From Acidocella sp. (GTDB lineage Bacteria > Pseudomonadota > Alphaproteobacteria > Acetobacterales > Acetobacteraceae), in assembly GCA_029077825.1 (NCBI GenBank), contig JAQNCT010000007.1, positions 1-64,000 of the forward strand: a DNA stretch of 64,000 bases. The letters run 5' to 3'. Below are positions 1 to 64,000 of this stretch, one piece after another. The position numbers and the translations under genes are program-made. Numbering within the stretch: the stretch's first letter is position 1; each line of letters begins with the position of its first letter. Under the pieces are notes generated by a model that worked only from the letters and a program-made list of their open reading frames with translations, searched no databases and was not told the DNA's origin.

Positions 1-1433
1 TGGCGAAGAAGCCCGCTGGAACTGACGACGGTATCGCAAAAGTTTTAGAGATGATTAAGGAGAACGGCGTCGAATACGTCGATCTTCGTTTTACCGACCC
101 AAAGGGCAAGTGGCAGCACACCGCCCAGCATATTTCAACCGTCGATGAAGACGCCCTTAAGGACGGCTTTATGTTTGACGGCTCTTCGATCGCTGGCTGG
201 AAAGCCATCAATGAATCTGACATGATTTTGCAGCCAGATGTTGAAACCGCGGTGATGGACCCGTTTGCGGCCAAGCCGAGCTTGATTTTGTTCTGCGATA
301 TTATCGAGCCTTCAACCGGCCAGGGCTATGCGCGTGACCCGCGCTCAACCGCCAAGAAGGTGGAAGCCTATTTGAAGTCCACCGGCATTGGTGACCAGAT
401 TGTGGTGGGCGCGGAAGCTGAGTTCTTCATTTTTGATAGCGTGAAGTTCGGCACCGGTGGCAATTTTGGCACCTACCAGGTGGATTCCATTGAGGGCCCA
501 GGCTCCTCAATGAAGGACTACCCGGAAGGCAACATGGGTCACCGCCCCACGGTAAAGGGTGGTTACTTCCCGGTACCGCCGGTGGATGGTGATTCTGATT
601 TGCGCGCCGAAATGCTCTCCGCAATGGGTGAGATGGGCTTGCCGATTGAGAAGCATCATCATGAGGTGGCGCAAAGCCAGCATGAGTTGGGCACCCGGTT
701 TGGTACGCTGACCAAGATGGCTGACCAGATGCAGATTTATAAATACTGCGTGCACAACGTAGCCCACAGCTACGGCAAGACCGCAACCTTCATGCCCAAG
801 CCAATTTATGGCGATAACGGCTCAGGCATGCATACCCACCAGTCAATCTGGAAGGCCGGCAAGCCGTTGTTTGCCGGTAATGGCTATGCTGACCTCTCCG
901 AGATGTGCCTGTATTTCATTGGCGGCATCATCAAACATGCCAAGTCGATCAACGCGTTTACCAACCCCTCGACCAACAGCTACAAGCGCTTGATCCCGGG
1001 TTTTGAGGCGCCGGTGTTGCTGGCATACTCGGCGCGTAACCGTTCGGCCTCCTGCCGGATTCCCTACACCACCAGCCCGAAGGCCAAGCGCGTTGAAGTG
1101 CGCTTCCCTGACCCGACCGCCAACCCGTATCTGGCATTCTCGGCCATTGCGATGGCGGGGCTGGATGGCATTAAAAACAAAATCCACCCGGGTGACCCGA
1201 TGGACAAGGATTTGTATGACTTGCCACCCGAGGAGCTGAAAGGCATTCCGACGGTTTGCGGCAGCTTGCGTGAGGCGTTGGTGAGCTTGGAAGCCAACCA
1301 TGAGTTCTTGCTTGCTGGCGATGTGTTTAGCAAGGAGCAGATTGAAAGCTATATCGAACTGAAGTGGAAGGATGTGTATCGTTTTGAACACACCCCGCAC
1401 CCGGTTGAGTTTGAGATGTATTACTCGGCGTAA
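1..1433 (+). CDS. glnA: Glutamine synthetase, type I (5' end one base outside window)
   Basis: Makes glutamine from glutamate, ammonia and ATP in the cytoplasm; central to nitrogen assimilation. The frame is open from base 3, and bases 1-2 are 'tg', so the true ATG probably begins one base before the window; this gives 477 residues starting [10 protein letters not shown], against about 470 for the family. An internal ATG at 51 would cut off conserved N-terminal sequence. Visible family motifs are [10 protein letters not shown], the metal/ATP-site block [23 protein letters not shown] and the NPYLAFSA region. [11 protein letters not shown] carries the adenylylation tyrosine (about Tyr-406), so control by GlnE is expected. 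A strong terminator follows. glnB, the usual upstream partner, would lie outside the window. Confidence 0.97.
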
Positions 1434-1449
1434 AAACCGTAGTGACAGG

Positions 1450-1476
1450 AAAGGGGGCTTTAAGCCCCCTTTTTTG
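1450..1476 (+). terminator. Rho-independent terminator of glnA
   Basis: A G/C-rich stem (AAGGGGGCTT pairing with AAGCCCCCTT, almost no loop) is followed directly by a T-run, about 16 bases after the glnA stop codon. It separates glnA from the convergent glycosyltransferase gene. Confidence 0.9.
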
Positions 1477-1486
1477 TTGCAAGCCG

Positions 1487-2371
1487 TTAAATTACCGTAA
1501 CCGCCAGCTTCTGGAAATCGCGGTACCGTAAGCCGAAAGAATGGCCATTCATGGTTACGGTTTCAAATTTCGTGCTCCCGGCGAGGTGGATGATGCCGAT
1601 AATCTCATGCGGCGAGGTGGGGAGGATGAGTTTTTTGGCCCGCAAATCCACGCCGGGAAAGCATATATAGGTTTGCCAATTATCAATCGCCCGCAGTGGC
1701 CCGATATCAAAGCCCATTTTATAGATGAGCTTATGCAGAGGAATCTGATCAGAGAAATACACTTGCTGGCCTTGTGCATGCTTGTCCCGCAAGGCTTCTA
1801 ATTCCTGCTGCCATGGCGCCCAGATTGGTGATGTGGCGCGCATGGCAAATACGCCGGCATTCAGCATCGGCAAGTTCAGCGGCATGCTGGTGAGATCTTC
1901 GCCTTCGTTGCGGCGGTAAATGCTCAGCGTGCGTTTTGAGGGCGTTGGATAGTTGAGGTAATGCACGTCAAATTCGGGATGAATCGCGATATCATGGGCA
2001 CGGGCCTGGGCGATGATACGCGGCAGCGATTCGCTCCCCTGAAACCAGCAATCAGCATCGACCCAGACATAAATCTCGTAGCCAGGAAACATTTCCGGCA
2101 ATTTGGCCTTGGCGCCGCTGAAGGCCGCATAATATCCTAAGTTCTTGGAAAATTCTGGCGGTGCCCGCAGCGGAAGATAATGGCTGATGCGTCCGGAAAT
2201 TTCGTGCGGCGGCGTTTTGCGGCCAAAATTGATGAAGGCCACATCGCAGGCGCCCGGGTAGTTGGCATGAAAGGAGGCGATGCAATCCGCCGCCAGGTCA
2301 AAATGGCTTTCATCGCAGCCCGTAACCAGCAGAATATCAGGATTTTTTTGGGACAATGAGACGCTATCCAT
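1487..2371 (-). CDS. GT8-like glycosyltransferase (GT-A fold), acceptor unknown
   Basis: A 294-residue soluble protein with no signal peptide or membrane segment. It shows the pattern of retaining GT-A enzymes resembling GT8: a DxD metal/nucleotide-sugar motif in YVWVDADCWF (about residue 105), NAGVFAMR (about 171), SDQIPLHKLI (about 213), and a late IIHLAGSTKF resembling the HxxGxxKPW motif of GT8. The assignment comes from these motifs only; donor and acceptor are unknown. It lies 6 bases downstream of the P450 stop on the same strand, so the two are probably co-transcribed. The start is not certain: the AGCAGG just before the ATG is unusually close, and a TTG at codon 6 (2356) is the alternative. 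Confidence 0.7.
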   Translation of the reverse strand: MDSVSLSQKNPDILLVTGCDESHFDLAADCIASFHANYPGACDVAFINFGRKTPPHEISGRISHYLPLRAPPEFSKNLGYYAAFSGAKAKLPEMFPGYEIYVWVDADCWFQGSESLPRIIAQARAHDIAIHPEFDVHYLNYPTPSKRTLSIYRRNEGEDLTSMPLNLPMLNAGVFAMRATSPIWAPWQQELEALRDKHAQGQQVYFSDQIPLHKLIYKMGFDIGPLRAIDNWQTYICFPGVDLRAKKLILPTSPHEIIGIIHLAGSTKFETVTMNGHSFGLRYRDFQKLAVTVI

Positions 2372-2377
2372 CCTGCT

Positions 2378-3634
2378 TTAATGTTTACGCACTGCGTTGG
2401 CGGGAATCCGCACCTGCAAATTCACGTACCCTTTCACAAATGTTGAAAATACCCTTCGTGGTTCCTCAACAATTTCAATTCGCCCGAAGCGTTTCAAAAT
2501 TTCCTCCCAGCAGATTCGCAATTGCATATCCGCCAGGCGCTCGCCCAAGCAGCGGTGCAGACCAAAGCCAAACGACAAATGCCGGCGGGGTTTATTGCGG
2601 TCAATAATCAGCCGGTCGGCCTGCAAGATTGCCTCTTCATCGCGGTTGCCTGACACATACCACATCACCACCCTGTCGCCGGCGCGGATTTTCTTGCCCT
2701 CGAATTCAAAATCGCGCGTCGCGGTGCGGCGCATATGGGCAAGCGGGGTTTGCCAGCGGATGATCTCGGGCACCATGTTGGCAACCAAACCTGGGTCGGC
2801 CAGAAGTTTGCTGTATTCATTAGGGAATTTGTTCAGCGCATAGAGACCGCCCGTGATCGAATTACGGGTGGTATCATTGCCGCCGACGATCAGGAGCAGA
2901 ATATTGCCGAGATATTCCATCGGCGTTTGATGGCGCGTTGCCTCAGAATGTGCCATCATCGAAATAAGGTCGCCGCGGGGTGGGGCGTTCACCCGCTCGT
3001 TCCAGAGTTTTGTGAAATAACCAAGACACTCCAGAAGCTCACCGCGGCGCTCCTCCTCGTTATTGATAACGCCGCCACCAGGAACCGCGGTCGCCACATC
3101 GGACCAACGGGTTAGTTTACGCCGATCCTCCCAGGGAAAATCCAGCAGGGTGGCGAGTAGTTGGCTGGTCAGCTCGATGGAAACTTTGTCGGCCCAATCA
3201 AAGGATTCACCAATTGGTAGATGATCGAGGGCATTTTGGGCCCGTTTGCGGATCAAAATTTCCAGTTGCGCAAGGCTGGGTGCCCCAACAATGCCCTGCA
3301 CCGCTGCCCGTTGGGCATCATGGCGCGGTGGGTCCATGGCGATGAACATCGGCAGCACAAAATCCAGCGGCTGGTCGCGCAAGGTAATGCCACCGTATTT
3401 TACATCCGAGGAAAAAACCTCGTGGTTCGCCTCAATTTGCATGATGTGCTTGTATTTGGTGATCGACCAATAGGCGCCAAACATGCCTTCCTTGGCGTAA
3501 TGCACCGGGGCCTCGCGGCGCAAACGCTCAAAATACGGCCACATGGCGTCGTGCTGGAACAATATGGGCTGGGCCGGGTCAATCTCGCCCAACGCCAGGC
3601 TATACGGATCTTCGGCCAGATTGTCGCGGTCCAT
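2378..3634 (-). CDS. Cytochrome P450, CYP153-like (alkane/fatty-acid terminal hydroxylase type)
   Basis: 418 residues, the usual size of a soluble bacterial P450. The I-helix reads LLIVGGNDTTRNSITGG, the K-helix region PEIIRWQTPLAHMRR, the next block GDRVVMWYVSGNRDE, and the heme-binding loop FGFGLHRCLGERLADMQ with the cysteine thiolate ligand. GGNDTTRNS, IIRWQTPLA and MWY.SGNRDE are characteristic of CYP153, known for omega-hydroxylation of medium-chain alkanes and acids. No ferredoxin or ferredoxin reductase gene is nearby, although CYP153 enzymes need them, so electrons must come from elsewhere. The start is well placed behind GGGGGGAG. The neighbouring glycosyltransferase is probably in the same operon. 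The exact substrate cannot be read from sequence. Confidence 0.88.
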   Translation of the reverse strand: MDRDNLAEDPYSLALGEIDPAQPILFQHDAMWPYFERLRREAPVHYAKEGMFGAYWSITKYKHIMQIEANHEVFSSDVKYGGITLRDQPLDFVLPMFIAMDPPRHDAQRAAVQGIVGAPSLAQLEILIRKRAQNALDHLPIGESFDWADKVSIELTSQLLATLLDFPWEDRRKLTRWSDVATAVPGGGVINNEEERRGELLECLGYFTKLWNERVNAPPRGDLISMMAHSEATRHQTPMEYLGNILLLIVGGNDTTRNSITGGLYALNKFPNEYSKLLADPGLVANMVPEIIRWQTPLAHMRRTATRDFEFEGKKIRAGDRVVMWYVSGNRDEEAILQADRLIIDRNKPRRHLSFGFGLHRCLGERLADMQLRICWEEILKRFGRIEIVEEPRRVFSTFVKGYVNLQVRIPANAVRKH

Positions 3635-3715
3635 GGCGGCTCCCCCCAGCGTTATGATGCTACCGTTAAGGGAAGCAGTCCAGCACAGCAGCCGTGTTTC
3701 TCCAAGGCGGGCGTT

Positions 3716-4309
3716 TTATCCCAACCCGTTGATCACCGGTACACCGAACAGATAAGGGTGCAGGAAAATGAGTGCGGCGTAGATAACACTGCCCAGAACC
3801 ACGGCGCGCAGGTCGGCCTGGGTGAATTTTTTATGGCGGGGTGCGCCGTAATCGCCGCGTTTTTTCAAAGAAATTCGGTCCGCTACGGCCCAGGCCAGGA
3901 AGCTTGCGAACAGCACCACGCCGCCCAGATCACCATTGACCAGCAGATGCGCCAGCGCCCAGAATTTCACCGCCGTGATCATCGGGTGGCGCACAAGGCC
4001 ACGAATTTTGCTGGGATTTTTGCTGGTGTCGCGGCCCATGCTGAACAGGCAAATAATAGCCAGCCACATCAGCACGAAATTTACGTAATGCAGGAAGTAA
4101 GGCGGGTTCCAGACCATGATCAGCCCGGCATTGCGATAGCGAATGAAACCCCAGATGATGAGGCCCAGCCCGAGTAAGGACTTGGCCGTATAGGAGAGCT
4201 TGTAAGTGCGCGGCCCCACCCGGTCGATCACCCAGGCGCGCCAGCGGCGTGACATGGAGACACTATGGACGCCAAGAAACAGCAGCAGGCCGAGGATGAG
4301 GATGATCAT
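3716..4309 (-). CDS. NnrU family integral membrane protein
   Basis: 197 residues with about five to six hydrophobic segments (starting MIILILGLLLFLGVHS) and the family block KNPSKIRGLVRHPM, where an LVRHPM-type motif recalls the isoprenylcysteine methyltransferase-like membrane fold. NnrU was first named next to denitrification genes, but no nir or nor gene is seen here and its biochemical role is unclear. It may be the first gene read toward the P450, with 81 bases between them. Confidence 0.85.
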   Translation of the reverse strand: MIILILGLLLFLGVHSVSMSRRWRAWVIDRVGPRTYKLSYTAKSLLGLGLIIWGFIRYRNAGLIMVWNPPYFLHYVNFVLMWLAIICLFSMGRDTSKNPSKIRGLVRHPMITAVKFWALAHLLVNGDLGGVVLFASFLAWAVADRISLKKRGDYGAPRHKKFTQADLRAVVLGSVIYAALIFLHPYLFGVPVINGLG

Positions 4310-4371
4310 GCCAAAAGCTTACGCTGAACGACTGTGCAAAGAGAAGAGGCGAATTGACTTGTGATGAACAC

Positions 4372-4397
4372 GGTAGTGCGCTACCTCCATAATGGAG
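4372..4397. promoter_or_regulatory. Putative operator of the MazEF-type pair (two adjacent inverted repeats)
   Basis: Two inverted repeats share one base just before the antitoxin start: GGTAG-TGCG-CTACC (4372-4385) and CTCCAT-A-ATGGAG (4385-4397). The second includes the GGAG ribosome-binding site. TA operons usually repress themselves by antitoxin binding to such palindromes; that use here is an inference. A TTGACT at 4354-4359 could be a -35 element, but no convincing -10 was seen. Confidence 0.55.
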
Positions 4398-4403
4398 ATT
4401 GAC

Positions 4404-4631
4404 ATGCCCCGTCCCGCTGCCCGTGATGGTTTGAATAAGTTCCAGCGCTACCGTGAAACCCGCAAGAAGGCGGGGATGAAGTTGCTGCGTGTTTGGGTGC
4501 CTGATCCTCGTGCGCCGGGTTTTGTCGAGGAGGTAGCACGGCAAGCTAAGCTGCTGAGAGGGGCGCCGGAAGAACACGAAGCCCTTGATTACATTGAGGC
4601 AGTTGCAGATTGGAGCGATGACCAAGCGTGA
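4404..4631 (+). CDS. Type II antitoxin, MazE/DUF3018-like
   Basis: A 75-residue basic protein starting MPRPAARDGLNKFQRYRE. The RYRE.RK.AG...LRVWVPD pattern is typical of the antitoxin MazE (DUF3018) family paired with MazF/PemK toxins. An upstream in-frame ATG at 4392 exists, but 4404 is preferred because GGAG sits 6 bases before it. The stop overlaps the toxin start in GTGA, which couples the two genes. It is expected to bind and neutralise the downstream toxin and to repress the operon. Confidence 0.85.
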   Translation: MPRPAARDGLNKFQRYRETRKKAGMKLLRVWVPDPRAPGFVEEVARQAKLLRGAPEEHEALDYIEAVADWSDDQA

Positions 4632-4954
4632 AACGCGGCGATTTGGTAACTGTCGCGGTCAGTGGGGATTATGGCAAGCCACGGCCGGCTTTGGTGATCC
4701 AGTCTGATGCCATAGATGGCACTGAGAGCGTTCTGGTTTGCCTGCTCACAACAACGCTGCGCGATGCCCCTTTGCACCGCTTGCCGCTCACCGCTGGTGA
4801 AAAAACCGGGCTTCGCCAAGCCTCACAGGTGATGGTTGATAAAATTTTTGCTATTCGGCGCGATAAATGCGGTGCGGTGATAGGGCGGATTGACCAAGCC
4901 ACTATCCTGGCGCTCGACCGATTGTTAATGTTTGTGGTTGGGGTAGCTGACTGA
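4628..4954 (+). CDS. MazF/PemK-type mRNA interferase toxin
   Basis: A 108-residue protein with the MazF/PemK signature: an N-terminal RGDLV, the substrate-loop motif GKPRPALVIQSD (about residues 17-28), a central LT.T..D.P..R hydrophobic strand, and TGLRQASQVMVDKI (about 61-74). Family members are sequence-specific endoribonucleases that cleave mRNA when the antitoxin is lost. It starts at a GTG overlapping the antitoxin stop. Full length and intact. The pair borders an AT-rich segment, consistent with an accessory insertion. Confidence 0.9.
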   Translation: MKRGDLVTVAVSGDYGKPRPALVIQSDAIDGTESVLVCLLTTTLRDAPLHRLPLTAGEKTGLRQASQVMVDKIFAIRRDKCGAVIGRIDQATILALDRLLMFVVGVAD

Positions 4955-5167
4955 AAGTAAATCGATTGATATTTAAGTTATTATATTTCAGGTATTTGAG
5001 ATTGACCGATTTATGATTTTTGAAACTCTTGCAGAAGCTAACGTCCTGTTCGGAGTAATAGCGTATTAAATGAAGGACATTTCGGACCCAGTATTAGCGC
5101 TGCAGTTCATACCAAGGCATTATGCAAAAAAAGAATGCTATGGTAATGAAAAAAGGGGAGAGATGAA

Positions 5168-5641
5168 ATGAGAATAATTTTAACAGCGTTATGTCTTATT
5201 ATGTTGACCGGTTGTGTTAGCCAAGTAAACATAACTTATTATTGCGATCCCATAGGCGCTAAAATTGTTGAAGATAAGACTGGTCAGATTTATGATTGCC
5301 CAGTAACTCTATCTTACCAAGTAAGCCCGGCACAACAAAACGCCGGTTCTGTGACTGTAGATGGCTTGACAGCTATTTGGGTCAGCGGCGCAAAAACGTA
5401 TATTCCCTCAATAGTATCGTTGCTTGCAAATGGACCAAATCAAAGCCTTGTCTTCCAGAGAGATCCCAAAGCGCCAGGAGCCTACACAGATGCAGAATAC
5501 GCATTACAATTGAAATCATTGTCAGTAAGCCAAGGGATGTTAAACGTACAACAACAGCAACTTGAACAAACCAATCAGCAAAATTTGAATAATGCAGTCG
5601 CAAATTTAGCGCGTGCTTTGACTCAACATCATAACAATTGA
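5168..5641 (+). CDS. Small lipoprotein of unknown function, AT-rich
   Basis: 157 residues beginning MRIILTALCLIMLTGC: a type-II signal peptide with lipobox LTGC, so predicted to be lipid-anchored after Cys-16. The middle is probably beta-rich, and the C-terminus (about 115-150) is Gln/Asn-rich with coiled-coil character (VQQQQLEQTNQQN). No domain is recognised. GGGGAG is placed 7 bases before the ATG, supporting the start. Base composition is clearly lower in GC than both neighbours (35% and 42% in two 60-base stretches counted by hand), which suggests horizontal acquisition. It stands alone between the TA pair and the convergent argB. Confidence 0.75.
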   Translation: MRIILTALCLIMLTGCVSQVNITYYCDPIGAKIVEDKTGQIYDCPVTLSYQVSPAQQNAGSVTVDGLTAIWVSGAKTYIPSIVSLLANGPNQSLVFQRDPKAPGAYTDAEYALQLKSLSVSQGMLNVQQQQLEQTNQQNLNNAVANLARALTQHHNN

Positions 5642-5695
5642 TACATCGGCCGATGTGATTTAATTGCGGGCGCGTCAGTTTGATCATTCTACCTT

Positions 5696-6598
5696 TTACT
5701 TATGTATCAACGTCCCAATGCCGCCCTCGGTGAACAGTTCCAATAGCAGCGCGTGGGGCACGCGGCCATCAAGGATGGTGGCACCTTTTACCCCTTGCGT
5801 CACAGCTTCCAGGCAGGTCAGCACCTTGGGGATCATGCCACCGGAGATGGTGTCATCCTCGATCAATCGCTCAATATCAGCCAGCGATAAATCCGCCAGC
5901 AGGTTTTTACCCTTATCCAGCACGCCGGGCACATCAGTGAGCATGAGCAACCGGTTGGCGTTCAGCGCTCCGGCAATGGCGCCGGCGGCGGTGTCAGCGT
6001 TGATGTTATAGGTCTGGCCGTCTTCGCCAACACCTACCGGCGCGATCACCGGGATCAGCCCGGCACCGGTAAGGGCGTGGATCACCCGGGTGTCGATATG
6101 GGTGGGTTCGCCGACAAAGCCGAGGTCGAGCACGCTCTCGATGTTCGAGCCTGGGTCGCGCTTGGTGCGCGCTAGTTTTTTGGCGCGGATCAGCCCGCCG
6201 TCCTTACCTGAAATACCCACCGCCAGGGCACCGGCTTTGTTGATCAGGCTGGCGACTTGTTTGTTGACGGTGCCTGAGAGCACCATTTCCACCACTTCCA
6301 CCATCGCGGCATCGGTAATGCGCAGGCCGTCAATGAAGTGGGATTTAATTTCAAGGCGGGCCAGCATGGCGTTGATTTGCGGCCCACCACCATGCACAAT
6401 GACGGGGTTGATGCCAACCTGCTTGAGCAGCGCGATATCATTGCCAAATTGCGAGGCCAGATGGCCTTCTTCCATGGCGTGCCCGCCATATTTTACCACA
6501 ATGGTGGCACCGGCGTAGCGGCGCAAATAGGGCAGCACGCGGGCGACGATTTGCGCCTGTTCGGCGGCCTTTTCCATGGTGGCTTTATCCATGATCAA
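5696..6598 (-). CDS. argB: Acetylglutamate kinase
   Basis: Phosphorylates N-acetyl-L-glutamate, the second step of arginine synthesis. The 300 residues match the family length. Motifs are VVKYGGHAME (about residue 35), VHGGGPQINAML (about 69), the basic IRAKKLARTK loop, NINADTAAGAIA, and the C-terminal GGMIPKVLTCLEAV block. The start overlaps the engB stop in ATGA, making it the last gene of the rpmH-rnpA-yidD-yidC-engB-argB run. argH lies elsewhere in the window (about 29 kb). Confidence 0.97.
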   Translation of the reverse strand: MIMDKATMEKAAEQAQIVARVLPYLRRYAGATIVVKYGGHAMEEGHLASQFGNDIALLKQVGINPVIVHGGGPQINAMLARLEIKSHFIDGLRITDAAMVEVVEMVLSGTVNKQVASLINKAGALAVGISGKDGGLIRAKKLARTKRDPGSNIESVLDLGFVGEPTHIDTRVIHALTGAGLIPVIAPVGVGEDGQTYNINADTAAGAIAGALNANRLLMLTDVPGVLDKGKNLLADLSLADIERLIEDDTISGGMIPKVLTCLEAVTQGVKGATILDGRVPHALLLELFTEGGIGTLIHK

Positions 6599-7311
6599 TC
6601 CTTGATGAGAGCAGCGATGTTGGCGCGCAGTTCATTCATGCCAAAGCCGGTGTTGCTGCTGGTGGTGATAATATGGTGCATGGCCGCCGGGTGCTGGGCC
6701 GCCAGGGCGGTAATTTCAGCCTGTTTGCGGGCCAATGCGGCGGGTTTTACGGAATCGGCTTTGGTGAGCACGATCTGGTAAGCCACGGCGGATTGGTCGA
6801 GCAATTCCAGCACGGTTTCATCAGAGGTTTTCACCTCAATGCGGGCATCAAGCAGCAGCAGCACGCGGCGCAGATTTGGCCGGCCGCGCAAATAATCCAG
6901 CATCAGCCCCTGCCAGTCACGCTTGATCGCTTTGGGGGCTTCGGCATAGCCATAGCCTGGCATATCCACCAGCACCAAGGGTGCGGCTTCCATCTGGAAA
7001 AAGTTTAACTGCCGGGTGCGGCCTGGCTGGTGCGAGACGCGGGCCAGAGCATTGCGCCCGGTGAGAGCGTTCAGCAGCGAGGATTTGCCAACGTTCGAGC
7101 GCCCGGCAAACGCCACCTCAATCCCGCGGGGTTCGGGCAGATGCTCAAGCGCCTGGGCGGCGTAGAAAAACTCACAGGCACCGGCAAACAGCACCCGCCC
7201 GGATTCCAGCTGCTCGGCGCTGAAATCCGGCGGCGCGAAATAATGCTCTAGGTTTTCGCCAGCACCGTCTTCGTCGTCTTCGGGCCGGCTGCCCGGCGCA
7301 TGATCAGCCAT
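6595..7311 (-). CDS. engB: Ribosome biogenesis GTPase EngB/YsxC
   Basis: A Ras-like GTPase needed for assembly of the 50S subunit. Motifs: G1 AGRSNVGKSSLLNAL (about residue 69), G3 VDMPGYGYAEAPK, and G4 LTKADSVK. The 238 residues are longer than the usual ~200 because of an acidic N-terminal extension; with the ATG at 7311 the gene overlaps the yidC 3' end by 64 bases. No internal ATG precedes the conserved region, so this start was kept, but a shorter GTG start is possible. argB follows with a 4-base overlap. Confidence 0.93.
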   Translation of the reverse strand: MADHAPGSRPEDDEDGAGENLEHYFAPPDFSAEQLESGRVLFAGACEFFYAAQALEHLPEPRGIEVAFAGRSNVGKSSLLNALTGRNALARVSHQPGRTRQLNFFQMEAAPLVLVDMPGYGYAEAPKAIKRDWQGLMLDYLRGRPNLRRVLLLLDARIEVKTSDETVLELLDQSAVAYQIVLTKADSVKPAALARKQAEITALAAQHPAAMHHIITTSSNTGFGMNELRANIAALIKD

Positions 7312-9029
7312 TGTTGTCCTACTGAGAGAAGATTGTTCCAGGTCCAGTATAGCACCAAACCCGCTGGAAAACGCGCCAGCATGAAAGTGAAAATAATCGG
7401 CATGAACTGGAACATCCGCGCCTGCACCGGGTCAGGCGGGGCGGGGTTGAGTTTTTGTTGCAGGAACATGGTAAAGCCCATGATGATCGGCAGCGCGCCC
7501 AGGCCCAGATACGGCGAGAACACGGTGGGGTCGAACGGGATCAGGCCGAACAGGTTGAAAATATTGGTGGGGTCCGGGGCGGAGAGATCGTGGATCCAGC
7601 CATAGAACGGCGCCTGGCGCATTTCGATGGTGATGTAAATCACCTTATACAGCGCAAAGAATACCGGAATTTGCACCAGCATCGGCAAGCAACCCGAGGC
7701 CGGATTAATCTTCTCGGCCTTGTAGAGGGCCATGGTCTCCTGTTGGATTTTGGTGTTGTCGTCCTTATACATTTCCTTAAGCGCTTTGATCTTCGGCGCC
7801 GCCGCCTTCATTTTACCCATCGAACGGTAGGAATAGCTGGCGAGCGGGAAGAACAAGGCTTTCACGCCCACGGTGAACACCATGATGGCGAGGCCAAAAT
7901 TGCCGATCTGGCTGTTCAGCCAGTCCAGGCAAAAGAAAATCGGCTTGGTGATCAAATAGAGATGGCCGAAATCCACCGCATGATCGAAGCTTGGGATATG
8001 ATATTGGGCTTCATAGGCATCAAGAGTTTTAACCACCTTGGCGCCGGTGAAAAGCTGCATCGAATCCGCCGAGGTCGCACCCGGCGCAATGGTTTCAGGC
8101 GCGTTCGAGATAAAATCGGTCTGATAGGCATGGCCATCACCCAATGTGGTGGGCAAGTAACGCACCGCGCCATTTAAGTTAGTGTCCTGCGAGGGGATGA
8201 GCGCGGTCAGCCAATATTTATCGGTGATGCCAAGCCAGCCGCCATTGCTGGTCTCGGAATAGGCGGTGCCGTCCGCGCTATGGGTGCCGTCTGATTTGGT
8301 AGATTCATAGGAAATTTGCTTGAGCGTGCCGTTAATCACGCCAAGCGGGCCGTCATATAAAATGTAGCTTTTTTGCTCAATCGGCAGGTAATCACGCGCC
8401 ACCCGGCCCCAATCATAGAGTTTGATCGGCGCGTTGGTGTGGTTGATGACATGCTGGGTGACCGAAAACATGAATTTGTCATCGACACTCAACACCTGCT
8501 GAAAGATGACACCGGCGCCATTATCCCATGAGAGGGTGACCGGCGCGTCGGGGGTCAAGACATTGGCGGAGGCGCTCCATACCGTGCTGTCAGTCGGCAA
8601 GGCGATGTTGCTGCCAGCCGGGTTGGTCCAGCCAAATTGGGTGTAAAAAGGTGTTGTGCTGTTGCGGCGGCCAAGGATTTGCACCAAAGGCGAATTTTTG
8701 GCGGTGGTCTCGTGGTAGGCTTTTAACTGCACGTCATCCAGCACCGCGCCCGTGAGTGCCAGGCTGCCCTGGATATTGGGCGTGTCAATCGTCAGGCGGG
8801 GGCCGTTTGCTGCAGCAGTTACGGCGGCAGCGGCGCTGGCGTTGGCACCCCCACCCGTACCGGGTGCATTGGCAGCGTCCGCTGCGGGTGCATTGGCGGC
8901 ACCTGCCTGAATTTGGCTGGCTACCACGGCTGGCGGTGGGGCTGGGAAAAACTTCGTTTCAATGAATTGGAACGCGATGAGAATCACGGCCGATATCGCC
9001 AGCGCCATAAAAATCCGCTTTTGGTCCAT
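7248..9029 (-). CDS. yidC: Membrane protein insertase YidC
   Basis: Inserts and folds inner-membrane proteins, alone or with SecYEG. The 593 residues fit proteobacterial YidC: an N-terminal anchor (MDQKRIFMALAISAVILIAF), an Ala/Gly-rich linker (about 37-75), a large periplasmic P1 beta domain, then the conserved C-terminal membrane core beginning near LGLAIMVFTVGVKALFFPL and including NPASGCLPMLVQIPVFFALY and FPAGLVLYW. It sits between yidD and engB, the order expected for this locus. Confidence 0.97.
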   Translation of the reverse strand: MDQKRIFMALAISAVILIAFQFIETKFFPAPPPAVVASQIQAGAANAPAADAANAPGTGGGANASAAAAVTAAANGPRLTIDTPNIQGSLALTGAVLDDVQLKAYHETTAKNSPLVQILGRRNSTTPFYTQFGWTNPAGSNIALPTDSTVWSASANVLTPDAPVTLSWDNGAGVIFQQVLSVDDKFMFSVTQHVINHTNAPIKLYDWGRVARDYLPIEQKSYILYDGPLGVINGTLKQISYESTKSDGTHSADGTAYSETSNGGWLGITDKYWLTALIPSQDTNLNGAVRYLPTTLGDGHAYQTDFISNAPETIAPGATSADSMQLFTGAKVVKTLDAYEAQYHIPSFDHAVDFGHLYLITKPIFFCLDWLNSQIGNFGLAIMVFTVGVKALFFPLASYSYRSMGKMKAAAPKIKALKEMYKDDNTKIQQETMALYKAEKINPASGCLPMLVQIPVFFALYKVIYITIEMRQAPFYGWIHDLSAPDPTNIFNLFGLIPFDPTVFSPYLGLGALPIIMGFTMFLQQKLNPAPPDPVQARMFQFMPIIFTFMLARFPAGLVLYWTWNNLLSVGQQWLIMRRAAGPKTTKTVLAKT

Positions 9030-9034
9030 GGTAT

Positions 9035-9271
9035 TTAAGCTTCCGGAGTGGGGGGTGGTACCGGGTCATAACCGCCCGGATGCCAGGGATGACAAGAACA
9101 GATGCGTTTGACAGCCAGCCAACTGCCACGCCCAGCGCCGTGCACCGCCAGCGCCTCGCGGGCGTAGGCGCTGCAGGATGGTGCAAAGCGGCAATTATCG
9201 CCGATCAGCGGGCGCAGGGTAAGCTGGTACACCCGCACCGCGCCAGAGAGCATGGTGGCGGCGGGGCTCAT
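9035..9271 (-). CDS. yidD: Membrane protein insertion efficiency factor YidD
   Basis: A 78-residue amphipathic protein with the family pattern YQ...RP..GDNCRFAPSCSAYAREAL and CHPWHPGGYDPVP. YidD assists YidC-dependent insertion at the inner membrane. The start overlaps the rnpA stop by 4 bases; yidC begins 5 bases after its stop. Confidence 0.95.
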   Translation of the reverse strand: MSPAATMLSGAVRVYQLTLRPLIGDNCRFAPSCSAYAREALAVHGAGRGSWLAVKRICSCHPWHPGGYDPVPPPTPEA

Positions 9272-9612
9272 TGGCTGACCTCACTCAGAGCGGTTTTGAG
9301 GTTTTGGCAGAGCGTCGTGAAGGGCAGCGTGGCGGTTTCCTGCCGGCAAATGAATACCAGTTCCATGCCGGTAAGCCCCATGTCGCCCAAGGTCAGCCGT
9401 GCTGCTTCCTTCAGGCGGCGGCGCGCCCGGTTGCGGGCCACGGCATTGCCGATTTTTTTGGTGGCGGTGTAGCCAACCCGCACAGGCGCGTCGGCTGCGG
9501 ATTTTACCGCCTGCAGCACAAAGCCAGGCCGCGCCAGCTTACGGCCGCGCGAGGCCATGCGCAGGAAGTCGGCACGGAGCGAGAAACTATCCGGCGGGGC
9601 GTATGAAACCAA
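9268..9612 (-). CDS. rnpA: Ribonuclease P protein component
   Basis: The protein subunit that binds the RNase P RNA to process tRNA 5' ends. 114 residues with the conserved basic helix RNRARRRLKEAAR (about 61-73) preceded by VGYTATKKIGNAVA. It follows rpmH by 26 bases and overlaps yidD by 4. The ATG at 9612 gives an N-terminus slightly longer than the usual start near SFSLRADFLRM; a later start cannot be excluded. Confidence 0.93.
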   Translation of the reverse strand: MVSYAPPDSFSLRADFLRMASRGRKLARPGFVLQAVKSAADAPVRVGYTATKKIGNAVARNRARRRLKEAARLTLGDMGLTGMELVFICRQETATLPFTTLCQNLKTALSEVSQ

Positions 9613-9638
9613 ATTCAGGCCCTCGGGAGACGTAAAAG

Positions 9639-9773
9639 TCAGGCGGAGAGTTTAGCGCGGCCCTTGGCGCGGCGGTTGGCGATAACCTTGCGGCCACCAA
9701 CAGTTGCCATGCGGGCGCGAAAACCATGCCGGCGCTTGCGGACAAGTTTAGAAGGTTGATAGGTCCGTTTCAC
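9639..9773 (-). CDS. rpmH: 50S ribosomal protein L34 (GTG start)
   Basis: 44 residues matching L34 along the whole length: [19 protein letters not shown] and the C-terminal [12 protein letters not shown]. The only start that gives the normal N-terminus (MKRTYQPS) is a GTG at 9773-9771, with GGAG 9 bases upstream on the minus strand. A longer reading of the frame to an upstream ATG would add an unrelated N-terminus. First gene of the rpmH-rnpA-yidD-yidC-engB-argB run; its promoter should lie in 9774-9879. Confidence 0.95.
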
Positions 9774-9879
9774 GTGCAAAAACTCCGGCAGTAATGAGGC
9801 GATAAAAACAACTACGGCGCCGAGCCATGGGCGGCTCAGCCTTTGGGAAGCGGCATATAGGCGGGGGGAAGCAGTCTCG

Positions 9880-11292
9880 TCAATGTTTGGAGTGTCTTTT
9901 GCCCAAAAGCACAAAACGACTGGCGCTGATGGAGGCCGCAAAAAACCCCGTGGCAGCACCTAAGGTGAGGCAGGTGGCGGTGCCGCCGTGCAGTACCAGC
10001 CCCAGCGTGAGAGCAACCAACATGCCCCCCACGGTTTGGCCCAGCAGCCGCGCTACCGAGATCATGCCGCTGGCGCTGCCGGTGCGGTGCAACGGGGCGG
10101 TGGTGATCATGGCTTTGTTATTGGGCGGCTGAAAAAAGCCAAACCCGGCCCCCGCCAGGGCGATGCGCCAGATGATATCTAAATCAGTTGGGTGAGCAGG
10201 CATTAACCGCAGCAATAAAAACCCGGTTGCCGTAACGCACAGGCCAAACGAGGAGAGCAAGGCGGCGGGGTAACGGTCAGTCAGGCGGCCAACCAGCGGC
10301 CCTACGGCCATAATCGCCACCGGCCAGGGGGTCATGAGCAGGCCGGTTTGCACAGCGCTGCGGCCCAAGCCGCCCATTAAGTTGAAGGGCATTGAGATGA
10401 TGAAAAAATTGGACGCTACAAAGCCAAAAAACCCGGTGAGGAAAGCAATGCTAAAGCCCAGCCTTGCCAGCAGGTCAGTGGGTAACAGCGGGTCAGTGCG
10501 GCCACGTTGGCGCGCCACCAGCACCAGCAGGCACAGGCTGCCAAAGCCGAGCAGGCTGAGCGACATGGTCAGGCTGGCGGCATGGGCAAAACTATCCCCC
10601 CCGATGATCAACGCGCCAAACGAGAGCGCGATGAGCAGGCTGCTGAGATAGTCAAACCGGCTGCCGATGGTGGGGGTTTTGGGCAGCGCCGTGAGGGCGA
10701 AATACAACGCCGCACCCCCCAGCGGTAAATTGATGAGAAATAGCCAAGGCCAAGTGGTAACGGCCAGCACGCCAGCCGCCACCGTGGGGCCTAGCGCAAC
10801 CCCGGCGGCCACCACAATGCCGTTGAGGGCAATGCCGCGGCCCAGGATTTTGGCTGGGTAAATAAAGCGTACCAATGCCGCATTCACGCTCATGATGCAG
10901 GCCCCGCCAAACCCTTGCAGGCCCCGCGCGGCGGCCAGTTCCGGCAGGGTTTTGGACATTGCGCACAGCACTGAGGCCACCACGAATAATATCAGCCCCA
11001 CGCTGCACATGCGGGCGTGGCCCACCCTGTCACCCATTGCCGCCAGTGGCAGCAGCGAGATCACGCTGGCCAGCTGATAGGCGTTGATCACCCAGATGGC
11101 GGCGGCATTGCTGGTGTGGATGCTGGTGGCGATGCTGGGCAGTGCCACATTGACAATGGCGTAATCCAGCACTGACAGCAGTACTGACATCGCTACCGCG
11201 AACATCGCCCGGTTACGAGCACCGCCAAACAGGCCGTCATGGGCACTGTCATCAGCACTTTGATGTGCCATGATCGCTGATTGAGACATCAT
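9880..11292 (-). CDS. MFS multidrug exporter, DHA2 (EmrB/QacA-like)
   Basis: 470 residues with about 14 hydrophobic segments, the DHA2 topology of drug/proton antiporters. Near the N-terminus [17 protein letters not shown] (about 40-56) matches the DHA2 motif D1, and [10 protein letters not shown] is motif A of the major facilitator superfamily. [19 protein letters not shown] and the motif-C region [11 protein letters not shown] follow. Substrate unknown. ATG ATG at 11292/11289 sits almost on GGAAG, so the start may be the second ATG. It does not look co-transcribed with an EmrA-type partner or a local regulator. Confidence 0.88.
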
Positions 11293-11365
11293 CTTCCTGT
11301 ATGACGCAGCTTGATGGCGGGACAGAGGATTTTTTGCTGGCAGCTATGACAAGCCGCCGCCGGCC

Positions 11366-11947
11366 TCATTTACCCAATAATTGCTGCAATATGCCAGGCG
11401 GCAAATTGATGCTGGAATTACCCTGCGGTGGTGCAAACATTTGCACAGGCGTGTGCTGGTAGGTGACTGAGGTGGCGGTAACATCGGCTGAGCCGTGGGA
11501 ATCATGGCCGGTGAAGTGCAAAACCACCCCGTCCGGCGTCAGGCAGGCGGTACCGGTGCCTTGGTCGTTGAGGACGAGATATTTTTCACAAGTAAGCCCC
11601 GCATAATAGCCAGGGCCAAGGGCGGTGAAGCGTGCCTGCCCGGCGGTGTTGATTTGCCTGGTTAAAGCCGAAAGGTCTGGCGCGTTGACGGTGCTGTGCA
11701 GCGCCGGGACCACCAGTTGCGCCGTGCCATCGGGCAGGTTGACGAGGAAGTAGGTGCCCTGGGCGGGGTCATCAATCCGGGCGCGCTGGCTGGCGGCATC
11801 ATAGGCTAGTTGGTAGGTGGCGGCCTGATGGCCCGGTACCGACAGGTTGTAGGTGATGCTGACATCGCGGGTTGGCAGGTAGGCGGGCGGATTAGCCAAG
11901 GCCGGCGTGGCGCTGAGTAGCAGCAAGGCGGGGCCGATAAATTTCAA
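11366..11947 (-). CDS. Exported protein of unknown function (TTG start, coupled to aat)
   Basis: 193 residues. The proposed start is the TTG at 11947, which forms a TTGA overlap with the aat stop; it gives MKFIGPALLLLSATPALA, a compact Sec signal peptide cleaved before NPPAYLP. A longer in-frame reading to an upstream ATG only adds an Arg-rich segment inside aat. The mature part appears beta-rich (repeated strands such as DVSITYNLSV and VVLHFTGHD) and resembles periplasmic beta proteins, but no named domain is certain. Two cysteines (TCEKY and TACLTP) could form a disulfide. Coupling to aat implies co-expression, not necessarily a shared role. Confidence 0.75.
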   Translation of the reverse strand: MKFIGPALLLLSATPALANPPAYLPTRDVSITYNLSVPGHQAATYQLAYDAASQRARIDDPAQGTYFLVNLPDGTAQLVVPALHSTVNAPDLSALTRQINTAGQARFTALGPGYYAGLTCEKYLVLNDQGTGTACLTPDGVVLHFTGHDSHGSADVTATSVTYQHTPVQMFAPPQGNSSINLPPGILQQLLGK

Positions 11948-12624
11948 GGCAAATGTTCCTCTCGGGAGTGGGCGTACATGGCGGCGATTTCGGCGGCCAA
12001 CAAGCCAGCTTCGGGTGCGCCGCAAAAGCGAGCAGGGATGTCGACCGCGCCAGCCAGCAATACATGGTAATCATCGCGCGGTACTTCCACCGCTCCGAAG
12101 CGGGTGAGGTGGGCGGTGATGAATTGTGTGTCGAGCAGAACGTAGCCGCCCAGGCGCAACCGGGCCACCAGATGCACCAGGGCGATTTTTGAGGCGTCGG
12201 TTTGGGTGGAGAACATACTTTCGCCAAAAAACGCCCCACCGAGAGACGCGCCGTACAGCCCGCCCACCATATGGCCCTCGGCCCAAACCTCGATGCTATG
12301 GGCAAAGCCCAACGCGAAGAGGTCGGTAAATAACCGCTCGATCTCCAGATTGATCCAGGTCTCCGGACGGTTGGCGCGGGCGGCGGCGCAAGCGGCGATG
12401 GTGGCGGCGAACTGGGTATCAGCGGTGATGGCGAATTTAGCGCTGCGCAGGGTTTTCATCAGGCTGCGCGGCAGATGGAATTTATCAAGCGGCAGCACGC
12501 CCCGCACTTCGGGGTCCAGCCAGTGCAGTGAGCGGCTGGCCCGCGATTCCGCCATCGGAAACATCCCCAGCCGATAGGCCCGGAGCAGCAGGTCGGCGGT
12601 GAGGACAAAAGGCCGGGCTGACAT
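11944..12624 (-). CDS. aat: Leucyl/phenylalanyl-tRNA-protein transferase
   Basis: Transfers Leu or Phe from tRNA to N-terminal Arg/Lys of proteins, creating N-degrons for ClpS/ClpAP. 226 residues with the family signature: RGVLPLDKFHLPRSL (about 40), TWINLEI, HSIEVW.EG.MVGGLYG (about 112), GAFFGESMFS, ASKIALVHLV and LLDTQFITAHL. Complete. The downstream exported protein overlaps its stop. Confidence 0.95.
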   Translation of the reverse strand: MSARPFVLTADLLLRAYRLGMFPMAESRASRSLHWLDPEVRGVLPLDKFHLPRSLMKTLRSAKFAITADTQFAATIAACAAARANRPETWINLEIERLFTDLFALGFAHSIEVWAEGHMVGGLYGASLGGAFFGESMFSTQTDASKIALVHLVARLRLGGYVLLDTQFITAHLTRFGAVEVPRDDYHVLLAGAVDIPARFCGAPEAGLLAAEIAAMYAHSREEHLP

Positions 12625-12733
12625 AGCATAAGCCTGCCATGACGGGCGGATTCGGAGAAGTGAAAGAAAATAAACCCCGCGTCAGATAAAAACCCATGCT
12701 CAAAAACACCTGCTTAAAAACATTTGGCATCGG

Positions 12734-12766
12734 GCAAAAATATACCCCGGATATTACTACCCGGGG
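12734..12766 (-). terminator. Terminator of the His-rich small gene
   Basis: On the minus strand CCCCGG, a 10-base loop and CCGGGG are followed by TATATTTTTGC. It lies about 75 bases past the stop of the gene at 12841-13059, supporting real transcription of that gene. Confidence 0.6.
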
Positions 12767-12840
12767 CACTTCGGACGTTTCCTGAAGAGTTAGCGTTTTT
12801 ACGCGATTATTTGATCTTGTCGGGAGTTGTTGGGCTGGGC

Positions 12841-13059
12841 TTAGCGTTCCGGTGAGGATACGGCCCAGGAATGGCTGTGCACCAAACCATCATCATGGTC
12901 GTGGTGCTGAGGGCGGGCAACGGCGGCCTGGCGGGCCAGGGCGGCGCGGCGGCGGCCAGTGTGGGGGGCTTCGCAGGAAGTCCAGGAATGGCTGTGGACC
13001 AGGCCATCATCATGGTCAGAGTGGCTGCGGGACATGTGATGAGCGGTTTGGTTTGACAT
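12841..13059 (-). CDS. Small His/Asp-rich protein with a duplicated DHDDGLVHSHSW motif
   Basis: 72 residues: MSNQTAHHMSRS, a first motif SDHDDGLVHSHSW (about 14-26), a basic linker rich in Arg/Ala, a second motif HDHDDGLVHSHSW (about 53-65), and a short tail. The clustered His and Asp suggest metal binding, but no described family is recalled with certainty. AAGGA lies 8 bases before the ATG and a terminator follows, so it is likely real although other frames here are also open. It is divergent from the ScfR-like regulator and may share its control region. No signal peptide. Confidence 0.6.
   Translation of the reverse strand: MSNQTAHHMSRSHSDHDDGLVHSHSWTSCEAPHTGRRRAALARQAAVARPQHHDHDDGLVHSHSWAVSSPER
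12865..13017. repeat. Two 36-bp direct repeats inside the His-rich gene
   Basis: Copies at 12865-12900 and 12982-13017 differ at only three positions. They encode the two DHDDGLVHSHSW motifs on the minus strand and indicate an internal duplication of one motif unit. Confidence 0.85.
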
Positions 13060-13152
13060 GGTAAAAATCCTTTAGCGAAGCCGTGAAACAATGAGTGAAT
13101 TATTTACACATCCAGGCCGAATGTCACGCGCTAAATGGCCCCAAAAACCCCT

Positions 13153-13206
13153 GTTTTACCGAAATCAGTAGATGACTTGACTGTAAAACTTTGCTATTTG
13201 TAAAAC
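13153..13206. promoter_or_regulatory. Putative operator: three GTAAAAC words before the ScfR-like gene
   Basis: GTTTTAC (13153-13159, inverted) and GTAAAAC (13183-13189 and 13200-13206) stand directly before the ATG at 13207. RamB/ScfR-type regulators bind A/T-rich TTTGC-containing boxes, and a TTTGC occurs between the last two words (13190-13194). Autoregulation, and control of the divergent His-rich gene, is inferred. Confidence 0.45.
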
Positions 13207-14604
13207 ATGTCAAAAACCATCATTGGTAAAACCATCCGCCGGCTGCGGATGGAGCAAGGGTTTTCCCAACAGGGACTGGCGCAAAAGCTAGGTATTTCAA
13301 CCAGTTATTTGAATCTGGTCGAGCATGACCAGCGCGGCGTGACCGCCAGCCTGCTGTTTAAGCTCACGGATATTTTGAAGGTTGACCTTGCCTCGCTTTC
13401 AGGCGTGCAGGAGCGGCAGTTCGAGATGGGTTTGCGTGAGGTGTTCAGTGACCCGCTGCTGGGAACTGACCCCGTGCCGGAGGCGGAAATTCAGGCGCTG
13501 GCGGCATCAGCCCCCAATGGGGTGCGGGCGATATTGGCGTTGCACCGGGCCTGGGCGGGGGCGCGTGAGGAATCTGGTGGCATCACGCTGCCCTCGGGGC
13601 GCAAAATTTTGCTGCCCAATGAGGAGGTGCGGGATTTTTTCCATGAACATGAGAATCATTTCGCGGTGCTGGAACTGGCCGCCGAGGCGATTGGCGCGAC
13701 GCTGAATGCCGAGACCCTGGGAATGAACCACGCGCTGGCTGAGCGGTTGCGGCGCGACCACGGGCTGGTGGTCAGCGTTAAGCCGCTGCCGGGTGCGTTG
13801 CGTATTTTTGATGCCAAGGCGCGGTTGCTGACACTTTCAGAGGCCCTGCCACGTGAGAGCCGGGGCTTTCAAATGGCGTTTCAGTTGGCTTTGCTGGAAT
13901 GCCGAGAGGCAGTGGAAAAACTGGTGAAGGAGGCGGCGCCAACCTCACGCGATGCTGCGGAACTGATGCGCATTGGGCTGCTGAATTATGTCGCCGGTGC
14001 GATCATGATGCCCTACGAATCGGTGCTGCACGCTGCCCGCGAGGTGCGGTACGATGTTGATGCGATCGCCGCACGCTTTGGGGTAAGTTACGAGCAAGCC
14101 TGCCACCGGCTTTCAACTTTGCAGCGCACTGGGGCGCGTGGTGTGCCGTTTTTTTTTCTGCGGGTGGACCCGGCGGGCAATGTGAGCAAGCGGTTTTCGG
14201 CGGCGGGGTTTCCCTTCATGCGCTTTGGCGGCACCTGCCCGCGCTGGATTGTGCATTCGGCCTTTGCAACGCCCGGCACCACCCGCGTGCAAATTGCGCA
14301 ATTACCCGATGGCCAGACGTTTTTATGCTTCGCCCGGGCGGTTACAGGCCGCCCCGCCCGTTGGGGGGAGCCGCCGCCGGTACGGGTGGTGGCCATGGGC
14401 TGCGATGTGAGCCACGCCAATGACCTGGTTTATGCGGATGGGATTGATATTGCCACGGCTGCTGTTGGCATCGGGCTGTCATGCCGCCTGTGTGACCGGC
14501 AAGATTGCCGCTCCCGCGCATTTCCGCCGATTGCGCACCGGCTAACGCTTGACACCGGCACCACCAGCGCCAGCCCGTACAAGTTTGAGGCGAAAAAGGC
14601 TTAA
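13207..14604 (+). CDS. XRE-family regulator, ScfR/RamB-like (HTH + IrrE-like + DUF2083)
   Basis: 465 residues. An N-terminal helix-turn-helix (about 8-62: GKTIRRLRMEQGFSQQGLAQ, STSYLNLVEHDQRG) is followed by an IrrE/ImmA-like middle domain (about 150-290) and a DUF2083-type C-terminal domain ending in a cysteine cluster, CRLCDRQDCRSRAFPP. The middle domain has MAFQLALLE where active ImmA proteases carry HExxH, so it is probably a sensor and not a protease. Relatives regulate short-chain acyl-CoA metabolism (propionate, acetate, glyoxylate bypass). No such target gene is adjacent. GTAAAAC repeats upstream may be its operator. Confidence 0.87.
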   Translation: MSKTIIGKTIRRLRMEQGFSQQGLAQKLGISTSYLNLVEHDQRGVTASLLFKLTDILKVDLASLSGVQERQFEMGLREVFSDPLLGTDPVPEAEIQALAASAPNGVRAILALHRAWAGAREESGGITLPSGRKILLPNEEVRDFFHEHENHFAVLELAAEAIGATLNAETLGMNHALAERLRRDHGLVVSVKPLPGALRIFDAKARLLTLSEALPRESRGFQMAFQLALLECREAVEKLVKEAAPTSRDAAELMRIGLLNYVAGAIMMPYESVLHAAREVRYDVDAIAARFGVSYEQACHRLSTLQRTGARGVPFFFLRVDPAGNVSKRFSAAGFPFMRFGGTCPRWIVHSAFATPGTTRVQIAQLPDGQTFLCFARAVTGRPARWGEPPPVRVVAMGCDVSHANDLVYADGIDIATAAVGIGLSCRLCDRQDCRSRAFPPIAHRLTLDTGTTSASPYKFEAKKA

Positions 14605-14608
14605 GGCG

Positions 14609-15076
14609 CTATCCCCGCCTGGCCGCAAAAAACGCCTGTAGCATCTCAGCTGCGGCCTGTTCCCCCATGCCGCCGATGATTTCAGGTTTATGGTGGGTGG
14701 TGGTGTGGGTAAAAATGCGGGGACCGTGGTCAATGGCGCCGGATTTGGCATCATAAGCGGCGAACACCAGTTTTTTTATCCGGTAAGCGGCAATCGCGCC
14801 CGCGCACATGGCACAGGGTTCCAGCGTGACGGTGAGCGTGTGTTCGGCCAGGTAGCGCGTGCCCAAGGCGGCGCTGGCGGCGGTAAGCACCAGCATTTCA
14901 GCGTGCTGGGCCGGGTTGTTGGCAGCCTCCACTCGGTTGCCGGCCTTGGCGATGACATTGCCGGTGGCATCGGTGATCACGGCACCTACGGGAACCTCGC
15001 CCCGCGCGGCGGCGGCTTGGGCTTCGGCCAGGGCGATCTGCATGGGTGTTTGAACGGGCGTTTGCGTTGGGATCAT
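14609..15076 (-). CDS. tadA: tRNA(Arg) adenosine-34 deaminase
   Basis: Converts A34 to inosine in the tRNA-Arg(ACG) anticodon. With the ATG at 15076 the protein has 155 residues. The zinc deaminase motif is complete: HAEMLVL (His and catalytic Glu, about residue 59) and EPCAMCAGAI (two Cys ligands, about 89). The upstream extension of the frame is low-complexity and Pro-rich and is not included; a start at the internal ATG (15042, MQIALAEAQ) would give the classical N-terminus and remains possible. Converges with the ScfR-like gene with 4 bases between stops. Confidence 0.92.
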   Translation of the reverse strand: MIPTQTPVQTPMQIALAEAQAAAARGEVPVGAVITDATGNVIAKAGNRVEAANNPAQHAEMLVLTAASAALGTRYLAEHTLTVTLEPCAMCAGAIAAYRIKKLVFAAYDAKSGAIDHGPRIFTHTTTHHKPEIIGGMGEQAAAEMLQAFFAARRG

Positions 15077-15120
15077 GGTAGTTTCTTGCCTTGGGTGCGG
15101 GGGAAGGTCTAGGTCAGCGC

Positions 15121-15831
15121 ATGGCAAAACTTCCTTTGGTCGGGCTGACGCTCGATGCTGAGCAACCCGGTGGCTATTCCAAATATCCGTGGTACGCGCT
15201 GCGGCAAAATTACACGGCGGCGGTAGCGGCGGCGGGCGGGCTGGCGGTGGCATTGCCGCATGACCCTGGTTTGGCGGCAGCCTATCTGGACAGGTTGGAT
15301 GCGCTGATCGTGACCGGCGGGGCGTTTGATGTGGACCCGGCATTGTACGGCGATGCCGAGCGGCATGGCACGGTGGCGCTCAAGGCTGGGCGCACCGCGG
15401 CGGAAATGGCGCTGCTGCAAGGCGCTCTGGCTCGCAACATGCCGGTGTTGGGCATTTGTGGGGGTGAGCAACTGCTGGCGGTGGCACTGGGCGGCACGCT
15501 GATCCAGCATATTCCAGATGCCGTGGTGGGCGCACTGGCGCATGAGCAAACCACCCCGCATGACCAACCCGGCCACCCGGTGAAAATTCTGCCCGGTACG
15601 TTGTTGCATAAAATTGTGGGAACCGATGTGATGCAGGTGAACACCTCGCACCACCAGGCGGTGCGGGACGCGGGCCGGGCCAGGGTGAACGCTCTGGCGG
15701 CGGATGGTGTGATTGAAGGCATTGAGGATGATGCCTATAAATTTTGCCTGGGCGTGCAGTGGCACCCGGAATATTTAATTGATGCCGGGGATGCCCGGAT
15801 ATTTGCCGCACTTATAGAGGCCGCACAATGA
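15121..15831 (+). CDS. Class-I glutamine amidotransferase, PuuD-like (gamma-glutamyl hydrolase)
   Basis: 236 residues. GICGGEQLLAVALGG (about 110-124) holds the nucleophile Cys, and VQWHPEY near the C-terminus supplies the His and Glu of the triad. The family includes gamma-glutamyl-GABA hydrolase (PuuD) of putrescine breakdown; no other puu gene is nearby, so the substrate is open. The ATG at 15121 was preferred over an upstream TTG because it gives the normal N-terminus MAKLPLVGLT. It heads a run with rluB and rsmD, both joined by ATGA overlaps. Confidence 0.87.
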   Translation: MAKLPLVGLTLDAEQPGGYSKYPWYALRQNYTAAVAAAGGLAVALPHDPGLAAAYLDRLDALIVTGGAFDVDPALYGDAERHGTVALKAGRTAAEMALLQGALARNMPVLGICGGEQLLAVALGGTLIQHIPDAVVGALAHEQTTPHDQPGHPVKILPGTLLHKIVGTDVMQVNTSHHQAVRDAGRARVNALAADGVIEGIEDDAYKFCLGVQWHPEYLIDAGDARIFAALIEAAQ

Positions 15832-16568
15832 ATGAGGAGAGCGCCCCGCGGGGTGAGCGCATTGCCAAATATCTCTCGCGGGCGGGCATTGCCAGCCGGC
15901 GCGATGCCGAGGCGCTGATTGCGGCAGGCAAAGTGCGCATGAACAATGAAAATGTGACCCACCCGGCGGTGTTTGTAAGCCCTGGTGACATGGTGGTGGT
16001 GAACGGCAAGCCGGTAAGTGAGCCTGAGCGCACCCGGTTGTGGCGCTACCATAAGCCTGATGGTCTGGTAACCACTCATAAAGACCCCGAAGGCCGGCCC
16101 ACCGTGTTTGAAAAACTGCCGCCAGATTTGCCGCGCGTGATCAGCGTGGGGCGGTTGGACCTAACCTCGGAAGGGTTGTTGCTGCTGACCAATGATGGCG
16201 CGCTCTCGCGCCAGTTGGAATTGCCCGCCACCGGCTGGCTGCGGCGCTACCGGGTGCGGGTGCACGGCGGTGTGGCGCCTGATAAATTGCGGCGCCTAGC
16301 CGATGGCATGGTGGTTGATGGTGAGCAGTTTGGGCCGATTGAGGCGGCGGTGGATTCCGTACAGCGCGCCAACACCTGGCTGAGTGTGTCATTGAAAGAG
16401 GGCAAAAACCGCGAAATCCGCCGGGTGATGGATGCGCTGTTGCTGCCGGTTACACGGCTGATCCGGGTGGCGTACGGGCCGTTCCAATTGGGTTTGTTGG
16501 AGCGCGGCGCGGTGGAGGAGGTTAACGGCAAAATTTTGCGCGAGCAGGTGCCTGGTTTGAAGAAATGA
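15828..16568 (+). CDS. rluB: 23S rRNA pseudouridine synthase, RluB-like
   Basis: 246 residues with an N-terminal S4 RNA-binding domain (about 5-65, GERIAKYLSRAGIASRRDAE) followed by the RsuA/RluB/RluE catalytic domain. The catalytic Asp is in SVGRLDLTSEGLLLLTNDG (about 105-123), and KEGKNREIRR is the second family motif. Expected to modify 23S rRNA near position 2605. RluB is favoured over RsuA by overall architecture; the RNA target is not proven by sequence. Confidence 0.88.
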   Translation: MNEESAPRGERIAKYLSRAGIASRRDAEALIAAGKVRMNNENVTHPAVFVSPGDMVVVNGKPVSEPERTRLWRYHKPDGLVTTHKDPEGRPTVFEKLPPDLPRVISVGRLDLTSEGLLLLTNDGALSRQLELPATGWLRRYRVRVHGGVAPDKLRRLADGMVVDGEQFGPIEAAVDSVQRANTWLSVSLKEGKNREIRRVMDALLLPVTRLIRVAYGPFQLGLLERGAVEEVNGKILREQVPGLKK

Positions 16569-17122
16569 CCAACCCGCGCATTATCGCAGGGGCATTCAAG
16601 GGTAAAAAACTTAGCACCCCGCCAGGGCTGGCAACCCGCCCCACCAGCGGGCGGGCGCGCCAGGCGGCGTTTGATATTTTGCTGCACGCGCCCTGGGCCG
16701 GGGCGGCTTTTATGCAAAAGGCCCGGGTGCTGGATGTGTTTGCCGGCACCGGTGCGTTTGGGTTAGAGGCACTTTCACGCGGGGCGGCGGCGGCCACGTT
16801 CATTGAAATTTCGCGCGATGCGCAGGCGGTGATCAAGGCCAATATTCTGGCCTGCAAGGTTGCGCACATAACCCGGGTGATGGGCGCGGATGCACTAGCA
16901 CCCCCGCCCGGGCACGCGCATGAGCTGGTGTTTTTTGACCCGCCTTATGGGCAGAATTTAACCCTCCGGGCGTTGCTGGCGCTCAGCCTTACCGGCTGGG
17001 TGGCGCCAGGGGCGATTATTGTGGCGGAGCTGGGGCCAGATGATGAACTGGCACCGGCGGAACTTCTGGCTGAGCGGGTGCATGGCAAGGCGCGATTATT
17101 ATTCTGGCGTGCCAAGCCGTAA
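16565..17122 (+). CDS. rsmD: 16S rRNA (guanine966-N2)-methyltransferase
   Basis: 185 residues. RIIAGAFKGKKL and RPTSGRARQAAFDIL are typical RsmD N-terminal motifs. SAM-binding motif I is VLDVFAGTGAFGLEALSRG (about 54-72), and the catalytic motif is FFDPPYGQ (about 122). Modifies G966 of 16S rRNA. Follows rluB with a 4-base overlap, forming a small rRNA-modification unit. Confidence 0.94.
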   Translation: MTNPRIIAGAFKGKKLSTPPGLATRPTSGRARQAAFDILLHAPWAGAAFMQKARVLDVFAGTGAFGLEALSRGAAAATFIEISRDAQAVIKANILACKVAHITRVMGADALAPPPGHAHELVFFDPPYGQNLTLRALLALSLTGWVAPGAIIVAELGPDDELAPAELLAERVHGKARLLFWRAKP

Positions 17123-17171
17123 TCGGCCATCCTCTGCCCAAAGCGGCAAGCCGTAACAGCAGGGGGAAGCC

Positions 17172-18671
17172 ATGTTTACCGAATATGAGCAATATGATGC
17201 GACCGGGCTGGCCGGGCTGGTGGCCGCCGGGCAGGTAACGGCTACTGAGGTGCTGGCGGCGGCCCTTGCCAGAATTGATGCGGGTGAGGCGAAATTTAAT
17301 GCCATCGCGGTGGATATGCGCAGCCGCGCCAAGGCGCAGGTAGAGGTGCTGGTGGCGCCACAGGCGCAGGCACCGCTTGCCGGGGTGTTCGCCGGGGTGC
17401 CGTTTTTATTGAAGGATATGGATTTAACCTACGCCGGTGAGCGCCTAACCTGCGGGGCGCTGGCGCTGCGTGATTACAAACCCACCGAAACCTCCGAGAT
17501 TGTGAAGCGCTATCTGGCCGCCGGGCTGGTGATTATGGGCAGCACCACCACGCCGGAACTGGCGTTGAAAGCCACCACCGAAACCGCGCTGCATGGCGCC
17601 ACGCGCAACCCATGGAATTTAAGCTGCACGCCGGGCGGCTCCTCAGGTGGGTCAGGTGCGGCGGTGGCGGCGGGGTATTTGCCGATGGCGGCGGCGGCGG
17701 ATGGCGGTGGGTCAATCAGGATTCCAGCCTCATATTGCGGGTTGTTTGGCTTAAAACCCTCGCGCGGGCGGGTGCCTTCTGGCCCGGCCGTGGGGGAGAA
17801 ATGGGATGGCTGTGATGTGACACTCGGGGTCTCACGCTCGGTGCGGGATTCCGCCGCGTTGCTGGATGCGCTGGCCGGCCCGGCGGTGGGGGACCCGTTT
17901 ATGATCGCGCCACCGGAGCGGCCTTATGTGGCTGAGATGGGTGCACCGGTTGGGCGTTTGCGGGTGGGGTTTTCAACCGTTTCACCAGTTGGCGGGGTGG
18001 TGGAACCTGAGATGGTAAAGGCTGTGCAGGCGGCGGCAAAACTGCTGGAATCGCTCGGGCATATTGTGGAGGAGGCAGCCCCGGCGGTGAACGGCGCGGC
18101 ATTGTCACGCTGTTACATGGGCATGTATTTTGGCCATGTGGCGGCGGCGGTGGCGAAGTTTGAAAAATTAGCCGGTGCGCGGGAGCGTTCATACCACCCT
18201 GATACGCGGGCGGTAGCACTTCTGGGGCGTTCGATGTCAGCCGAGGCATTTGTGACAATGCGCGCGGCATGGAATGATTTTGCCCGCGCGGTGGGTGCGT
18301 TTCATGAAATCTATGATGTGTATTTAACCCCCACCACTGCGATGGGGCCGGCGAAAATCGGCAGCCTGGAGACGCCGAAATTACAGCAGCAAATGGTGAA
18401 ACTGCTGGTGGCTGTGCGCGGTGGCGGGCTGCTGCTGAAGTCTGGCATTGTGGACAAATTGGCGTTTGAGAATTTGCAGCGCACGCCCTTTACCCAACTG
18501 GCGAACATGAGTTTCTGCCCGGCGATGTCAGTGCCGCTGCATTGGGGGGCGGATGGCATGCCGGTGGGGGTGCAGTTTTCAGCAAAACTCGGCGCCGAGG
18601 GGCTGCTGTTCCGGCTGGCCAGCCAGTTGGAAGCGGCCCAACCCTGGGCCCACCGGCGGGCGCTTGTTTAA
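17172..18671 (+). CDS. Amidase, amidase-signature family
   Basis: 499 residues. The Ser-cisSer-Lys triad is intact: Lys in PFLLKDMD (about 80), cis-Ser in the Gly/Ser-rich TPGGSSGGSGAAVAAG (about 153-168), and nucleophile Ser in DGGGSIRIPAS (about 176-186). The family hydrolyses carboxamides, including nylon oligomers, indoleacetamide and the GatA substrate; here the single gene without gatB/gatC argues against GatA. 49 bases separate it from rsmD. Its 3' end overlaps the convergent TM2 gene by 4 bases. Confidence 0.9.
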   Translation: MFTEYEQYDATGLAGLVAAGQVTATEVLAAALARIDAGEAKFNAIAVDMRSRAKAQVEVLVAPQAQAPLAGVFAGVPFLLKDMDLTYAGERLTCGALALRDYKPTETSEIVKRYLAAGLVIMGSTTTPELALKATTETALHGATRNPWNLSCTPGGSSGGSGAAVAAGYLPMAAAADGGGSIRIPASYCGLFGLKPSRGRVPSGPAVGEKWDGCDVTLGVSRSVRDSAALLDALAGPAVGDPFMIAPPERPYVAEMGAPVGRLRVGFSTVSPVGGVVEPEMVKAVQAAAKLLESLGHIVEEAAPAVNGAALSRCYMGMYFGHVAAAVAKFEKLAGARERSYHPDTRAVALLGRSMSAEAFVTMRAAWNDFARAVGAFHEIYDVYLTPTTAMGPAKIGSLETPKLQQQMVKLLVAVRGGGLLLKSGIVDKLAFENLQRTPFTQLANMSFCPAMSVPLHWGADGMPVGVQFSAKLGAEGLLFRLASQLEAAQPWAHRRALV

Positions 18672-18994
18672 TGATATTTGGCGGCAAACGCCTCATCGCT
18701 CATGGTGAGGTATAAAATCGCCTCTATAAATGCGACGATGGCAGGAATGAGCGTCCAGCAAAACAGCAAATATGCAAGACCCCACTTAACTTGGCCGAGA
18801 TAGAATTTATGCACGCCAAAGCCACCAAGAAAAAAAGCAAATAAAGCGGCCCCTACCCGGCTGCGCGACGAGCCGGCCACTGCTTGCCGGACGCCACATT
18901 TGGGGCAAATTTCGGCTTTGATGTTGATCAGCGCACCGCATTCAACACAATATTTCTCGGTGGCAGATTTTCGAGTGCTCGTCACATCCGACAT
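18668..18994 (-). CDS. Zinc-ribbon and TM2-domain membrane protein
   Basis: 108 residues. An N-terminal CVECG...CPKCG zinc ribbon (about 16-38) precedes a TM2 domain with two hydrophobic hairpin segments (AALFAFFLGGFGVHKFYLGQ and the LLFCWTLIPAIVAFIEAI region). GGFGVHKFYLG is the TM2 hallmark. The ATG at 18994 is backed by AGGA 10 bases upstream; a longer reading to 19087 has no such support. Function of bacterial TM2 proteins is poorly known. Confidence 0.85.
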   Translation of the reverse strand: MSDVTSTRKSATEKYCVECGALINIKAEICPKCGVRQAVAGSSRSRVGAALFAFFLGGFGVHKFYLGQVKWGLAYLLFCWTLIPAIVAFIEAILYLTMSDEAFAAKYH

Positions 18995-19151
18995 GGCGCA
19001 AATTTCCTGCAATAATGATTTCGGTTCACTGCCGTAATTTTTACCTGTTGAATAGACAAGCGCAAAAAATTTACATTCGCGGCGCAACTAAGCCCGCATC
19101 AGCTTATGCAGCCGGACCGCCTGCATCACCCGCCGATGGGCAGGCTGGCCT

Positions 19152-19434
19152 GTTTGAGTAACGAGAGGATTCCCGCCTTCGCGGGAATGACGGGTGGGGT
19201 GCGGGGGTAATGGTAGCGCGTTACGTCGTTCATCTCCGTCGTCATACTCGCGTAGGCGAGTATCTGTTTGAGTCATGAGAAGGTTCCCGCCTGCGCGGGA
19301 ATGACGAAAGGTGGTGCGGGAATGACGAAAAGAAGGGGTGGGAGGGCGGGCCGTCACCCCACCCCGTCATACTCGCGTAGGCGAGTATCTTTTTGAATGA
19401 CGAGAGGATTCCCGCCTGCGCGGGAATGACGGGA
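19152..19434. repeat. REP-like palindromic repeat cluster (two alternating types)
   Basis: This 363-base intergenic stretch has no credible gene. It holds three copies of type A, a hairpin ATTCCCGCCT-GCGCGGGAAT or close variant preceded by GAGAGG or GAGAAGG (19161-19192, 19275-19305, 19400-19432), and two copies of type B, CGTCATACTCGCGTAGGCGA (19240-19263, 19366-19389). B is followed by A twice (19240-19305 and 19366-19432), so the basic unit is a B-A pair of about 66 bases. Such elements are commonly mobilised by REP-associated transposases and can act as terminators between convergent or tandem genes. Confidence 0.85.
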
Positions 19435-19450
19435 AAGAGCGCGCGGCCGC

Positions 19451-20116
19451 TTAGCCCATCAGTTCAAACGGCCCGCCGGCTGCCAGCGCTTTTTGGTAGG
19501 CCGGGCGGGATTCAATGTTGCCAAGGTAGCTGGCCAGTTTGGGGGTAAGGGTGCCGCGTGTGGCGGCGGCCTGCAGCGGGAAGCTCATCATGATGTCAGC
19601 GCCGGTGAGTGCATCACCAGCGAAATAGGGAGCATTGCCAAGCTCACTGTCCCAAAATGCGATGTGGGTTTTGATCTGCGGGTCAAGATAGGATTTGATG
19701 ACCCCCTGGGTGATCATCCGCGCCACCGGCTTGATGAAAAACGGCAGTTGCGGGGATTTTGGGATGGCGCCAAAAATCAGCTTCATCACCAACAGCGGCA
19801 TGGCTGAACCCTCAGCATAATGCATCCAATAATTATACCGCAGCCGCTCCGCCGTGCCAGCCGCCGGGATCAGGCGGCCGTGGCCGTAGGTTTCAATAAG
19901 GTACTCCACAATCGCGCCGGTCTCGGCGATGGTTTTACCTGCATCAGTGATCACGGGTGATTTGCCGAGCGGGTGCACCGCCCGCAGTTCCGCCGGGGCC
20001 AGCATGGTTTTGGCATCGCGCTCATAGCGCTTAACCTCATAGGGGGTGCCAAGTTCCTCCAGCAGCCAGATGACACGCTGCGAGCGCGAATTGTTCAAAT
20101 GATGAACGATGACCAC
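19451..20116 (-). CDS. Glutathione S-transferase family protein
   Basis: 221 residues. The N-terminal thioredoxin-like domain (1-80) has HHLNNSRSQRVIWLLEELG, with the Ser-type active-site position, and the glutathione-binding GKSPVITDAGKTIAETGAIVEYL. The all-helical C-terminal domain follows. Substrate unknown. The gene lies 19 bases downstream of the phosphatase stop on the same strand. Confidence 0.9.
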   Translation of the reverse strand: MVIVHHLNNSRSQRVIWLLEELGTPYEVKRYERDAKTMLAPAELRAVHPLGKSPVITDAGKTIAETGAIVEYLIETYGHGRLIPAAGTAERLRYNYWMHYAEGSAMPLLVMKLIFGAIPKSPQLPFFIKPVARMITQGVIKSYLDPQIKTHIAFWDSELGNAPYFAGDALTGADIMMSFPLQAAATRGTLTPKLASYLGNIESRPAYQKALAAGGPFELMG

Positions 20117-20135
20117 GGCGGACCCCCTTAGATAG

Positions 20136-21062
20136 TTACGTATTGGTTAACGTATTTGCGTATAGCACCTTGCCGGTCATATCGATGAGGGAAAAATCAA
20201 GTTTCTGCGAGGATAGCGCGATGGTCATGAAGCCGTGCGCGCCGGAGGCGAAACCATCGCGCTTGGGCACACCGGGGTCGTAGGTTTCGGAGCCAGAGCC
20301 GTTGGTGACATAGGTGAGACCGTTGATTTTCACCACCTGCAAGCAATGGTCATGGCCATTGATGTAAATTTTCACATCATGCTTGCGCAAAATCGGGTCG
20401 AGCCTGGCGATCAGATCCGGCTGGTCATGATCATCACCGGTAACGGCGGTGTAGATCGGGTGGTGGCCGATGACGATTTTCCAGGGTGCGGTGGAGGCGG
20501 CAAGTGCGGCATCGAGCCAGCGCAACTGGGCATCAGAATCCTGGCCGGAAGTATCAACCTTGGTGCCGCTGTAGGCTTTGATGAAGGGCGAAGTGTCAAG
20601 ATAAAATACATCGGCCTTGCCGCCGTCTGGTAGGGCATAGGTTTCCTGGTAGTAGCGGGCGGGCAGCTGCCAGCGCTGGCTTTGTTTGGCATAGTCAAAC
20701 TGGGCTTGCACATTGCCGCGGTAATCATGGTTGCCCAGGGTGATCTTCCAGGGTGATTGCAGGGCTGCGGCGGTGTAAACCTGCTCGAAGGATTTTTGCC
20801 AGTGCGGGTCAGTAACGCTCTCGACACCGTTTTCATAGAAATTATCACCGAGTGAGATGGTGAATTGGCTGTTGATGGCGGCGGCGGTTTTGCCCATCTG
20901 CTCGGCGACATCCGTCTGGTTATCATGGCCCTTGCGGCCCCAATCGCCGATCAGGACAAAATTCAGCGGTGCAGCATCAGCGGATGCGGGGGCCAGCGGC
21001 AGAGCGGTGCTCGCCGTGAGGGTGGCGGAACTGGCCAGCAGGTGGCGGCGGGAAAGTTTCAC
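20136..21062 (-). CDS. TRAP-like acid phosphatase, metallophosphoesterase (GTG start, exported)
   Basis: 308 residues. Metal-site motifs appear in order: GDWGRKG (about 38), GDNFYENG (with the Tyr ligand typical of purple acid phosphatases), GNHDYRG, IGHHPIYT and NGHDHCLQ. This set matches tartrate-resistant (type 5) acid phosphatases, Fe-dependent phosphomonoesterases acting outside the cytoplasm. The N-terminus KLSRRHLLASS is Tat-like. The GTG at 21062 is preferred because AAGGAG lies 7 bases upstream; an ATG at 21101 would add a tail without support. It may serve phosphate scavenging; no Pho box was identified. Confidence 0.87.
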   Translation of the reverse strand: MKLSRRHLLASSATLTASTALPLAPASADAAPLNFVLIGDWGRKGHDNQTDVAEQMGKTAAAINSQFTISLGDNFYENGVESVTDPHWQKSFEQVYTAAALQSPWKITLGNHDYRGNVQAQFDYAKQSQRWQLPARYYQETYALPDGGKADVFYLDTSPFIKAYSGTKVDTSGQDSDAQLRWLDAALAASTAPWKIVIGHHPIYTAVTGDDHDQPDLIARLDPILRKHDVKIYINGHDHCLQVVKINGLTYVTNGSGSETYDPGVPKRDGFASGAHGFMTIALSSQKLDFSLIDMTGKVLYANTLTNT

Positions 21063-21131
21063 GGGGTAACTCCTTAAAAGTCTGTCGCCGCCATAGCTCA
21101 TTCGCGGGGCGTTGAACGTGACGGTTTTGTG

Positions 21132-22559
21132 TCAGTCGCCATAGCCGACAATGCCTTTGATTTCGAGAAAATCATTGAGGGCAAAATCAGCATATTCGCG
21201 GCCATTGCCGGATTGTTTATAGCCGCCAAACGGGGCGATGAAGTCACTGTCCGGATAGTTGAGATACACGCTGCCGGCGCGCATTTGGGCGGCCACCGCG
21301 CGCACCTGTTCAATATTTTTGCCCTGGATGTAGGCGGCCAGACCGTACACCGTATCATTGGCGATCTCGATGGCTTCCCCGAGCGTGTCATACGGCAGAA
21401 TGGACAGCACCGGGCCGAAAATTTCCTCGACCGCGATGGTCATGCCGCGGGTGACATTGCCGAACACCGTCGGGCGGGCATAATAACCTTGGTTGAGCCC
21501 GGTAGGGCGGCCAAGCCCGCCAGCGGCTAGTATGGCACCCTCATCAATGCCGGATTTGATCAACCGCTGCACTTTGTCATATTGGGTTTGGCTGACCAGC
21601 GGGCCCAGAATGGTATGGGGGTCATGCGGGTCGCCGGTGATTTGTTTATTGGCTTCATCAGCGGCGATTGCCAATGCGGCATCATGCAAATGGCGGGGCA
21701 CCAGCATTCTGGTGGCGGCATCACAGGATTGGCCGGAGTTCACAAAGCAGGCGGCAATGCCACCGCGCACGGCGGCATCCAGATCGACATCGGGGAGTAA
21801 TATGTTGGCGGATTTGCCGCCCAGCTCCTGGCAGACGCGCTTGACCGTATCGGCCGCGGTTTTGGCAACAATGATGCCAGCGCGGGTGGAGCCGGTAAAG
21901 GACATCATGGCCACATCCGGGTGTTCCGCCAGTTTTTGCCCCACCGAGGGGCCATCGCCATTGACCAGATTGAACACGCCCGGTGGCACGCCGGCCTCGT
22001 GCATGATCTCAGCGAAGATAATGGCATTCAGCGGCGCGATTTCACTGGGCTTGAGCACCATGGTGTTGCCGCCCGCCAGAGCGGGGGCCACCTTGCAGAC
22101 AATCTGGTTGAGCGGCCAGTTCCAGGGGGTGATAAGGCCGCACACGCCGATGGGCTCTTTTACCACCAGGGTGCTGCCGCGTGTTTCGGTGAAGGCAAAA
22201 TCCTCATACACCTGGATCAGCGCCTTGAAATGTGCCTGCCCGACAAACGCCTGGGAATGGCGCGCAAAGCCAATCGGCGCGCCCATTTCGGTGCAGCAGG
22301 CTGCCGCAATGTCATCCATCCGGCGCTCATAAATGGCCAGGATGGTTTGTAAAAGCTCCATGCGCTCGGCTTTGGTGGTGCGGGCAAAGCCAGGGAAAGC
22401 GGCTTTGGCGGCGGCCACCGCCCGGTTGACATCAAGCGCGCTGCCGCCGGAAATTTCGGCAAATACCGCCTCGGTGGCCGGGTTGATGACCGCAATGCGG
22501 TTGGGCAGCAACGGGTCAACCCAGGTGCCGTCAATGTAGAATTTCAGGTGATTTGGCAT
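21132..22559 (-). CDS. NAD(P)-dependent aldehyde dehydrogenase
   Basis: 475 residues of the ALDH superfamily. Conserved pieces: ITPWNWPLNQ (about 144), KPSEIAPLNA, the nucleotide-binding FTGSTRAG, catalytic Glu in QELGGKSAN (about 250), catalytic Cys in NSGQSCDAATRM (about 284), and EEIFGPVLSI. The substrate is not predictable from sequence. Given the CYP153-like P450 elsewhere in the window a fatty-aldehyde role is possible but not indicated by position. Divergent from cbpA with 120 bases between them. Confidence 0.92.
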   Translation of the reverse strand: MPNHLKFYIDGTWVDPLLPNRIAVINPATEAVFAEISGGSALDVNRAVAAAKAAFPGFARTTKAERMELLQTILAIYERRMDDIAAACCTEMGAPIGFARHSQAFVGQAHFKALIQVYEDFAFTETRGSTLVVKEPIGVCGLITPWNWPLNQIVCKVAPALAGGNTMVLKPSEIAPLNAIIFAEIMHEAGVPPGVFNLVNGDGPSVGQKLAEHPDVAMMSFTGSTRAGIIVAKTAADTVKRVCQELGGKSANILLPDVDLDAAVRGGIAACFVNSGQSCDAATRMLVPRHLHDAALAIAADEANKQITGDPHDPHTILGPLVSQTQYDKVQRLIKSGIDEGAILAAGGLGRPTGLNQGYYARPTVFGNVTRGMTIAVEEIFGPVLSILPYDTLGEAIEIANDTVYGLAAYIQGKNIEQVRAVAAQMRAGSVYLNYPDSDFIAPFGGYKQSGNGREYADFALNDFLEIKGIVGYGD

Positions 22560-22679
22560 AGCACTCCTGGTGGGTCATAGTTGGAGGAAGGTTTATAACA
22601 CGCAATATAGCCATGGGTTTGACCGCAGGATGCGCCTTTTGCATTCACCACCTGATAACAACCAATTTTTGAGGGCACG

Positions 22680-23630
22680 ATGGCTGAGGATCTTTATAAA
22701 GTTCTGGGGGTGGCAAAAGGGGCCAGTGCTGATGATGTGCGCAAGGCCTACCGCAAGCTCGCCAAGCTGCACCACCCGGATTTGAACCCCGGCAACAAAG
22801 TGGCTGAGGAAAAATTCAAGCTGGTTTCAGCAGCGAATGAAATATTGTCAGACCCTGCCAAGCGGGCGCGTTATGATGCCGGGGCGATTGATGAGAGCGG
22901 GGCTGAAAAAGCGCCAAGATATAATTATCGCCAATATGCCGACAGCGCCGCCGGGCAGCGCTACGCGGCGGGCGGTGGTGCCGGTGCAGGTGCTGGTACA
23001 GGTGCGGGCGGCGGGTATGGTGGTGAGAATTTTGAGGATTTATTTTCTACCATTTTCAGCAACCGGGCTGGCGGCGCGAATGTGCCGGCACGCGGTTCAG
23101 ATGCACATTACGTATTGACCGCGGAATTTCTGGAAGCGGTGAACGGTGCGACCAAACGGTTGATTTTGCCAGATGGTCAGGCTTTGGATGTGAAAATTCC
23201 GCCCGGCACCACTGAAGGCGATGTGCTGCGGTTGCGCGGGCGTGGCAACCCGGGGCGGGCCAATGGCCCGGCGGGCGATGCAAAAATTGAGATCAACGTA
23301 GCAGCGCATAAATTTTATACCCGCGATGGCCAGGATATCAGGCTGGATTTGCCCATCACGCTGCACGAGGCAGTGCTGGGGGGGAAGGTGACAGTGCCAA
23401 CCCCAGCGGGCCCGGTGGCCATGACCATCAAGGCGCATAGTGACAATGGCACACAGCTGCGCCTGCGTGGCCGGGGCGTGCCAGCCCACGGCGATAATCC
23501 AGCGGGCGATTTATATGTTAATTTGCGGGTGATGGTAGGCCAGCCAGACGCCGCGTTAGAGGCGTTTTTACAAGGCTGGAAGCCAGCCCATCCGCAAGAC
23601 CCGCGGGCTGGCATGGAGGCGGTGAAATGA
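22680..23630 (+). CDS. cbpA: DnaJ-class co-chaperone / curved-DNA-binding protein CbpA
   Basis: 316 residues. The J domain (about 4-70) has the invariant HPD in [10 protein letters not shown]; then a Gly/Ala-rich linker (about 97-117) and two C-terminal substrate-binding domains. The DnaJ cysteine-rich zinc finger is absent, which is the type II/CbpA architecture. Partner of DnaK; CbpA also binds curved DNA in E. coli. Immediately followed by cbpM, its known modulator. Confidence 0.93.
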
Positions 23631-23947
23631 TCAGCCTGGAGCGGATATTTGTGGAAATTCATGAATTATCGCCAGCCGATTTGAACCATTGGATTGCGCA
23701 AAATCTGGTGCGCCCGTTGGGCGGCCCGGGGGCGTATCAGTTCCAGGAGATTGATATTGCCCGTATCCGGTTGATTATGACCTTGCGTGATGAGTTGGAA
23801 ATTGCTGAACCGGCGCTGCCGACGGTACTTTCGTTGCTTGACCAGCTATATGATTTACGCCGCCAGATGCGCCGGTTGAACGCGGCGGTGGAACATACCG
23901 TGCCGCAGGAGATTCGCGCCGCATTGCTGCGGCACTTAGATGGCTAG
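23627..23947 (+). CDS. cbpM: CbpM-like chaperone modulator
   Basis: 106 residues, mainly helical, with MerR-HTH-like N-terminal features ([21 protein letters not shown], then [12 protein letters not shown]) and a C-terminal helix ([20 protein letters not shown]). CbpM binds the J domain of CbpA and blocks both its DNA binding and its co-chaperone activity. The ATGA overlap with cbpA supports stoichiometric co-translation. Confidence 0.88.
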
Positions 23948-24010
23948 GGTAAGTTCGCACAGCCAACTGCCAGCCCCGCAAGACCACAGCACTTGCCGCT
24001 GGAAAGTTTT

Positions 24011-24025
24011 GGTTAAGGCTTAACC
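24011..24025. promoter_or_regulatory. Palindrome GGTTAA-GGC-TTAACC before the methyltransferase gene
   Basis: A perfect 6-base inverted repeat with a 3-base centre, 15 bases before the ATG at 24041. Its place suggests an operator or a site near the ribosome-binding region. Nothing else in the window repeats it, and no regulator is assigned. Confidence 0.35.
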
Positions 24026-24040
24026 GTTACGTTTGGTTGC

Positions 24041-24961
24041 ATGGACGGTGATGTAAGTTTCGAGGCTGATATTTGGTCTAACTGGCTGCGCAACCACCGC
24101 CATGGCGGCGATGCTGATTATGAGCGCCACGTGCACAGCCGGGTGGCGGCCTATGTGAAGCGTGTGCTGGACGGCGCCAAATTATGGCCAGACACAACCA
24201 TGCTTGACATTGGGTCAGGCGAGGGGGCGGTGGGTTTTGCCGCGATTGAGCGTTTGGGCGCGCGCTTGCAGGTTATGTTTATTGATATTTCACCGGCTTT
24301 GCTGCGCCATGCTGAGGCGCTGGCACTTTGTGCGGGTGTGGCCAAACAATGCCAGTTTTTGCAGGCATCAGTTGAGCGCATGCCGGCGCTGGCTGATGAG
24401 ACAATGGATGTGGTGACCAGCCGTGCGGCGTTGGCCTATGTGGCTGACAAGCCAGCAGCACTGCGCGAGTGCTTCAGGGTGTTAAAGCCGGGCGGGCGCA
24501 TTTCAATCGGTGAGCCGATGTTCCGTGATGAGGCAATGGTGGCTGCAGCACTGGGTGAAGTTTTGGCGGCGCGCCCGCAGGGCCACCCAGACCGGTTGCT
24601 GCCCCTGGTGCAGCGCTGGCAGGCCGCGCAGTTTCCGGCCACGGCTGAGGGGATCGCCGCACACCCGCTAACCAACTTTAGTGAGCGTGATCTGGTAAGG
24701 TTTTTTCAGCAGGCGGGGTTTTGCCAGATTCACTTGGAGCTTCATATTGATGTGTGCCAGCCCACGCCCATGCCGTGGGAGGTGTTTATCAACACCTCAC
24801 CCCACCCGCTGGCGCCAACCTTGGCGGAAATAATGTCAACCAGATTTGATGCCGAGGCGCGGGGTATTTTTGAGCACGCCATGCGCCCCACTGTTGTATC
24901 AGGCAACCGCACCTGTGTGGACCGCATGGCCTATGTAACCGCAATGAAACCGCATTTTTAA
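24041..24961 (+). CDS. SAM-dependent methyltransferase (class I), substrate unknown
   Basis: 306 residues. SAM-binding motif I is MLDIGSGEGAVGFAA (about 54-68), an acidic strand-2 end follows in FIDISPALLRHAE, and post-motif blocks read SRAALAYVADKPAALRECFRVLKPGGRISIGEP, typical of Methyltransf_11 proteins such as UbiE-like enzymes. The C-terminal third (about 190-306) is not recognised. Stands alone and converges with the cytochrome c gene. Not assignable to a pathway. Confidence 0.85.
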   Translation: MDGDVSFEADIWSNWLRNHRHGGDADYERHVHSRVAAYVKRVLDGAKLWPDTTMLDIGSGEGAVGFAAIERLGARLQVMFIDISPALLRHAEALALCAGVAKQCQFLQASVERMPALADETMDVVTSRAALAYVADKPAALRECFRVLKPGGRISIGEPMFRDEAMVAAALGEVLAARPQGHPDRLLPLVQRWQAAQFPATAEGIAAHPLTNFSERDLVRFFQQAGFCQIHLELHIDVCQPTPMPWEVFINTSPHPLAPTLAEIMSTRFDAEARGIFEHAMRPTVVSGNRTCVDRMAYVTAMKPHF

Positions 24962-24967
24962 ATGCCG

Positions 24968-24985
24968 CTGGGGGCTAACCCCCCA
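24968..24985. terminator. Possible bidirectional terminator hairpin
   Basis: TGGGGG-CTAAC-CCCCCA lies between the convergent methyltransferase and cytochrome c genes. There is no clear T-run on either side, so termination is inferred from the stem and its position. Confidence 0.35.
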
Positions 24986-25024
24986 ACAGTTTGCCCGCTT
25001 AGGAGCGCTGCTTGAGAGCGCGAC

Positions 25025-25444
25025 CTAGGAATGTAGCGTGCGCAAGTAGGCAATAATGTCCTTGCCTTGCGCGTTGGTTAATATGCCCTTCCAGGCCAGC
25101 ATTGGCTTGTCCAGTGTTTCACCGTCTTCGTCTCTGTCATTCATAATGGCGCGCAAAATCAAAGCATCGCTATTGTGGTAGGTTTTCTCCAGGCCTGGGG
25201 CGCGCAGATTGGCTGAGATGGCTGAGCCGAATTTTTTACCACCAGCGCCGTTGGCCATGTGGCAACTGGCGCAGTTGCTGGCGTAAAGCGCTGCCCCGCT
25301 TGCTACATTGGCGGCAACGTTGGTTGCAACATTGGCATTGGTGGTCTGGGCTGAGGCCATAGCTGGCGTGGCGATGCCGGTGAACATGGCAGTGGTGAGT
25401 AACATGGTTGCGAGCGCAAATGAGGCTTTGAGGGGTAGCTGCAT
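25025..25444 (-). CDS. Periplasmic monoheme c-type cytochrome
   Basis: 139 residues with a Sec signal peptide (hydrophobic ASFALATMLLTTAMFTGIAT, cleavage near AMASAQ). After an Ala/Asn-rich linker comes the heme site CASCH (about residue 61), and a Met axial ligand is likely in DKPMLAWKG. Overall a cytochrome c class I domain like subunits of alcohol/aldehyde dehydrogenase systems or stand-alone electron carriers. It follows coq7 by 23 bases on the same strand, so it probably belongs to the dsbB-coq7 run of redox genes. Confidence 0.88.
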   Translation of the reverse strand: MQLPLKASFALATMLLTTAMFTGIATPAMASAQTTNANVATNVAANVASGAALYASNCASCHMANGAGGKKFGSAISANLRAPGLEKTYHNSDALILRAIMNDRDEDGETLDKPMLAWKGILTNAQGKDIIAYLRTLHS

Positions 25445-25467
25445 GGGGTATTTATCCTGTATGGTGG

Positions 25468-25977
25468 TTAGATTTGTTCAGAGATTTTAATGGCAGCTTT
25501 GCAGCCGGTTTTAATAATTGCTGCCAGAACGCGGTAGCCTGGGGTTTTTTCAGCATCATTGGCCAGACCAATGTCGCGGTGCTCAAGTTCCTCAGCACGA
25601 AACTCAGCGATGGTGGCACGCAGCGGGGCTTCATCATCAGCGAGGGCAGTTTCCTGGGCTAAATAATGCTCATTGATGGTTTCCTCGACCGCCACCGTGC
25701 AGGCCATGGCGGCGCGAGTGCCCAGTGCGGCGGTAGCAGCGCCCAAAGCAAACCCGGCGATGTGCCAAATGGGAAGCAAGGCGGTGGGGCGCACCCGGCG
25801 TTCAGTGATGAGTTTGGTGAATGTATCCAGATGATGTTGCTCTTGCTCTTTCATATGCCGCAAGGTGGCACCGTGCGGGCCGCGCCCCAGTACCGCCAAC
25901 TGCCCGGCATAAATACGGGCGGCGCCATATTCACCGGCATGGTCAACCCTGATAAAACGCTTGATTTGATCGCTCAT
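25468..25977 (-). CDS. coq7: 2-octaprenyl-3-methyl-6-methoxy-1,4-benzoquinol hydroxylase Coq7/UbiF-type
   Basis: Di-iron monooxygenase of ubiquinone synthesis. 169 residues with both carboxylate/His ligand sets: RVDHAGEYGA (about 11), KEQEQHHLDTF (about 43), VEETINEHY (about 96) and EELEHRDIGL (about 127). Alphaproteobacteria often use Coq7 in place of UbiF. Located between dsbB and the cytochrome c gene. Confidence 0.95.
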   Translation of the reverse strand: MSDQIKRFIRVDHAGEYGAARIYAGQLAVLGRGPHGATLRHMKEQEQHHLDTFTKLITERRVRPTALLPIWHIAGFALGAATAALGTRAAMACTVAVEETINEHYLAQETALADDEAPLRATIAEFRAEELEHRDIGLANDAEKTPGYRVLAAIIKTGCKAAIKISEQI

Positions 25978-25984
25978 GGAAGCC

Positions 25985-26458
25985 TCACCTAAAAAAACGC
26001 CGTGGTTTGCGTGATAGATAGATAATGGTCAGCAGCGCTAGTAACAGCTCGTAAAATAAATCCATCAGCGCCATCGAAACCGGCAGGCCGGGGATGATAT
26101 AAACTGGCTTATCGCAAGGGATAGCAGGGGTCATGGGCAGGGCCATACCGGATATGAAATTACCATTACATTCTGGTAGCGGGCTGCGCCACAGGTTCAT
26201 CTCCACCCCCACATGCACGCTGGCGATGACGGCACCCCCCAGCATGGTAAGAGCCGCCAGCCCCAGAACAAACCGCCCGGTGGGTGGGCGGCTAAGCAGG
26301 GCAAACGCGCCAAGTGCCACCATAATGCGATAGGGCCAGCGCTCCCACAGGCATAGCGGGCAAGGCACCAACCCTGCGCCATATTGCGCCCAATAAGCCA
26401 ATGCCAACGCCGCCCCGCCGCCCAAAATAACCAACAGGGCGGCGTAACGATGGCTCAT
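25985..26458 (-). CDS. dsbB: Disulfide bond formation protein B
   Basis: 157 residues with four membrane segments. The quinone-proximal Cys pair is in LVPCPLCLWERWPYR (about 32-46), and the second periplasmic pair is the Cys of PLPECNGN and the Cys of TPAIPCDKP. DsbB reoxidises DsbA and passes electrons to ubiquinone, which fits its position beside coq7 and a cytochrome c. An overlapping 28-codon frame precedes it. Confidence 0.93.
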   Translation of the reverse strand: MSHRYAALLVILGGGAALALAYWAQYGAGLVPCPLCLWERWPYRIMVALGAFALLSRPPTGRFVLGLAALTMLGGAVIASVHVGVEMNLWRSPLPECNGNFISGMALPMTPAIPCDKPVYIIPGLPVSMALMDLFYELLLALLTIIYLSRKPRRFFR

Positions 26459-26541
26459 GGGTTGGAGGCAGTGCCGGGTTTTACAGCCGCAAGGGGCCGC
26501 ACTATAAATTCAGACAGTGTTACGACCTCGTTTTGATCCAT
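26455..26541 (-). CDS. Possible 28-residue leader or small protein coupled to dsbB
   Basis: An ATG at 26541 opens a frame of 28 codons (MDQNEVVTLSEFIVRPLAAV and a short tail) whose TGA overlaps the dsbB ATG in ATGA, the same coupling seen between other genes here. AAGG precedes the ATG at a wide distance. It is hydrophilic with no membrane segment. It may be only a chance frame or a leader that delivers ribosomes to dsbB. Confidence 0.3.
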   Translation of the reverse strand: MDQNEVVTLSEFIVRPLAAVKPGTASNP

Positions 26542-26571
26542 GGCGCGGCCTTACCTTAAATTTATCTCAAA

Positions 26572-27894
26572 TCATAGTATGAAGCGGCTTAAATCACCCT
26601 TGGCGGCGAGCGGTGCCACCCGTTCATTCACATAGGCAGCGGTGACCAGCACGCTTTCACCGCCTCGGTCAGCGGCGGTGAAGCTGATCTCTTCCAGCAG
26701 TTTTTCGATCACGGTGGCAAGGCGGCGGGCACCAATGTTTTCGATCCGGTCGTTGATGTCATAGGCGAGGTCCGCCAGCGCATCGACAGCATCATCGGCA
26801 AATTCCAGCGTCACCCCTTCGGTGCCGAGCAAAGCGGTGTATTGCTTGAGCAGCGAATGTTCCGGTTCGGTCAGGATGCGCTTGAAGTCATCGCGCGATA
26901 GCGAGGACAATTCCACCCGGATAGGCAAGCGGCCTTGCAGCTCGGGCAGCAAATCCGCCGGCTTGGCAACATGGAAAGCGCCTGAGGCGATGAACAAAAT
27001 ATAGTCAGTTTTGATCGGGCCGTATTTGGTTGAAACCGTGGTGCCTTCAATCAAGGGCAGCAAATCACGCTGCACGCCCTCACGCGAGACATCACCGCCG
27101 CGGAACCCGCCTTCGGTTTTGGCGCAGATTTTGTCGATCTCATCGAGGAACACGATGCCGTTGTTTTCGGCGTGGCGCAGCGCGTCTTTGGTCAAAGCGT
27201 CAGTGTCCAGCAACCGGTCAGATTCCTCGCGCTCCAGGGCGCTGCGGGCTTCGGGCAGCGGCATTTTGCGCTTGGCTGGCTGGCGGCCAAACATGCCTTT
27301 CATCATCTCGCCAAGATTGATGGCGCCGTTTTGCGGTGCGCCTGGCATGTCGATCATGCCAATGGGCATCCCGGTGGGCGCGTCATTCAGCGCCACCTCG
27401 ATTTCCTTATCCTCCAGCTCACCGGCGCGCAGCATGCGCTTGAATTTCACCCGCGTGTCAGCTGAGGCACCCTCACCCACCAGCGCGGTAAGGATGCGCT
27501 CCTCGGCGGCGGCCTCGGCCTTAACCTGCACGCCCTTGCGGTTTTGTTCGCGCAGCATGGTGATGCTGGCTTCCACCAGGTCACGCACGATGCTTTCCAC
27601 ATCGCGGCCCACGTAGCCCACCTCAGTGAATTTGGTAGCTTCAACCTTAATGAAAGGCGCTTGTGCCAGCTTGGCCAGCCGCCGGGCAATTTCGGTTTTG
27701 CCGCAGCCGGTTGGGCCGATCATCAGGATGTTTTTGGGCACCACCTCATCGCGCATCGCATCAGGCAGTTGCAGGCGGCGCCAGCGGTTGCGCAACGCAA
27801 TGGCCACGGCGCGCTTGGCGTCGTTCTGGCCAATGATGAAGCGGTCAAGCTCGGAGACAATTTCACGCGGGGCGTAGATGGGAACGTCGATCAC
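26572..27894 (-). CDS. hslU: ATP-dependent protease ATPase subunit HslU
   Basis: AAA+ unfoldase of the HslUV (ClpYQ) protease. 440 residues: Walker [19 protein letters not shown] (about 59), [16 protein letters not shown] pore-loop region (about 93), Walker [14 protein letters not shown] (about 245), and the C-terminal LSRFIL tail that docks into HslV. The start overlaps hslV by 4 bases. Often heat-shock controlled, but no clear sigma-32 promoter was recognised ahead of hslV. Confidence 0.97.
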
Positions 27895-28442
27895 AATGTT
27901 TCAACAATCAGGTTTTCGTTGGTGTAGATGCAGATATCGGCAGCAATTTTCATCGCGCGGCGGGCGATGTCCTCAGCGCTTAATTCCGGGATGGTCATGA
28001 GGGCGCGGGCTGCGGAGAGGGCGAAGTTACCGCCCGAGCCGATGGCCACCACGCCGTCTGAGGGTTCCAGCACGTCGCCATTGCCGGTCAGGGTGAAGCT
28101 GCGCTCGGCATCGGCTACAATCAACATGGCTTCCAGACGGCGCAGGTAACGGTCAGTCCGCCAGTCTTTCGCCAGTTCCACGCAGGCGCGTTCCAGCTGG
28201 TTGGGGAAGCGCTCCAGCTTGGTTTCAAGCCGTTCCAGCAGGGTGAAGGCATCGGCGGTGGCACCGGCAAAGCCGGCCAGCACCGCGCCGTTACCAATGC
28301 GGCGCACCTTGCGGGCGTTGCCTTTCACCACGGTGTTACCAAGCGAAACCTGGCCATCACCAGCCAGTGCTACTTTGCCGTCCCGGCGAACACAAAGGAT
28401 GGTGGTGCCGTGCCACCCTACAGGGTCATGAGGAGTTTCCAT
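27891..28442 (-). CDS. hslV: ATP-dependent protease subunit HslV
   Basis: Proteasome-like peptidase. 183 residues; the short propeptide [12 protein letters not shown] is removed to expose the catalytic Thr of [33 protein letters not shown] and the C-terminal EN...ETL end are typical. Heads the hslV-hslU pair, which appears to run on toward dsbB, coq7 and the cytochrome c gene. Confidence 0.96.
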
Positions 28443-28501
28443 GAGTTATCATCTGGCAACCCACCAGCAGATTGACAAGCCTGCCGCGTGGTTTGCCGGG
28501 G

Positions 28502-29167
28502 TCAGGAGGGATGGATGCTGAGGCTGGGCTTGCTGCCTGATGGATTGCCCCCAACCGGTTTGGTGCCGATCAGCTGTGTAATGGCGGCGATGCTGTTGGG
28601 GGTGTTCCAGTTAGCCCCGCCTTCCAGCCGGGCCACCATCCGGCCCGCCGGGTCGATCAACACGGTGATGGGGATGCCGTTAGACTGCAGCAGGTCAGGG
28701 GCGTTGCCGTCAGTGTCGAGCAAAATTGGCAGGGTGGTGATGCTGTGTGATTTATAAAATGGTTGCACGGCCTGCGCGCCGTCAGAGTCAACTGAAACTG
28801 GCAGCACCAGAATTTTAAAAGGGGCGAGTTGCGGCGCCAAGGCCGCAATGCTGGGGAGTTCCGCCACGCAAGGCGGGCACCAGGTGGCCCAAACATTCAC
28901 CAGCAGCCCGGAGCCGCGGTAGTCCGCCAGCGAGAGCGGGTGGCCGGTTTGATCGGTGAATTTCAAATCAGGCGCGGTGCTGGGCATAATTTGCTGCAAG
29001 CCGGTTGAGGCATCCGGCAGGTCTTCAGGGCTGATCTGGGCGTGGGCGTAATTGCCCCGGGCGGCGCTGACGGCTAAGCCTGTGGCAGCGGCGATGATGG
29101 ATCGGCGTGACAGGTGGCGCGTCAGTGGGCGCGTGAGCGATGGGTGGGTTGGTTTGAGCAAGGACAA
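28502..29167 (-). CDS. TlpA-like thioredoxin-fold protein, exported (TTG start proposed)
   Basis: 221 residues from a TTG at 29167. The Arg-rich [20 protein letters not shown] is a Tat-like or Sec signal ahead of a TlpA/ResA domain with [12 protein letters not shown] (CxxC active site, about 122-133), LPVSVDSDG and [14 protein letters not shown]. Such proteins reduce periplasmic disulfides, often for cytochrome c maturation. GGAG lies 8 bases before the TTG; no ATG gives a sensible N-terminus without running deep into argH. Its 5' end meets or overlaps the divergent argH start. Confidence 0.8.
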
Positions 29168-30563
29168 GACGAACACTCCGGTAGGGCAGGCGTTGCAGTG
29201 GGGCGGCCGGTTTGGTGCCGGACCCGCTGCGGTGATGCAAGCCATTAACGTCTCAATTGGGTTCGACCGCAAATTATGGCAACAGGATATTACCGGCAGC
29301 CGCGCCCACGCCGCGATGCTGGGGGCGCAGGGTATTCTAAGTGCCACCGATGTGGCGGCGATCGACGAGGGGCTTGCCGCGATTGCCGAGGAGATTGAGG
29401 CCGGGCGTTTTGGGTTTATTGATGCGCTGGAGGATATTCATACCAACATCGAAGTGCGGCTGACAGAACGCATCGGTGAGGCGGCACGGCGGCTGCACAC
29501 CGCGCGCAGCCGCAATGACCAGGTGGCGACTGATTTTAAGCTATGGGTGCGCGGCGCGATTGATGATGTGTCTGCCCAGGTGAAGGATTTGATGCGCGCC
29601 CTGGCTGAACGCGCGGCAGCACATGCCGCCAGCGTGATGCCAGGCTTCACCCATTTGCAGACCGCCCAGCCGGTGACGTTTGGCCATCATCTGCTGGCCT
29701 ATGTCGAGATGCTTTCGCGCGATGCCGGGCGGCTGGCTGATGCACGGGCGCGGCTGAACGAATGCCCGCTTGGGGCGGCGGCATTGGCCGGCACCTCGTT
29801 TCCGATTGACCGGCAGATGACAGCGCAAACCCTGGGGTTCGAGAGGCCCACCGCCAATTCACTGGATTCGGTCTCGGACCGTGATTTTGCGTTGGAATAT
29901 TTATCGGCGCTGTCGATATTAGCGATGCATCTCTCGCGCTTTGCTGAGGAAATCATCATCTGGTGTTCCTCACCCTACAGGCTGATTAGCTTGAGTGATG
30001 CTTTCACCACCGGCAGCTCGATCATGCCACAGAAGCGCAACCCGGATGCCGCTGAACTGACCCGCGCCAAGACCGGCCGGATTTTTGGAGCATTGCTGGG
30101 GCTGCTGACCGTGATGAAGGGCCTACCGATGGCGTATGCCAAGGATATGCAAGAGGACAAGGAGCCGGTGTTTGATGCTACCGACGCGATTTCATTATGC
30201 CTCGCCGCTACCGCCGGCATGGTGCGTGATATGCAGGCGGATACCGCGCGAATGGCAGCGCTGGCGGGCAGCGGGTTTTCCACCGCAACGGATCTGGCGG
30301 ACTGGCTGGTGCGGGTGTTGGGCATGCCGTTTCGTGATGCGCACCATGTCACCGGGCGGATTGTGAAGCTGGCCGAGGACCAGGGGGTTGAACTGGCGCA
30401 CGTGAAGCTGGCTGATATGCAGGCGGTTGAGCCGCGTATCACTGAGGCGGTGTATAAGGTGCTTACGGTGGAAGCCTCAGTTGCATCGCGGACAAGTTAT
30501 GGCGGTACGGCACCTGTGCGCGTGGCGGCGGCGGCGGCGAAATGGCTGGAGGTTTTGGCATGA
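29154..30563 (+). CDS. argH: Argininosuccinate lyase
   Basis: Last step of arginine synthesis. The proposed TTG start gives 469 residues, normal for the family; [20 protein letters not shown] begins the conserved part. [19 protein letters not shown] (about 282-300) is the fumarase/ASL signature with the catalytic Ser. [13 protein letters not shown] and [16 protein letters not shown]-type blocks (here [13 protein letters not shown]) are present. A TTG at 29193 is an equally possible start, and an ATG near 29097 would lie inside the divergent tlpA-like gene. It heads a run with lptM and lysA. Confidence 0.93.
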
Positions 30564-30685
30564 GGTTTATGGTTTTGAGCGCGATGGTGGCACTGGCACT
30601 GGCCAGTTGCGGTAAATATGGCCCGCCCAGCCCGCCTGGTCCGGCGGCGGATGTGCAGTATCCGCGCGTCTATCCGGCGCCCTGA
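30560..30685 (+). CDS. lptM: LptM-like small lipoprotein (YifL type)
   Basis: 41 residues: a signal peptide with lipobox LASC, then [20 protein letters not shown] and a short tail. CGxxGPxxxP after the lipidated Cys is the LPAM/LptM motif; in E. coli LptM (YifL) helps the LptD-LptE translocon form its correct disulfides. It overlaps argH in ATGA and lies 1 base before lysA, the usual alphaproteobacterial order. Too short to be noticed by many gene finders. LptD itself is encoded at 56-58 kb. Confidence 0.85.
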
Positions 30686-30686
30686 T

Positions 30687-32006
30687 ATGGCGGTGGCGGA
30701 ACGGCGGGAAGATACCCCTGAGATTGCCGATTTGCTGGCGGCAAGGCCAGCATTTTCGATGCATGCGCAGGTGGGATTATGTTTTGAAGATGTGGCGCTG
30801 AACGCTGTAGCTGATGCTTTTGGCACCCCAACCTGGGTATATGGCGCTGCGAGCATGCAAGCACGTTACGCAGCACTGGCGGCTGCGTTCGCGGCGGTGG
30901 GGCTGCACCCGCATATTCATTACGCGGTGAAGGCCAATGATCATCTGGCGGTGCTCTCAGTGTTGCGGGCTGCAGGGGCGGGTGCTGATGTGGTCAGCCT
31001 GGGTGAATTTATGCGCGCGCAAAAAGCCGGCGTGGCGGCGGCGGATATTGTGTTTTCAGGGGTTGGAAAATCACCGGTTGAGATGGCGGCGGCACTGGCG
31101 GCGGGGATTGGCCAGATTAATGTTGAAAGCGCTGAGGAGCTGAGCGTTCTTTCCGAAGTTGCCGTAAAAACCGGCAAAATTGCTAACATCGTGCTGCGGA
31201 TGAACCCCGATGTGGATGCCGGGACGCACGCCAAAATTACCACCGGGCTGGCCGATAATAAATTTGGCATCGCAGCACATGATGTTGTGGGTTTGTACGC
31301 TCATGCGGCGCGCCTGCCTGGCATCAAGCCGGTGGGCATTGCCTTGCATATCGGCAGCCAGATTCTTAGCCCGGCACCGTATGCCACCGCCTATGCCAAG
31401 GCCGCTGACATGGTGCGGGCCTTGCGGGCGGCGGGGCAAGTGGTTTCGGTGCTGGATTTGGGCGGCGGGCTGGGCATTGGTTATTATGATGAACCCGGCA
31501 TTTCGCTGCCTGCGTTTGCCGCGATGGTGCGCGCCACCGTGGGTGATTTGGGGGTGCGCTTATTGCTGGAGCCAGGGCGTTATCTGGTGGGGCCGGCGGG
31601 CTTGCTGCTGGCTTCGGTGATTTTGCAGAAGCAAAATGGCGCCAAGCGGTTTGTGGTTTTAGATGCCGCGATGAATGATTTGCTCCGGCCGGCTTTGTAT
31701 GAGTCCTATCATGGTATTTTACCAGTAAGTGCGGTGGATTTTATGCGCCCGGCATCACCCGCTGATGTGGTGGGGCCGGTGTGTGAAACCGGTGATACAT
31801 TCGCCGTTGACCGCGTGCTGCCCAGCTTCAAGCCAGGGGCGCGGGTGGCGCTGCTCGATGCTGGTGCTTACGGTGCGGTCATGAGCAGCCCCTATAATGC
31901 CAGGCCGCGGGCGGCGGCGGTGCTGCTTGATGGCGGACGGATGCATTTGATTTCTCCCAGGCAGACACAATCGGATTTATGGGCACACGAGATCATTCCC
32001 GGCTGA
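30687..32006 (+). CDS. lysA: Diaminopimelate decarboxylase
   Basis: Final step of lysine synthesis, PLP-dependent, fold-type III. 439 residues from the ATG at 30687: Lys of HYAVKANDHL (about 82) binds PLP; HIGSQI, LDLGGGLGIGYYDEP, LLEPGRYLVG and CETGDTFAVDR (partner Cys-x-x-x-Asp motif) are present. The first ~35 residues are variable. The gene lies directly after lptM and overlaps the next gene by 28 bases. Confidence 0.95.
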   Translation: MAVAERREDTPEIADLLAARPAFSMHAQVGLCFEDVALNAVADAFGTPTWVYGAASMQARYAALAAAFAAVGLHPHIHYAVKANDHLAVLSVLRAAGAGADVVSLGEFMRAQKAGVAAADIVFSGVGKSPVEMAAALAAGIGQINVESAEELSVLSEVAVKTGKIANIVLRMNPDVDAGTHAKITTGLADNKFGIAAHDVVGLYAHAARLPGIKPVGIALHIGSQILSPAPYATAYAKAADMVRALRAAGQVVSVLDLGGGLGIGYYDEPGISLPAFAAMVRATVGDLGVRLLLEPGRYLVGPAGLLLASVILQKQNGAKRFVVLDAAMNDLLRPALYESYHGILPVSAVDFMRPASPADVVGPVCETGDTFAVDRVLPSFKPGARVALLDAGAYGAVMSSPYNARPRAAAVLLDGGRMHLISPRQTQSDLWAHEIIPG

Positions 32007-34234
32007 CCAAGCTGCGCAGGGCCGCGGCTTGGGTGCTGTGGGCGGAGGCGCTAACGCTGGCGCTGGCACCTTGTGTGGGGGTGCTGCTGGCCTATGTGGT
32101 TTTGGGGTTGCTGGGGCTGGGCAACGGCTGGTTGCTGTTCGCAACATTGATTATATCGGCGGTGTTGCTGTTTTGGCGGCTCTGGCATTTCAAAGCGCCC
32201 GCTGCCGCTGACATTGAAAAGCGGATTGAAACGGCCTCGCATCTGCCGCATCGGCCGTTTGCGGCACTGCATGACATGCCCGAAAACGATGCTGATGCCG
32301 CCAACGATATTTGGGCGGCGCACCAGCGGCGGGCGGCGGTGGCACTGGCGTCGGCAAAGCTCCCGGTATTTAGCGTGCAGGCGGCGGCGCGTGATAAATT
32401 CGCGCTGCGCGGTTTGTTGCTGGCAGGGTTGCTGGCGGGCATTGTGGTGGCGGGTGCGCAGGCACCGCTACGAATCGCCGCTGCTTTTACCCTGCCGGAG
32501 TGGCCGTTCCCCGGCCCGCACGTTACAGCCTGGGTGACGCCGCCAAGTTACACCGGGGCACCAGCGCATGTGCTGGCCTCTGGCGAGGCGTTTACCACCC
32601 TGGTTGGTGCGCACCTGACCGTGATTACCGATGGCCCGCGCCAGGCATCGCGTGTGAGAATCGGCAAGGATGCTGTCACCACCAGCACTTTAAGTGACAC
32701 AAGTCATCGCGCCGATGCCACCATCACCGGCTCCGCGATGTTAACAGTGGGGCCGTGGTGGCACCGGCTGGCGCAGTGGAACATCACCGCCGTGCCGCCG
32801 GTTGCACCGGTGGTGGTTGTGACGCAGGCTGATGTTGCGCAAGCCAATAGTATCAAGTTGCAATGGCACGTGACTGACCCTTACGGGCTGACGTCGCTGG
32901 CGGTATCGTTCAAACCGGTGGGGTATCCAAAAGCGCTGAGTTTCAGCTTTGCCTTGCCCTCCCACACGGGTGATGGCCAGGCGCTGGTTGATCTGGCGCG
33001 CTCACCCTTTGATGGTGAACCGGTAACGCTGAGCGTGGTTGCTCAGAATTTGGCCGGGGTGAGCGGTAGCGGCAGTGCTGCGCAGAGCTTCACCCTGCCG
33101 GGCCTGCTCTTGCATGACGCCACCGCCGTCGCGCTGCTGAAACTGCGGCGCCAAATTGCCAACGGCGCGGGCAGCACTGGCTATGACGTGGCGAGCTTGC
33201 AGCAATTGAGCCGCCAGCCACCGAGCGCCATCAGCCCGGCAGCGGATGTGCAGATCGCCGCATTGGGCGCCAGCATTGGGCTGGGTGCTGCCACTGTGGC
33301 GGATGCGGTGGACCGGCTGCTGGCGCTGGCGCTGGAAATTGAGGCCGGCCCGGATTTTTTACCCGCGCGGCAATTGGCCGCCAGTGACCAAGCGCTGCTG
33401 GCGGCATTGCGGGCCGGGCTGCACGGCGCGCCACCAAACGCCGCTGCTTTACAAAAATTATTGCAAGCGATGGAAGCGGCGGCGGCCCGCCATATTGCTG
33501 CCTTGCAGGCTGCCGCCGGCCAGGCTGCCGCCGGGCAGGAAGGTAAGCCAATGCAGCTCTCGGCCCTGGATGAACTGGCGCAGAAAATTGCGCAGGACGA
33601 AGCCGCCGGACGCACCGAACAAGCAGCACAGGAGCTGAAATTATTTCAGCGTGTTTTGCACGCCCTGCAAAATGCCCGGCCGATGAGTGCGGCGGAAATG
33701 GCGCTATCGAAGGCAGCACTTGCGGCGGCGCAAGCCATCGCCGGGATGACCAAGGCTGAGGCCGCTCTGTTGGATGCCACCAACGCCGGGACCGGCAGTG
33801 CCGCGGCGCAAGGCGCAATCAAGGACCAGTTGGACGCCGCCCGCCAGAGCCTCGCCAAGGCGGGGCTTGATCTGCCGGGGCTGCAACCTGCTGGTGCTGC
33901 AATGCAAAACGCCAAAACCGCGCTGGCGGGGAATGACCCCGGTCGCGCTGCCACCGCAGAGACGACTGCCATTAAAAATTTACAGGATGCCGCTGCGGCC
34001 TTGGCGAAAGCGCAGAAACAGCAGATTTCGCTCAATCCTGGCGAGGCTGCGGGGCAGGATGACAGCGGCGATTCCGCGGATGGTTTACCGGACGAGCAAT
34101 CCGACCCGAATTTCAACCCTGACCACGCCAACCCGGCTGCCGCCATTCAGCAGCAGATCATCCAGCAGGATGCCAAGCCCGCCCCGGCACCAACGCACCA
34201 ATATTATCAAAGGCTGCTGGCCTCTCCGCCTTAA
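31979..34234 (+). CDS. DUF4175 (TIGR02302-type) membrane-anchored protein
   Basis: 751 residues. Two N-terminal membrane segments (about 25-45 and 48-66) and a third near 140-158 (LLAGLLAGIVVAGAQ) anchor a large periplasmic part with Ig-like beta regions (VTAWVTPPSYTGAPAHV) and long Ala/Gln-rich helical segments (about 430-720). This layout matches the alphaproteobacterial DUF4175 family, usually encoded just after lysA. Function unknown; the large periplasmic helices suggest envelope structure. Begins inside lysA by 28 bases, so expressed with it. Confidence 0.85.
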   Translation: MGTRDHSRLTKLRRAAAWVLWAEALTLALAPCVGVLLAYVVLGLLGLGNGWLLFATLIISAVLLFWRLWHFKAPAAADIEKRIETASHLPHRPFAALHDMPENDADAANDIWAAHQRRAAVALASAKLPVFSVQAAARDKFALRGLLLAGLLAGIVVAGAQAPLRIAAAFTLPEWPFPGPHVTAWVTPPSYTGAPAHVLASGEAFTTLVGAHLTVITDGPRQASRVRIGKDAVTTSTLSDTSHRADATITGSAMLTVGPWWHRLAQWNITAVPPVAPVVVVTQADVAQANSIKLQWHVTDPYGLTSLAVSFKPVGYPKALSFSFALPSHTGDGQALVDLARSPFDGEPVTLSVVAQNLAGVSGSGSAAQSFTLPGLLLHDATAVALLKLRRQIANGAGSTGYDVASLQQLSRQPPSAISPAADVQIAALGASIGLGAATVADAVDRLLALALEIEAGPDFLPARQLAASDQALLAALRAGLHGAPPNAAALQKLLQAMEAAAARHIAALQAAAGQAAAGQEGKPMQLSALDELAQKIAQDEAAGRTEQAAQELKLFQRVLHALQNARPMSAAEMALSKAALAAAQAIAGMTKAEAALLDATNAGTGSAAAQGAIKDQLDAARQSLAKAGLDLPGLQPAGAAMQNAKTALAGNDPGRAATAETTAIKNLQDAAAALAKAQKQQISLNPGEAAGQDDSGDSADGLPDEQSDPNFNPDHANPAAAIQQQIIQQDAKPAPAPTHQYYQRLLASPP

Positions 34235-34246
34235 GCGGTGGTTTTG

Positions 34247-35431
34247 TTATTGCGCTGTTCCAGTTGTAGGCCCGGTTGTTGGCACAGCGGGCGGCGTGCT
34301 TGGGTTTTCCAATGCGTTCCAATCCACGGGTGGCATGTCAGCAACCTTCTGGCCGTTCAAACTAACGGTGCCGTTACCAAAAATGGCATGCAGGGCAAGG
34401 CTTTGGCCATCAGTGGGGGAAGTGGTGAGATAGGGTGACAGCAGCGCCTGCGCTGCCGCCATGCTGTCCTGCGTGCTAGGGTAAGCGTTGGTAATGGCGC
34501 TGGTGAAGGCATCCACCTGCAGGGCGGTGAGATTGGCGGTGCCGGTTGGTTGCAGGTTTGCATCAAATTTCAGTGCGGCATCGGCGGCGGCGGCGGAAGG
34601 GCCGATGGTGATTGCCAGATTTATGCTGCCGTTACCGCCGCCGACGGCCCATTCATGGACCAGCGGCATCAGGAGTTTTTGTTCCGCAACCGGGTCAGTC
34701 TGCATCGCGCGCAACTTGTTGAGGGCATCGTTGAGATCAGGCGGCACCGGGCCGGAGAGCGAGAAGCCAATGCCCAGATGGGTGATTTTGCCTCCAAACG
34801 GGATTGAGCCGATGCGGGTCAGGATGGGCGAGAGCGCCATGCCGTTGATCGTGGTGGTGCCGACGAGCACCGGGCTGCCGGCGTCAGCGTTCAAATTCAG
34901 GTCGGAATGGTCGGTCAGGCTATCAATATGCATGACCAGCAGGCTGCCCTGGCTCGCCAAAATGTCGATATTGCTGGCGGCCAGGTCACCGCTTCGGAAT
35001 GGAAATTTGGTTTTGTTGAACAGCGCGTTGGGGTCGAGCGTTTCGCTGACCACAATGCTGCCAGTGTTGATAACAGCATCGATGTCATTATCGATGGCGA
35101 CGGCGATTTTATTCGGAAAATCAGTGTAGAAAACCGTCGGGTTGGCGGCGTTGATCCGCAAGCCGAGCGTGGGCAGCGTGACCGTGCCGCTATGGCCATC
35201 GGCTTCGGGCGGCAGAGTAATAACCAGATTATGGATGGTCACCAGCGCTTGCAGCGGCGAGGTGCCGGTTTGCAGGCTGGAATAGCTGATCTTGAGGCCA
35301 TTGGTGGCCTGAGTTTCGGCCCAAGCGGCAAAACCGCTGGCAATGCGGCCTTGCGCGTACCACCATAACCCCACCCAGGCGAAAACCAGCAGGACGAGAA
35401 GGCTGAGCAGAAATTTCAAAATGCCACGCAT
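34247..35431 (-). CDS. DUF2125 protein, AsmA-like, membrane-anchored
   Basis: 394 residues with an N-terminal anchor (LKFLLSLLVLLVFAWVGLWWY) and a long beta-rich periplasmic region with repeated strand patterns (SYSSLQTGTSPLQALVTIHN, VTLPTLGLRINAA, NLTALQVDAF). DUF2125 proteins resemble AsmA/TamB-like bridges for lipid transfer, an inference here. The C-terminal tail is Pro/Thr-rich. Convergent with the DUF4175 gene, with 12 bases between stops. Confidence 0.8.
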   Translation of the reverse strand: MRGILKFLLSLLVLLVFAWVGLWWYAQGRIASGFAAWAETQATNGLKISYSSLQTGTSPLQALVTIHNLVITLPPEADGHSGTVTLPTLGLRINAANPTVFYTDFPNKIAVAIDNDIDAVINTGSIVVSETLDPNALFNKTKFPFRSGDLAASNIDILASQGSLLVMHIDSLTDHSDLNLNADAGSPVLVGTTTINGMALSPILTRIGSIPFGGKITHLGIGFSLSGPVPPDLNDALNKLRAMQTDPVAEQKLLMPLVHEWAVGGGNGSINLAITIGPSAAAADAALKFDANLQPTGTANLTALQVDAFTSAITNAYPSTQDSMAAAQALLSPYLTTSPTDGQSLALHAIFGNGTVSLNGQKVADMPPVDWNALENPSTPPAVPTTGPTTGTAQ

Positions 35432-35537
35432 GATTGTCTCCCATTAGGCTCAGCCCGATATTGGCTTCATTATGCGGTACTATTGACCGGCGGCCAAGGG
35501 TTTGGCCTTTGAGGATACAGCGTGTGGTTGGAATTTG

Positions 35538-36458
35538 ATGCGAATTTTTAATGATTGGCGGGGTTTGCAGGCAACTGCCCGCGGGGCCGCCGTGGCCTTG
35601 GGTAATTTTGATGGTGTGCATCTGGGCCATGCCGCGGTGGTGCGGGCTGTGCACGCCGCCCGGCCAGACCGTAAACTGGCGGTGCTGACCTTTGAGCCGC
35701 ACCCAAGGCAGTTTTTCCGCCCGCAGGATGCGCCGTTCCGCCTGACATTGAGCCATGAAAAAATAGTAGCGCTGGCGGCGCTGGGGGTGGATTATGTTTA
35801 TCAGCTAAATTTTGATGAGGCGTTCTCGCACCTTACCGCCGCGCAATTTATGCGCGACGTGCTGTTTGAGGGGCTGGGGGCGGCGCATCTGGCCTGCGGG
35901 GCGGATTTTGCCTTTGGCCACCGGCGCGGCGGCGATGTGGCGTATTTGGGCCAACAGGCTGAGGCGTTAGGCATGGGGCTGAGCATCGTGCCGGCGGTGA
36001 GCGATGCTGAGGGGCCCATTTCCTCAACCCGCATCCGCCGGCTGTTGCAGGATGGCTACCCGGAGCGCGCAGCCGCTTTGTTGGGGCGGGCGCACACCAT
36101 AAGGGGTGAGGTGGTGCATGGCGATAAAAGGGGCCGGACCATTGGGTTTCCCACCGCCAATATTTACTTACACCAGCATCTGGAGCCTTGCCGGGGGGTG
36201 TATGCCATTACCGCCGCCCTGCCAGGCGGGCAGGTGGCCAAAGGGGTGGCCAACATCGGCCAGCGGCCCACAGTAGGCGGGCTGGAGCCCAGGCTGGAGG
36301 CGCATTTGTTTGATTATGAGGGGGATTTATACGGCCATGAGGTGACCGTGGCGCTGCATCATTTTCTGCGTGAGGAGAAAAAATTCGGCTCATTTGAGGA
36401 ATTAAAGGGCCAGATTTTGCAAGACGCTGCCCAGGCGCGGGCGATGCTTGACAAGTAA
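35538..36458 (+). CDS. ribF: Bifunctional riboflavin kinase / FAD synthetase
   Basis: 306 residues from the ATG at 35538. The N-terminal FMN adenylyltransferase domain has ALGNFDGVHLGHAAV (about 21) and ISSTRIRRLL (about 164); the C-terminal flavokinase domain has GDKRGRTIGFPTANIYL (about 195-211) and RPTVGG. Makes FMN and FAD from riboflavin. No FMN riboswitch was seen upstream, in the 106 bases shared with the divergent DUF2125 gene. ileS follows after 25 bases. Confidence 0.95.
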   Translation: MRIFNDWRGLQATARGAAVALGNFDGVHLGHAAVVRAVHAARPDRKLAVLTFEPHPRQFFRPQDAPFRLTLSHEKIVALAALGVDYVYQLNFDEAFSHLTAAQFMRDVLFEGLGAAHLACGADFAFGHRRGGDVAYLGQQAEALGMGLSIVPAVSDAEGPISSTRIRRLLQDGYPERAAALLGRAHTIRGEVVHGDKRGRTIGFPTANIYLHQHLEPCRGVYAITAALPGGQVAKGVANIGQRPTVGGLEPRLEAHLFDYEGDLYGHEVTVALHHFLREEKKFGSFEELKGQILQDAAQARAMLDK

Positions 36459-36483
36459 GCCGTTCCCCTCAATCCCATGCGCC

Positions 36484-39228
36484 ATGAGTGATGCACCGAC
36501 TGACTATAAAGCAACCGTTTTCCTGCCCCGTACGGAATTTCCGATGCGCGGCGATTTACCCACCCGCGAGCCGCAGGCGCTGGCCCGCTGGGAGGCGATG
36601 GGCATGTGGGATAAATTGCGTGCGGCCGCCAAGGGTAAGCCGCCCTTCATTCTGCATGACGGCCCGCCGTATGCGAACGGTAATCTGCACATCGGCCACG
36701 CGCTTAATAAAATTCATAAGGACGTCATCAACCGCGCCCAGCAGATGGCAGGGCGGGATGCCAACTATATTCCCGGTTGGGACTGCCATGGCCTGCCGAT
36801 TGAGTGGAAGGTTGAAGAAAAATACCGTGCCAAGAAACTTGATAAGGATGAGGTGCCGGTACTGGAGTTCCGGCGCGAGTGCCGCGAGTATGCGCAACAC
36901 TGGCTGAATGTGCAGGCGGAGGAATTCAAGCGCCTCGGCGTGGCGGGCGATTGGGCGCACCGGTATGCCACGATGGATTTTGAATCCGAGGCGTTGATTG
37001 CCGGTGAGATTGGGAAGTTTTTGCTGAATGGCGCGCTGTATCGTGGTTTGCGCCCGGTGATGTGGAGCCCGGTTGAAAAAACCGCTCTGGCAGAGGCGGA
37101 AGTTGAGTATCATGATAAAAAGGATACCGCGATTTACGTGCGGTTCCGCGCTGTGGATGCCGCTGAAAGCATTGTGATCTGGACCACCACGCCGTGGACG
37201 ATTCCCGGCAACCGAGGTTTGGCGGCGGGGCCTGAGCTGGATTACGTGCGCGTGCGCGTGGATGCTACTGCGGAAGGTTCGCTGGCCGTGCCCGGTGAGG
37301 TGCTGATTATCTCGCAGGAATTGCTGGCGGATGTTTGCGCCAAGGTTGGTATTGCTGCGCATACGGTGCTGGAAAACTTCAAGGGCATTACGCTTAAGGA
37401 CATGCGCTTCCACCATCCGCTGGCGCAGATCCATGAAGGCTATAATTTCTCGGTTCAGGTGATGCTGGGTGATTTCGTAACCATGGAAGCCGGAACAGGC
37501 ATTGTTCACATGGCGCCGGGCCATGGTGAAGATGATTTTGCGCTGTGCAAAGCGAATGGAATATTGGTTCCTGACACCGTTGCCGATGATGGGACGTACT
37601 ACCCTTCCGTGCCGCTGTTTGCCGGCGTGCATGTTTACAAAGCCGCTGACCCGGTTTGTGCGGCACTCACCCAGGCTGGTGCGTTATTGCACCGCGCCGA
37701 GTTTATGCATTCCTACCCGCATTCATGGCGCTCCAAAGCGCCGCTGATTTACCGAGCGACAGCGCAATGGTTTATTCGGATGGACGGGGAAAAAGCCATC
37801 CGTGCGCAGGCCCTGGCCGCGATTGATGCCACGCATTTTGTGCCGGAAATTGGCCGCAACCGCATTCGCTCGATGGTGGAATCGCGCCCTGATTGGTGTA
37901 TTTCACGCCAGCGGGCCTGGGGGGTTCCGATTGCGATTTTTGTTGATAAACATACGCATGAACCCCTGCGTGATGCGGCGGTGATGGCGCGGATTGTGGA
38001 GATTTTCAAAACCGAAGGGGCGGATGCCTGGTACGCCCGCCCGGCGCAGGATTTTCTGGGTGATGACTACAAGGCTGACGATTATGAGCAGATAATGGAT
38101 GTGGTGGATGTCTGGTTTGAATCCGGCTCCACCCACGCTTTTGTGCTGGCAGCGCGCGGCCTGCCGGTGCCGGCTGATGTGTATCTGGAGGGGTCAGACC
38201 AGCATCGTGGGTGGTTCCAGGCATCGCTGTTGGAATCAGTCGGCGCCCAAGGTTTTGCGCCGTTCAAGGCGATTGTGACGGATGGGTTTGTGCTGGATGA
38301 GCAGGGCCGCAAAATGTCAAAATCAATGGGCAATGTAACCGCCCCACAGGAGGTGAACGACAAATACGGCGCTGATATTTTGCGGCTGTGGGTGATGAAT
38401 TCTGATACCTCGGAAGATTTGCGCATCGGCCCGGAAATTCTCAAGCAGCAGGCCGAACTTTACCGGCGTTTGCGCAATACGCTGCGCTGGATTTTAGGCT
38501 CGCTGGATGGGTTTACCGAGGCTGAAAAACTGCCCGAGGCGGCATTTCCAGAGCTGGAAAAACTAATGCTGCACCGGTTGTGGGAGCTTGATGCGCTGGT
38601 GCAACAAGCAATCATCAGCCATGATTGGACCGGCGTTTACCCTGCCATTCATCATTTTTGCGCCACGGATTTATCAGCGTTCTATTTCGATATTCGCAAA
38701 GATGCGTTGTATTGTGATCGCGCCGGTTCCCAAAAGCGCCGCGCCTGCCGTACGGTTTTAGACATATTGCACCGCTGCCTTACCGCCTGGCTGGCTCCGG
38801 CGTTGCCCTTTACCGCAGAGGAATCCTGGGTGTCGCGCTTTGGTGAGAGTGTCTCGGTGCATCTGACCTTGTTCCCGGAAATTCCGGCGGCGTGGCGCGA
38901 TGATGCGCTTGCTGAAACCTGGGCTGGCATTCGCGCCCAGCGCAGTGATATCACCGGTGCTATCGAGGCCATGCGGCGGGATAAAACCATTGGCTCCTCA
39001 TTGCAGGCGGTTGCGGTTATTTCCCCTGCGGCAAAAAATCTCTTGGGCGATGATGCCACCTGGGCTGATATCTGCATCACCTCGGGGGCTGGTTTGGGCG
39101 ATGCTAACGGTGCGGCAATGGCCCCCGGCACTAAATGTGAACGCTGCTGGCGTGTTCTCCCCGAGGTCGGTGAAAACAAAACCCATCCCACATTATGTAT
39201 TCGCTGCTGCGAGGCTGTGGCACCATGA
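36484..39228 (+). CDS. ileS: Isoleucyl-tRNA synthetase
   Basis: 914 residues from the ATG at 36484. Class Ia motifs: HIGHALNKIHKD (HIGH, about 69) and GRKMSKSMGN (KMSKS, about 609); the editing CP1 domain lies between, with WTTTPWTIPGN (about 238). The C-terminal zinc site is CERCWRVLPE...CIRCCEA. DGPPYANGNLH and WDCHGLPIE are diagnostic. lspA overlaps its stop in ATGA, a conserved ileS-lspA arrangement. Confidence 0.98.
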   Translation: MSDAPTDYKATVFLPRTEFPMRGDLPTREPQALARWEAMGMWDKLRAAAKGKPPFILHDGPPYANGNLHIGHALNKIHKDVINRAQQMAGRDANYIPGWDCHGLPIEWKVEEKYRAKKLDKDEVPVLEFRRECREYAQHWLNVQAEEFKRLGVAGDWAHRYATMDFESEALIAGEIGKFLLNGALYRGLRPVMWSPVEKTALAEAEVEYHDKKDTAIYVRFRAVDAAESIVIWTTTPWTIPGNRGLAAGPELDYVRVRVDATAEGSLAVPGEVLIISQELLADVCAKVGIAAHTVLENFKGITLKDMRFHHPLAQIHEGYNFSVQVMLGDFVTMEAGTGIVHMAPGHGEDDFALCKANGILVPDTVADDGTYYPSVPLFAGVHVYKAADPVCAALTQAGALLHRAEFMHSYPHSWRSKAPLIYRATAQWFIRMDGEKAIRAQALAAIDATHFVPEIGRNRIRSMVESRPDWCISRQRAWGVPIAIFVDKHTHEPLRDAAVMARIVEIFKTEGADAWYARPAQDFLGDDYKADDYEQIMDVVDVWFESGSTHAFVLAARGLPVPADVYLEGSDQHRGWFQASLLESVGAQGFAPFKAIVTDGFVLDEQGRKMSKSMGNVTAPQEVNDKYGADILRLWVMNSDTSEDLRIGPEILKQQAELYRRLRNTLRWILGSLDGFTEAEKLPEAAFPELEKLMLHRLWELDALVQQAIISHDWTGVYPAIHHFCATDLSAFYFDIRKDALYCDRAGSQKRRACRTVLDILHRCLTAWLAPALPFTAEESWVSRFGESVSVHLTLFPEIPAAWRDDALAETWAGIRAQRSDITGAIEAMRRDKTIGSSLQAVAVISPAAKNLLGDDATWADICITSGAGLGDANGAAMAPGTKCERCWRVLPEVGENKTHPTLCIRCCEAVAP

Positions 39229-39716
39229 ACCGCCGTGCGGCTGGCATTGTTCTGGGCAGCGTCATCCTGGCGGCTGATCAGGCTAGTAAGTACGCCGTGC
39301 TGCACCAGCTTGGCCTTACTGACGGGCATTTCCTGGTATTATTGCCGGTGTTGAATTTTGTGCTGGTGTGGAATCACGGGGTTACCTTTGGCATGTTTAA
39401 TGGGCTGGGGGGTTTTGGCATTATTTTGCTGGCGGGCGTCGCGCTGGCGGTGGTTACAGCACTCGGTGTGTGGCTGTGGAATACCGAGCGCTTGGTGACC
39501 ACGCTGGCCATCGGCGCGATTGCCGGTGGCGCGATTGGCAATGTTTTGGACCGTTTGCGCTACGGCGCGGTGGTGGATTTCATCCAGGCTCATATCGGCA
39601 CCTATTCTTGGTACGTATTTAATGTGGGGGATGCGGCGATTGTGTGCGGGGTGGGGGTATTGATGGCCGAGAGCCTGTTGCGAGGAAACCCAACCGGCGA
39701 TAGGAAGGCATCATGA
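39225..39716 (+). CDS. lspA: Lipoprotein signal peptidase (prolipoprotein, type II)
   Basis: 163 residues, four membrane segments. Catalytic Asp residues are in GNVLDRLRYGAVVDF (about 106) and FNVGDAAI (about 130); the conserved NHGVTFGMF motif is present. It cleaves diacylglyceryl-modified prolipoproteins such as the several predicted in this window. An ATG at 39225 overlapping the ileS stop gives the standard length; a longer reading to 39195 was rejected. Confidence 0.96.
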   Translation: MNRRAAGIVLGSVILAADQASKYAVLHQLGLTDGHFLVLLPVLNFVLVWNHGVTFGMFNGLGGFGIILLAGVALAVVTALGVWLWNTERLVTTLAIGAIAGGAIGNVLDRLRYGAVVDFIQAHIGTYSWYVFNVGDAAIVCGVGVLMAESLLRGNPTGDRKAS

Positions 39717-40276
39717 AACGCAATCAAATCATCACCGGCCTGGCTGCCTTGTCGCTATCCATCACGCTTGCCGGGTGCGGCGGCGAGGGGATCAAGAAAA
39801 CCTTCGGGCTGGAAGCCAACCCGCCGGATGCTTTCGATGTCGGCACCCAGGCGCCGCTTTCGCTGCCGCCGGAACTGGGCGTGCTGCCTTCGCCAAACCC
39901 AGGCGAGCCGCGCCCGCAGCAGGTGGATGCCGCCCAGCAAGGGCTGGTTGCCATCTCCCCAGCTTCGGCGTTGCCACCCTCGAGCAGTTCGGCCACCGGT
40001 GGCCAGCAGGCCTTGTTACAGGCCACCGGGCCAACCCCGCCGTCAGGTATCCGGGCGGATGTGAACCAGTCAGCGATGATTGCCTCCAAGCCGCCGGGCT
40101 TTGTATCGCGCCTGATGGGTAATGGCCCCACCCCGCCGCCGACAGTTGATGCCAGCGCCGAGGCCCGCCGTTTGCAGGAAAACCAAGCCCTTGGTCAGCC
40201 GGTTACCACCGGGAGCACGCCGCAGCAGACCACCCAAAGCCCGGGCCTGTTGAGCCGGTTCATGAATATTTTCTGA
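39713..40276 (+). CDS. DUF3035 lipoprotein (downstream of lspA)
   Basis: 187 residues beginning with a lipoprotein signal peptide, lipobox LAGC (Cys-22). The mature N-terminus FGLEANPPDAFDVGTQAPLS, then LPPEL..LPSPNPGEPRPQ, is the DUF3035 signature of alphaproteobacteria. Rich in Pro, Gln, Ser and probably disordered. DUF3035 proteins are placed in outer-membrane assembly by some annotations; the function is unproven. ATGA overlap with lspA. Confidence 0.85.
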   Translation: MKRNQIITGLAALSLSITLAGCGGEGIKKTFGLEANPPDAFDVGTQAPLSLPPELGVLPSPNPGEPRPQQVDAAQQGLVAISPASALPPSSSSATGGQQALLQATGPTPPSGIRADVNQSAMIASKPPGFVSRLMGNGPTPPPTVDASAEARRLQENQALGQPVTTGSTPQQTTQSPGLLSRFMNIF

Positions 40277-40370
40277 GCTTTAAGGGGTTTAGGCTGGCAG
40301 CATGGTGGCCGCGGGGGGCGTAAGCCTAGGCGGCGACATTACGTCTCGACATAAAAGGCGGATGGCGGTA

Positions 40371-40390
40371 GTCATACGCATTGTCATACG
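40371..40390. promoter_or_regulatory. Putative operator: GTCATACG direct repeats before the AbrB-Doc pair
   Basis: GTCATACG occurs at 40371-40378 and 40383-40390, a 12-base period, ending 10 bases before the antitoxin ATG. Directly repeated words beside a toxin-antitoxin start suggest autoregulation. A weaker CGACAT pair (40334, 40348) lies further upstream. Confidence 0.45.
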
Positions 40391-40400
40391 TTGAGGCCCC

Positions 40401-40628
40401 ATGAACCATGTCGTCATCCGCAAACAAGGTAATTCTGTAGGCATTGCGTTGCCGTTGGAAACGCGCATCCGGGCTGGGCTGGAAGTCGGGCAGGAAATGA
40501 CGATCATCGAACTGGCCGACGGGATCAAGCTGGTGAAGCGCAGTGCAGCGCTGGAGCGGCAGTTGGGGCTGGCGCAGCAAGTTCTGCGTGAGCAAGCTGA
40601 GGCTTTGCTGGAGCTGGCTAAACGCTAA
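40401..40628 (+). CDS. AbrB/MazE-type antitoxin
   Basis: 75 residues. The swapped-hairpin AbrB/SpoVT fold is indicated by VIRKQGNSVGIALPLE (about 5-20), AGLEVGQEMTI and LADGIKLVKR; the C-terminal helix (about 48-75) would bind the toxin. GAGG precedes the ATG. It is paired with a Doc toxin, whose more common partner is Phd; AbrB-type partners for Doc also occur. Confidence 0.85.
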   Translation: MNHVVIRKQGNSVGIALPLETRIRAGLEVGQEMTIIELADGIKLVKRSAALERQLGLAQQVLREQAEALLELAKR

Positions 40629-40642
40629 ACCCGCCAGAGTTT

Positions 40643-41020
40643 GTGGCGGCGGACGTGGTGATGTATCTGCATGACCAATCCATCCGCGCTTATGGGGGCT
40701 ATCACGGCGTGCGTGATGCAGCGCTGCTCGCCAGTGCGTTGAACCGGCCGCACGACAAGCTTGATTATAATTGCCGCGCGGATTTTCCGGACCTGGCGGC
40801 AGCCTATGCCTTTGGTATTGCCAAAAACCATGCGTTTATTGACGGTAATAAGCGTACCGCCTGGGCGGTGTGCGTGTTGTTTTTGAAGCTGAACGGCATC
40901 GAAGTCAGTGTGCCACCCGACGATGTGGTAGAAACGATGGTGGCGCTGGCCACCAGCGCTATCAGCGAGGCGGATTTTGCGCGTTGGTTGAGCCGTGGAT
41001 GCCAGCCGGTGCCGACATGA
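40643..41020 (+). CDS. doc: Doc-type (Fic fold) toxin
   Basis: 125 residues. The Fic/Doc active-site motif HAFIDGNKRTAW (about 58-69) matches HxFxDGNKRxxx, and GVRDAALLASALNRP is typical of Doc. Doc phosphorylates EF-Tu and halts translation. The GTG at 40643 gives MAADVVMYLHDQ; the frame is open back to 40622, so a slightly longer start is possible. It begins 14 bases after the antitoxin stop. Confidence 0.9.
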   Translation: MAADVVMYLHDQSIRAYGGYHGVRDAALLASALNRPHDKLDYNCRADFPDLAAAYAFGIAKNHAFIDGNKRTAWAVCVLFLKLNGIEVSVPPDDVVETMVALATSAISEADFARWLSRGCQPVPT

Positions 41021-41132
41021 CGGACAGGTTTCGCCAAGCCACCCTCAAACGACATTAAATTACCTAAAACTGCCTCAGAACATGCCAGATAGCCAGGCTG
41101 CGCACGGTGACAGTGACCGCAAAACGTAATAG

Positions 41133-42194
<1,062 letters not shown>

Positions 42195-42224
42195 CCAGCC
42201 GCAACCAAACGGGCTGCCATCAAC

Positions 42225-42264
42225 AAACCGCTCCGGCCATGCGTCCGGGGCGGTTTTGTATTTT
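42225..42264 (+). terminator. Rho-independent terminator of ilvC
   Basis: AAACCGCTCCGG, an 8-base loop and CCGGGGCGGTTT form a 12-bp stem with one G-T pair, followed by TGTATTTT. It lies about 30 bases past the ilvC stop. Confidence 0.85.
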
Positions 42265-42289
42265 GCGCATTCATGTTTTATGGCGGGTG

Positions 42290-42712
42290 ATGTTGCATTT
42301 AATCAAACTGGCGGTGGGTGTGCGCGATATTGCGCATCTGGCGCAAATCCAGGCAGGGCGAATGGCGCTTGACCCGCCGCTGCGCCACCAAACCCGCAAT
42401 GTGCCAAAGCGGGCTGAGGAGATTGTGGCTGGCGGGTCAATTTACTGGGTGATCCAGCGGGCGGTGGTGGTTCGCCAACGGGTTTTGGAAATCCGGCGGG
42501 AAAGCTGGGATGATGGCTCAGCCTGTGCGGGGCTGGTGTTAGACCCGGCGTTGGTGCGGGTTGCAGCACGGGCGATGAAGCCGTTTCAAGGTTGGCGCTA
42601 CCTCACCCCGGCTGATGCACCGGCGGATATTGGGGAGGGTGGCGCGGCACAGGGGGTGGATGAGCTACCGGCGGCAATGCGGCTGGCGCTTACGCATCTA
42701 GCACTTTTGTAA
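42290..42712 (+). CDS. DUF1489 family protein
   Basis: 140 residues. LHLIKLAVGV, LRHQTRNVPKRAEEIVAGGS, YWVIQRAVVVRQRVLEIR and the C-terminal KPFQGWRYLTPADAPADI match DUF1489, a conserved alphaproteobacterial family of unknown function. The ATG at 42290 gives the standard MLHLIKL; the frame runs back into the ilvC terminator without family similarity. No catalytic motif is obvious. Confidence 0.88.
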   Translation: MLHLIKLAVGVRDIAHLAQIQAGRMALDPPLRHQTRNVPKRAEEIVAGGSIYWVIQRAVVVRQRVLEIRRESWDDGSACAGLVLDPALVRVAARAMKPFQGWRYLTPADAPADIGEGGAAQGVDELPAAMRLALTHLALL

Positions 42713-42776
42713 TTGCGTGTAATTGACAGTCACGGCCTGCATGGCTACGCCGCGCGGGTTCATAGGAGACGCTTAC

Positions 42777-43733
42777 ATGGCAGTTAATGCCTTTATTTTT
42801 CCTGGCCAGGGCAGCCAGTCGGTTGGTATGGGCCGGGATTTAGCGGCGGCGTTTGCCCCGGCACGTGAGGTGTTTGAGGAAGTTGATGAGGTTTTGAAGC
42901 AGAAGCTGAGTAAGCTGATGTTTGAAGGCCCGACTGAGGACCTTACCCTGACCGAAAATGCGCAGCCAGCGCTAATGGCGGTGTCTCTGGCAGTGCTGCG
43001 GGTTTTGCAAGCTGAGGGCCAGGTGAATTTGAAGGCCAAGGCCATTGTGGTGGCCGGGCATTCGCTGGGTGAATATAGCGCGCTGGCGGCGGCGGGGTCT
43101 TTTAGTGTGGCCGAGGCGGCGGCGTTATTAAAGTTGCGTGGGCAGTCAATGCAGGCGGCGGTGGCGCCGGGTGTGGGTGCCATGGCAGCCTTGCTGGGCG
43201 TTGAGATGGCCATGGCGCAAGAGATTTGCACCGAGGCCGCCAACGGCCCCGATGGGCATGAGGAAGTGGGCTGCGCCAATGATAATGGCGGCGGCCAGGT
43301 GGTGATTTCAGGCATCAAGGCGGCGGTGGAGCGGGCGATTGAGATTGCCAAGGCGAAGGGCGTGAAGCGCGCCATGCTGCTGCCGGTTTCGGCCCCGTTT
43401 CATTGCCAGTTGATGCAGCCAGCAGCGCTTGCCATGCGCCAGGCACTGGAGAGCACCCGCCCGCGCGCGCCGATGGTGCCGCTGATAGCCAATGTAACAG
43501 CCGCCAAAGTAACTGACCCCAGCCTGATTGCGCAATTATTGGTGGAACAAGTTACCGGCACGGTGCGTTGGCGCGAATCGGTTGAGAGTATGGTGGATTT
43601 CGGTGTTGATAGGTTCATCGAGCTTGGCGCGGGCAAGGTACTGGCTGGTCTGGTAAAGCGGATTGCGCCGGAGGCTCCCACCCTCTCGGTTGGCTCGCCG
43701 GCTGATATTGAAGCCTTATTGAAGGTGCTGTGA
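42777..43733 (+). CDS. fabD: Malonyl-CoA:ACP transacylase
   Basis: 318 residues. FPGQGSQSVGMG N-terminus; the nucleophile Ser is in AGHSLGEYSALAA (about 96-108), and the partner His in SAPFHCQLMQPA. It loads malonate onto ACP for fatty-acid synthesis. AGGAG (42762-42766) is placed 10 bases before the ATG. A frame extension to 42723 lacks family similarity. First gene of the fab cluster. Confidence 0.97.
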   Translation: MAVNAFIFPGQGSQSVGMGRDLAAAFAPAREVFEEVDEVLKQKLSKLMFEGPTEDLTLTENAQPALMAVSLAVLRVLQAEGQVNLKAKAIVVAGHSLGEYSALAAAGSFSVAEAAALLKLRGQSMQAAVAPGVGAMAALLGVEMAMAQEICTEAANGPDGHEEVGCANDNGGGQVVISGIKAAVERAIEIAKAKGVKRAMLLPVSAPFHCQLMQPAALAMRQALESTRPRAPMVPLIANVTAAKVTDPSLIAQLLVEQVTGTVRWRESVESMVDFGVDRFIELGAGKVLAGLVKRIAPEAPTLSVGSPADIEALLKVL

Positions 43734-44470
43734 TGTTTGATCTGACAGGTAAAACCGCTCTGGTTACGGGCGCAACCGGCGGCATCGGCGGTGAGATTGC
43801 GCGCGCTTTGCACCGCCAGGGCGCGGTTGTGGCTCTTTCCGGCACCAGGGCGGCAGCGCTTGAGGCGCTGGCGGCTGAATTAGGCGCGCGCGTGCATGTG
43901 TGCCCGGCGGATTTGTCTGACCCTGACGCCGCGGCGGCGTTGATTGCCACGGCTGAGGCGGCGATGGGGAAAGTGGATATTCTGGTGAACAACGCCGGGC
44001 TGACCAAGGATGGCCTGGCGCTGCGGATGAGTGACGCCGATTGGGCGAAGGTGCTGGATGTTGATTTGGCAGCGCCCTTCCGGCTTTGTCGGGCGGCGTT
44101 GAAGTTCATGCTGCGCCGCAAGGCCGGGCGCATTATTAATATTGGCAGCGTGGTGGGCTCCACCGGCAACCCAGGTCAGGCGAATTATGCGGCGGCGAAG
44201 GCAGGCCTGCTGGGGCTGACCAAGGCGCTGGCGCAGGAAGTGGCATCACGTGGGATTACGGTGAATTTGGTGGCCCCTGGCTTTATTGAAACGCCGATGA
44301 CCGATGCTCTGACCGATGCGCAGCGGGCGGCTTTGGCCGAGAAAATCCCTCTGGGGCGGTTGGGCTTGCCCGCCGATATCGCTGCCAGCGTGGTGTATCT
44401 GGCCTCTGATGAAGCCGCCTGGACTACCGGGGCCACGCTGCATGTCAACGGTGGCATGGCTATGCTGTAG
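43733..44470 (+). CDS. fabG: 3-oxoacyl-ACP reductase
   Basis: 245 residues, short-chain dehydrogenase. TGATGGIGGEIARA (NADP site, about 13), NNAGLTKD (about 85), catalytic Ser at IGSVVGSTGNPG, and YAAAKAGLLGL (Tyr-x3-Lys, about 150). Reduces 3-oxoacyl-ACP. The ATG at 43733 overlaps the fabD stop in TGATG. Confidence 0.96.
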   Translation: MFDLTGKTALVTGATGGIGGEIARALHRQGAVVALSGTRAAALEALAAELGARVHVCPADLSDPDAAAALIATAEAAMGKVDILVNNAGLTKDGLALRMSDADWAKVLDVDLAAPFRLCRAALKFMLRRKAGRIINIGSVVGSTGNPGQANYAAAKAGLLGLTKALAQEVASRGITVNLVAPGFIETPMTDALTDAQRAALAEKIPLGRLGLPADIAASVVYLASDEAAWTTGATLHVNGGMAML

Positions 44471-44543
44471 CTGCTGTTGGCGGCGCCGAATAAACCGTGC
44501 TAAGCGCCCCCGGATACCAAAGTTAACCAAAATGTTTTAAACT

Positions 44544-44560
44544 CTGTATGGACCATACAG
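44544..44560. promoter_or_regulatory. Perfect palindrome CTGTATGG-A-CCATACAG upstream of acpP
   Basis: An 8-base perfect inverted repeat around one central base, 36 bases before the acpP ATG in the 126-base gap after fabG. Position and symmetry are those of an operator for a dimeric repressor or activator, or a site at a promoter. No matching known fatty-acid regulator box (FadR, FabR) is recognised. Confidence 0.5.
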
Positions 44561-44596
44561 TTTCCACCCACCCGAGATGCAGGAAAGTGAACTTAG

Positions 44597-44836
44597 ATGA
44601 CTGAAATCGCCGACAAGGTTAAGAAAATTGTTGTCGAGCATCTGGGTGTCGACGAAGCCAAAGTCACACCAGAAGCCTCTTTTATTGACGATCTGGGCGC
44701 TGACAGCCTTGATACTGTTGAGCTGGTGATGGCGTTTGAAGAAGCGTTCGGCGTTGAAATTCCGGAAGACGCGGCAGAGAAAATTACCACCGTTAAAGAC
44801 GCCGTTGATTATATCGAGAAGCAAAAAGCCGAGTAA
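44597..44836 (+). CDS. acpP: Acyl carrier protein
   Basis: 79 residues, acidic. The phosphopantetheine Ser is in [17 protein letters not shown] (Ser about 38). Carries growing acyl chains in fatty-acid synthesis. Followed by fabF after 34 bases. Confidence 0.98.
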
Positions 44837-44870
44837 TTCGGCTTATCGGGGCGTCTGGGAGTTTTAGCAT

Positions 44871-46130
44871 ATGCGTCGTGTTGTCGTCACCGGCATGGGA
44901 GTTGCCACGCCACTTGGGCTGGGCTTCGAGACTGTCTGGAAAAAACTGATCAATGGTGAATCCGGAATTGGAATCATCTCATCATTCGACACCACGGAGC
45001 TAACCGCTAAAATTGCCGGGCAGGTCCCGAACGGGCCTCGCGCTGAGGGTAAGCTGGACCTCAGCGAGTGGATGCCGGTGAAAGACGTGAAAAAAATGGA
45101 TCGGTTTATCCATTTTGGTCTTGTTGCCGCATCTGAGGCGATTGAGGATTCCGGCTGGATTCCGCAGACCGAGGAAGAAAAATACGTCTCCGGCGTGATG
45201 ATCGGCTCCGGTATTGGCGGCTTGTCGGCCATCTATGAAGCCTCAATTCTGGTGCATGAGGGCAAGGCCAAGCGGCTGTCGCCGTTTTTCATCCCCTCGG
45301 CGCTGATTAATCTGATCTCCGGGCAGGTTTCCATTAAATACGGCCTCAAAGGCCCGAACCATTCCGCCGTAACCGCCTGCGCCACTGGCGTGCATGCGAT
45401 TGGCGATGCGGCGCGGATTATCGCGCTGGGCGATGCTGATGTGATGGTGGCCGGCGGCGCTGAAGCCGCGGTGAACCCGTTGGGCATTGCCGGTTTTTGT
45501 GCCGCGCGCGCACTTTCCACCGCCTATAATGACCGCCCAACCGAGGCTTCGCGCCCCTGGGACAAGGACCGTGATGGCTTTGTGATGGGCGAAGGTGCCG
45601 GCGTGGTGGTGCTGGAGGAATATGAGCATGCCAAGGCGCGTGGTGCGAAAATTTACGCTGAAATCGGCGGCTACGGCATGTCCGGTGATGCGCACCATAT
45701 TACCGCCCCGGCGGAGCACCATGACGGGGCGTTCCGCGCCATGAAAGCAGCGTTCAAAAACGGCAAGCTCACCCCGGCTGATGTGCAATATGTCAACGCG
45801 CACGGCACCTCCACCCCGATGGGCGATGATTTAGAGCTGGAAGCGGTTGAAAACATGTTTGGTGATGCTGCCAAGGGTTTGGCGATGTCATCCACCAAAT
45901 CAGCCACCGGGCATTTGCTGGGGGCGGCAGGCGCGATTGAGGCGGTATTCTCGATTTTAGCGATCCGCGACAATGTGGCACCACCGACGCTGAACTTGCA
46001 CGCGCCAAGCAAGGCCAGCGTGATCGACCGGGTGGCGCTGACCGCGCAGGAGCGTAAAATTAACGTAGCACTTTCCAACAGCTTCGGCTTTGGGGGCACC
46101 AATGCTTCGGTTATTTTTAAGCGGGTTTAA
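44871..46130 (+). CDS. fabF: 3-oxoacyl-ACP synthase II
   Basis: 419 residues, thiolase fold. Catalytic Cys in AVTACATGVHAIGDA (about 165), His in YVNAHGTSTPMGD (about 306) and the second His in KSATGHLLGAAG (about 344); SNSFGFGGTNASV closes the chain. Elongates acyl-ACP by decarboxylative condensation with malonyl-ACP. Confidence 0.97.
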   Translation: MRRVVVTGMGVATPLGLGFETVWKKLINGESGIGIISSFDTTELTAKIAGQVPNGPRAEGKLDLSEWMPVKDVKKMDRFIHFGLVAASEAIEDSGWIPQTEEEKYVSGVMIGSGIGGLSAIYEASILVHEGKAKRLSPFFIPSALINLISGQVSIKYGLKGPNHSAVTACATGVHAIGDAARIIALGDADVMVAGGAEAAVNPLGIAGFCAARALSTAYNDRPTEASRPWDKDRDGFVMGEGAGVVVLEEYEHAKARGAKIYAEIGGYGMSGDAHHITAPAEHHDGAFRAMKAAFKNGKLTPADVQYVNAHGTSTPMGDDLELEAVENMFGDAAKGLAMSSTKSATGHLLGAAGAIEAVFSILAIRDNVAPPTLNLHAPSKASVIDRVALTAQERKINVALSNSFGFGGTNASVIFKRV

Positions 46131-46154
46131 CCCCTGAGATTTTTACTTAACCGC

Positions 46155-47099
46155 TTGATTTTACCGCTTTGCGCCCTGCTGCTGGTACTCAGCCTGGGCA
46201 AGATGGCGTTGAATGAAACCCTCACCGCGCCTTCGGATTTTAGCAGCGCCAAAACGGTGGTGATCCCAGCCGGCGGCACTGCTGAGGCGGCTGATACGCT
46301 GGTGCAGGCGGGCGTGGTGCGCTACCCTTTGGTGTTTCGGGCGGCGGCATGGTTCACCCGCCATCAGGGCCATATCCATGCAGGGGAGTTCCTGATTCCG
46401 GCGCACGCCTCATTGCAGCAACTGTTGAATATACTGCGCTTTGGGGCGGTGGTGCAGCACCAGGTGACAATCCCTGAAGGGCTGACGGGCAGGCAGATCG
46501 CCAAGATCATCAACGCGGCCCCGGCGGCAAGCGGCACGGTAGCCCCGCCGCCGGAGGGTGCGGTGCTGCCGCAAACTTATGATTATACGCTGAACACCCC
46601 GCGCACCGTGATTCTGCATCGCGCCGAGCGGGCCGAGGTGGCGGCATTGGCGCAGGCCTGGACCCAGCGCGACCAGGCGGTCAACCTTAGCCAGCATGAG
46701 GCGCTGGTGCTGGCCTCGATCGTGCAGGAGGAAACCCCGCTGGCGGCAGAATTGCCGAAAGTGGCGGCGGTGTATGAGAACCGGCTGGCTAAAGGTATGA
46801 AACTGCAAGCCGACCCGACGGTGATTTTCGCGGCCTCGGGTGGAGCGGTGGCTGCCGGTGTGGAAATCACCCGCAGCGACCTTGAAAACCCTTCGCTGTA
46901 TAATACCTACGCGCATGCCGGTCTGCCGCCGGGAGCAATCTGTGCGCCGGGACTGGCGGCGTTGAACGCGGTACTGCACCCGGCGGTGAGCGATGATTTA
47001 TATTTTGTCGCCACCGGCAGCGGCGGCCATGTGTTCTCCCGCACTTATAAGGGCCAACTGGCGAATGTGGCGGCTTACCGGGCGGCGGTAGGGCACTAA
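46155..47099 (+). CDS. mltG: Endolytic transglycosylase MltG (no ATG/GTG start)
   Basis: 314 residues from a TTG; a CTG at 46134 would add RFLLNR before the membrane segment (LILPLCALLLVLSLGKMAL), giving the positively charged N-terminus expected of a type-II anchored protein. No ATG or GTG exists between the fabF stop and this region. The catalytic domain has LASIVQEETPLAAELPKVAAVYENRL (Glu of the E-E-T motif), KLQADPTVIFA, YNTYAHAGLPPGAI and YFVATGSGGHVFS, diagnostic of MltG/YceG. It cuts nascent peptidoglycan strands. Confidence 0.92.
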   Translation: MILPLCALLLVLSLGKMALNETLTAPSDFSSAKTVVIPAGGTAEAADTLVQAGVVRYPLVFRAAAWFTRHQGHIHAGEFLIPAHASLQQLLNILRFGAVVQHQVTIPEGLTGRQIAKIINAAPAASGTVAPPPEGAVLPQTYDYTLNTPRTVILHRAERAEVAALAQAWTQRDQAVNLSQHEALVLASIVQEETPLAAELPKVAAVYENRLAKGMKLQADPTVIFAASGGAVAAGVEITRSDLENPSLYNTYAHAGLPPGAICAPGLAALNAVLHPAVSDDLYFVATGSGGHVFSRTYKGQLANVAAYRAAVGH

Positions 47100-47229
47100 A
47101 GTCATTGCGCCATAGAGCCTGATCGTTTGAGGTGGCTTGGTTTTCTCATAAAAAGTCCCGGACGACTCAAGGTGAATAGGGGGAGCGCCGCGTTACTCAT
47201 CGGTTTACCTGGTCAGGCTTGTTACCTGG

Positions 47230-47868
47230 TCATACCTTTCGCAGTAAAAACAACCCCTGCTCGCCAAAGAAATTCGCCAGCGACGCAAACTTCCGCCACG
47301 GCGCTTTTTTGCCGTCTTCATCCGCCGCCAGCCATTGCTCAACCTTATAACCATCGGCTTCGCACAGCGCGAAAAAATCCCGGATGGTGCAGGGGTGAAT
47401 GTTCGGCGTTTCGTACCACATGCGATGCCAGGCCCGGGTCATTGGCATTTTGCCGCCGAATAATAATTGCAGCCGCAGGCTCCAATGGCCAAAGTTCGGA
47501 AAACTCACAATCGCGAATGTGCTGATCCGCAGCATTTGGCGCAGCACCTCACGCGGCCGTTCCACCGCCTGCAAGGTGCGTGACAATATTACATAATCAA
47601 AGGCACCATCAGGGTAATTTGCCAAATCACTATCAGCATCGCCCTGCATCACCGGCAGCCCGTGCGTTACCGCCCGCGTCACCTCCGCCATGTCAATTTC
47701 AATGCCACGCGCATCGCATTGCTTGGTGCGGAACAAATGGTCAATCAGCGTGCCATCGCCGCAGCCGATATCAAGCACGCGTGAGCGCGGTGCTACCATA
47801 CCGGCAATGAGCGCCAAATCCACCCGCATGTTTTTCGCAACAAAGCGCACCGGCTGGGTAAAGCTCAT
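47230..47868 (-). CDS. metW: MetW, methionine biosynthesis methyltransferase-fold protein
   Basis: 212 residues. SAM-like motif [15 protein letters not shown] (about 30-44), [42 protein letters not shown] and [13 protein letters not shown] are MetW hallmarks. It accompanies MetX and is required for its activity in several proteobacteria. A start at the internal MRVDLALIA (about residue 14) is also possible. Overlaps metX by 4 bases. The 130 bases to the mltG stop hold a repeated TTACCTGGTCA (47205, 47222) and no clear terminator. Confidence 0.93.
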
Positions 47869-49007
47869 GCGCCAAGCCCAGCATGTTCAGCACAACCGGC
47901 TAAAAACCCGCTTAAGGTGCGGTGAAAATCTGGCTCGTCCAGCAAAAACGCATCATGACCTTTATCAGACATAATCTCAACAAAACTCACATTCGCCGCC
48001 ACATGATTCAGCGCCTTGGCGATAGCGCGTGATTGTGCCGTAGGAAACAGCCAGTCCGATGAAAATGACACCAGCAAAAACCGCGTGCGCGTACCGGTAA
48101 ACGCTGCCGCCAGGCTGCCATCATGGTCAGCGGCCAAATCAAACAAGTCCATCGCACGGGTGATGGTAAGGTATGAATTCGCATCAAAGCGCCGCACAAA
48201 GCTGGAACCCTGATGCTCCAGGTAGCTTTCCACCTCAAACCTATCACCAATCAATAAATCCGAAGCACCTTGCAATTTACGGCCAAATTTGCGCGTCAAT
48301 GCGGCTTCCGAAACGTAGGTGATATGCGCGGTCATCCGCGCCACCGCCAAGCCCCGGGCCGGGGTAACACCCTGCGCCCAGTAGCGGCCCCCGTGGAACG
48401 ACGGGTCCGCCGCGATCGCCTGCCTGCCAATTTCATGAAACGCGATGTTCTGCGCGGAATGATAAGCCGCCGCCGCCACCGGCACGGCTGCGAAAATCTG
48501 CTCGGGGAACAAAGCCGCCCAGGCCAGCGCCTGCATCCCGCCCATCGAGCCGCCGATCACGGCAAATAATTTAGCAATCCCTAAATGGTTCACCAGCCGC
48601 TGTTGCGCGCGCACCATGTCAGCAATGGTCACGGGTGGAAAATCCACCCCCCAGGGTTCACCGGGGCGCTCATCATGCGGGCTACGCGGGCCGGTTGAAC
48701 CCATGCAGCCGCCCAGCACATTGGCGCAAATCACAAAATACCGCTCGGTATCCACCGGCCGCTCCGGCCCCACCACGGCCCCCCACCAGCCGGGCTTGCC
48801 GGTCACCGGTTGGGTTTCGGCGACATATTGGTCACCGGTCAAAGCGTGGCAGATGAGAATCGCGTTGCTGCGGGCGGCGTTCAGCGTGCCGTAGGTGCGG
48901 TACGCCACTGTCAGCCGGTTGAGGTGCCGCCCGCAATCTAGCGTCAGCCCGTCATCGAAACTGACGGACTGGTGCGGTGTCTCAGAGAAATTCGGCCCTT
49001 GATCCAT
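47865..49007 (-). CDS. metX: Homoserine O-acetyltransferase
   Basis: 380 residues, alpha/beta-hydrolase fold. Nucleophile Ser in [17 protein letters not shown] (about 152), Asp in [11 protein letters not shown], His in [13 protein letters not shown] (about 353). [12 protein letters not shown] and GCMGSTGP are typical. First committed step of methionine synthesis. The ATG at 49007 is used, since the frame beyond it continues into non-conserved sequence on the opposite side of the divergent gene. No SAM riboswitch was recognised in the 96-base divergent region. Confidence 0.95.
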
Positions 49008-49103
49008 GGTTTTCGCATATGCGCCGCCACCCCCCGCCGTGCAATCCCCGTGCGCGTTACACGGCTTTGCAGTACCAGCACGAAGCTGTATCACTCGGCC
49101 CTT

Positions 49104-49952
49104 ATGAGCACTGACAGCACGACTGCCCCAGAAACATTGGCCAGATTGCGCGCCGAGCTTGATGCGCTGGATAATGAGCTGCACGGCCTGCTGATGCGCC
49201 GCGCCGGCGTTATTGAGCGGGTCGCCGCTGATGGCGGCAAACGCGGCGTGAAAATCCGCCCTGGCCGGGAAGCCAGCATGGTGCGCCGCCTGCTCGGCCA
49301 GCACCAGGGCTCGCTGCCGCCGCAATCGATTCTGCGCATCTGGCGAGAGATTTTCGCCGCCGCTTTGATCATCGAGGGTGGCCAGACGGTGGCGGTGTGC
49401 AGCACCGGCGAGGCTTGTGACATTCCGGCCTTAGCCCGCGAGCATTTTGGCCCGCTTACCCCGCTGCGCCGTCACCGCAACGCGCTGCAAACCCTGGCCG
49501 ACATCGAATCAGGCAATGCCCACGTGGCGGTACTGCCACCCCCCAGCGACGAGCCGGACGGCACCTGGTGGACCGCTTTGATGGGCCGCGGCCCGACCCA
49601 GCTTTCCATCATCGCCAAACTGCCGTTCTGGACCCAGCGCGCCGAGGGAACCCCGGTGGGTGACGCCTACGCCGTCGCCGCCATCCAGCCCGATGCCAGC
49701 GGCAATGACCATGGGCTGATCGCCCTGGAAGTTTCCGCTGATACCTCGCGCACCCGCATCACCGCCAGCGTCACCGCCGCCGGATTTAACGTTGTGACAA
49801 TTTTGGTGAAGCGCGATATTGGCGAACGGGCATTGGCCCTGGTTGAGGTTGAGGGGCTGGTTGAAGATACCGACCCCAGACTGGCCCAGATCACCGGTAT
49901 TGATGCACCGGCTCTCTCAATCGGCGGTTTTGCCGTGCCGCTGGGCCAATGA
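49104..49952 (+). CDS. Chorismate mutase (AroQ) with degenerate prephenate-dehydratase-like tail
   Basis: 282 residues from the ATG at 49104. Residues about 10-90 form an AroQ chorismate mutase domain ([30 protein letters not shown], then [13 protein letters not shown]). Residues about 100-205 resemble the prephenate dehydratase fold ([41 protein letters not shown]) but the catalytic TRF motif is missing; about 215-280 looks ACT-like ([20 protein letters not shown]). So it likely makes prephenate, with the tail perhaps regulatory. Begins the operon with hisC and the dehydrogenase, which it overlaps by ATGA. Confidence 0.85.
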
Positions 49953-51040
49953 GCATGACCACCCCCACAGCGCGCCCTGAAATTTTCACGGTGGCCCCGT
50001 ATGTCGGCGGCGAGTCAAAGCTGCCGGGCGTCAACCGCGTTATCAAACTCTCCTCGAACGAGGGCGCCTTTGGCCCGCCGCTAGCTGCCATTGCCGCCAT
50101 GCAAGAGGCCGCCGCCAATATGCACCGCTACCCTGATGGCGGTATGCACGCCTTGCGCGCCGCCCTGGGCCATAAATTTGGCCTCAGCCCCGCCCAGATC
50201 ATCTGCGGCAACGGCTCTGATGACATCCTCTCCTTGCTGATCCAATCCTACGGCGGGCCGGGCAGTGAACTCATCATGAGTGAGCATGGTTTTTCAATTT
50301 ATGAAATCGCCGGGAAAATTGCCGGTTGCGTGGTGCGCAAAGCGCCTGAGCGTAACCTCACCACCGATGTTGATGCCGTGCTGGCGCTGGTAAGCCCCGC
50401 CACCCGCCTGGTGTGCATTGCCAACCCCAACAACCCCACCGGCACGCTCATCCCTGAAAGTGAAATGCGCCGCCTGCGCGCCAACCTGCCGCCTGATGTG
50501 CTGCTGGTGATTGATGCGGCCTACGCCGAATATGTTGACCGCCCGGATTATGACCCTGGCATCGCTTTGGTGAATGCCGGCGATAACTGCGTGATGACCC
50601 GCACATTCTCGAAAATCTTCGGCCTGGGTGGGGCGCGGCTGGGCTGGGCCTACGCGCCGCCTGCGATTGTGGATGTGCTCAACCGAGTGCGCGGCCCCTT
50701 TAATGTAAATGCTATTGCCGCCGCCGCCGCCATTGCCGCTTTGGCGGATGAGCATTGGCTGGCTGAGGGCATGGCTCACAACACTGCCGAGCGCGCCCGC
50801 CTTGCCAACCGCCTGACGCAAGCGGGCATCAAGGTGGTCCCGAGTGACGCCAATTTCCTGCTGCTGGATTTTCTCAGCCCTGAACGCGCGATGGCAGCGG
50901 ATGCGCATTTGCGCCGCCACGGTATTATTGTGCGCTATGTAAAATCCTATAACCTCCCCGCCTGCCTGCGCGTCACCATCGGCACCACCGAGGAATGCAA
51001 CCTGCTGGCCGAAGCACTAGTTGAATTCCAGCATGGCTGA
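49949..51040 (+). CDS. hisC: Histidinol-phosphate / aromatic aminotransferase
   Basis: 363 residues, PLP fold-type [37 protein letters not shown] and [19 protein letters not shown] (Lys of the Schiff base) define the HisC family. Between a chorismate mutase and a prephenate dehydrogenase its main work may be transamination of aromatic keto acids; dual HisC/aromatic activity is known in several bacteria. An ATG at 49955 is an alternative start. Confidence 0.9.
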
Positions 51041-51920
51041 GCCGGTTTTCAACCGCCTTGCCATCATCGGCACCGGTTTGATCGGCGGCTCCATTGCGCG
51101 TGCCGCGCGCGCATTCGGCGGCATTGCCAAAACCGTGGTGGCCAATACCCGCAGCCAATCATCGCTTGACCGGGTGGCGGCACTCGGCTTTGCCGATGAA
51201 TGTGAACTCAACCCCGCCAAGGCCGCCGCCGGGGCTGACTGCGTGATATTATGCGCGCCAGTTGGCACCTATGCCGCCCTGGCTGAACAAATTGCCCCAG
51301 CACTCATGCCCGGCGCCATCCTCTCGGATGTTGGCTCAACCAAACAATCCGTGATCCGTGACATCGGCCCCTTTGTGCCAGACGGCGTGCATTTCATCCC
51401 CAGCCACCCCATGGCCGGCACTGAATTCTCCGGGCCAGATGCCGGCTTTGCTGATTTGTTCAAAGGCCGCTGGTGCATCCTCACCCCGCCGCCCGGCACC
51501 GATGAGGCCGCCATCACCCGGCTTGATACCATGTGGCAACGGATGGGCGCGCTCACCGCCCGTATGGACGCTGCCCACCATGACCGGGTAGCCGCCATTG
51601 TCAGCCATTTGCCGCATTTAATCGCCTTTACCATCTGCGGCACCGCTGATGACTTGGCTGATGAAACCCGCCAGGAAGTGCTGAAATTCGCCGCCTCGGG
51701 CTTTCGTGACTTTACCCGCATCGCCGCCTCTGACCCTACCATGTGGTCTGATATTTTCATGAACAACAAAGACGCCGTGCTGGAAATGCTGGCCCGTTTC
51801 TCAGAGGACGCGCAGGCGATGGCGCGTGCCATCCGTTGGGGTGACACAGCTTATATCGAAGATAAAATCATCCGCAGCCGCAAAATCCGGCAGAGTTTGA
51901 TTGAGTTGAAGCAAGCGTGA
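51033..51920 (+). CDS. Prephenate/arogenate dehydrogenase
   Basis: 295 residues. Rossmann motif [20 protein letters not shown] (about 9-28), [27 protein letters not shown] (about 121, His and Arg-pocket region) and the helical C-terminal dimer domain. Converts prephenate (or arogenate) toward tyrosine with NAD(P)+. Symbols tyrA and tyrC are both used for this group; substrate preference is not readable. The ATG at 51033 overlaps hisC by 8 bases. Confidence 0.9.
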
Positions 51921-51997
51921 AACAGCCCGCCTGTCATTGAGGCAAGCCCATGTTTCCGCTATGGCAACCGCTGTTGGCATATTAAAAGGGGCTAAGC

Positions 51998-53527
51998 GTG
52001 GGCAAAATCAATGCAGGCGAATTGCTGGCAGGCCGGGAGGTTATTCAGCTTTTCCGCGCCACTGAGGATCATCTCGCTTTCATATCGGTCGTGTTCGCCA
52101 CCTATGCCAGGCAAAATCGCGGTACCCTTAGCATAGCACTGCACCGCATGCCGGAAGATTTCACCCTGCCGGAGCTTCATCCCGCCGCCCCGCCAGGCCG
52201 CAGCCGCCCACAACGCCTCATCGCCGCACTTCGCCACCAGCTTGATGCGCCAAAGCGCCCCATCAAGCTTGGCCCCCGCATCATCCGCCAACGCCTGCCC
52301 TCAAAAAACCTGTTTGATTGCGAGCCGTTTGATTTCGCCGTCGGCCCCATCACCACCAAACCAGGCGAGCTGCTGGCCTTAACCATCTGCTCAGATGCCG
52401 TTCGCGGCTATTGCGCCCCTACCACCTGGCTCACCGACACTGACATTGAAGGTCGGCTGCCGGGCCATGTCGCCTGCTTTGTTGATTCGCACTACCAGGG
52501 TGAATTCGGCGTCCAGGGCGTGCTTACCTATGGCGGCGCCCTCGCCCCCACCACAGTGCCAAAAATGCTGCTCTACAGCCCGGTCACGCAATGCAACCTA
52601 AACTGCATTCACTGCATTTCCGCCCATACGCGCAAAACTGTGAAACACATGTCGGCTGATGTCAAAGCGCAGATGAAAGCCTGGGCGCGCTCCGGCCAGC
52701 TTGAGGTGATTTCCAGCGACTATAGTGGGGATATTCTCTGGGCTGATTCCCGCTTTGGCGGCGAGCTTGATTTCATTTTTGATCTGGATATTCCATTCCA
52801 TATTGATACGAACGGCGTGTGCCTCACGGCTGTGGTCAGTGAGCGGCTCTGCCAGGCCAAAATCGGCTCACTTAATATCTCGCTCGATGCCGCGCGCGAT
52901 GAAACCTTCCGCCGAGTCCGCAAAGGCGCCCCACCACTTGCTGAAGTGATTGAAAACATCAAAGCCCTCATGCAGGCCCGGGCGGCGGCCGGCGTTACCT
53001 TCCCGGTCTCTCTCAGCTTCACCATCATGCGCTCTACGCTCACGGAGTGGCCGGAATTTGTCCGCATGGGCAAATCACTCGGCGTTGATATCGTCATCTC
53101 CCGCCATCTCGAAGCCTTCACACCTGAGATGGAACCTGATTCCTGCTGGCATGACCAAGCAGCTTTCAATGCCGCCCGGCTTGGCATCGTCGCCCTCGCC
53201 GCTGAGCTCGATATCTTGGTCACCATCCCGGAACCCTTCAGCGGCATCGCCCGCACCGCCCGGCGGCTCTGCACGGTGCCCTGGCACTCCTCCGTCATTC
53301 TCGGCAATGGCGATATCGCGGCCTGCTGCGTGCCAGGCCTGGTCATGGGCAATGTGAATGAAACCAGCCTGGAGGAAATCTGGAACGGCCCTGCCTACCA
53401 GGAATTGCGGCGCACCGTGAATTCAAGCACGCCGCCCCCCAGCTGCGCCACCTGCCCGATGTTCCGCCTGACTGACAATCCAGACAGCTATCTCATCCAC
53501 AGCGCCCTGGCCCGCATCACCGCCTGA
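51998..53527 (+). CDS. Radical SAM/SPASM protein with N-terminal jelly-roll-like domain
   Basis: 509 residues. About 1-185 is a beta-rich domain (FISVVFATYARQNRGTLSIAL, FDFAVGPITTKPGELLALTI) resembling the jelly-roll domain found in some surface-glycan glycosyltransferases and DUF2142-type proteins. The radical SAM core follows with CNLNCIHC (CxxxCxxC, about 204-211) and SLNISLDAARDETFRRVR. The C-terminus (about 420-490) holds the SPASM-like auxiliary cluster region: CTVPW, GDIAACCVPG, GNVNETSLEEIWN and CATC. GTG start behind AAGGGG. Substrate unknown; no obvious peptide precursor is nearby. It is coupled to the DUF2142 gene by TGATG. Confidence 0.85.
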   Translation: MGKINAGELLAGREVIQLFRATEDHLAFISVVFATYARQNRGTLSIALHRMPEDFTLPELHPAAPPGRSRPQRLIAALRHQLDAPKRPIKLGPRIIRQRLPSKNLFDCEPFDFAVGPITTKPGELLALTICSDAVRGYCAPTTWLTDTDIEGRLPGHVACFVDSHYQGEFGVQGVLTYGGALAPTTVPKMLLYSPVTQCNLNCIHCISAHTRKTVKHMSADVKAQMKAWARSGQLEVISSDYSGDILWADSRFGGELDFIFDLDIPFHIDTNGVCLTAVVSERLCQAKIGSLNISLDAARDETFRRVRKGAPPLAEVIENIKALMQARAAAGVTFPVSLSFTIMRSTLTEWPEFVRMGKSLGVDIVISRHLEAFTPEMEPDSCWHDQAAFNAARLGIVALAAELDILVTIPEPFSGIARTARRLCTVPWHSSVILGNGDIAACCVPGLVMGNVNETSLEEIWNGPAYQELRRTVNSSTPPPSCATCPMFRLTDNPDSYLIHSALARITA

Positions 53528-54999
53528 TGCGCGCCGCAGCCGCGCCAGCATACGCACGCATCCTGGTTGCCATCTCAGCCCTCGCCGGACATAAAAAAAG
53601 CCTGATTCTGGCGTTTCTGTTCTGCGCCTTTCCCACCGGCCTGCTCTGCGCCCTTATCACGCCGCCTGGCCAGGTGCCCGATGAACCCGCCCACGTAGCA
53701 CGTGCGCTCGGCTTGCTGCATGGCGCCGTACTCGCGGTTCGCAAACCCGGCCTTAACCCTGATGACGGTAAGCCCGAAACCCAAACTGGCGTAAAAGTGG
53801 ATGTCGGTTTGCAAATCTCCTCCACTGCGCCCGCAACCATCATCGCCGGGCGGCCGGTCATCACCAGCGCAAACATGCAGCAAGCCCTGGATGAGCCACC
53901 CAACCACACCCCCTATTTTGTCAATCTTCCCAACATGGCCTCGTATTTTCCCATCATCTACAGCCCGGCTGCGCTGGGCTTCGCGGTGGGGCTCGCCAGT
54001 CACGCCACCCCGCATATTTGCTTTCTGCTGGCCCGGTTTTTTATGCTGGCCACATTTCTGGCGGTGGGCGTCGCCGCCCTCTGGGCCGCGCAATATGGCG
54101 AAGCACTCATCATCACGGTGCTGCTCATGCCCATGACCCTGTTCCTCGCCGGCAGCGTCAATCAAGATGGCATTTTCATCGCCCTTGCCTGTTTCGGCTG
54201 CGCCGCACTCACCCGCATGGCCGGGCGCTGGCGCTTTTGGGGCTTTGCCAGCCTCGCCGTCATCATCGGTGCCAAAGCGCCTTACATGCCGTTGCTTGGG
54301 GTATTTTTGCAGCCCTTTTCACCCGGCCTCTGGCGGCGCCTGCGCCATCTCATCTATGTCGCCGCGCCCATCTGTTTCTGGGTCGTTCTCATCAGCCTGC
54401 TCGTGGTGGTGCCCTGGGCCAAAGCCCCCTACCACCCAGGCGCATTTTATACCGGTGACAGGTCAATCCTGCTCGATCATGTCAGCCCCTCCGGCAACCT
54501 GCACCTTTTGCTCGCAGCGCCCTCGCGCTTCATCACGCTGCCCTGGCAAGCCGTGCAGCAAAACGGTGTGGATTTACTCCGCCAAATGATCGGCGTGCTG
54601 GGCGCGCTGCAACTTATCCTCGGCCACGCTGCTTATCGGCTATGGGCTGCCAGCCTGGGCTGTGCCTGCCTGGGCCTGGTCCTGGTGCCCCGCCCCGCCG
54701 GCACGCCATCCTCGAGCGCAAGCAACCAGGCTTTCGCAGGCTTTATCATCATCTTCACCCTCTGGATCATGATGATCGCCATCTATGTCGATTACACTGA
54801 CCTCGGCATGACCTTCATTGATGGTCTGGAAGGGCGCTACATCTTGCCGTTTCTGCCATTTTTACTGTTCGCTTTGCCCAGCTGGCCCGCGCGCCGCACC
54901 TTCTCCCCGCTGCTCCCGGCCATGCCCGCCATCGCGCTTGGCATCGCTGATATCGGCTACATTCCGCTCAAACTCATCTATTTTTATTATGTCAGCTGA
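53527..54999 (+). CDS. DUF2142 integral membrane protein
   Basis: 490 residues with about 10-12 hydrophobic segments. The first periplasmic loop carries PPGQVPDEPAHVARALGLLHG (about 46-66), the DUF2142 signature resembling the first loop of GT-C glycosyltransferases (acidic catalytic residue D-E). YFPIIYSPAALGFAVG and GSVNQDGIFIALACFG follow. DUF2142 proteins are commonly encoded in surface-polysaccharide loci. Starts inside the radical SAM stop codon. Converges on surA. A glycosyl-transfer role is inferred. Confidence 0.82.
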   Translation: MRAAAAPAYARILVAISALAGHKKSLILAFLFCAFPTGLLCALITPPGQVPDEPAHVARALGLLHGAVLAVRKPGLNPDDGKPETQTGVKVDVGLQISSTAPATIIAGRPVITSANMQQALDEPPNHTPYFVNLPNMASYFPIIYSPAALGFAVGLASHATPHICFLLARFFMLATFLAVGVAALWAAQYGEALIITVLLMPMTLFLAGSVNQDGIFIALACFGCAALTRMAGRWRFWGFASLAVIIGAKAPYMPLLGVFLQPFSPGLWRRLRHLIYVAAPICFWVVLISLLVVVPWAKAPYHPGAFYTGDRSILLDHVSPSGNLHLLLAAPSRFITLPWQAVQQNGVDLLRQMIGVLGALQLILGHAAYRLWAASLGCACLGLVLVPRPAGTPSSSASNQAFAGFIIIFTLWIMMIAIYVDYTDLGMTFIDGLEGRYILPFLPFLLFALPSWPARRTFSPLLPAMPAIALGIADIGYIPLKLIYFYYVS

Positions 55000-55038
55000 A
55001 CCGCCTCTGGCCGCGTTCCTGGCGGCCAGGCTGGCGCC

Positions 55039-56322
55039 TCAGTTAGTGGTAATCACCGACTGATGCTTCAAACTATCGAGCAACTGCTGGGATTCCATCT
55101 GCACGCGGCGGTCGATGATGACGTTGGCAATCTGATCATCGGAAGGCAAAGCCGCCGCCACGGTCTGGCGTGAGCACACCATCACCACGGTCACGCCATC
55201 CTGCGCCACCAGCGGCGGGCTCACTTTATTTTCCGGCAGCGTTGCCAGCATTTGCTGGAAGTTTGGCGGGGTGACGCTGGCCAGATCAACCGGCCCAGGG
55301 TCAGCCGGATGCACCTTGCCGAGGGTCTCGTTCAGCGCGTCCATGTCAGGACAAGATTTGGCATTTTTCGCGGCCGCGACAAGTTTGCTAATTACCGCCG
55401 CCTGAGCGGGGCCAACCTGGCCATTGGTAATTGGGGTCGGGTATGGCGCAAACACCTGGCGCATTGAGAGCATGGTCTGCATCGTCGAGCCGACCACATG
55501 CGTCCCCTGCATCAGCACAATATCATAACCACCCGGTACCCGGACTGGGTTGCTAACAGCGCCCACCGGCATTGAGGTAACAACCGCCGCCACACCGGGG
55601 TCCAGCTCATTGAGCGGCAAAAATCCCATGTCGCCGCCTTGCAAGGCGGTAGGGGCCTGGCTGAACTGCGCCGCTACCACCGGGAAAGGCGCACCGGTAC
55701 GCAATTGCGCAATCACTGTGGCGGCAAAGTTTTTGGCCGTGGCATCACTGGCCGGGTCGGAGACCGGGATGAAAATTTCGCTTAAGTGATACTGGGTGCT
55801 GCCGACCTGCGCCTTCAAGGCGGTTTTCTCGGCATCAACGTCGCCTTTGGTCGGCTGCAATTCTGGCCCCAACACCTTATGCAGCACCGCCTGCCAGCCA
55901 AGCTCGGTGCGGATCTGTGCCACCAGAGTTGAGAAAGCGATGCCCGATGCCGCCATCCTGGCCTTCAACCCGCCGGCCGGCAGATTATTGCCATGCTCAA
56001 TCCGGCCAATGGCGGTGGCGATGTCAGCCTCCGGCACGTTCACCTTCATCTTGCTGATCTCCTGCATTTGCAGGGTCTGGTCGATCAACTGCTGGGTGAT
56101 TTGCGGCTTCAGCCGGGTCATAATATCCGGCGTCGGCTTCATGCCTGTGGAAAGTGCTAACAGCATGGCGCGGTCGGTAACATCGGTGGTGGTAATCACC
56201 TGGCCATTGACCACGGCCGCGATATTCGCATCCTGGGCCAGCGCTTGCGGCGGCATGCCGCCCACAAGGCACGCAACACCCGCCATAAATACCGCTACCG
56301 GGCCGAGAGACATCTGTTTCAT
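55039..56322 (-). CDS. surA: Periplasmic chaperone / peptidyl-prolyl isomerase SurA-like
   Basis: 427 residues. Signal peptide MKQMSLGPVAVFMAGVACLV with cleavage after QALAQ. N-terminal SurA chaperone region (about 30-170: VVNGQVITTTDVTDRAML, GNNLPAGGLKARMAASGIAF), one parvulin domain (about 175-275: YHLSEIFIPV, FSQAPTALQGGDMGFLPLNELDP) and a second degenerate parvulin-like segment. It assists outer-membrane proteins such as LptD, encoded directly upstream with a 4-base overlap. Confidence 0.92.
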   Translation of the reverse strand: MKQMSLGPVAVFMAGVACLVGGMPPQALAQDANIAAVVNGQVITTTDVTDRAMLLALSTGMKPTPDIMTRLKPQITQQLIDQTLQMQEISKMKVNVPEADIATAIGRIEHGNNLPAGGLKARMAASGIAFSTLVAQIRTELGWQAVLHKVLGPELQPTKGDVDAEKTALKAQVGSTQYHLSEIFIPVSDPASDATAKNFAATVIAQLRTGAPFPVVAAQFSQAPTALQGGDMGFLPLNELDPGVAAVVTSMPVGAVSNPVRVPGGYDIVLMQGTHVVGSTMQTMLSMRQVFAPYPTPITNGQVGPAQAAVISKLVAAAKNAKSCPDMDALNETLGKVHPADPGPVDLASVTPPNFQQMLATLPENKVSPPLVAQDGVTVVMVCSRQTVAAALPSDDQIANVIIDRRVQMESQQLLDSLKHQSVITTN

Positions 56323-58541
56323 AGGGCGTTAAATCCAACGTTGCCGAGGGTTTTGAAATTAATTTGTACCAGCAGCACAGTATCACCGTTATCCAGGTTG
56401 AACGAGGTGATGCGCCGGTAAAAAATCAAATTAAGGGCCAAGCATTCATTTTCCCAGCCGGCCGTGGCCTGAAACGCATCAAAGCGGCCGGTCTGGATAT
56501 TGCGCTGGGCATTGGCCGACACCGACCAGCCACCGTCACTGACCGCAAAACCGCCGGTAATTTCGTGGCGCGCCACAAAATAGGCTGCCGGAATTCCAGC
56601 CTGGTTATACAAGCTGTAGGGGTTGGTGCTGCTGTATAAATAGCCGCCGGTCAGGCTGAACTGCTTATTGCCAAGGCTCGCCGTGGCATCGATCATACGC
56701 GGTGTCAGATTATTATGGTCCAGCCGCGTGCGGTATGTCAGGTTCAAATATTTCACGGGCATGATGCTGGCACGCGCCACAATATCAGACATGTTATCGG
56801 TCAAGCCTGAACCCGGCAGGTACACGCTGTCCTTATGGAAGCGGTACGACTGGCCGATCAAGCCGTCCAGCAGCATGCCCTGCGGCAGAAACCAGGCGCC
56901 ATGGAGCGCATAATCCACCCGCTCGCCGCCTTCGAGCCGGTCGATCCCCGGATAACGATTGAGGTCGAACAGATTGGCGTCGGAAAACTCCAAATCAAGG
57001 CTGTCTTCATTGGGAATACGGTAGTTCTGGCTGATCCCGGTGACGGGTGCCGCCACCAACTGCACCTCCGGCTCAATAATCTGGCTGCCGTAAGCACCGG
57101 CGGCCCGCACAAACGGCCAGCGCATGAACAGCGCGCCGTAGGGCTCGGCCCGGCTGGTGCTGACTTCATTGTCAGCCGTGGAAAAGTTCGGCAGCTGATA
57201 CAAGTGGCTGGCGCTATAGGTTGCCGCTACCAGCGAGATCCGGGCGGTCCAGAGCTGCCCCAGCGGGCCGTTGAACGGCAGCTCGTAGCCACCAACCACC
57301 GAAGCGCGCCGGGTGCTGGTGCCGACATTGCGAAAGATGTTGAAGGCGTCAGCGCTTAATGAAAACCGGCCGTTCAGCAAAGGGTCCGGGCTGGTGACAA
57401 AATCATATTGCAAATGCGGCGCCACAATCGGCAAGGTACTCTGGCTTACGCTGGCCACCAGCCCCTGATAGGTCTCGGCATCAACGCGCGCATACGAGCC
57501 GGGCCCGAAATTTTCCAAAAATACGTTGCTGGTCAGTTCAGCTGCGTTTGGCAGCAGATGGAAGTCATTCAAATAGGCCGGGTTGGAAGCGTGGTTGTAA
57601 TTGAAACCGGCGCGCCAATTCTCATTGAGATCAAACGTGCCGTCCGAAAAAATCGCGTTGCCGAAATTTCCATGGTCATAGCCGCCGTTAGCGTCGATAT
57701 GCAGCACGCCTTTGTTAAAATCACGGCGGTATTTAAGCTCCAGTGCCGGGCCGGACTTGGTGGCCAGAATCGGCGTGATCATCACGTCTGATTCCTTGTC
57801 CAGTACCAGGAAATAGGGAATCTCTGTAAAAAACCCGATTTTTGAATTGACCCCGAGCGAGGGGATCATCAATCCGCTGCGGCGCTTTACCGCTGGGTCA
57901 GGCATGGTCATGTAGGGTAGGTAAAACACCGGAACACCGTGAATTTCCATCACCGCGTTCCAATATTCGAGCGTCTGATGCTCCAGGTCGCGGGTCACTG
58001 AAGTCGCCTTGATCTGCCATAGTGGCGGCGCGGTCGGGTTGGATGTGCACAGGTTGCAGGCCGAATAGACCACCTTTGCCAGGTCTTCGAGCTTGGCATC
58101 GGTGCGGGTGGCGCCATTGGCGATCAGCCGGCCATTGTCGGCCAACCGGGCTGCCACACCTTCCAAAACGGCGTTCTTCATGCCCTTGGTGAGCACCGCA
58201 TGGTTAGCAAACACACTTTCGCCGTTCGGCTCCAACAGGACCACATGGCCCGTGGCGGTGGCGACATCAGTGGTGCGGTTGATCACCACCTGGTCGGCAT
58301 ACAATGTCTGGCCGTTCTGCACCGCCTTCACATGGCCGGTGGCGGTTACCAAGGTGCTGGTTTTATCGTAGGAAACCTGATCCGCGAGAAAGCTGACCGG
58401 GGCATTATTGTTGCCCGGCGTCACGCTGCCTTCCGCCAATGCCGAAACTTGCGCCCGTGCAACGCCCGCCAGACTAAGCAAGCCCGTCAGCGCCAGGGCC
58501 AGAGGCAAGGAAGTCGAAAAGTTTTTGCCGCGACCCTTCAT
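56319..58541 (-). CDS. lptD: LPS-assembly protein LptD
   Basis: 740 residues from the ATG at 58541; a second ATG at 58553 is possible. Signal peptide (SLPLALALTGLLSLAGVARAQ), an N-terminal LptA-like beta-jellyroll (about 40-150: TATGHVKAVQNGQTLYADQV), and a large C-terminal barrel. The motif SACNLCTSNP (Cys pair) fits the disulfide-forming cysteines. Inserts LPS into the outer leaflet. Part of lptF-lptG-lptD-surA; the LptM-like gene at 30.6 kb could help it mature. Confidence 0.93.
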   Translation of the reverse strand: MKGRGKNFSTSLPLALALTGLLSLAGVARAQVSALAEGSVTPGNNNAPVSFLADQVSYDKTSTLVTATGHVKAVQNGQTLYADQVVINRTTDVATATGHVVLLEPNGESVFANHAVLTKGMKNAVLEGVAARLADNGRLIANGATRTDAKLEDLAKVVYSACNLCTSNPTAPPLWQIKATSVTRDLEHQTLEYWNAVMEIHGVPVFYLPYMTMPDPAVKRRSGLMIPSLGVNSKIGFFTEIPYFLVLDKESDVMITPILATKSGPALELKYRRDFNKGVLHIDANGGYDHGNFGNAIFSDGTFDLNENWRAGFNYNHASNPAYLNDFHLLPNAAELTSNVFLENFGPGSYARVDAETYQGLVASVSQSTLPIVAPHLQYDFVTSPDPLLNGRFSLSADAFNIFRNVGTSTRRASVVGGYELPFNGPLGQLWTARISLVAATYSASHLYQLPNFSTADNEVSTSRAEPYGALFMRWPFVRAAGAYGSQIIEPEVQLVAAPVTGISQNYRIPNEDSLDLEFSDANLFDLNRYPGIDRLEGGERVDYALHGAWFLPQGMLLDGLIGQSYRFHKDSVYLPGSGLTDNMSDIVARASIMPVKYLNLTYRTRLDHNNLTPRMIDATASLGNKQFSLTGGYLYSSTNPYSLYNQAGIPAAYFVARHEITGGFAVSDGGWSVSANAQRNIQTGRFDAFQATAGWENECLALNLIFYRRITSFNLDNGDTVLLVQINFKTLGNVGFNAL

Positions 58542-58545
58542 ATGC

Positions 58546-59661
58546 TCAACCATCTTCCAGATGTAACAACAACGCCACCGCAAACAACAAACCCGCCACC
58601 GCCGGCGCCCAAGCCGCCAGCACCACCGGCACCGCGCCCGAGGTGCCAAACTGGTCCGCCACCTCGGAGACCATGAACAGCGCAAAACCGCAAGCCACAC
58701 CGCTCACCAGCATCCGCGTTGCCCCGCCCCGTCGCGACGGGCGCATCGAAAATCCGGCCGCCACCAGCGCCATGGTGGCACATAACAGCGGCAATGCCAG
58801 CAGGGCCTGGAACGCCAACTCATGCTGAATCGGTGAAAAGCCGGAACGCTTTAGCAATGCAATGAAGCTCGGCAGCGTCCAAAACGACAATGAGTTCGGG
58901 CTGGCGAAACTTTCCTGCACGCGGTGCACGGTTAAGTCAGTGGGGAACAATAATTCAGCCTGCTTCACGGGTGCTGCGCCCGATTGCAAAATCGAGACAT
59001 CAAACAAATCCCACGAGCCATCAACCAACGTGGCACGCTTGGCCTCCAGCCGTTGCAACAGCGAGGTATCGCCGCTCAGCCGCAGCACTGTAACATCACT
59101 GGTTTCCAGCACGTCATCATGCAGCCGCACATCAGCGGCGTGCAGCACGGCGATGCCATTTGGCGCCAGGCCGCGGTCTGCCTGGCGCACCCACAGCGCC
59201 CCGCCGGTGACTGACAGCGGGCCGCCGCCGACCTTTAAATAGGCATCATACAAGGTCTCGGCCCGGCTAAACATCAAAGCCGAGATCGGGCTGATGATGC
59301 CAGTGCCGGTGATGCCCAACAATGTGGCCAGCAGCACTGGCACCGCCAGAAACTGCCAGGCTGAAATACCCGCCGCCCGCGCCACCACCAGCTCGGAGCT
59401 GCGGGTCAACCGCCAGAATGCATAAATGCCGCCCAGCAGCACCGCGAACGGCAATATCTGCATCAATATCCAGGGGCTGCGCAGCAGCTCCATCTCAACG
59501 ATGATGCCAAAGCTGGCCGCCGGCGCGCTGGCGGATTCGCGCAGCAATTCAAGGAAATCGAACAGCGCCACCAGGGCCGTCAGCGCCGCCAGCATCATCA
59601 GCACGGCGGCAAAAAACTGCCGGCCAAAATACATTGAGATGGTGAAAGGAATTGAGATCAT
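58546..59661 (-). CDS. lptG: LPS export ABC transporter permease LptG
   Basis: 371 residues, YjgP/YjgQ family with six membrane segments flanking a periplasmic beta-jellyroll. MISIPFTISMYFGRQFF, WRLTRSSELVVARAAGISAWQF and the C-terminal membrane segments are typical. Works with LptF and LptB2 to extract LPS from the inner membrane. lptD starts 4 bases past its stop; lptF overlaps its start by 4. Confidence 0.93.
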   Translation of the reverse strand: MISIPFTISMYFGRQFFAAVLMMLAALTALVALFDFLELLRESASAPAASFGIIVEMELLRSPWILMQILPFAVLLGGIYAFWRLTRSSELVVARAAGISAWQFLAVPVLLATLLGITGTGIISPISALMFSRAETLYDAYLKVGGGPLSVTGGALWVRQADRGLAPNGIAVLHAADVRLHDDVLETSDVTVLRLSGDTSLLQRLEAKRATLVDGSWDLFDVSILQSGAAPVKQAELLFPTDLTVHRVQESFASPNSLSFWTLPSFIALLKRSGFSPIQHELAFQALLALPLLCATMALVAAGFSMRPSRRGGATRMLVSGVACGFALFMVSEVADQFGTSGAVPVVLAAWAPAVAGLLFAVALLLHLEDG

Positions 59662-60773
59662 GCCCGATGCGCCTTGAAACGCTGCGGCGTGAACAGCAGT
59701 ACCGCCCCCGCCACGCCCGGCAACAGCACCGATACCCAGATCAGCGGCAGCAAGCCCAGGCTGCGGGCGGCAAAATTATTGACACCGAGGTTGAGCGCCA
59801 CCAGCAACGTCACCACCACCACCGCCAGCACAGGCCGTATAATGCCGCCATGGCGGCGGAAGGCGCCGCCCAGCACGGCAAACAGCCCGATGAAGGTAAA
59901 ACCAAGGGCTGTCAGCGGGGCTGATAACCGTCGCTGCGCCTCGACCAGCCATTTCGCCCGTTCGGAGGGCGAGAGTGCCGGGCGCGGATGGAACAGATCA
60001 CGCAATGGCGCGGCGGCGGAATCGGTATCATCCAAGGCTGAGGCCTTGGCCGACTGCGCCAGGCTGATGTCATTGCGGGTGAAGGTGAGCACATCCAGCC
60101 GGCCGGTCTTGGCATCAACCTGCTGGCGCGAACCATCCTGCAGCACCACCATCGGCCCTTGCGGGGTCATTACCAACTGGCCGGTCCGCGCCAGAATGGT
60201 CGCAGGCGCGCTACGATCGCGAGAATCCTCGATCAAAATACCCTTCAGGCTGTTATCCCCGCCGCGCGACTGCACATACACCGTCACATCATCCGACACC
60301 GGCGTAAAAACCCCGGGTTCCAGCAGAAAAGCGGCGATCTGGTTGCGGATTTCAAACTGATAGGCGCGGAAGGAATTGAGCGATGCCGGGACCAGAAAAA
60401 TATTCAAATAGTAACAAATCGCCATCACCAGCGCCGCCATGGCCAAAGCCGGGCGCGCCAAGGCAAAATCTGACATGCCGGCAGCCCGCATCACTGTCAG
60501 TTCCCGGTCGCCCGAGAGCCTGGCATAAACAAACACCACCACAATAAAACAGGTAATCGGCAAAATGGTGGCCGCAAAGCTCGGCACCAGCAAAGCGGTG
60601 AGCTTGACGAACACGAACGGCGAGAGCCCGCGATTTACAATGATCTGAATGAACCGCAGCGATTGCGTCAGCCAGATCAACGCCACTAACCCGGCTGTCA
60701 CCAGCGCCAGGGCCAGCGATAATTGGGTGAATATATACCGGTCGATCCGGTTTATGGTGAGCGGACGCTGCAT
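59658..60773 (-). CDS. lptF: LPS export ABC transporter permease LptF
   Basis: 371 residues, same fold as LptG. INRIDRYIFTQLSLALALVTAGL N-terminal membrane segment, ARLSGDRELTVMRAAGMSDFALARPAL coupling-helix region, and the periplasmic beta domain (about 130-260). First gene of lptF-lptG-lptD-surA; the promoter should lie in the 180-base gap upstream, which contains inverted repeats. Confidence 0.93.
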   Translation of the reverse strand: MQRPLTINRIDRYIFTQLSLALALVTAGLVALIWLTQSLRFIQIIVNRGLSPFVFVKLTALLVPSFAATILPITCFIVVVFVYARLSGDRELTVMRAAGMSDFALARPALAMAALVMAICYYLNIFLVPASLNSFRAYQFEIRNQIAAFLLEPGVFTPVSDDVTVYVQSRGGDNSLKGILIEDSRDRSAPATILARTGQLVMTPQGPMVVLQDGSRQQVDAKTGRLDVLTFTRNDISLAQSAKASALDDTDSAAAPLRDLFHPRPALSPSERAKWLVEAQRRLSAPLTALGFTFIGLFAVLGGAFRRHGGIIRPVLAVVVVTLLVALNLGVNNFAARSLGLLPLIWVSVLLPGVAGAVLLFTPQRFKAHRA

Positions 60774-60838
60774 GCGTTAGGGTTTTGGCCGCCCGGAGTG
60801 GCAAAGGCAAGGCAAGCGCGCAGGGTTTAGAGTGCGAT

Positions 60839-60931
60839 GACATTAAGTGGAACTATATGATGGTTCCACTTAATGTCTGAATTGCCCTGTAAGACATATT
60901 TAGAGCCGGATTTAATATCATCCGGCTCTAA
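60839..60931. repeat. Inverted repeats between lptF and tsaC
   Basis: Three stems in the lptF-tsaC gap: a perfect 15-bp pair GACATTAAGTGGAAC / GTTCCACTTAATGTC (60839-60853, 60863-60877), a 6-bp pair ATGTCT / AGACAT (60873-60878, 60892-60897) sharing bases with it, and a perfect 12-bp pair TTAGAGCCGGAT / ATCCGGCTCTAA (60900-60911, 60920-60931). No T-run follows on either strand. They may be alternative RNA structures in the tsaC 3' end, or operators for lptF. Confidence 0.7.
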
Positions 60932-60953
60932 TCGCCCAGCACAACTGCGCGGC

Positions 60954-61931
60954 TCAAACGGGTGCCGCTGCCCGGCTCAGACGGTCGTTGATGGCAAGGC
61001 CAAGCCCGTGCCCGGGCACCGCCATTGCGGCAATTTTCCGCAAGCCCTGGGCGGGCGCTTGCGCGTCCAGCCAGTGCAGACCCTCAAACAGCCGGGCCGC
61101 CGCTTGATTGAGGTTTTCATCCGCCGATAGCTGAAACACCAGCTTGGCCCCTGCCAAAGGCGGGCCGAACGCCAGTAACGCCTCATCATCCGCTACCTCG
61201 GCAGCGTCCATCCGCAGCGGCAGGTTTGGTGCATAATGCGAAACCAGCAGGCCGGGCGAGCGCAGGGTCCGGGTTTGTTCAGCCTGCCCCGGTGTGATGC
61301 CCCGCCGGATGGGGCCGATAGCGGCTTCCAGGGATTCCCGGCTGACCCCGCCGGGGCGCAGCAAAAACGGCTCAGCGCCGCTGAGATCCAGCACGGTCGA
61401 TTCCAGCCCGACCCGGCAATCGCCACTATCAATCACCGCCGCAATTTTGCCTGCCAGACCGGCCAGCACATGCGCGGCACTGGTGGGGCTGACCCCGCCA
61501 GAGCGATTGGCCGACGGCGCTGCGATCGGACGGCCCAAAGCGGCAATCAGCCTTTGCGCCACCGGATGCGCCGGTACGCGCACCGCCAGGGTTTCCAACC
61601 CCGCCCCGGCCAGCAAGGCCACCGGACAGGTGACACGCCGGGGCAGCACCAGGGTCAGTGGCCCCGGCCAAAAGCTATCAGACAACCGCCGCGCCATGGC
61701 GTTGGCCTCAACGTGGGCGAATACCGCGTCTTCATTTTCATAATGGCAAATTAGCGGGTTAAAATGCGGCCGGCCCTTGGCCGCAAAAATCGCCGCCACG
61801 GCCTTGGCGTTGCTGGCATCGGCGCCTAAGCCATAAACGGTCTCGGTGCCGAAGGCGACAAGCTCACCTGCTGCCAACATAGCCGCGGCGCGGGCGATAT
61901 CGCGGTCAGTCCGGGTGAGAATTTCAGTCAT
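60954..61931 (-). CDS. L-threonylcarbamoyladenylate synthase, Sua5/YwlC type
   Basis: 325 residues: YrdC/TsaC core (about 5-205: AFGTETVYGLGADASNA, KGRPHFNPLICH, SFWPGPLTLVL, APSANRSGGVSPT) plus the C-terminal Sua5 domain (about 220-325: SPGLLVSHYAPNLPLR). Makes threonylcarbamoyl-AMP for t6A37 tRNA modification. The two-domain Sua5 form fits an alphaproteobacterium. The ATG at 61931 begins MTEILTRTDRD. Confidence 0.93.
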   Translation of the reverse strand: MTEILTRTDRDIARAAAMLAAGELVAFGTETVYGLGADASNAKAVAAIFAAKGRPHFNPLICHYENEDAVFAHVEANAMARRLSDSFWPGPLTLVLPRRVTCPVALLAGAGLETLAVRVPAHPVAQRLIAALGRPIAAPSANRSGGVSPTSAAHVLAGLAGKIAAVIDSGDCRVGLESTVLDLSGAEPFLLRPGGVSRESLEAAIGPIRRGITPGQAEQTRTLRSPGLLVSHYAPNLPLRMDAAEVADDEALLAFGPPLAGAKLVFQLSADENLNQAAARLFEGLHWLDAQAPAQGLRKIAAMAVPGHGLGLAINDRLSRAAAPV

Positions 61932-62004
61932 TGAGTCTGATCGCCATTCGTTCTCTGGATTGCTTCGCCGTGCGGCATACAACCACGGCGTTGCCGAACC
62001 AATC

Positions 62005-62391
62005 TTATTTTTCCAGATCCCGCAAAACTTCGGGCGTATGGAGCAGTTTGTTGATCTTGGTGGCTTCTTCCAGCGCCTCGTCGGGCAGAAACTTTAGCGC
62101 TGGTGTGACGCGCAGCCCCAGGCGCGGGGCGATCTGGCTGCGCAAAAACGGCGACACCCGCACAAGCGATGGCAGTAAAGGCGTGATATCCTTATTGCCA
62201 AGCTGGGTACAAAACACCGCCGCGTGCTTCAAATCCGGCGACATCCGCACTTCTGAAATGGTCAGATGCACTTTGGCCAGCATCGCATCATGAAACTCAG
62301 TGCGCAGAAAAATATCCGCCAGCGCATGACGAATTTCCTCCGCGACCCGAAGCTGCCGCTGCGACGGACCGCTCGCGTTTGATCGCTTCAT
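62005..62391 (-). CDS. rbfA: 30S ribosome-binding factor A
   Basis: 128 residues, KH-like domain. RVAEEIRHALADIFLR, TISEVRMSPDLKHAAVFC and LRSQIAPRLGLRVTPALKFLPDEA are family motifs. A cold-shock and 16S-rRNA-maturation factor. It follows infB on the same strand, the conserved infB-rbfA order; truB is not next. Confidence 0.95.
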   Translation of the reverse strand: MKRSNASGPSQRQLRVAEEIRHALADIFLRTEFHDAMLAKVHLTISEVRMSPDLKHAAVFCTQLGNKDITPLLPSLVRVSPFLRSQIAPRLGLRVTPALKFLPDEALEEATKINKLLHTPEVLRDLEK

Positions 62392-62399
62392 GCCAAGGC

Positions 62400-62424
62400 C
62401 TCAGGCTTTTTTGTGAAGCCTGAG
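62400..62424 (-). other. Hairpin between infB and rbfA
   Basis: A perfect 9-bp stem, CTCAGGCTT / AAGCCTGAG, with a 7-base loop, 9 bases before the rbfA ATG. No T-run follows on the minus strand, so it may attenuate, partly terminate or stabilise the transcript end. Confidence 0.5.
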
Positions 62425-62442
62425 CCGGTCGCACAGCTATGG

Positions 62443-64000
62443 TTAGGCCGCGACGATTTCGGTTTCATAGCATTCCACCACGTCGCCGACCTGCAAATCC
62501 TGGAAGCCGGCGAAAGACAAGCCACACTCATAACCGCGTGCCACTTCCTTGGTATCATCCTTGAAGCGCTTCAGCTGGCTCAGCTCACCTTGATGGATCA
62601 CCACATTGTCACGCAGCAAGCGTACACCAGAGCCGCGCTTAACCAAGCCTTCGGTAACATAACAACCCGCCACCTTGCCGGTTTTGGTAATGTTGAACAC
62701 CTGGCGAATTTCGGCATAGCCCAGGAACTTCTCGCGGTGCACCGGTGCCAACTTGCCTTTAACAAGTTTCTCGATGTCATCAGCCACTTCGTAAATGATC
62801 GCGTAGTAGCGAATATCCACACCATCACGATGCGCCAATTCACGCGCCTGCGCATTGGCCCGCACGTTGAACGCAATCACAATCGCATCAGAGGCTTTCG
62901 CCAACTGCACATCGCTCTCGGTAATCTGGCCAACCGCGCCATGCAGAACCCGCACGCGCACTTCCTCATTACCAAGCTTGCCAAGTGTGACCTGAATGGC
63001 TTCCACCGAACCCTGCACATCAGCCTTGATGACCACCGCCACTTCTTTTTGCACACCGGCCTGAATACGCGCCAGCATTTCTTCCATCGTGCCACGGCCA
63101 GCGGTTAGCGCTGCTGATGAACGCTCACGCAGCTTGCGCTGGCGGAACTCAACAATCTCACGGGCGCGAGAATCATTTTCCACCACCACGAACGGCTCGC
63201 CCGCGACAGGGGCTGCGGAAAGCCCAAGGATTTCAACCGGCCTGGATGGGCCAGCCGCCGGAACAGCCTTGCCTTTATCATCCTGCATGGCGCGCACCCG
63301 GCCCCATTCGGCGCCAGCCACCACAATATCACCAGGGCGCAGCGTGCCCTTTTGCACCAGCACGGTAGCCACCGGGCCGCGGCCTTTATCAAGCCTGCTT
63401 TCAATCACGGTGCCTTCGGCTGAACGGTCAGGGTTGGCGCGTAAATCTAAAATTTCCGCTTGCAGCAGAATCGCTTCTTCGAGCTTATCAAGACCGGTGT
63501 GCTTCAGCGCCGAAACCTCGACATCCTGAGTCTCGCCGCCCATTTCTTCGACGACAACCTCATACTGCAACAATTCCTGCCGTACCCGGTTGGCATCCGC
63601 ACCATGACGGTCAATTTTATTCACCGCTACAATCATTGGCACCTGGGCAGCCTTGGCATGCTTAATGGCTTCAATGGTTTGCGGCATCACGCCATCATCA
63701 GCGGCCACCACCAGCACTACAATATACGTCACACCAGCGCCGCGCGCCCGCATGGCGGTAAACGCCTCATGGCCTGGGGTATCAATGAAAGTAATCTGCG
63801 CGCCAGAATGCAGTTTCACCTGATACGCGCCGATATGCTGGGTAATGCCCCCGGCTTCGCCAGCAGCCACATCAGTCTTGCGCAGCGCGTCCAGCAGGCT
63901 GGTCTTGCCGTGGTCAACATGGCCCATAATGGTAACCACCGGCGGGCGCATTTGCAGGTCAGTGTCGATATCTTCCTCACCTTCGAGGCCAATTTCAACA
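62443..64000 (-). CDS. infB: Translation initiation factor IF-2 (3' part, cut by window end)
   Basis: 519 residues visible and continuing beyond the window. G domain: [15 protein letters not shown] (G1), [17 protein letters not shown] (G3) and AVNKIDRHG (G4, NKxD). After domain [21 protein letters not shown] and the C-terminal [23 protein letters not shown] bind formyl-Met-tRNA. The missing N-terminal part would lie past base 64000. rbfA follows. Confidence 0.97.

Follow-up and report, generated by a model that had tools for sequence, protein, structure and literature searches.

Organization of the locus

Within the 64,000-nucleotide stretch of DNA analysed here (the window), a radical SAM gene and a DUF2142 gene lie on the same strand and overlap, both intact and both with their motifs present, between tyrA on the left and the oppositely oriented surA on the right (Table 1). 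Beyond surA follow lptD and then two lptF/G-type genes. The stop codon of the radical SAM gene shares bases with the start codon of the DUF2142 gene, as the preliminary description of this DNA had reported. That description had also placed no peptide precursor in the 76 bases before or the 40 bases after the pair; the gaps are in fact 77 bases (tyrA to the radical SAM gene, same strand) and 39 bases (DUF2142 gene to surA, opposite strand), and both are indeed too short for a precursor. Foreign composition was sought in both genes of the pair and none was found, the GC3 z-scores (0.1 for the radical SAM gene, 0.9 for the DUF2142 gene) being those of native genes. A search for tRNA genes and for promoter or terminator marks gave nothing above chance.

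Table 1. Position of the pair, its motifs and domains, and its bordering genes in the window
Feature	Position	Strand	Basis or remark
Prephenate/arogenate dehydrogenase (tyrA), left border of the pair	51021..51920	+	NF005694 above cut-off
AGGGG, ribosome-binding-site-like	51987..51991	+	Sequence; 6 bases 5' of the radical SAM GTG
Radical SAM/SPASM (twitch-type) protein	51998..53527	+	ORF, 509 aa, GTG start; Pfam PF04055 and PF13186
N-terminal domain, residues 1-187	51998..52558	+	Matches no known family; predicted all-beta, low confidence
CNLNCIHC, residues 199-206	52592..52615	+	Sequence; CxxxCxxC ligands of the SAM-binding [4Fe-4S] cluster
DYSGD, residues 241-245	52718..52732	+	Occupies the place of the usual radical SAM GGE/GEP motif
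SPASM/twitch domain, residues 425-487	53270..53458	+	PF13186 match; cysteines C425, C443/C444, C483, C486
TGATG overlap, radical SAM stop / DUF2142 start	53525..53529	+	Sequence
DUF2142 polytopic membrane protein, 490 aa, putatively GT-C-like	53527..54999	+	PF09913
PPGQVPDEPAH, residues 46-56, first-loop acidic motif	53662..53694	+	Alignment
SurA-type chaperone gene (surA), right border of the pair	55039..56322	-	Pfam; synteny

The first gene product was correctly recognized at the outset as a radical SAM enzyme with a CNLNCIHC motif: it has both marks of the superfamily, the CxxxCxxC cysteines and a match to PF04055 above the cut-off (residues 194-327; E=3e-10; 40.9 bits against 29.5). The cysteines are invariant across the orthologs and near-invariant in distant relatives, and the core is predicted to be a TIM-barrel, with core-fold matches up to Z 20.5. 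The DYSGD sequence, which is invariant across five aligned orthologs, aligns with HGVGEP of a family linked to GT87 that is considered below. SPASM-like cysteines had been reported in the C-terminal part, and a match to PF13186 (residues 425-487; E=7e-16; 58.7 bits against a cut-off of 21.5) bears out the family; however, because only four C-terminal cysteine positions are conserved in the orthologs, the region is read as SPASM of the twitch form, with one cluster and without the cysteines for two auxiliary clusters. (The twitch type is defined by a ligand set for one auxiliary cluster [PMC9012708].)

The second protein matches PF09913 over residues 38-446 (E=1.2e-41; 143.3 bits against a cut-off of 30.1) and has about 9 hydrophobic segments. 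The GT-C-like first loop attributed to it earlier is there, as an intact PPGxxPDEPxH sequence in which P51, D52, E53 and P54, together with H56 and the nearby R59, are invariant in six aligned DUF2142 proteins. A polytopic protein with a first-loop acidic motif is what characterizes GT-C glycosyltransferases, and as far as sequence can indicate the protein is probably GT-C-like. It had no match among PDB sequences, and profile comparison detected no homology among DUF2142, GT87 and the neighbour of the same-genus ortholog (G006, see below). DUF2142 proteins have been proposed to be GT-C-like and to transfer or polymerize cell-wall polysaccharides, a role that is unproven there (PMC12599335, PMC9746298).

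The N-terminal domain

Residues 1-187 of the radical SAM protein are kept in all five orthologs found, with 32-44% identity among those aligned, and because every ortholog has them this region is, judging by its conservation, a real domain. The preliminary description had likened about 185 N-terminal residues to the beta-sandwich of surface-glycan glycosyltransferases. The conserved region is borne out, and a stand-alone AF2 model, limited by a shallow alignment that left out the whole-genome and plasmid orthologs, is all-beta with a helical insert at a pLDDT of 44; within the full-length model the same region stays below 60. The best structural matches to this low-confidence model are weak and of jelly-roll/lectin type, the top one being a lectin with a Z of 7.0, a level that according to the fold-comparison tool may reflect merely a common arrangement. 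Since the pLDDT is 44 and neither a Foldseek match at E <0.001 nor a VIA match at Z >=8 was obtained, no fold is claimed for the domain; from the model, a beta-sandwich is plausible.

The glycosyltransferase likeness, on the other hand, was reproduced by no search. No match to residues 1-187 was found in Pfam, NCBIfam or PDB sequences. A search with an approximate consensus of the glycosyltransferase beta-sandwich likewise gave nothing. Single-sequence and profile searches for the domain in other proteins of 395 genomes of the order and 329 of the phylum gave weak, scattered, chance-like matches, and those inspected fell in shadow frames or in frames of no relation. When two N-terminal sequences were used to query plasmids, the Methylobacterium orthologs came back, the rest being insignificant.

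Distribution and gene neighbourhoods

The orthologs of the radical SAM protein are full-length or near it and 47-60% identical to the window protein. They occur in a genome of the same genus (G006, full-length, 60% identity), in another genus of the family (G411, full-length, 53%), on two Methylobacterium plasmids (full-length, 47%) and on an IMG/VR contig (L108, 50%) that also carries an integrase gene, as in a prophage flank. (In this last ortholog, at L108:5971-7459, the N-terminal part is split over two frames, for which sequencing error and decay are both possible.) At strict thresholds, no further orthologs turned up among 385 sampled genomes of the class and 369 of the phylum, and when single orthologs were searched against viral contigs, the matches were distant and confined to the C-terminal part. 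The five orthologs form one clade with support of 100/100 on a long branch; the gene is apparently rare, scattered and mobile.

A survey of radical SAM genes beside DUF2142 had been proposed at the start, with rarity of the arrangement named as a point against a role in glycan synthesis, and rare it is: of the four further distinct loci with an ortholog, none (0/4) has a DUF2142 gene adjoining the radical SAM gene in the available flanks. The same-genus ortholog stands between an XRE regulator gene and, 200 bases upstream, the gene of a 432-residue multi-TM protein that belongs to no Pfam family; the ortholog in the other genus of the family stands beside a divergent S51 peptidase gene, and that of the Methylobacterium plasmids is followed by an S9 peptidase gene, with no adjoining glycosyltransferase in either setting. 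A conserved radical SAM-DUF2142 pair, absent from every other ortholog locus seen, is rejected.

Relatives of the DUF2142 protein were found in 28/37 genomes of the window's genus, where DUF2142 genes occupy several loci and also form tandem copies; the window genome has one DUF2142 gene in total, the copy described here. The most similar DUF2142 genes of the genus usually stand after serC-serA and are often followed by a Dpm1-like GT2 gene. This serA-DUF2142-GT2 arrangement is missing from the window genome, from G006 and from G018, the nearest relative, in all of which serA is followed by alaS. Four DUF2142 genes stand in tandem in one genome (G015, L102:5176-11126), which suggests a local expansion.

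The borders of the pair indicate how it may have arrived. G018, with a tyrA of 93% identity, has about 480 bases after this gene, then surA, and lacks the pair. Because tyrA and surA are thus adjacent in the nearest relative, the 3.1-kb pair would be a recent insertion or rearrangement, of which insertion is the simplest reading. Loss of the pair from G018 is possible instead, as most relatives have different DNA behind tyrA. Judging by the compared loci, this particular pairing arose locally.

Taken together, these neighbourhoods raise the possibility that the two genes are neighbours by chance, the radical SAM enzyme acting alone on a non-glycan substrate and the DUF2142 gene having come to this place when a variable glycan gene relocated. 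The unrelated settings of the orthologs argue for this, as do the multiple loci and tandem copies of DUF2142 genes within the genus and the serA locus that lacks DUF2142-GT2 in the window genome and two of its relatives. However, a random junction would seldom give a TGATG overlap, and a coupling of a GT-C protein with a radical SAM enzyme is seen again in a related family (see below). Chance association is thus a serious contender, if on balance a doubtful one.

Glycosyltransferase links of related radical SAM families

Among the other radical SAM families of the order, the one most like that of the window protein is a SPASM family with about 25-32% core identity to it. At its 27 Acetobacterales loci, a gene for GT87, a GT-C protein, is adjacent in every case (27/27) and a GT2 gene in 24/27; the GT2 resembles AglJ and the dolichyl-phosphate-hexose and polyprenyl-phosphate-hexose synthases. 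The genes of this GT87-radical SAM-GT2 module often overlap, and a DUF2064/TIGR04282 gene is found upstream in several loci. (Examples with the order (DUF2064/TIGR04282)-GT87-radical SAM/SPASM-GT2 are at L005:5630-9439, L009:6328-9442 and L016-L042.) A description of the module was sought in the open-access literature and none was found, although one may exist all the same. Because the tree does not show this family as the sister of the window clade, its support for a sugar role is by analogy.

More distant relatives keep similar company. In Bryobacteraceae (L006) the radical SAM gene lies between two GT2 genes, in Chloroflexia a relative is near GT2 and DUF2064, and in G817 the radical SAM gene adjoins GT61 and GT2. 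Another relative, on a Brachyspira plasmid, is in a rhamnose-synthesis cluster for which a role in LOS synthesis or glycosylation has been reported as a possibility (PMC4267127).

Several architectures met in the course of these searches may be recorded separately. The G817 protein (L100:5570-8625) has a hexapeptide-repeat-like N-terminal part ahead of radical SAM/SPASM and is followed directly by GT61. In the Wolbachia phage WO record MN180251.1 (L112:2339-4675), GT4 is fused ahead of radical SAM/SPASM in one protein, with GlmU-like and epimerase genes alongside. A Planctomycetota protein (L014:7890-10094) has a SPASM domain and, after it, another radical SAM domain (CNIDCPAC). On another contig of the window genome (C16, L056:5118-9408), three radical SAM genes accompany genes for an 86-residue protein and a UbiA-like membrane protein beside a TonB-receptor-like gene; with all of these assigned by eye, the group has the look of a distinct cluster for a peptide or a cofactor.

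Many SPASM proteins mature RiPPs, and the core fold of the window protein is as close to such RiPP maturases as to enzymes of sugar chemistry. DesII, BlsE and BtrN, which act on sugar, nucleoside or aminocyclitol substrates, are core-fold neighbours at Z 15.6-19.5; the RiPP maturases SkfB and SuiB are also among the top matches, and the best Z values of DesII/BlsE and SkfB/SuiB lie within 2 of each other, so the fold does not separate a sugar enzyme from a RiPP enzyme. The protein might then be a maturase of a RiPP-type peptide or protein with a distant precursor, a neighbouring peptidase serving as leader protease; the S9 gene that adjoins the Methylobacterium ortholog, and the divergent S51 gene in G411, would suit such a scheme. 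However, within 1.5 kb of the ortholog loci no small ORF is common between genera: those in common are confined to the two Methylobacterium plasmids, where the DNA is near-identical. Homologues lying beside peptide precursors, an observation that the preliminary description had set against its own idea, did not come to light, as no precursor-like ORF is common to the ortholog loci. In addition, the N-terminal region, all-beta in its low-confidence model, has no match to a RiPP-recognition domain in Pfam; the protein scores far under every NCBIfam cut-off for RiPP maturases; and the gaps on either side of the pair are too short to hold a precursor. A RiPP-type function is accordingly quite improbable.

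The nearest NCBIfam models point to yet another activity, that of a metalloenzyme or cofactor maturase, the best matches being TIGR04317 (91.8 bits) and TIGR04311 (83 bits), models for a tungsten oxidoreductase maturase and a putative metalloenzyme maturase. Both scores are below the cut-offs (380 and 400 bits, respectively), and no oxidoreductase gene was seen directly adjoining the orthologs. Because the GT87-linked family, which sits with glycosyltransferases, reaches a higher score with these models (140 bits), the matches are generic, and we regard a maturase of this kind as very improbable.

A possible role in surface-sugar modification

The best explanation, tentative and held at somewhat less than an even probability, is that the locus encodes a mobile accessory twitch-type radical SAM enzyme that modifies a sugar bound for the cell surface. 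This role is favoured because the two genes overlap on one strand, because related families adjoin or are fused with glycosyltransferases, because of the literature on DUF2142 and the GT2 gene that often follows serA-linked DUF2142 in the genus, because the PDEPxH loop is intact, because DesII, BlsE and BtrN are among the core-fold neighbours, and because the ortholog loci share no precursor-like ORF. Counted against it are the lack of DUF2142 at the other ortholog loci, the G411 and Methylobacterium loci, which have no adjoining glycosyltransferase, the long branch of the orthologs in a tree that does not place the GT87-linked family as their sister, RiPP maturases that equal the sugar enzymes in Z, and the unplaced N-terminal domain. 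The original idea, a modification step in glycan or lipid-linked sugar synthesis, thus gains from the GT87/GT2-linked family and the DUF2142 literature, but the pair is not conserved and the claim for the N-terminal domain is of low confidence.

The substrate would, speculatively, be a sugar bound either to a nucleotide or to polyprenyl phosphate, at the cytoplasmic face. By homology, the CxxxCxxC cluster would cleave SAM, and the resulting 5'-deoxyadenosyl radical would abstract a hydrogen from this substrate, while the four-cysteine auxiliary cluster would accept an electron or hold the substrate; the outcome may be an oxidation, an epimerisation or a similar change. The DUF2142 protein would transfer a sugar from its lipid carrier to an acceptor that faces outward. 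More speculatively, the N-terminal domain might bind glycan, and the product of the radical SAM enzyme might be the substrate of the paired DUF2142 protein.

A broader proposal, which we consider rather unlikely, is that radical SAM/twitch enzymes are a general partner class of GT-C transferases (GT87 in one family, DUF2142 in the window), editing nucleotide sugars or sugars linked to polyprenol that are afterwards transferred to the surface; no description of such chemistry was found in the literature searched. Should the radical SAM enzyme of the window edit surface sugars, radical chemistry would join the means by which bacteria assemble glycans, and the widespread association of SPASM-type radical SAM enzymes with glycosyltransferases would gain a function. 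The presence of the GT87-radical SAM-GT2 module in Acetobacterales of many genera makes the surface-sugar idea testable independently of the rare pair. If instead the pairing is due to chance, the window holds no more than a member of a mobile, orphan subfamily of radical SAM enzymes whose N-terminal domain is unplaced.

Comparison with known systems

SkfB and SuiB share the core fold with the window protein at a Z of about 20; the window protein differs from these RiPP maturases in having no precursor nearby and no recognisable RiPP-recognition domain. BtrN, DesII and BlsE are radical SAM enzymes with aminocyclitol, sugar or nucleoside substrates, and BtrN resembles the window protein in combining a radical SAM core with a single four-cysteine auxiliary cluster of the twitch type; there is also a weak sequence match between BtrN and the window C-terminal domain. 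Unlike all three, the window protein has an extra 187-residue N-terminal domain, has DYSGD in place of GGE/GEP, and is not part of an antibiotic cluster.

On the side of the membrane protein, the WpsI-WpsJ type proteins of lactic acid bacteria belong, like the window protein, to Pfam DUF2142 and are polytopic and GT-C-like, but their genes are inside cell-wall polysaccharide clusters, whereas the window DUF2142 gene is alone with the radical SAM gene (PMC12599335). The window pair is also like the GT87-radical SAM-GT2 module in arrangement, in that a radical SAM/SPASM gene overlaps or adjoins the gene of a GT-C-type membrane protein. The module differs in that its radical SAM protein is without the N-terminal domain and has a canonical GEP, its membrane protein is GT87 rather than DUF2142, and it has a GT2 partner, which the window pair lacks. 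It has far better comparative support than the window pair and may be the better lead.
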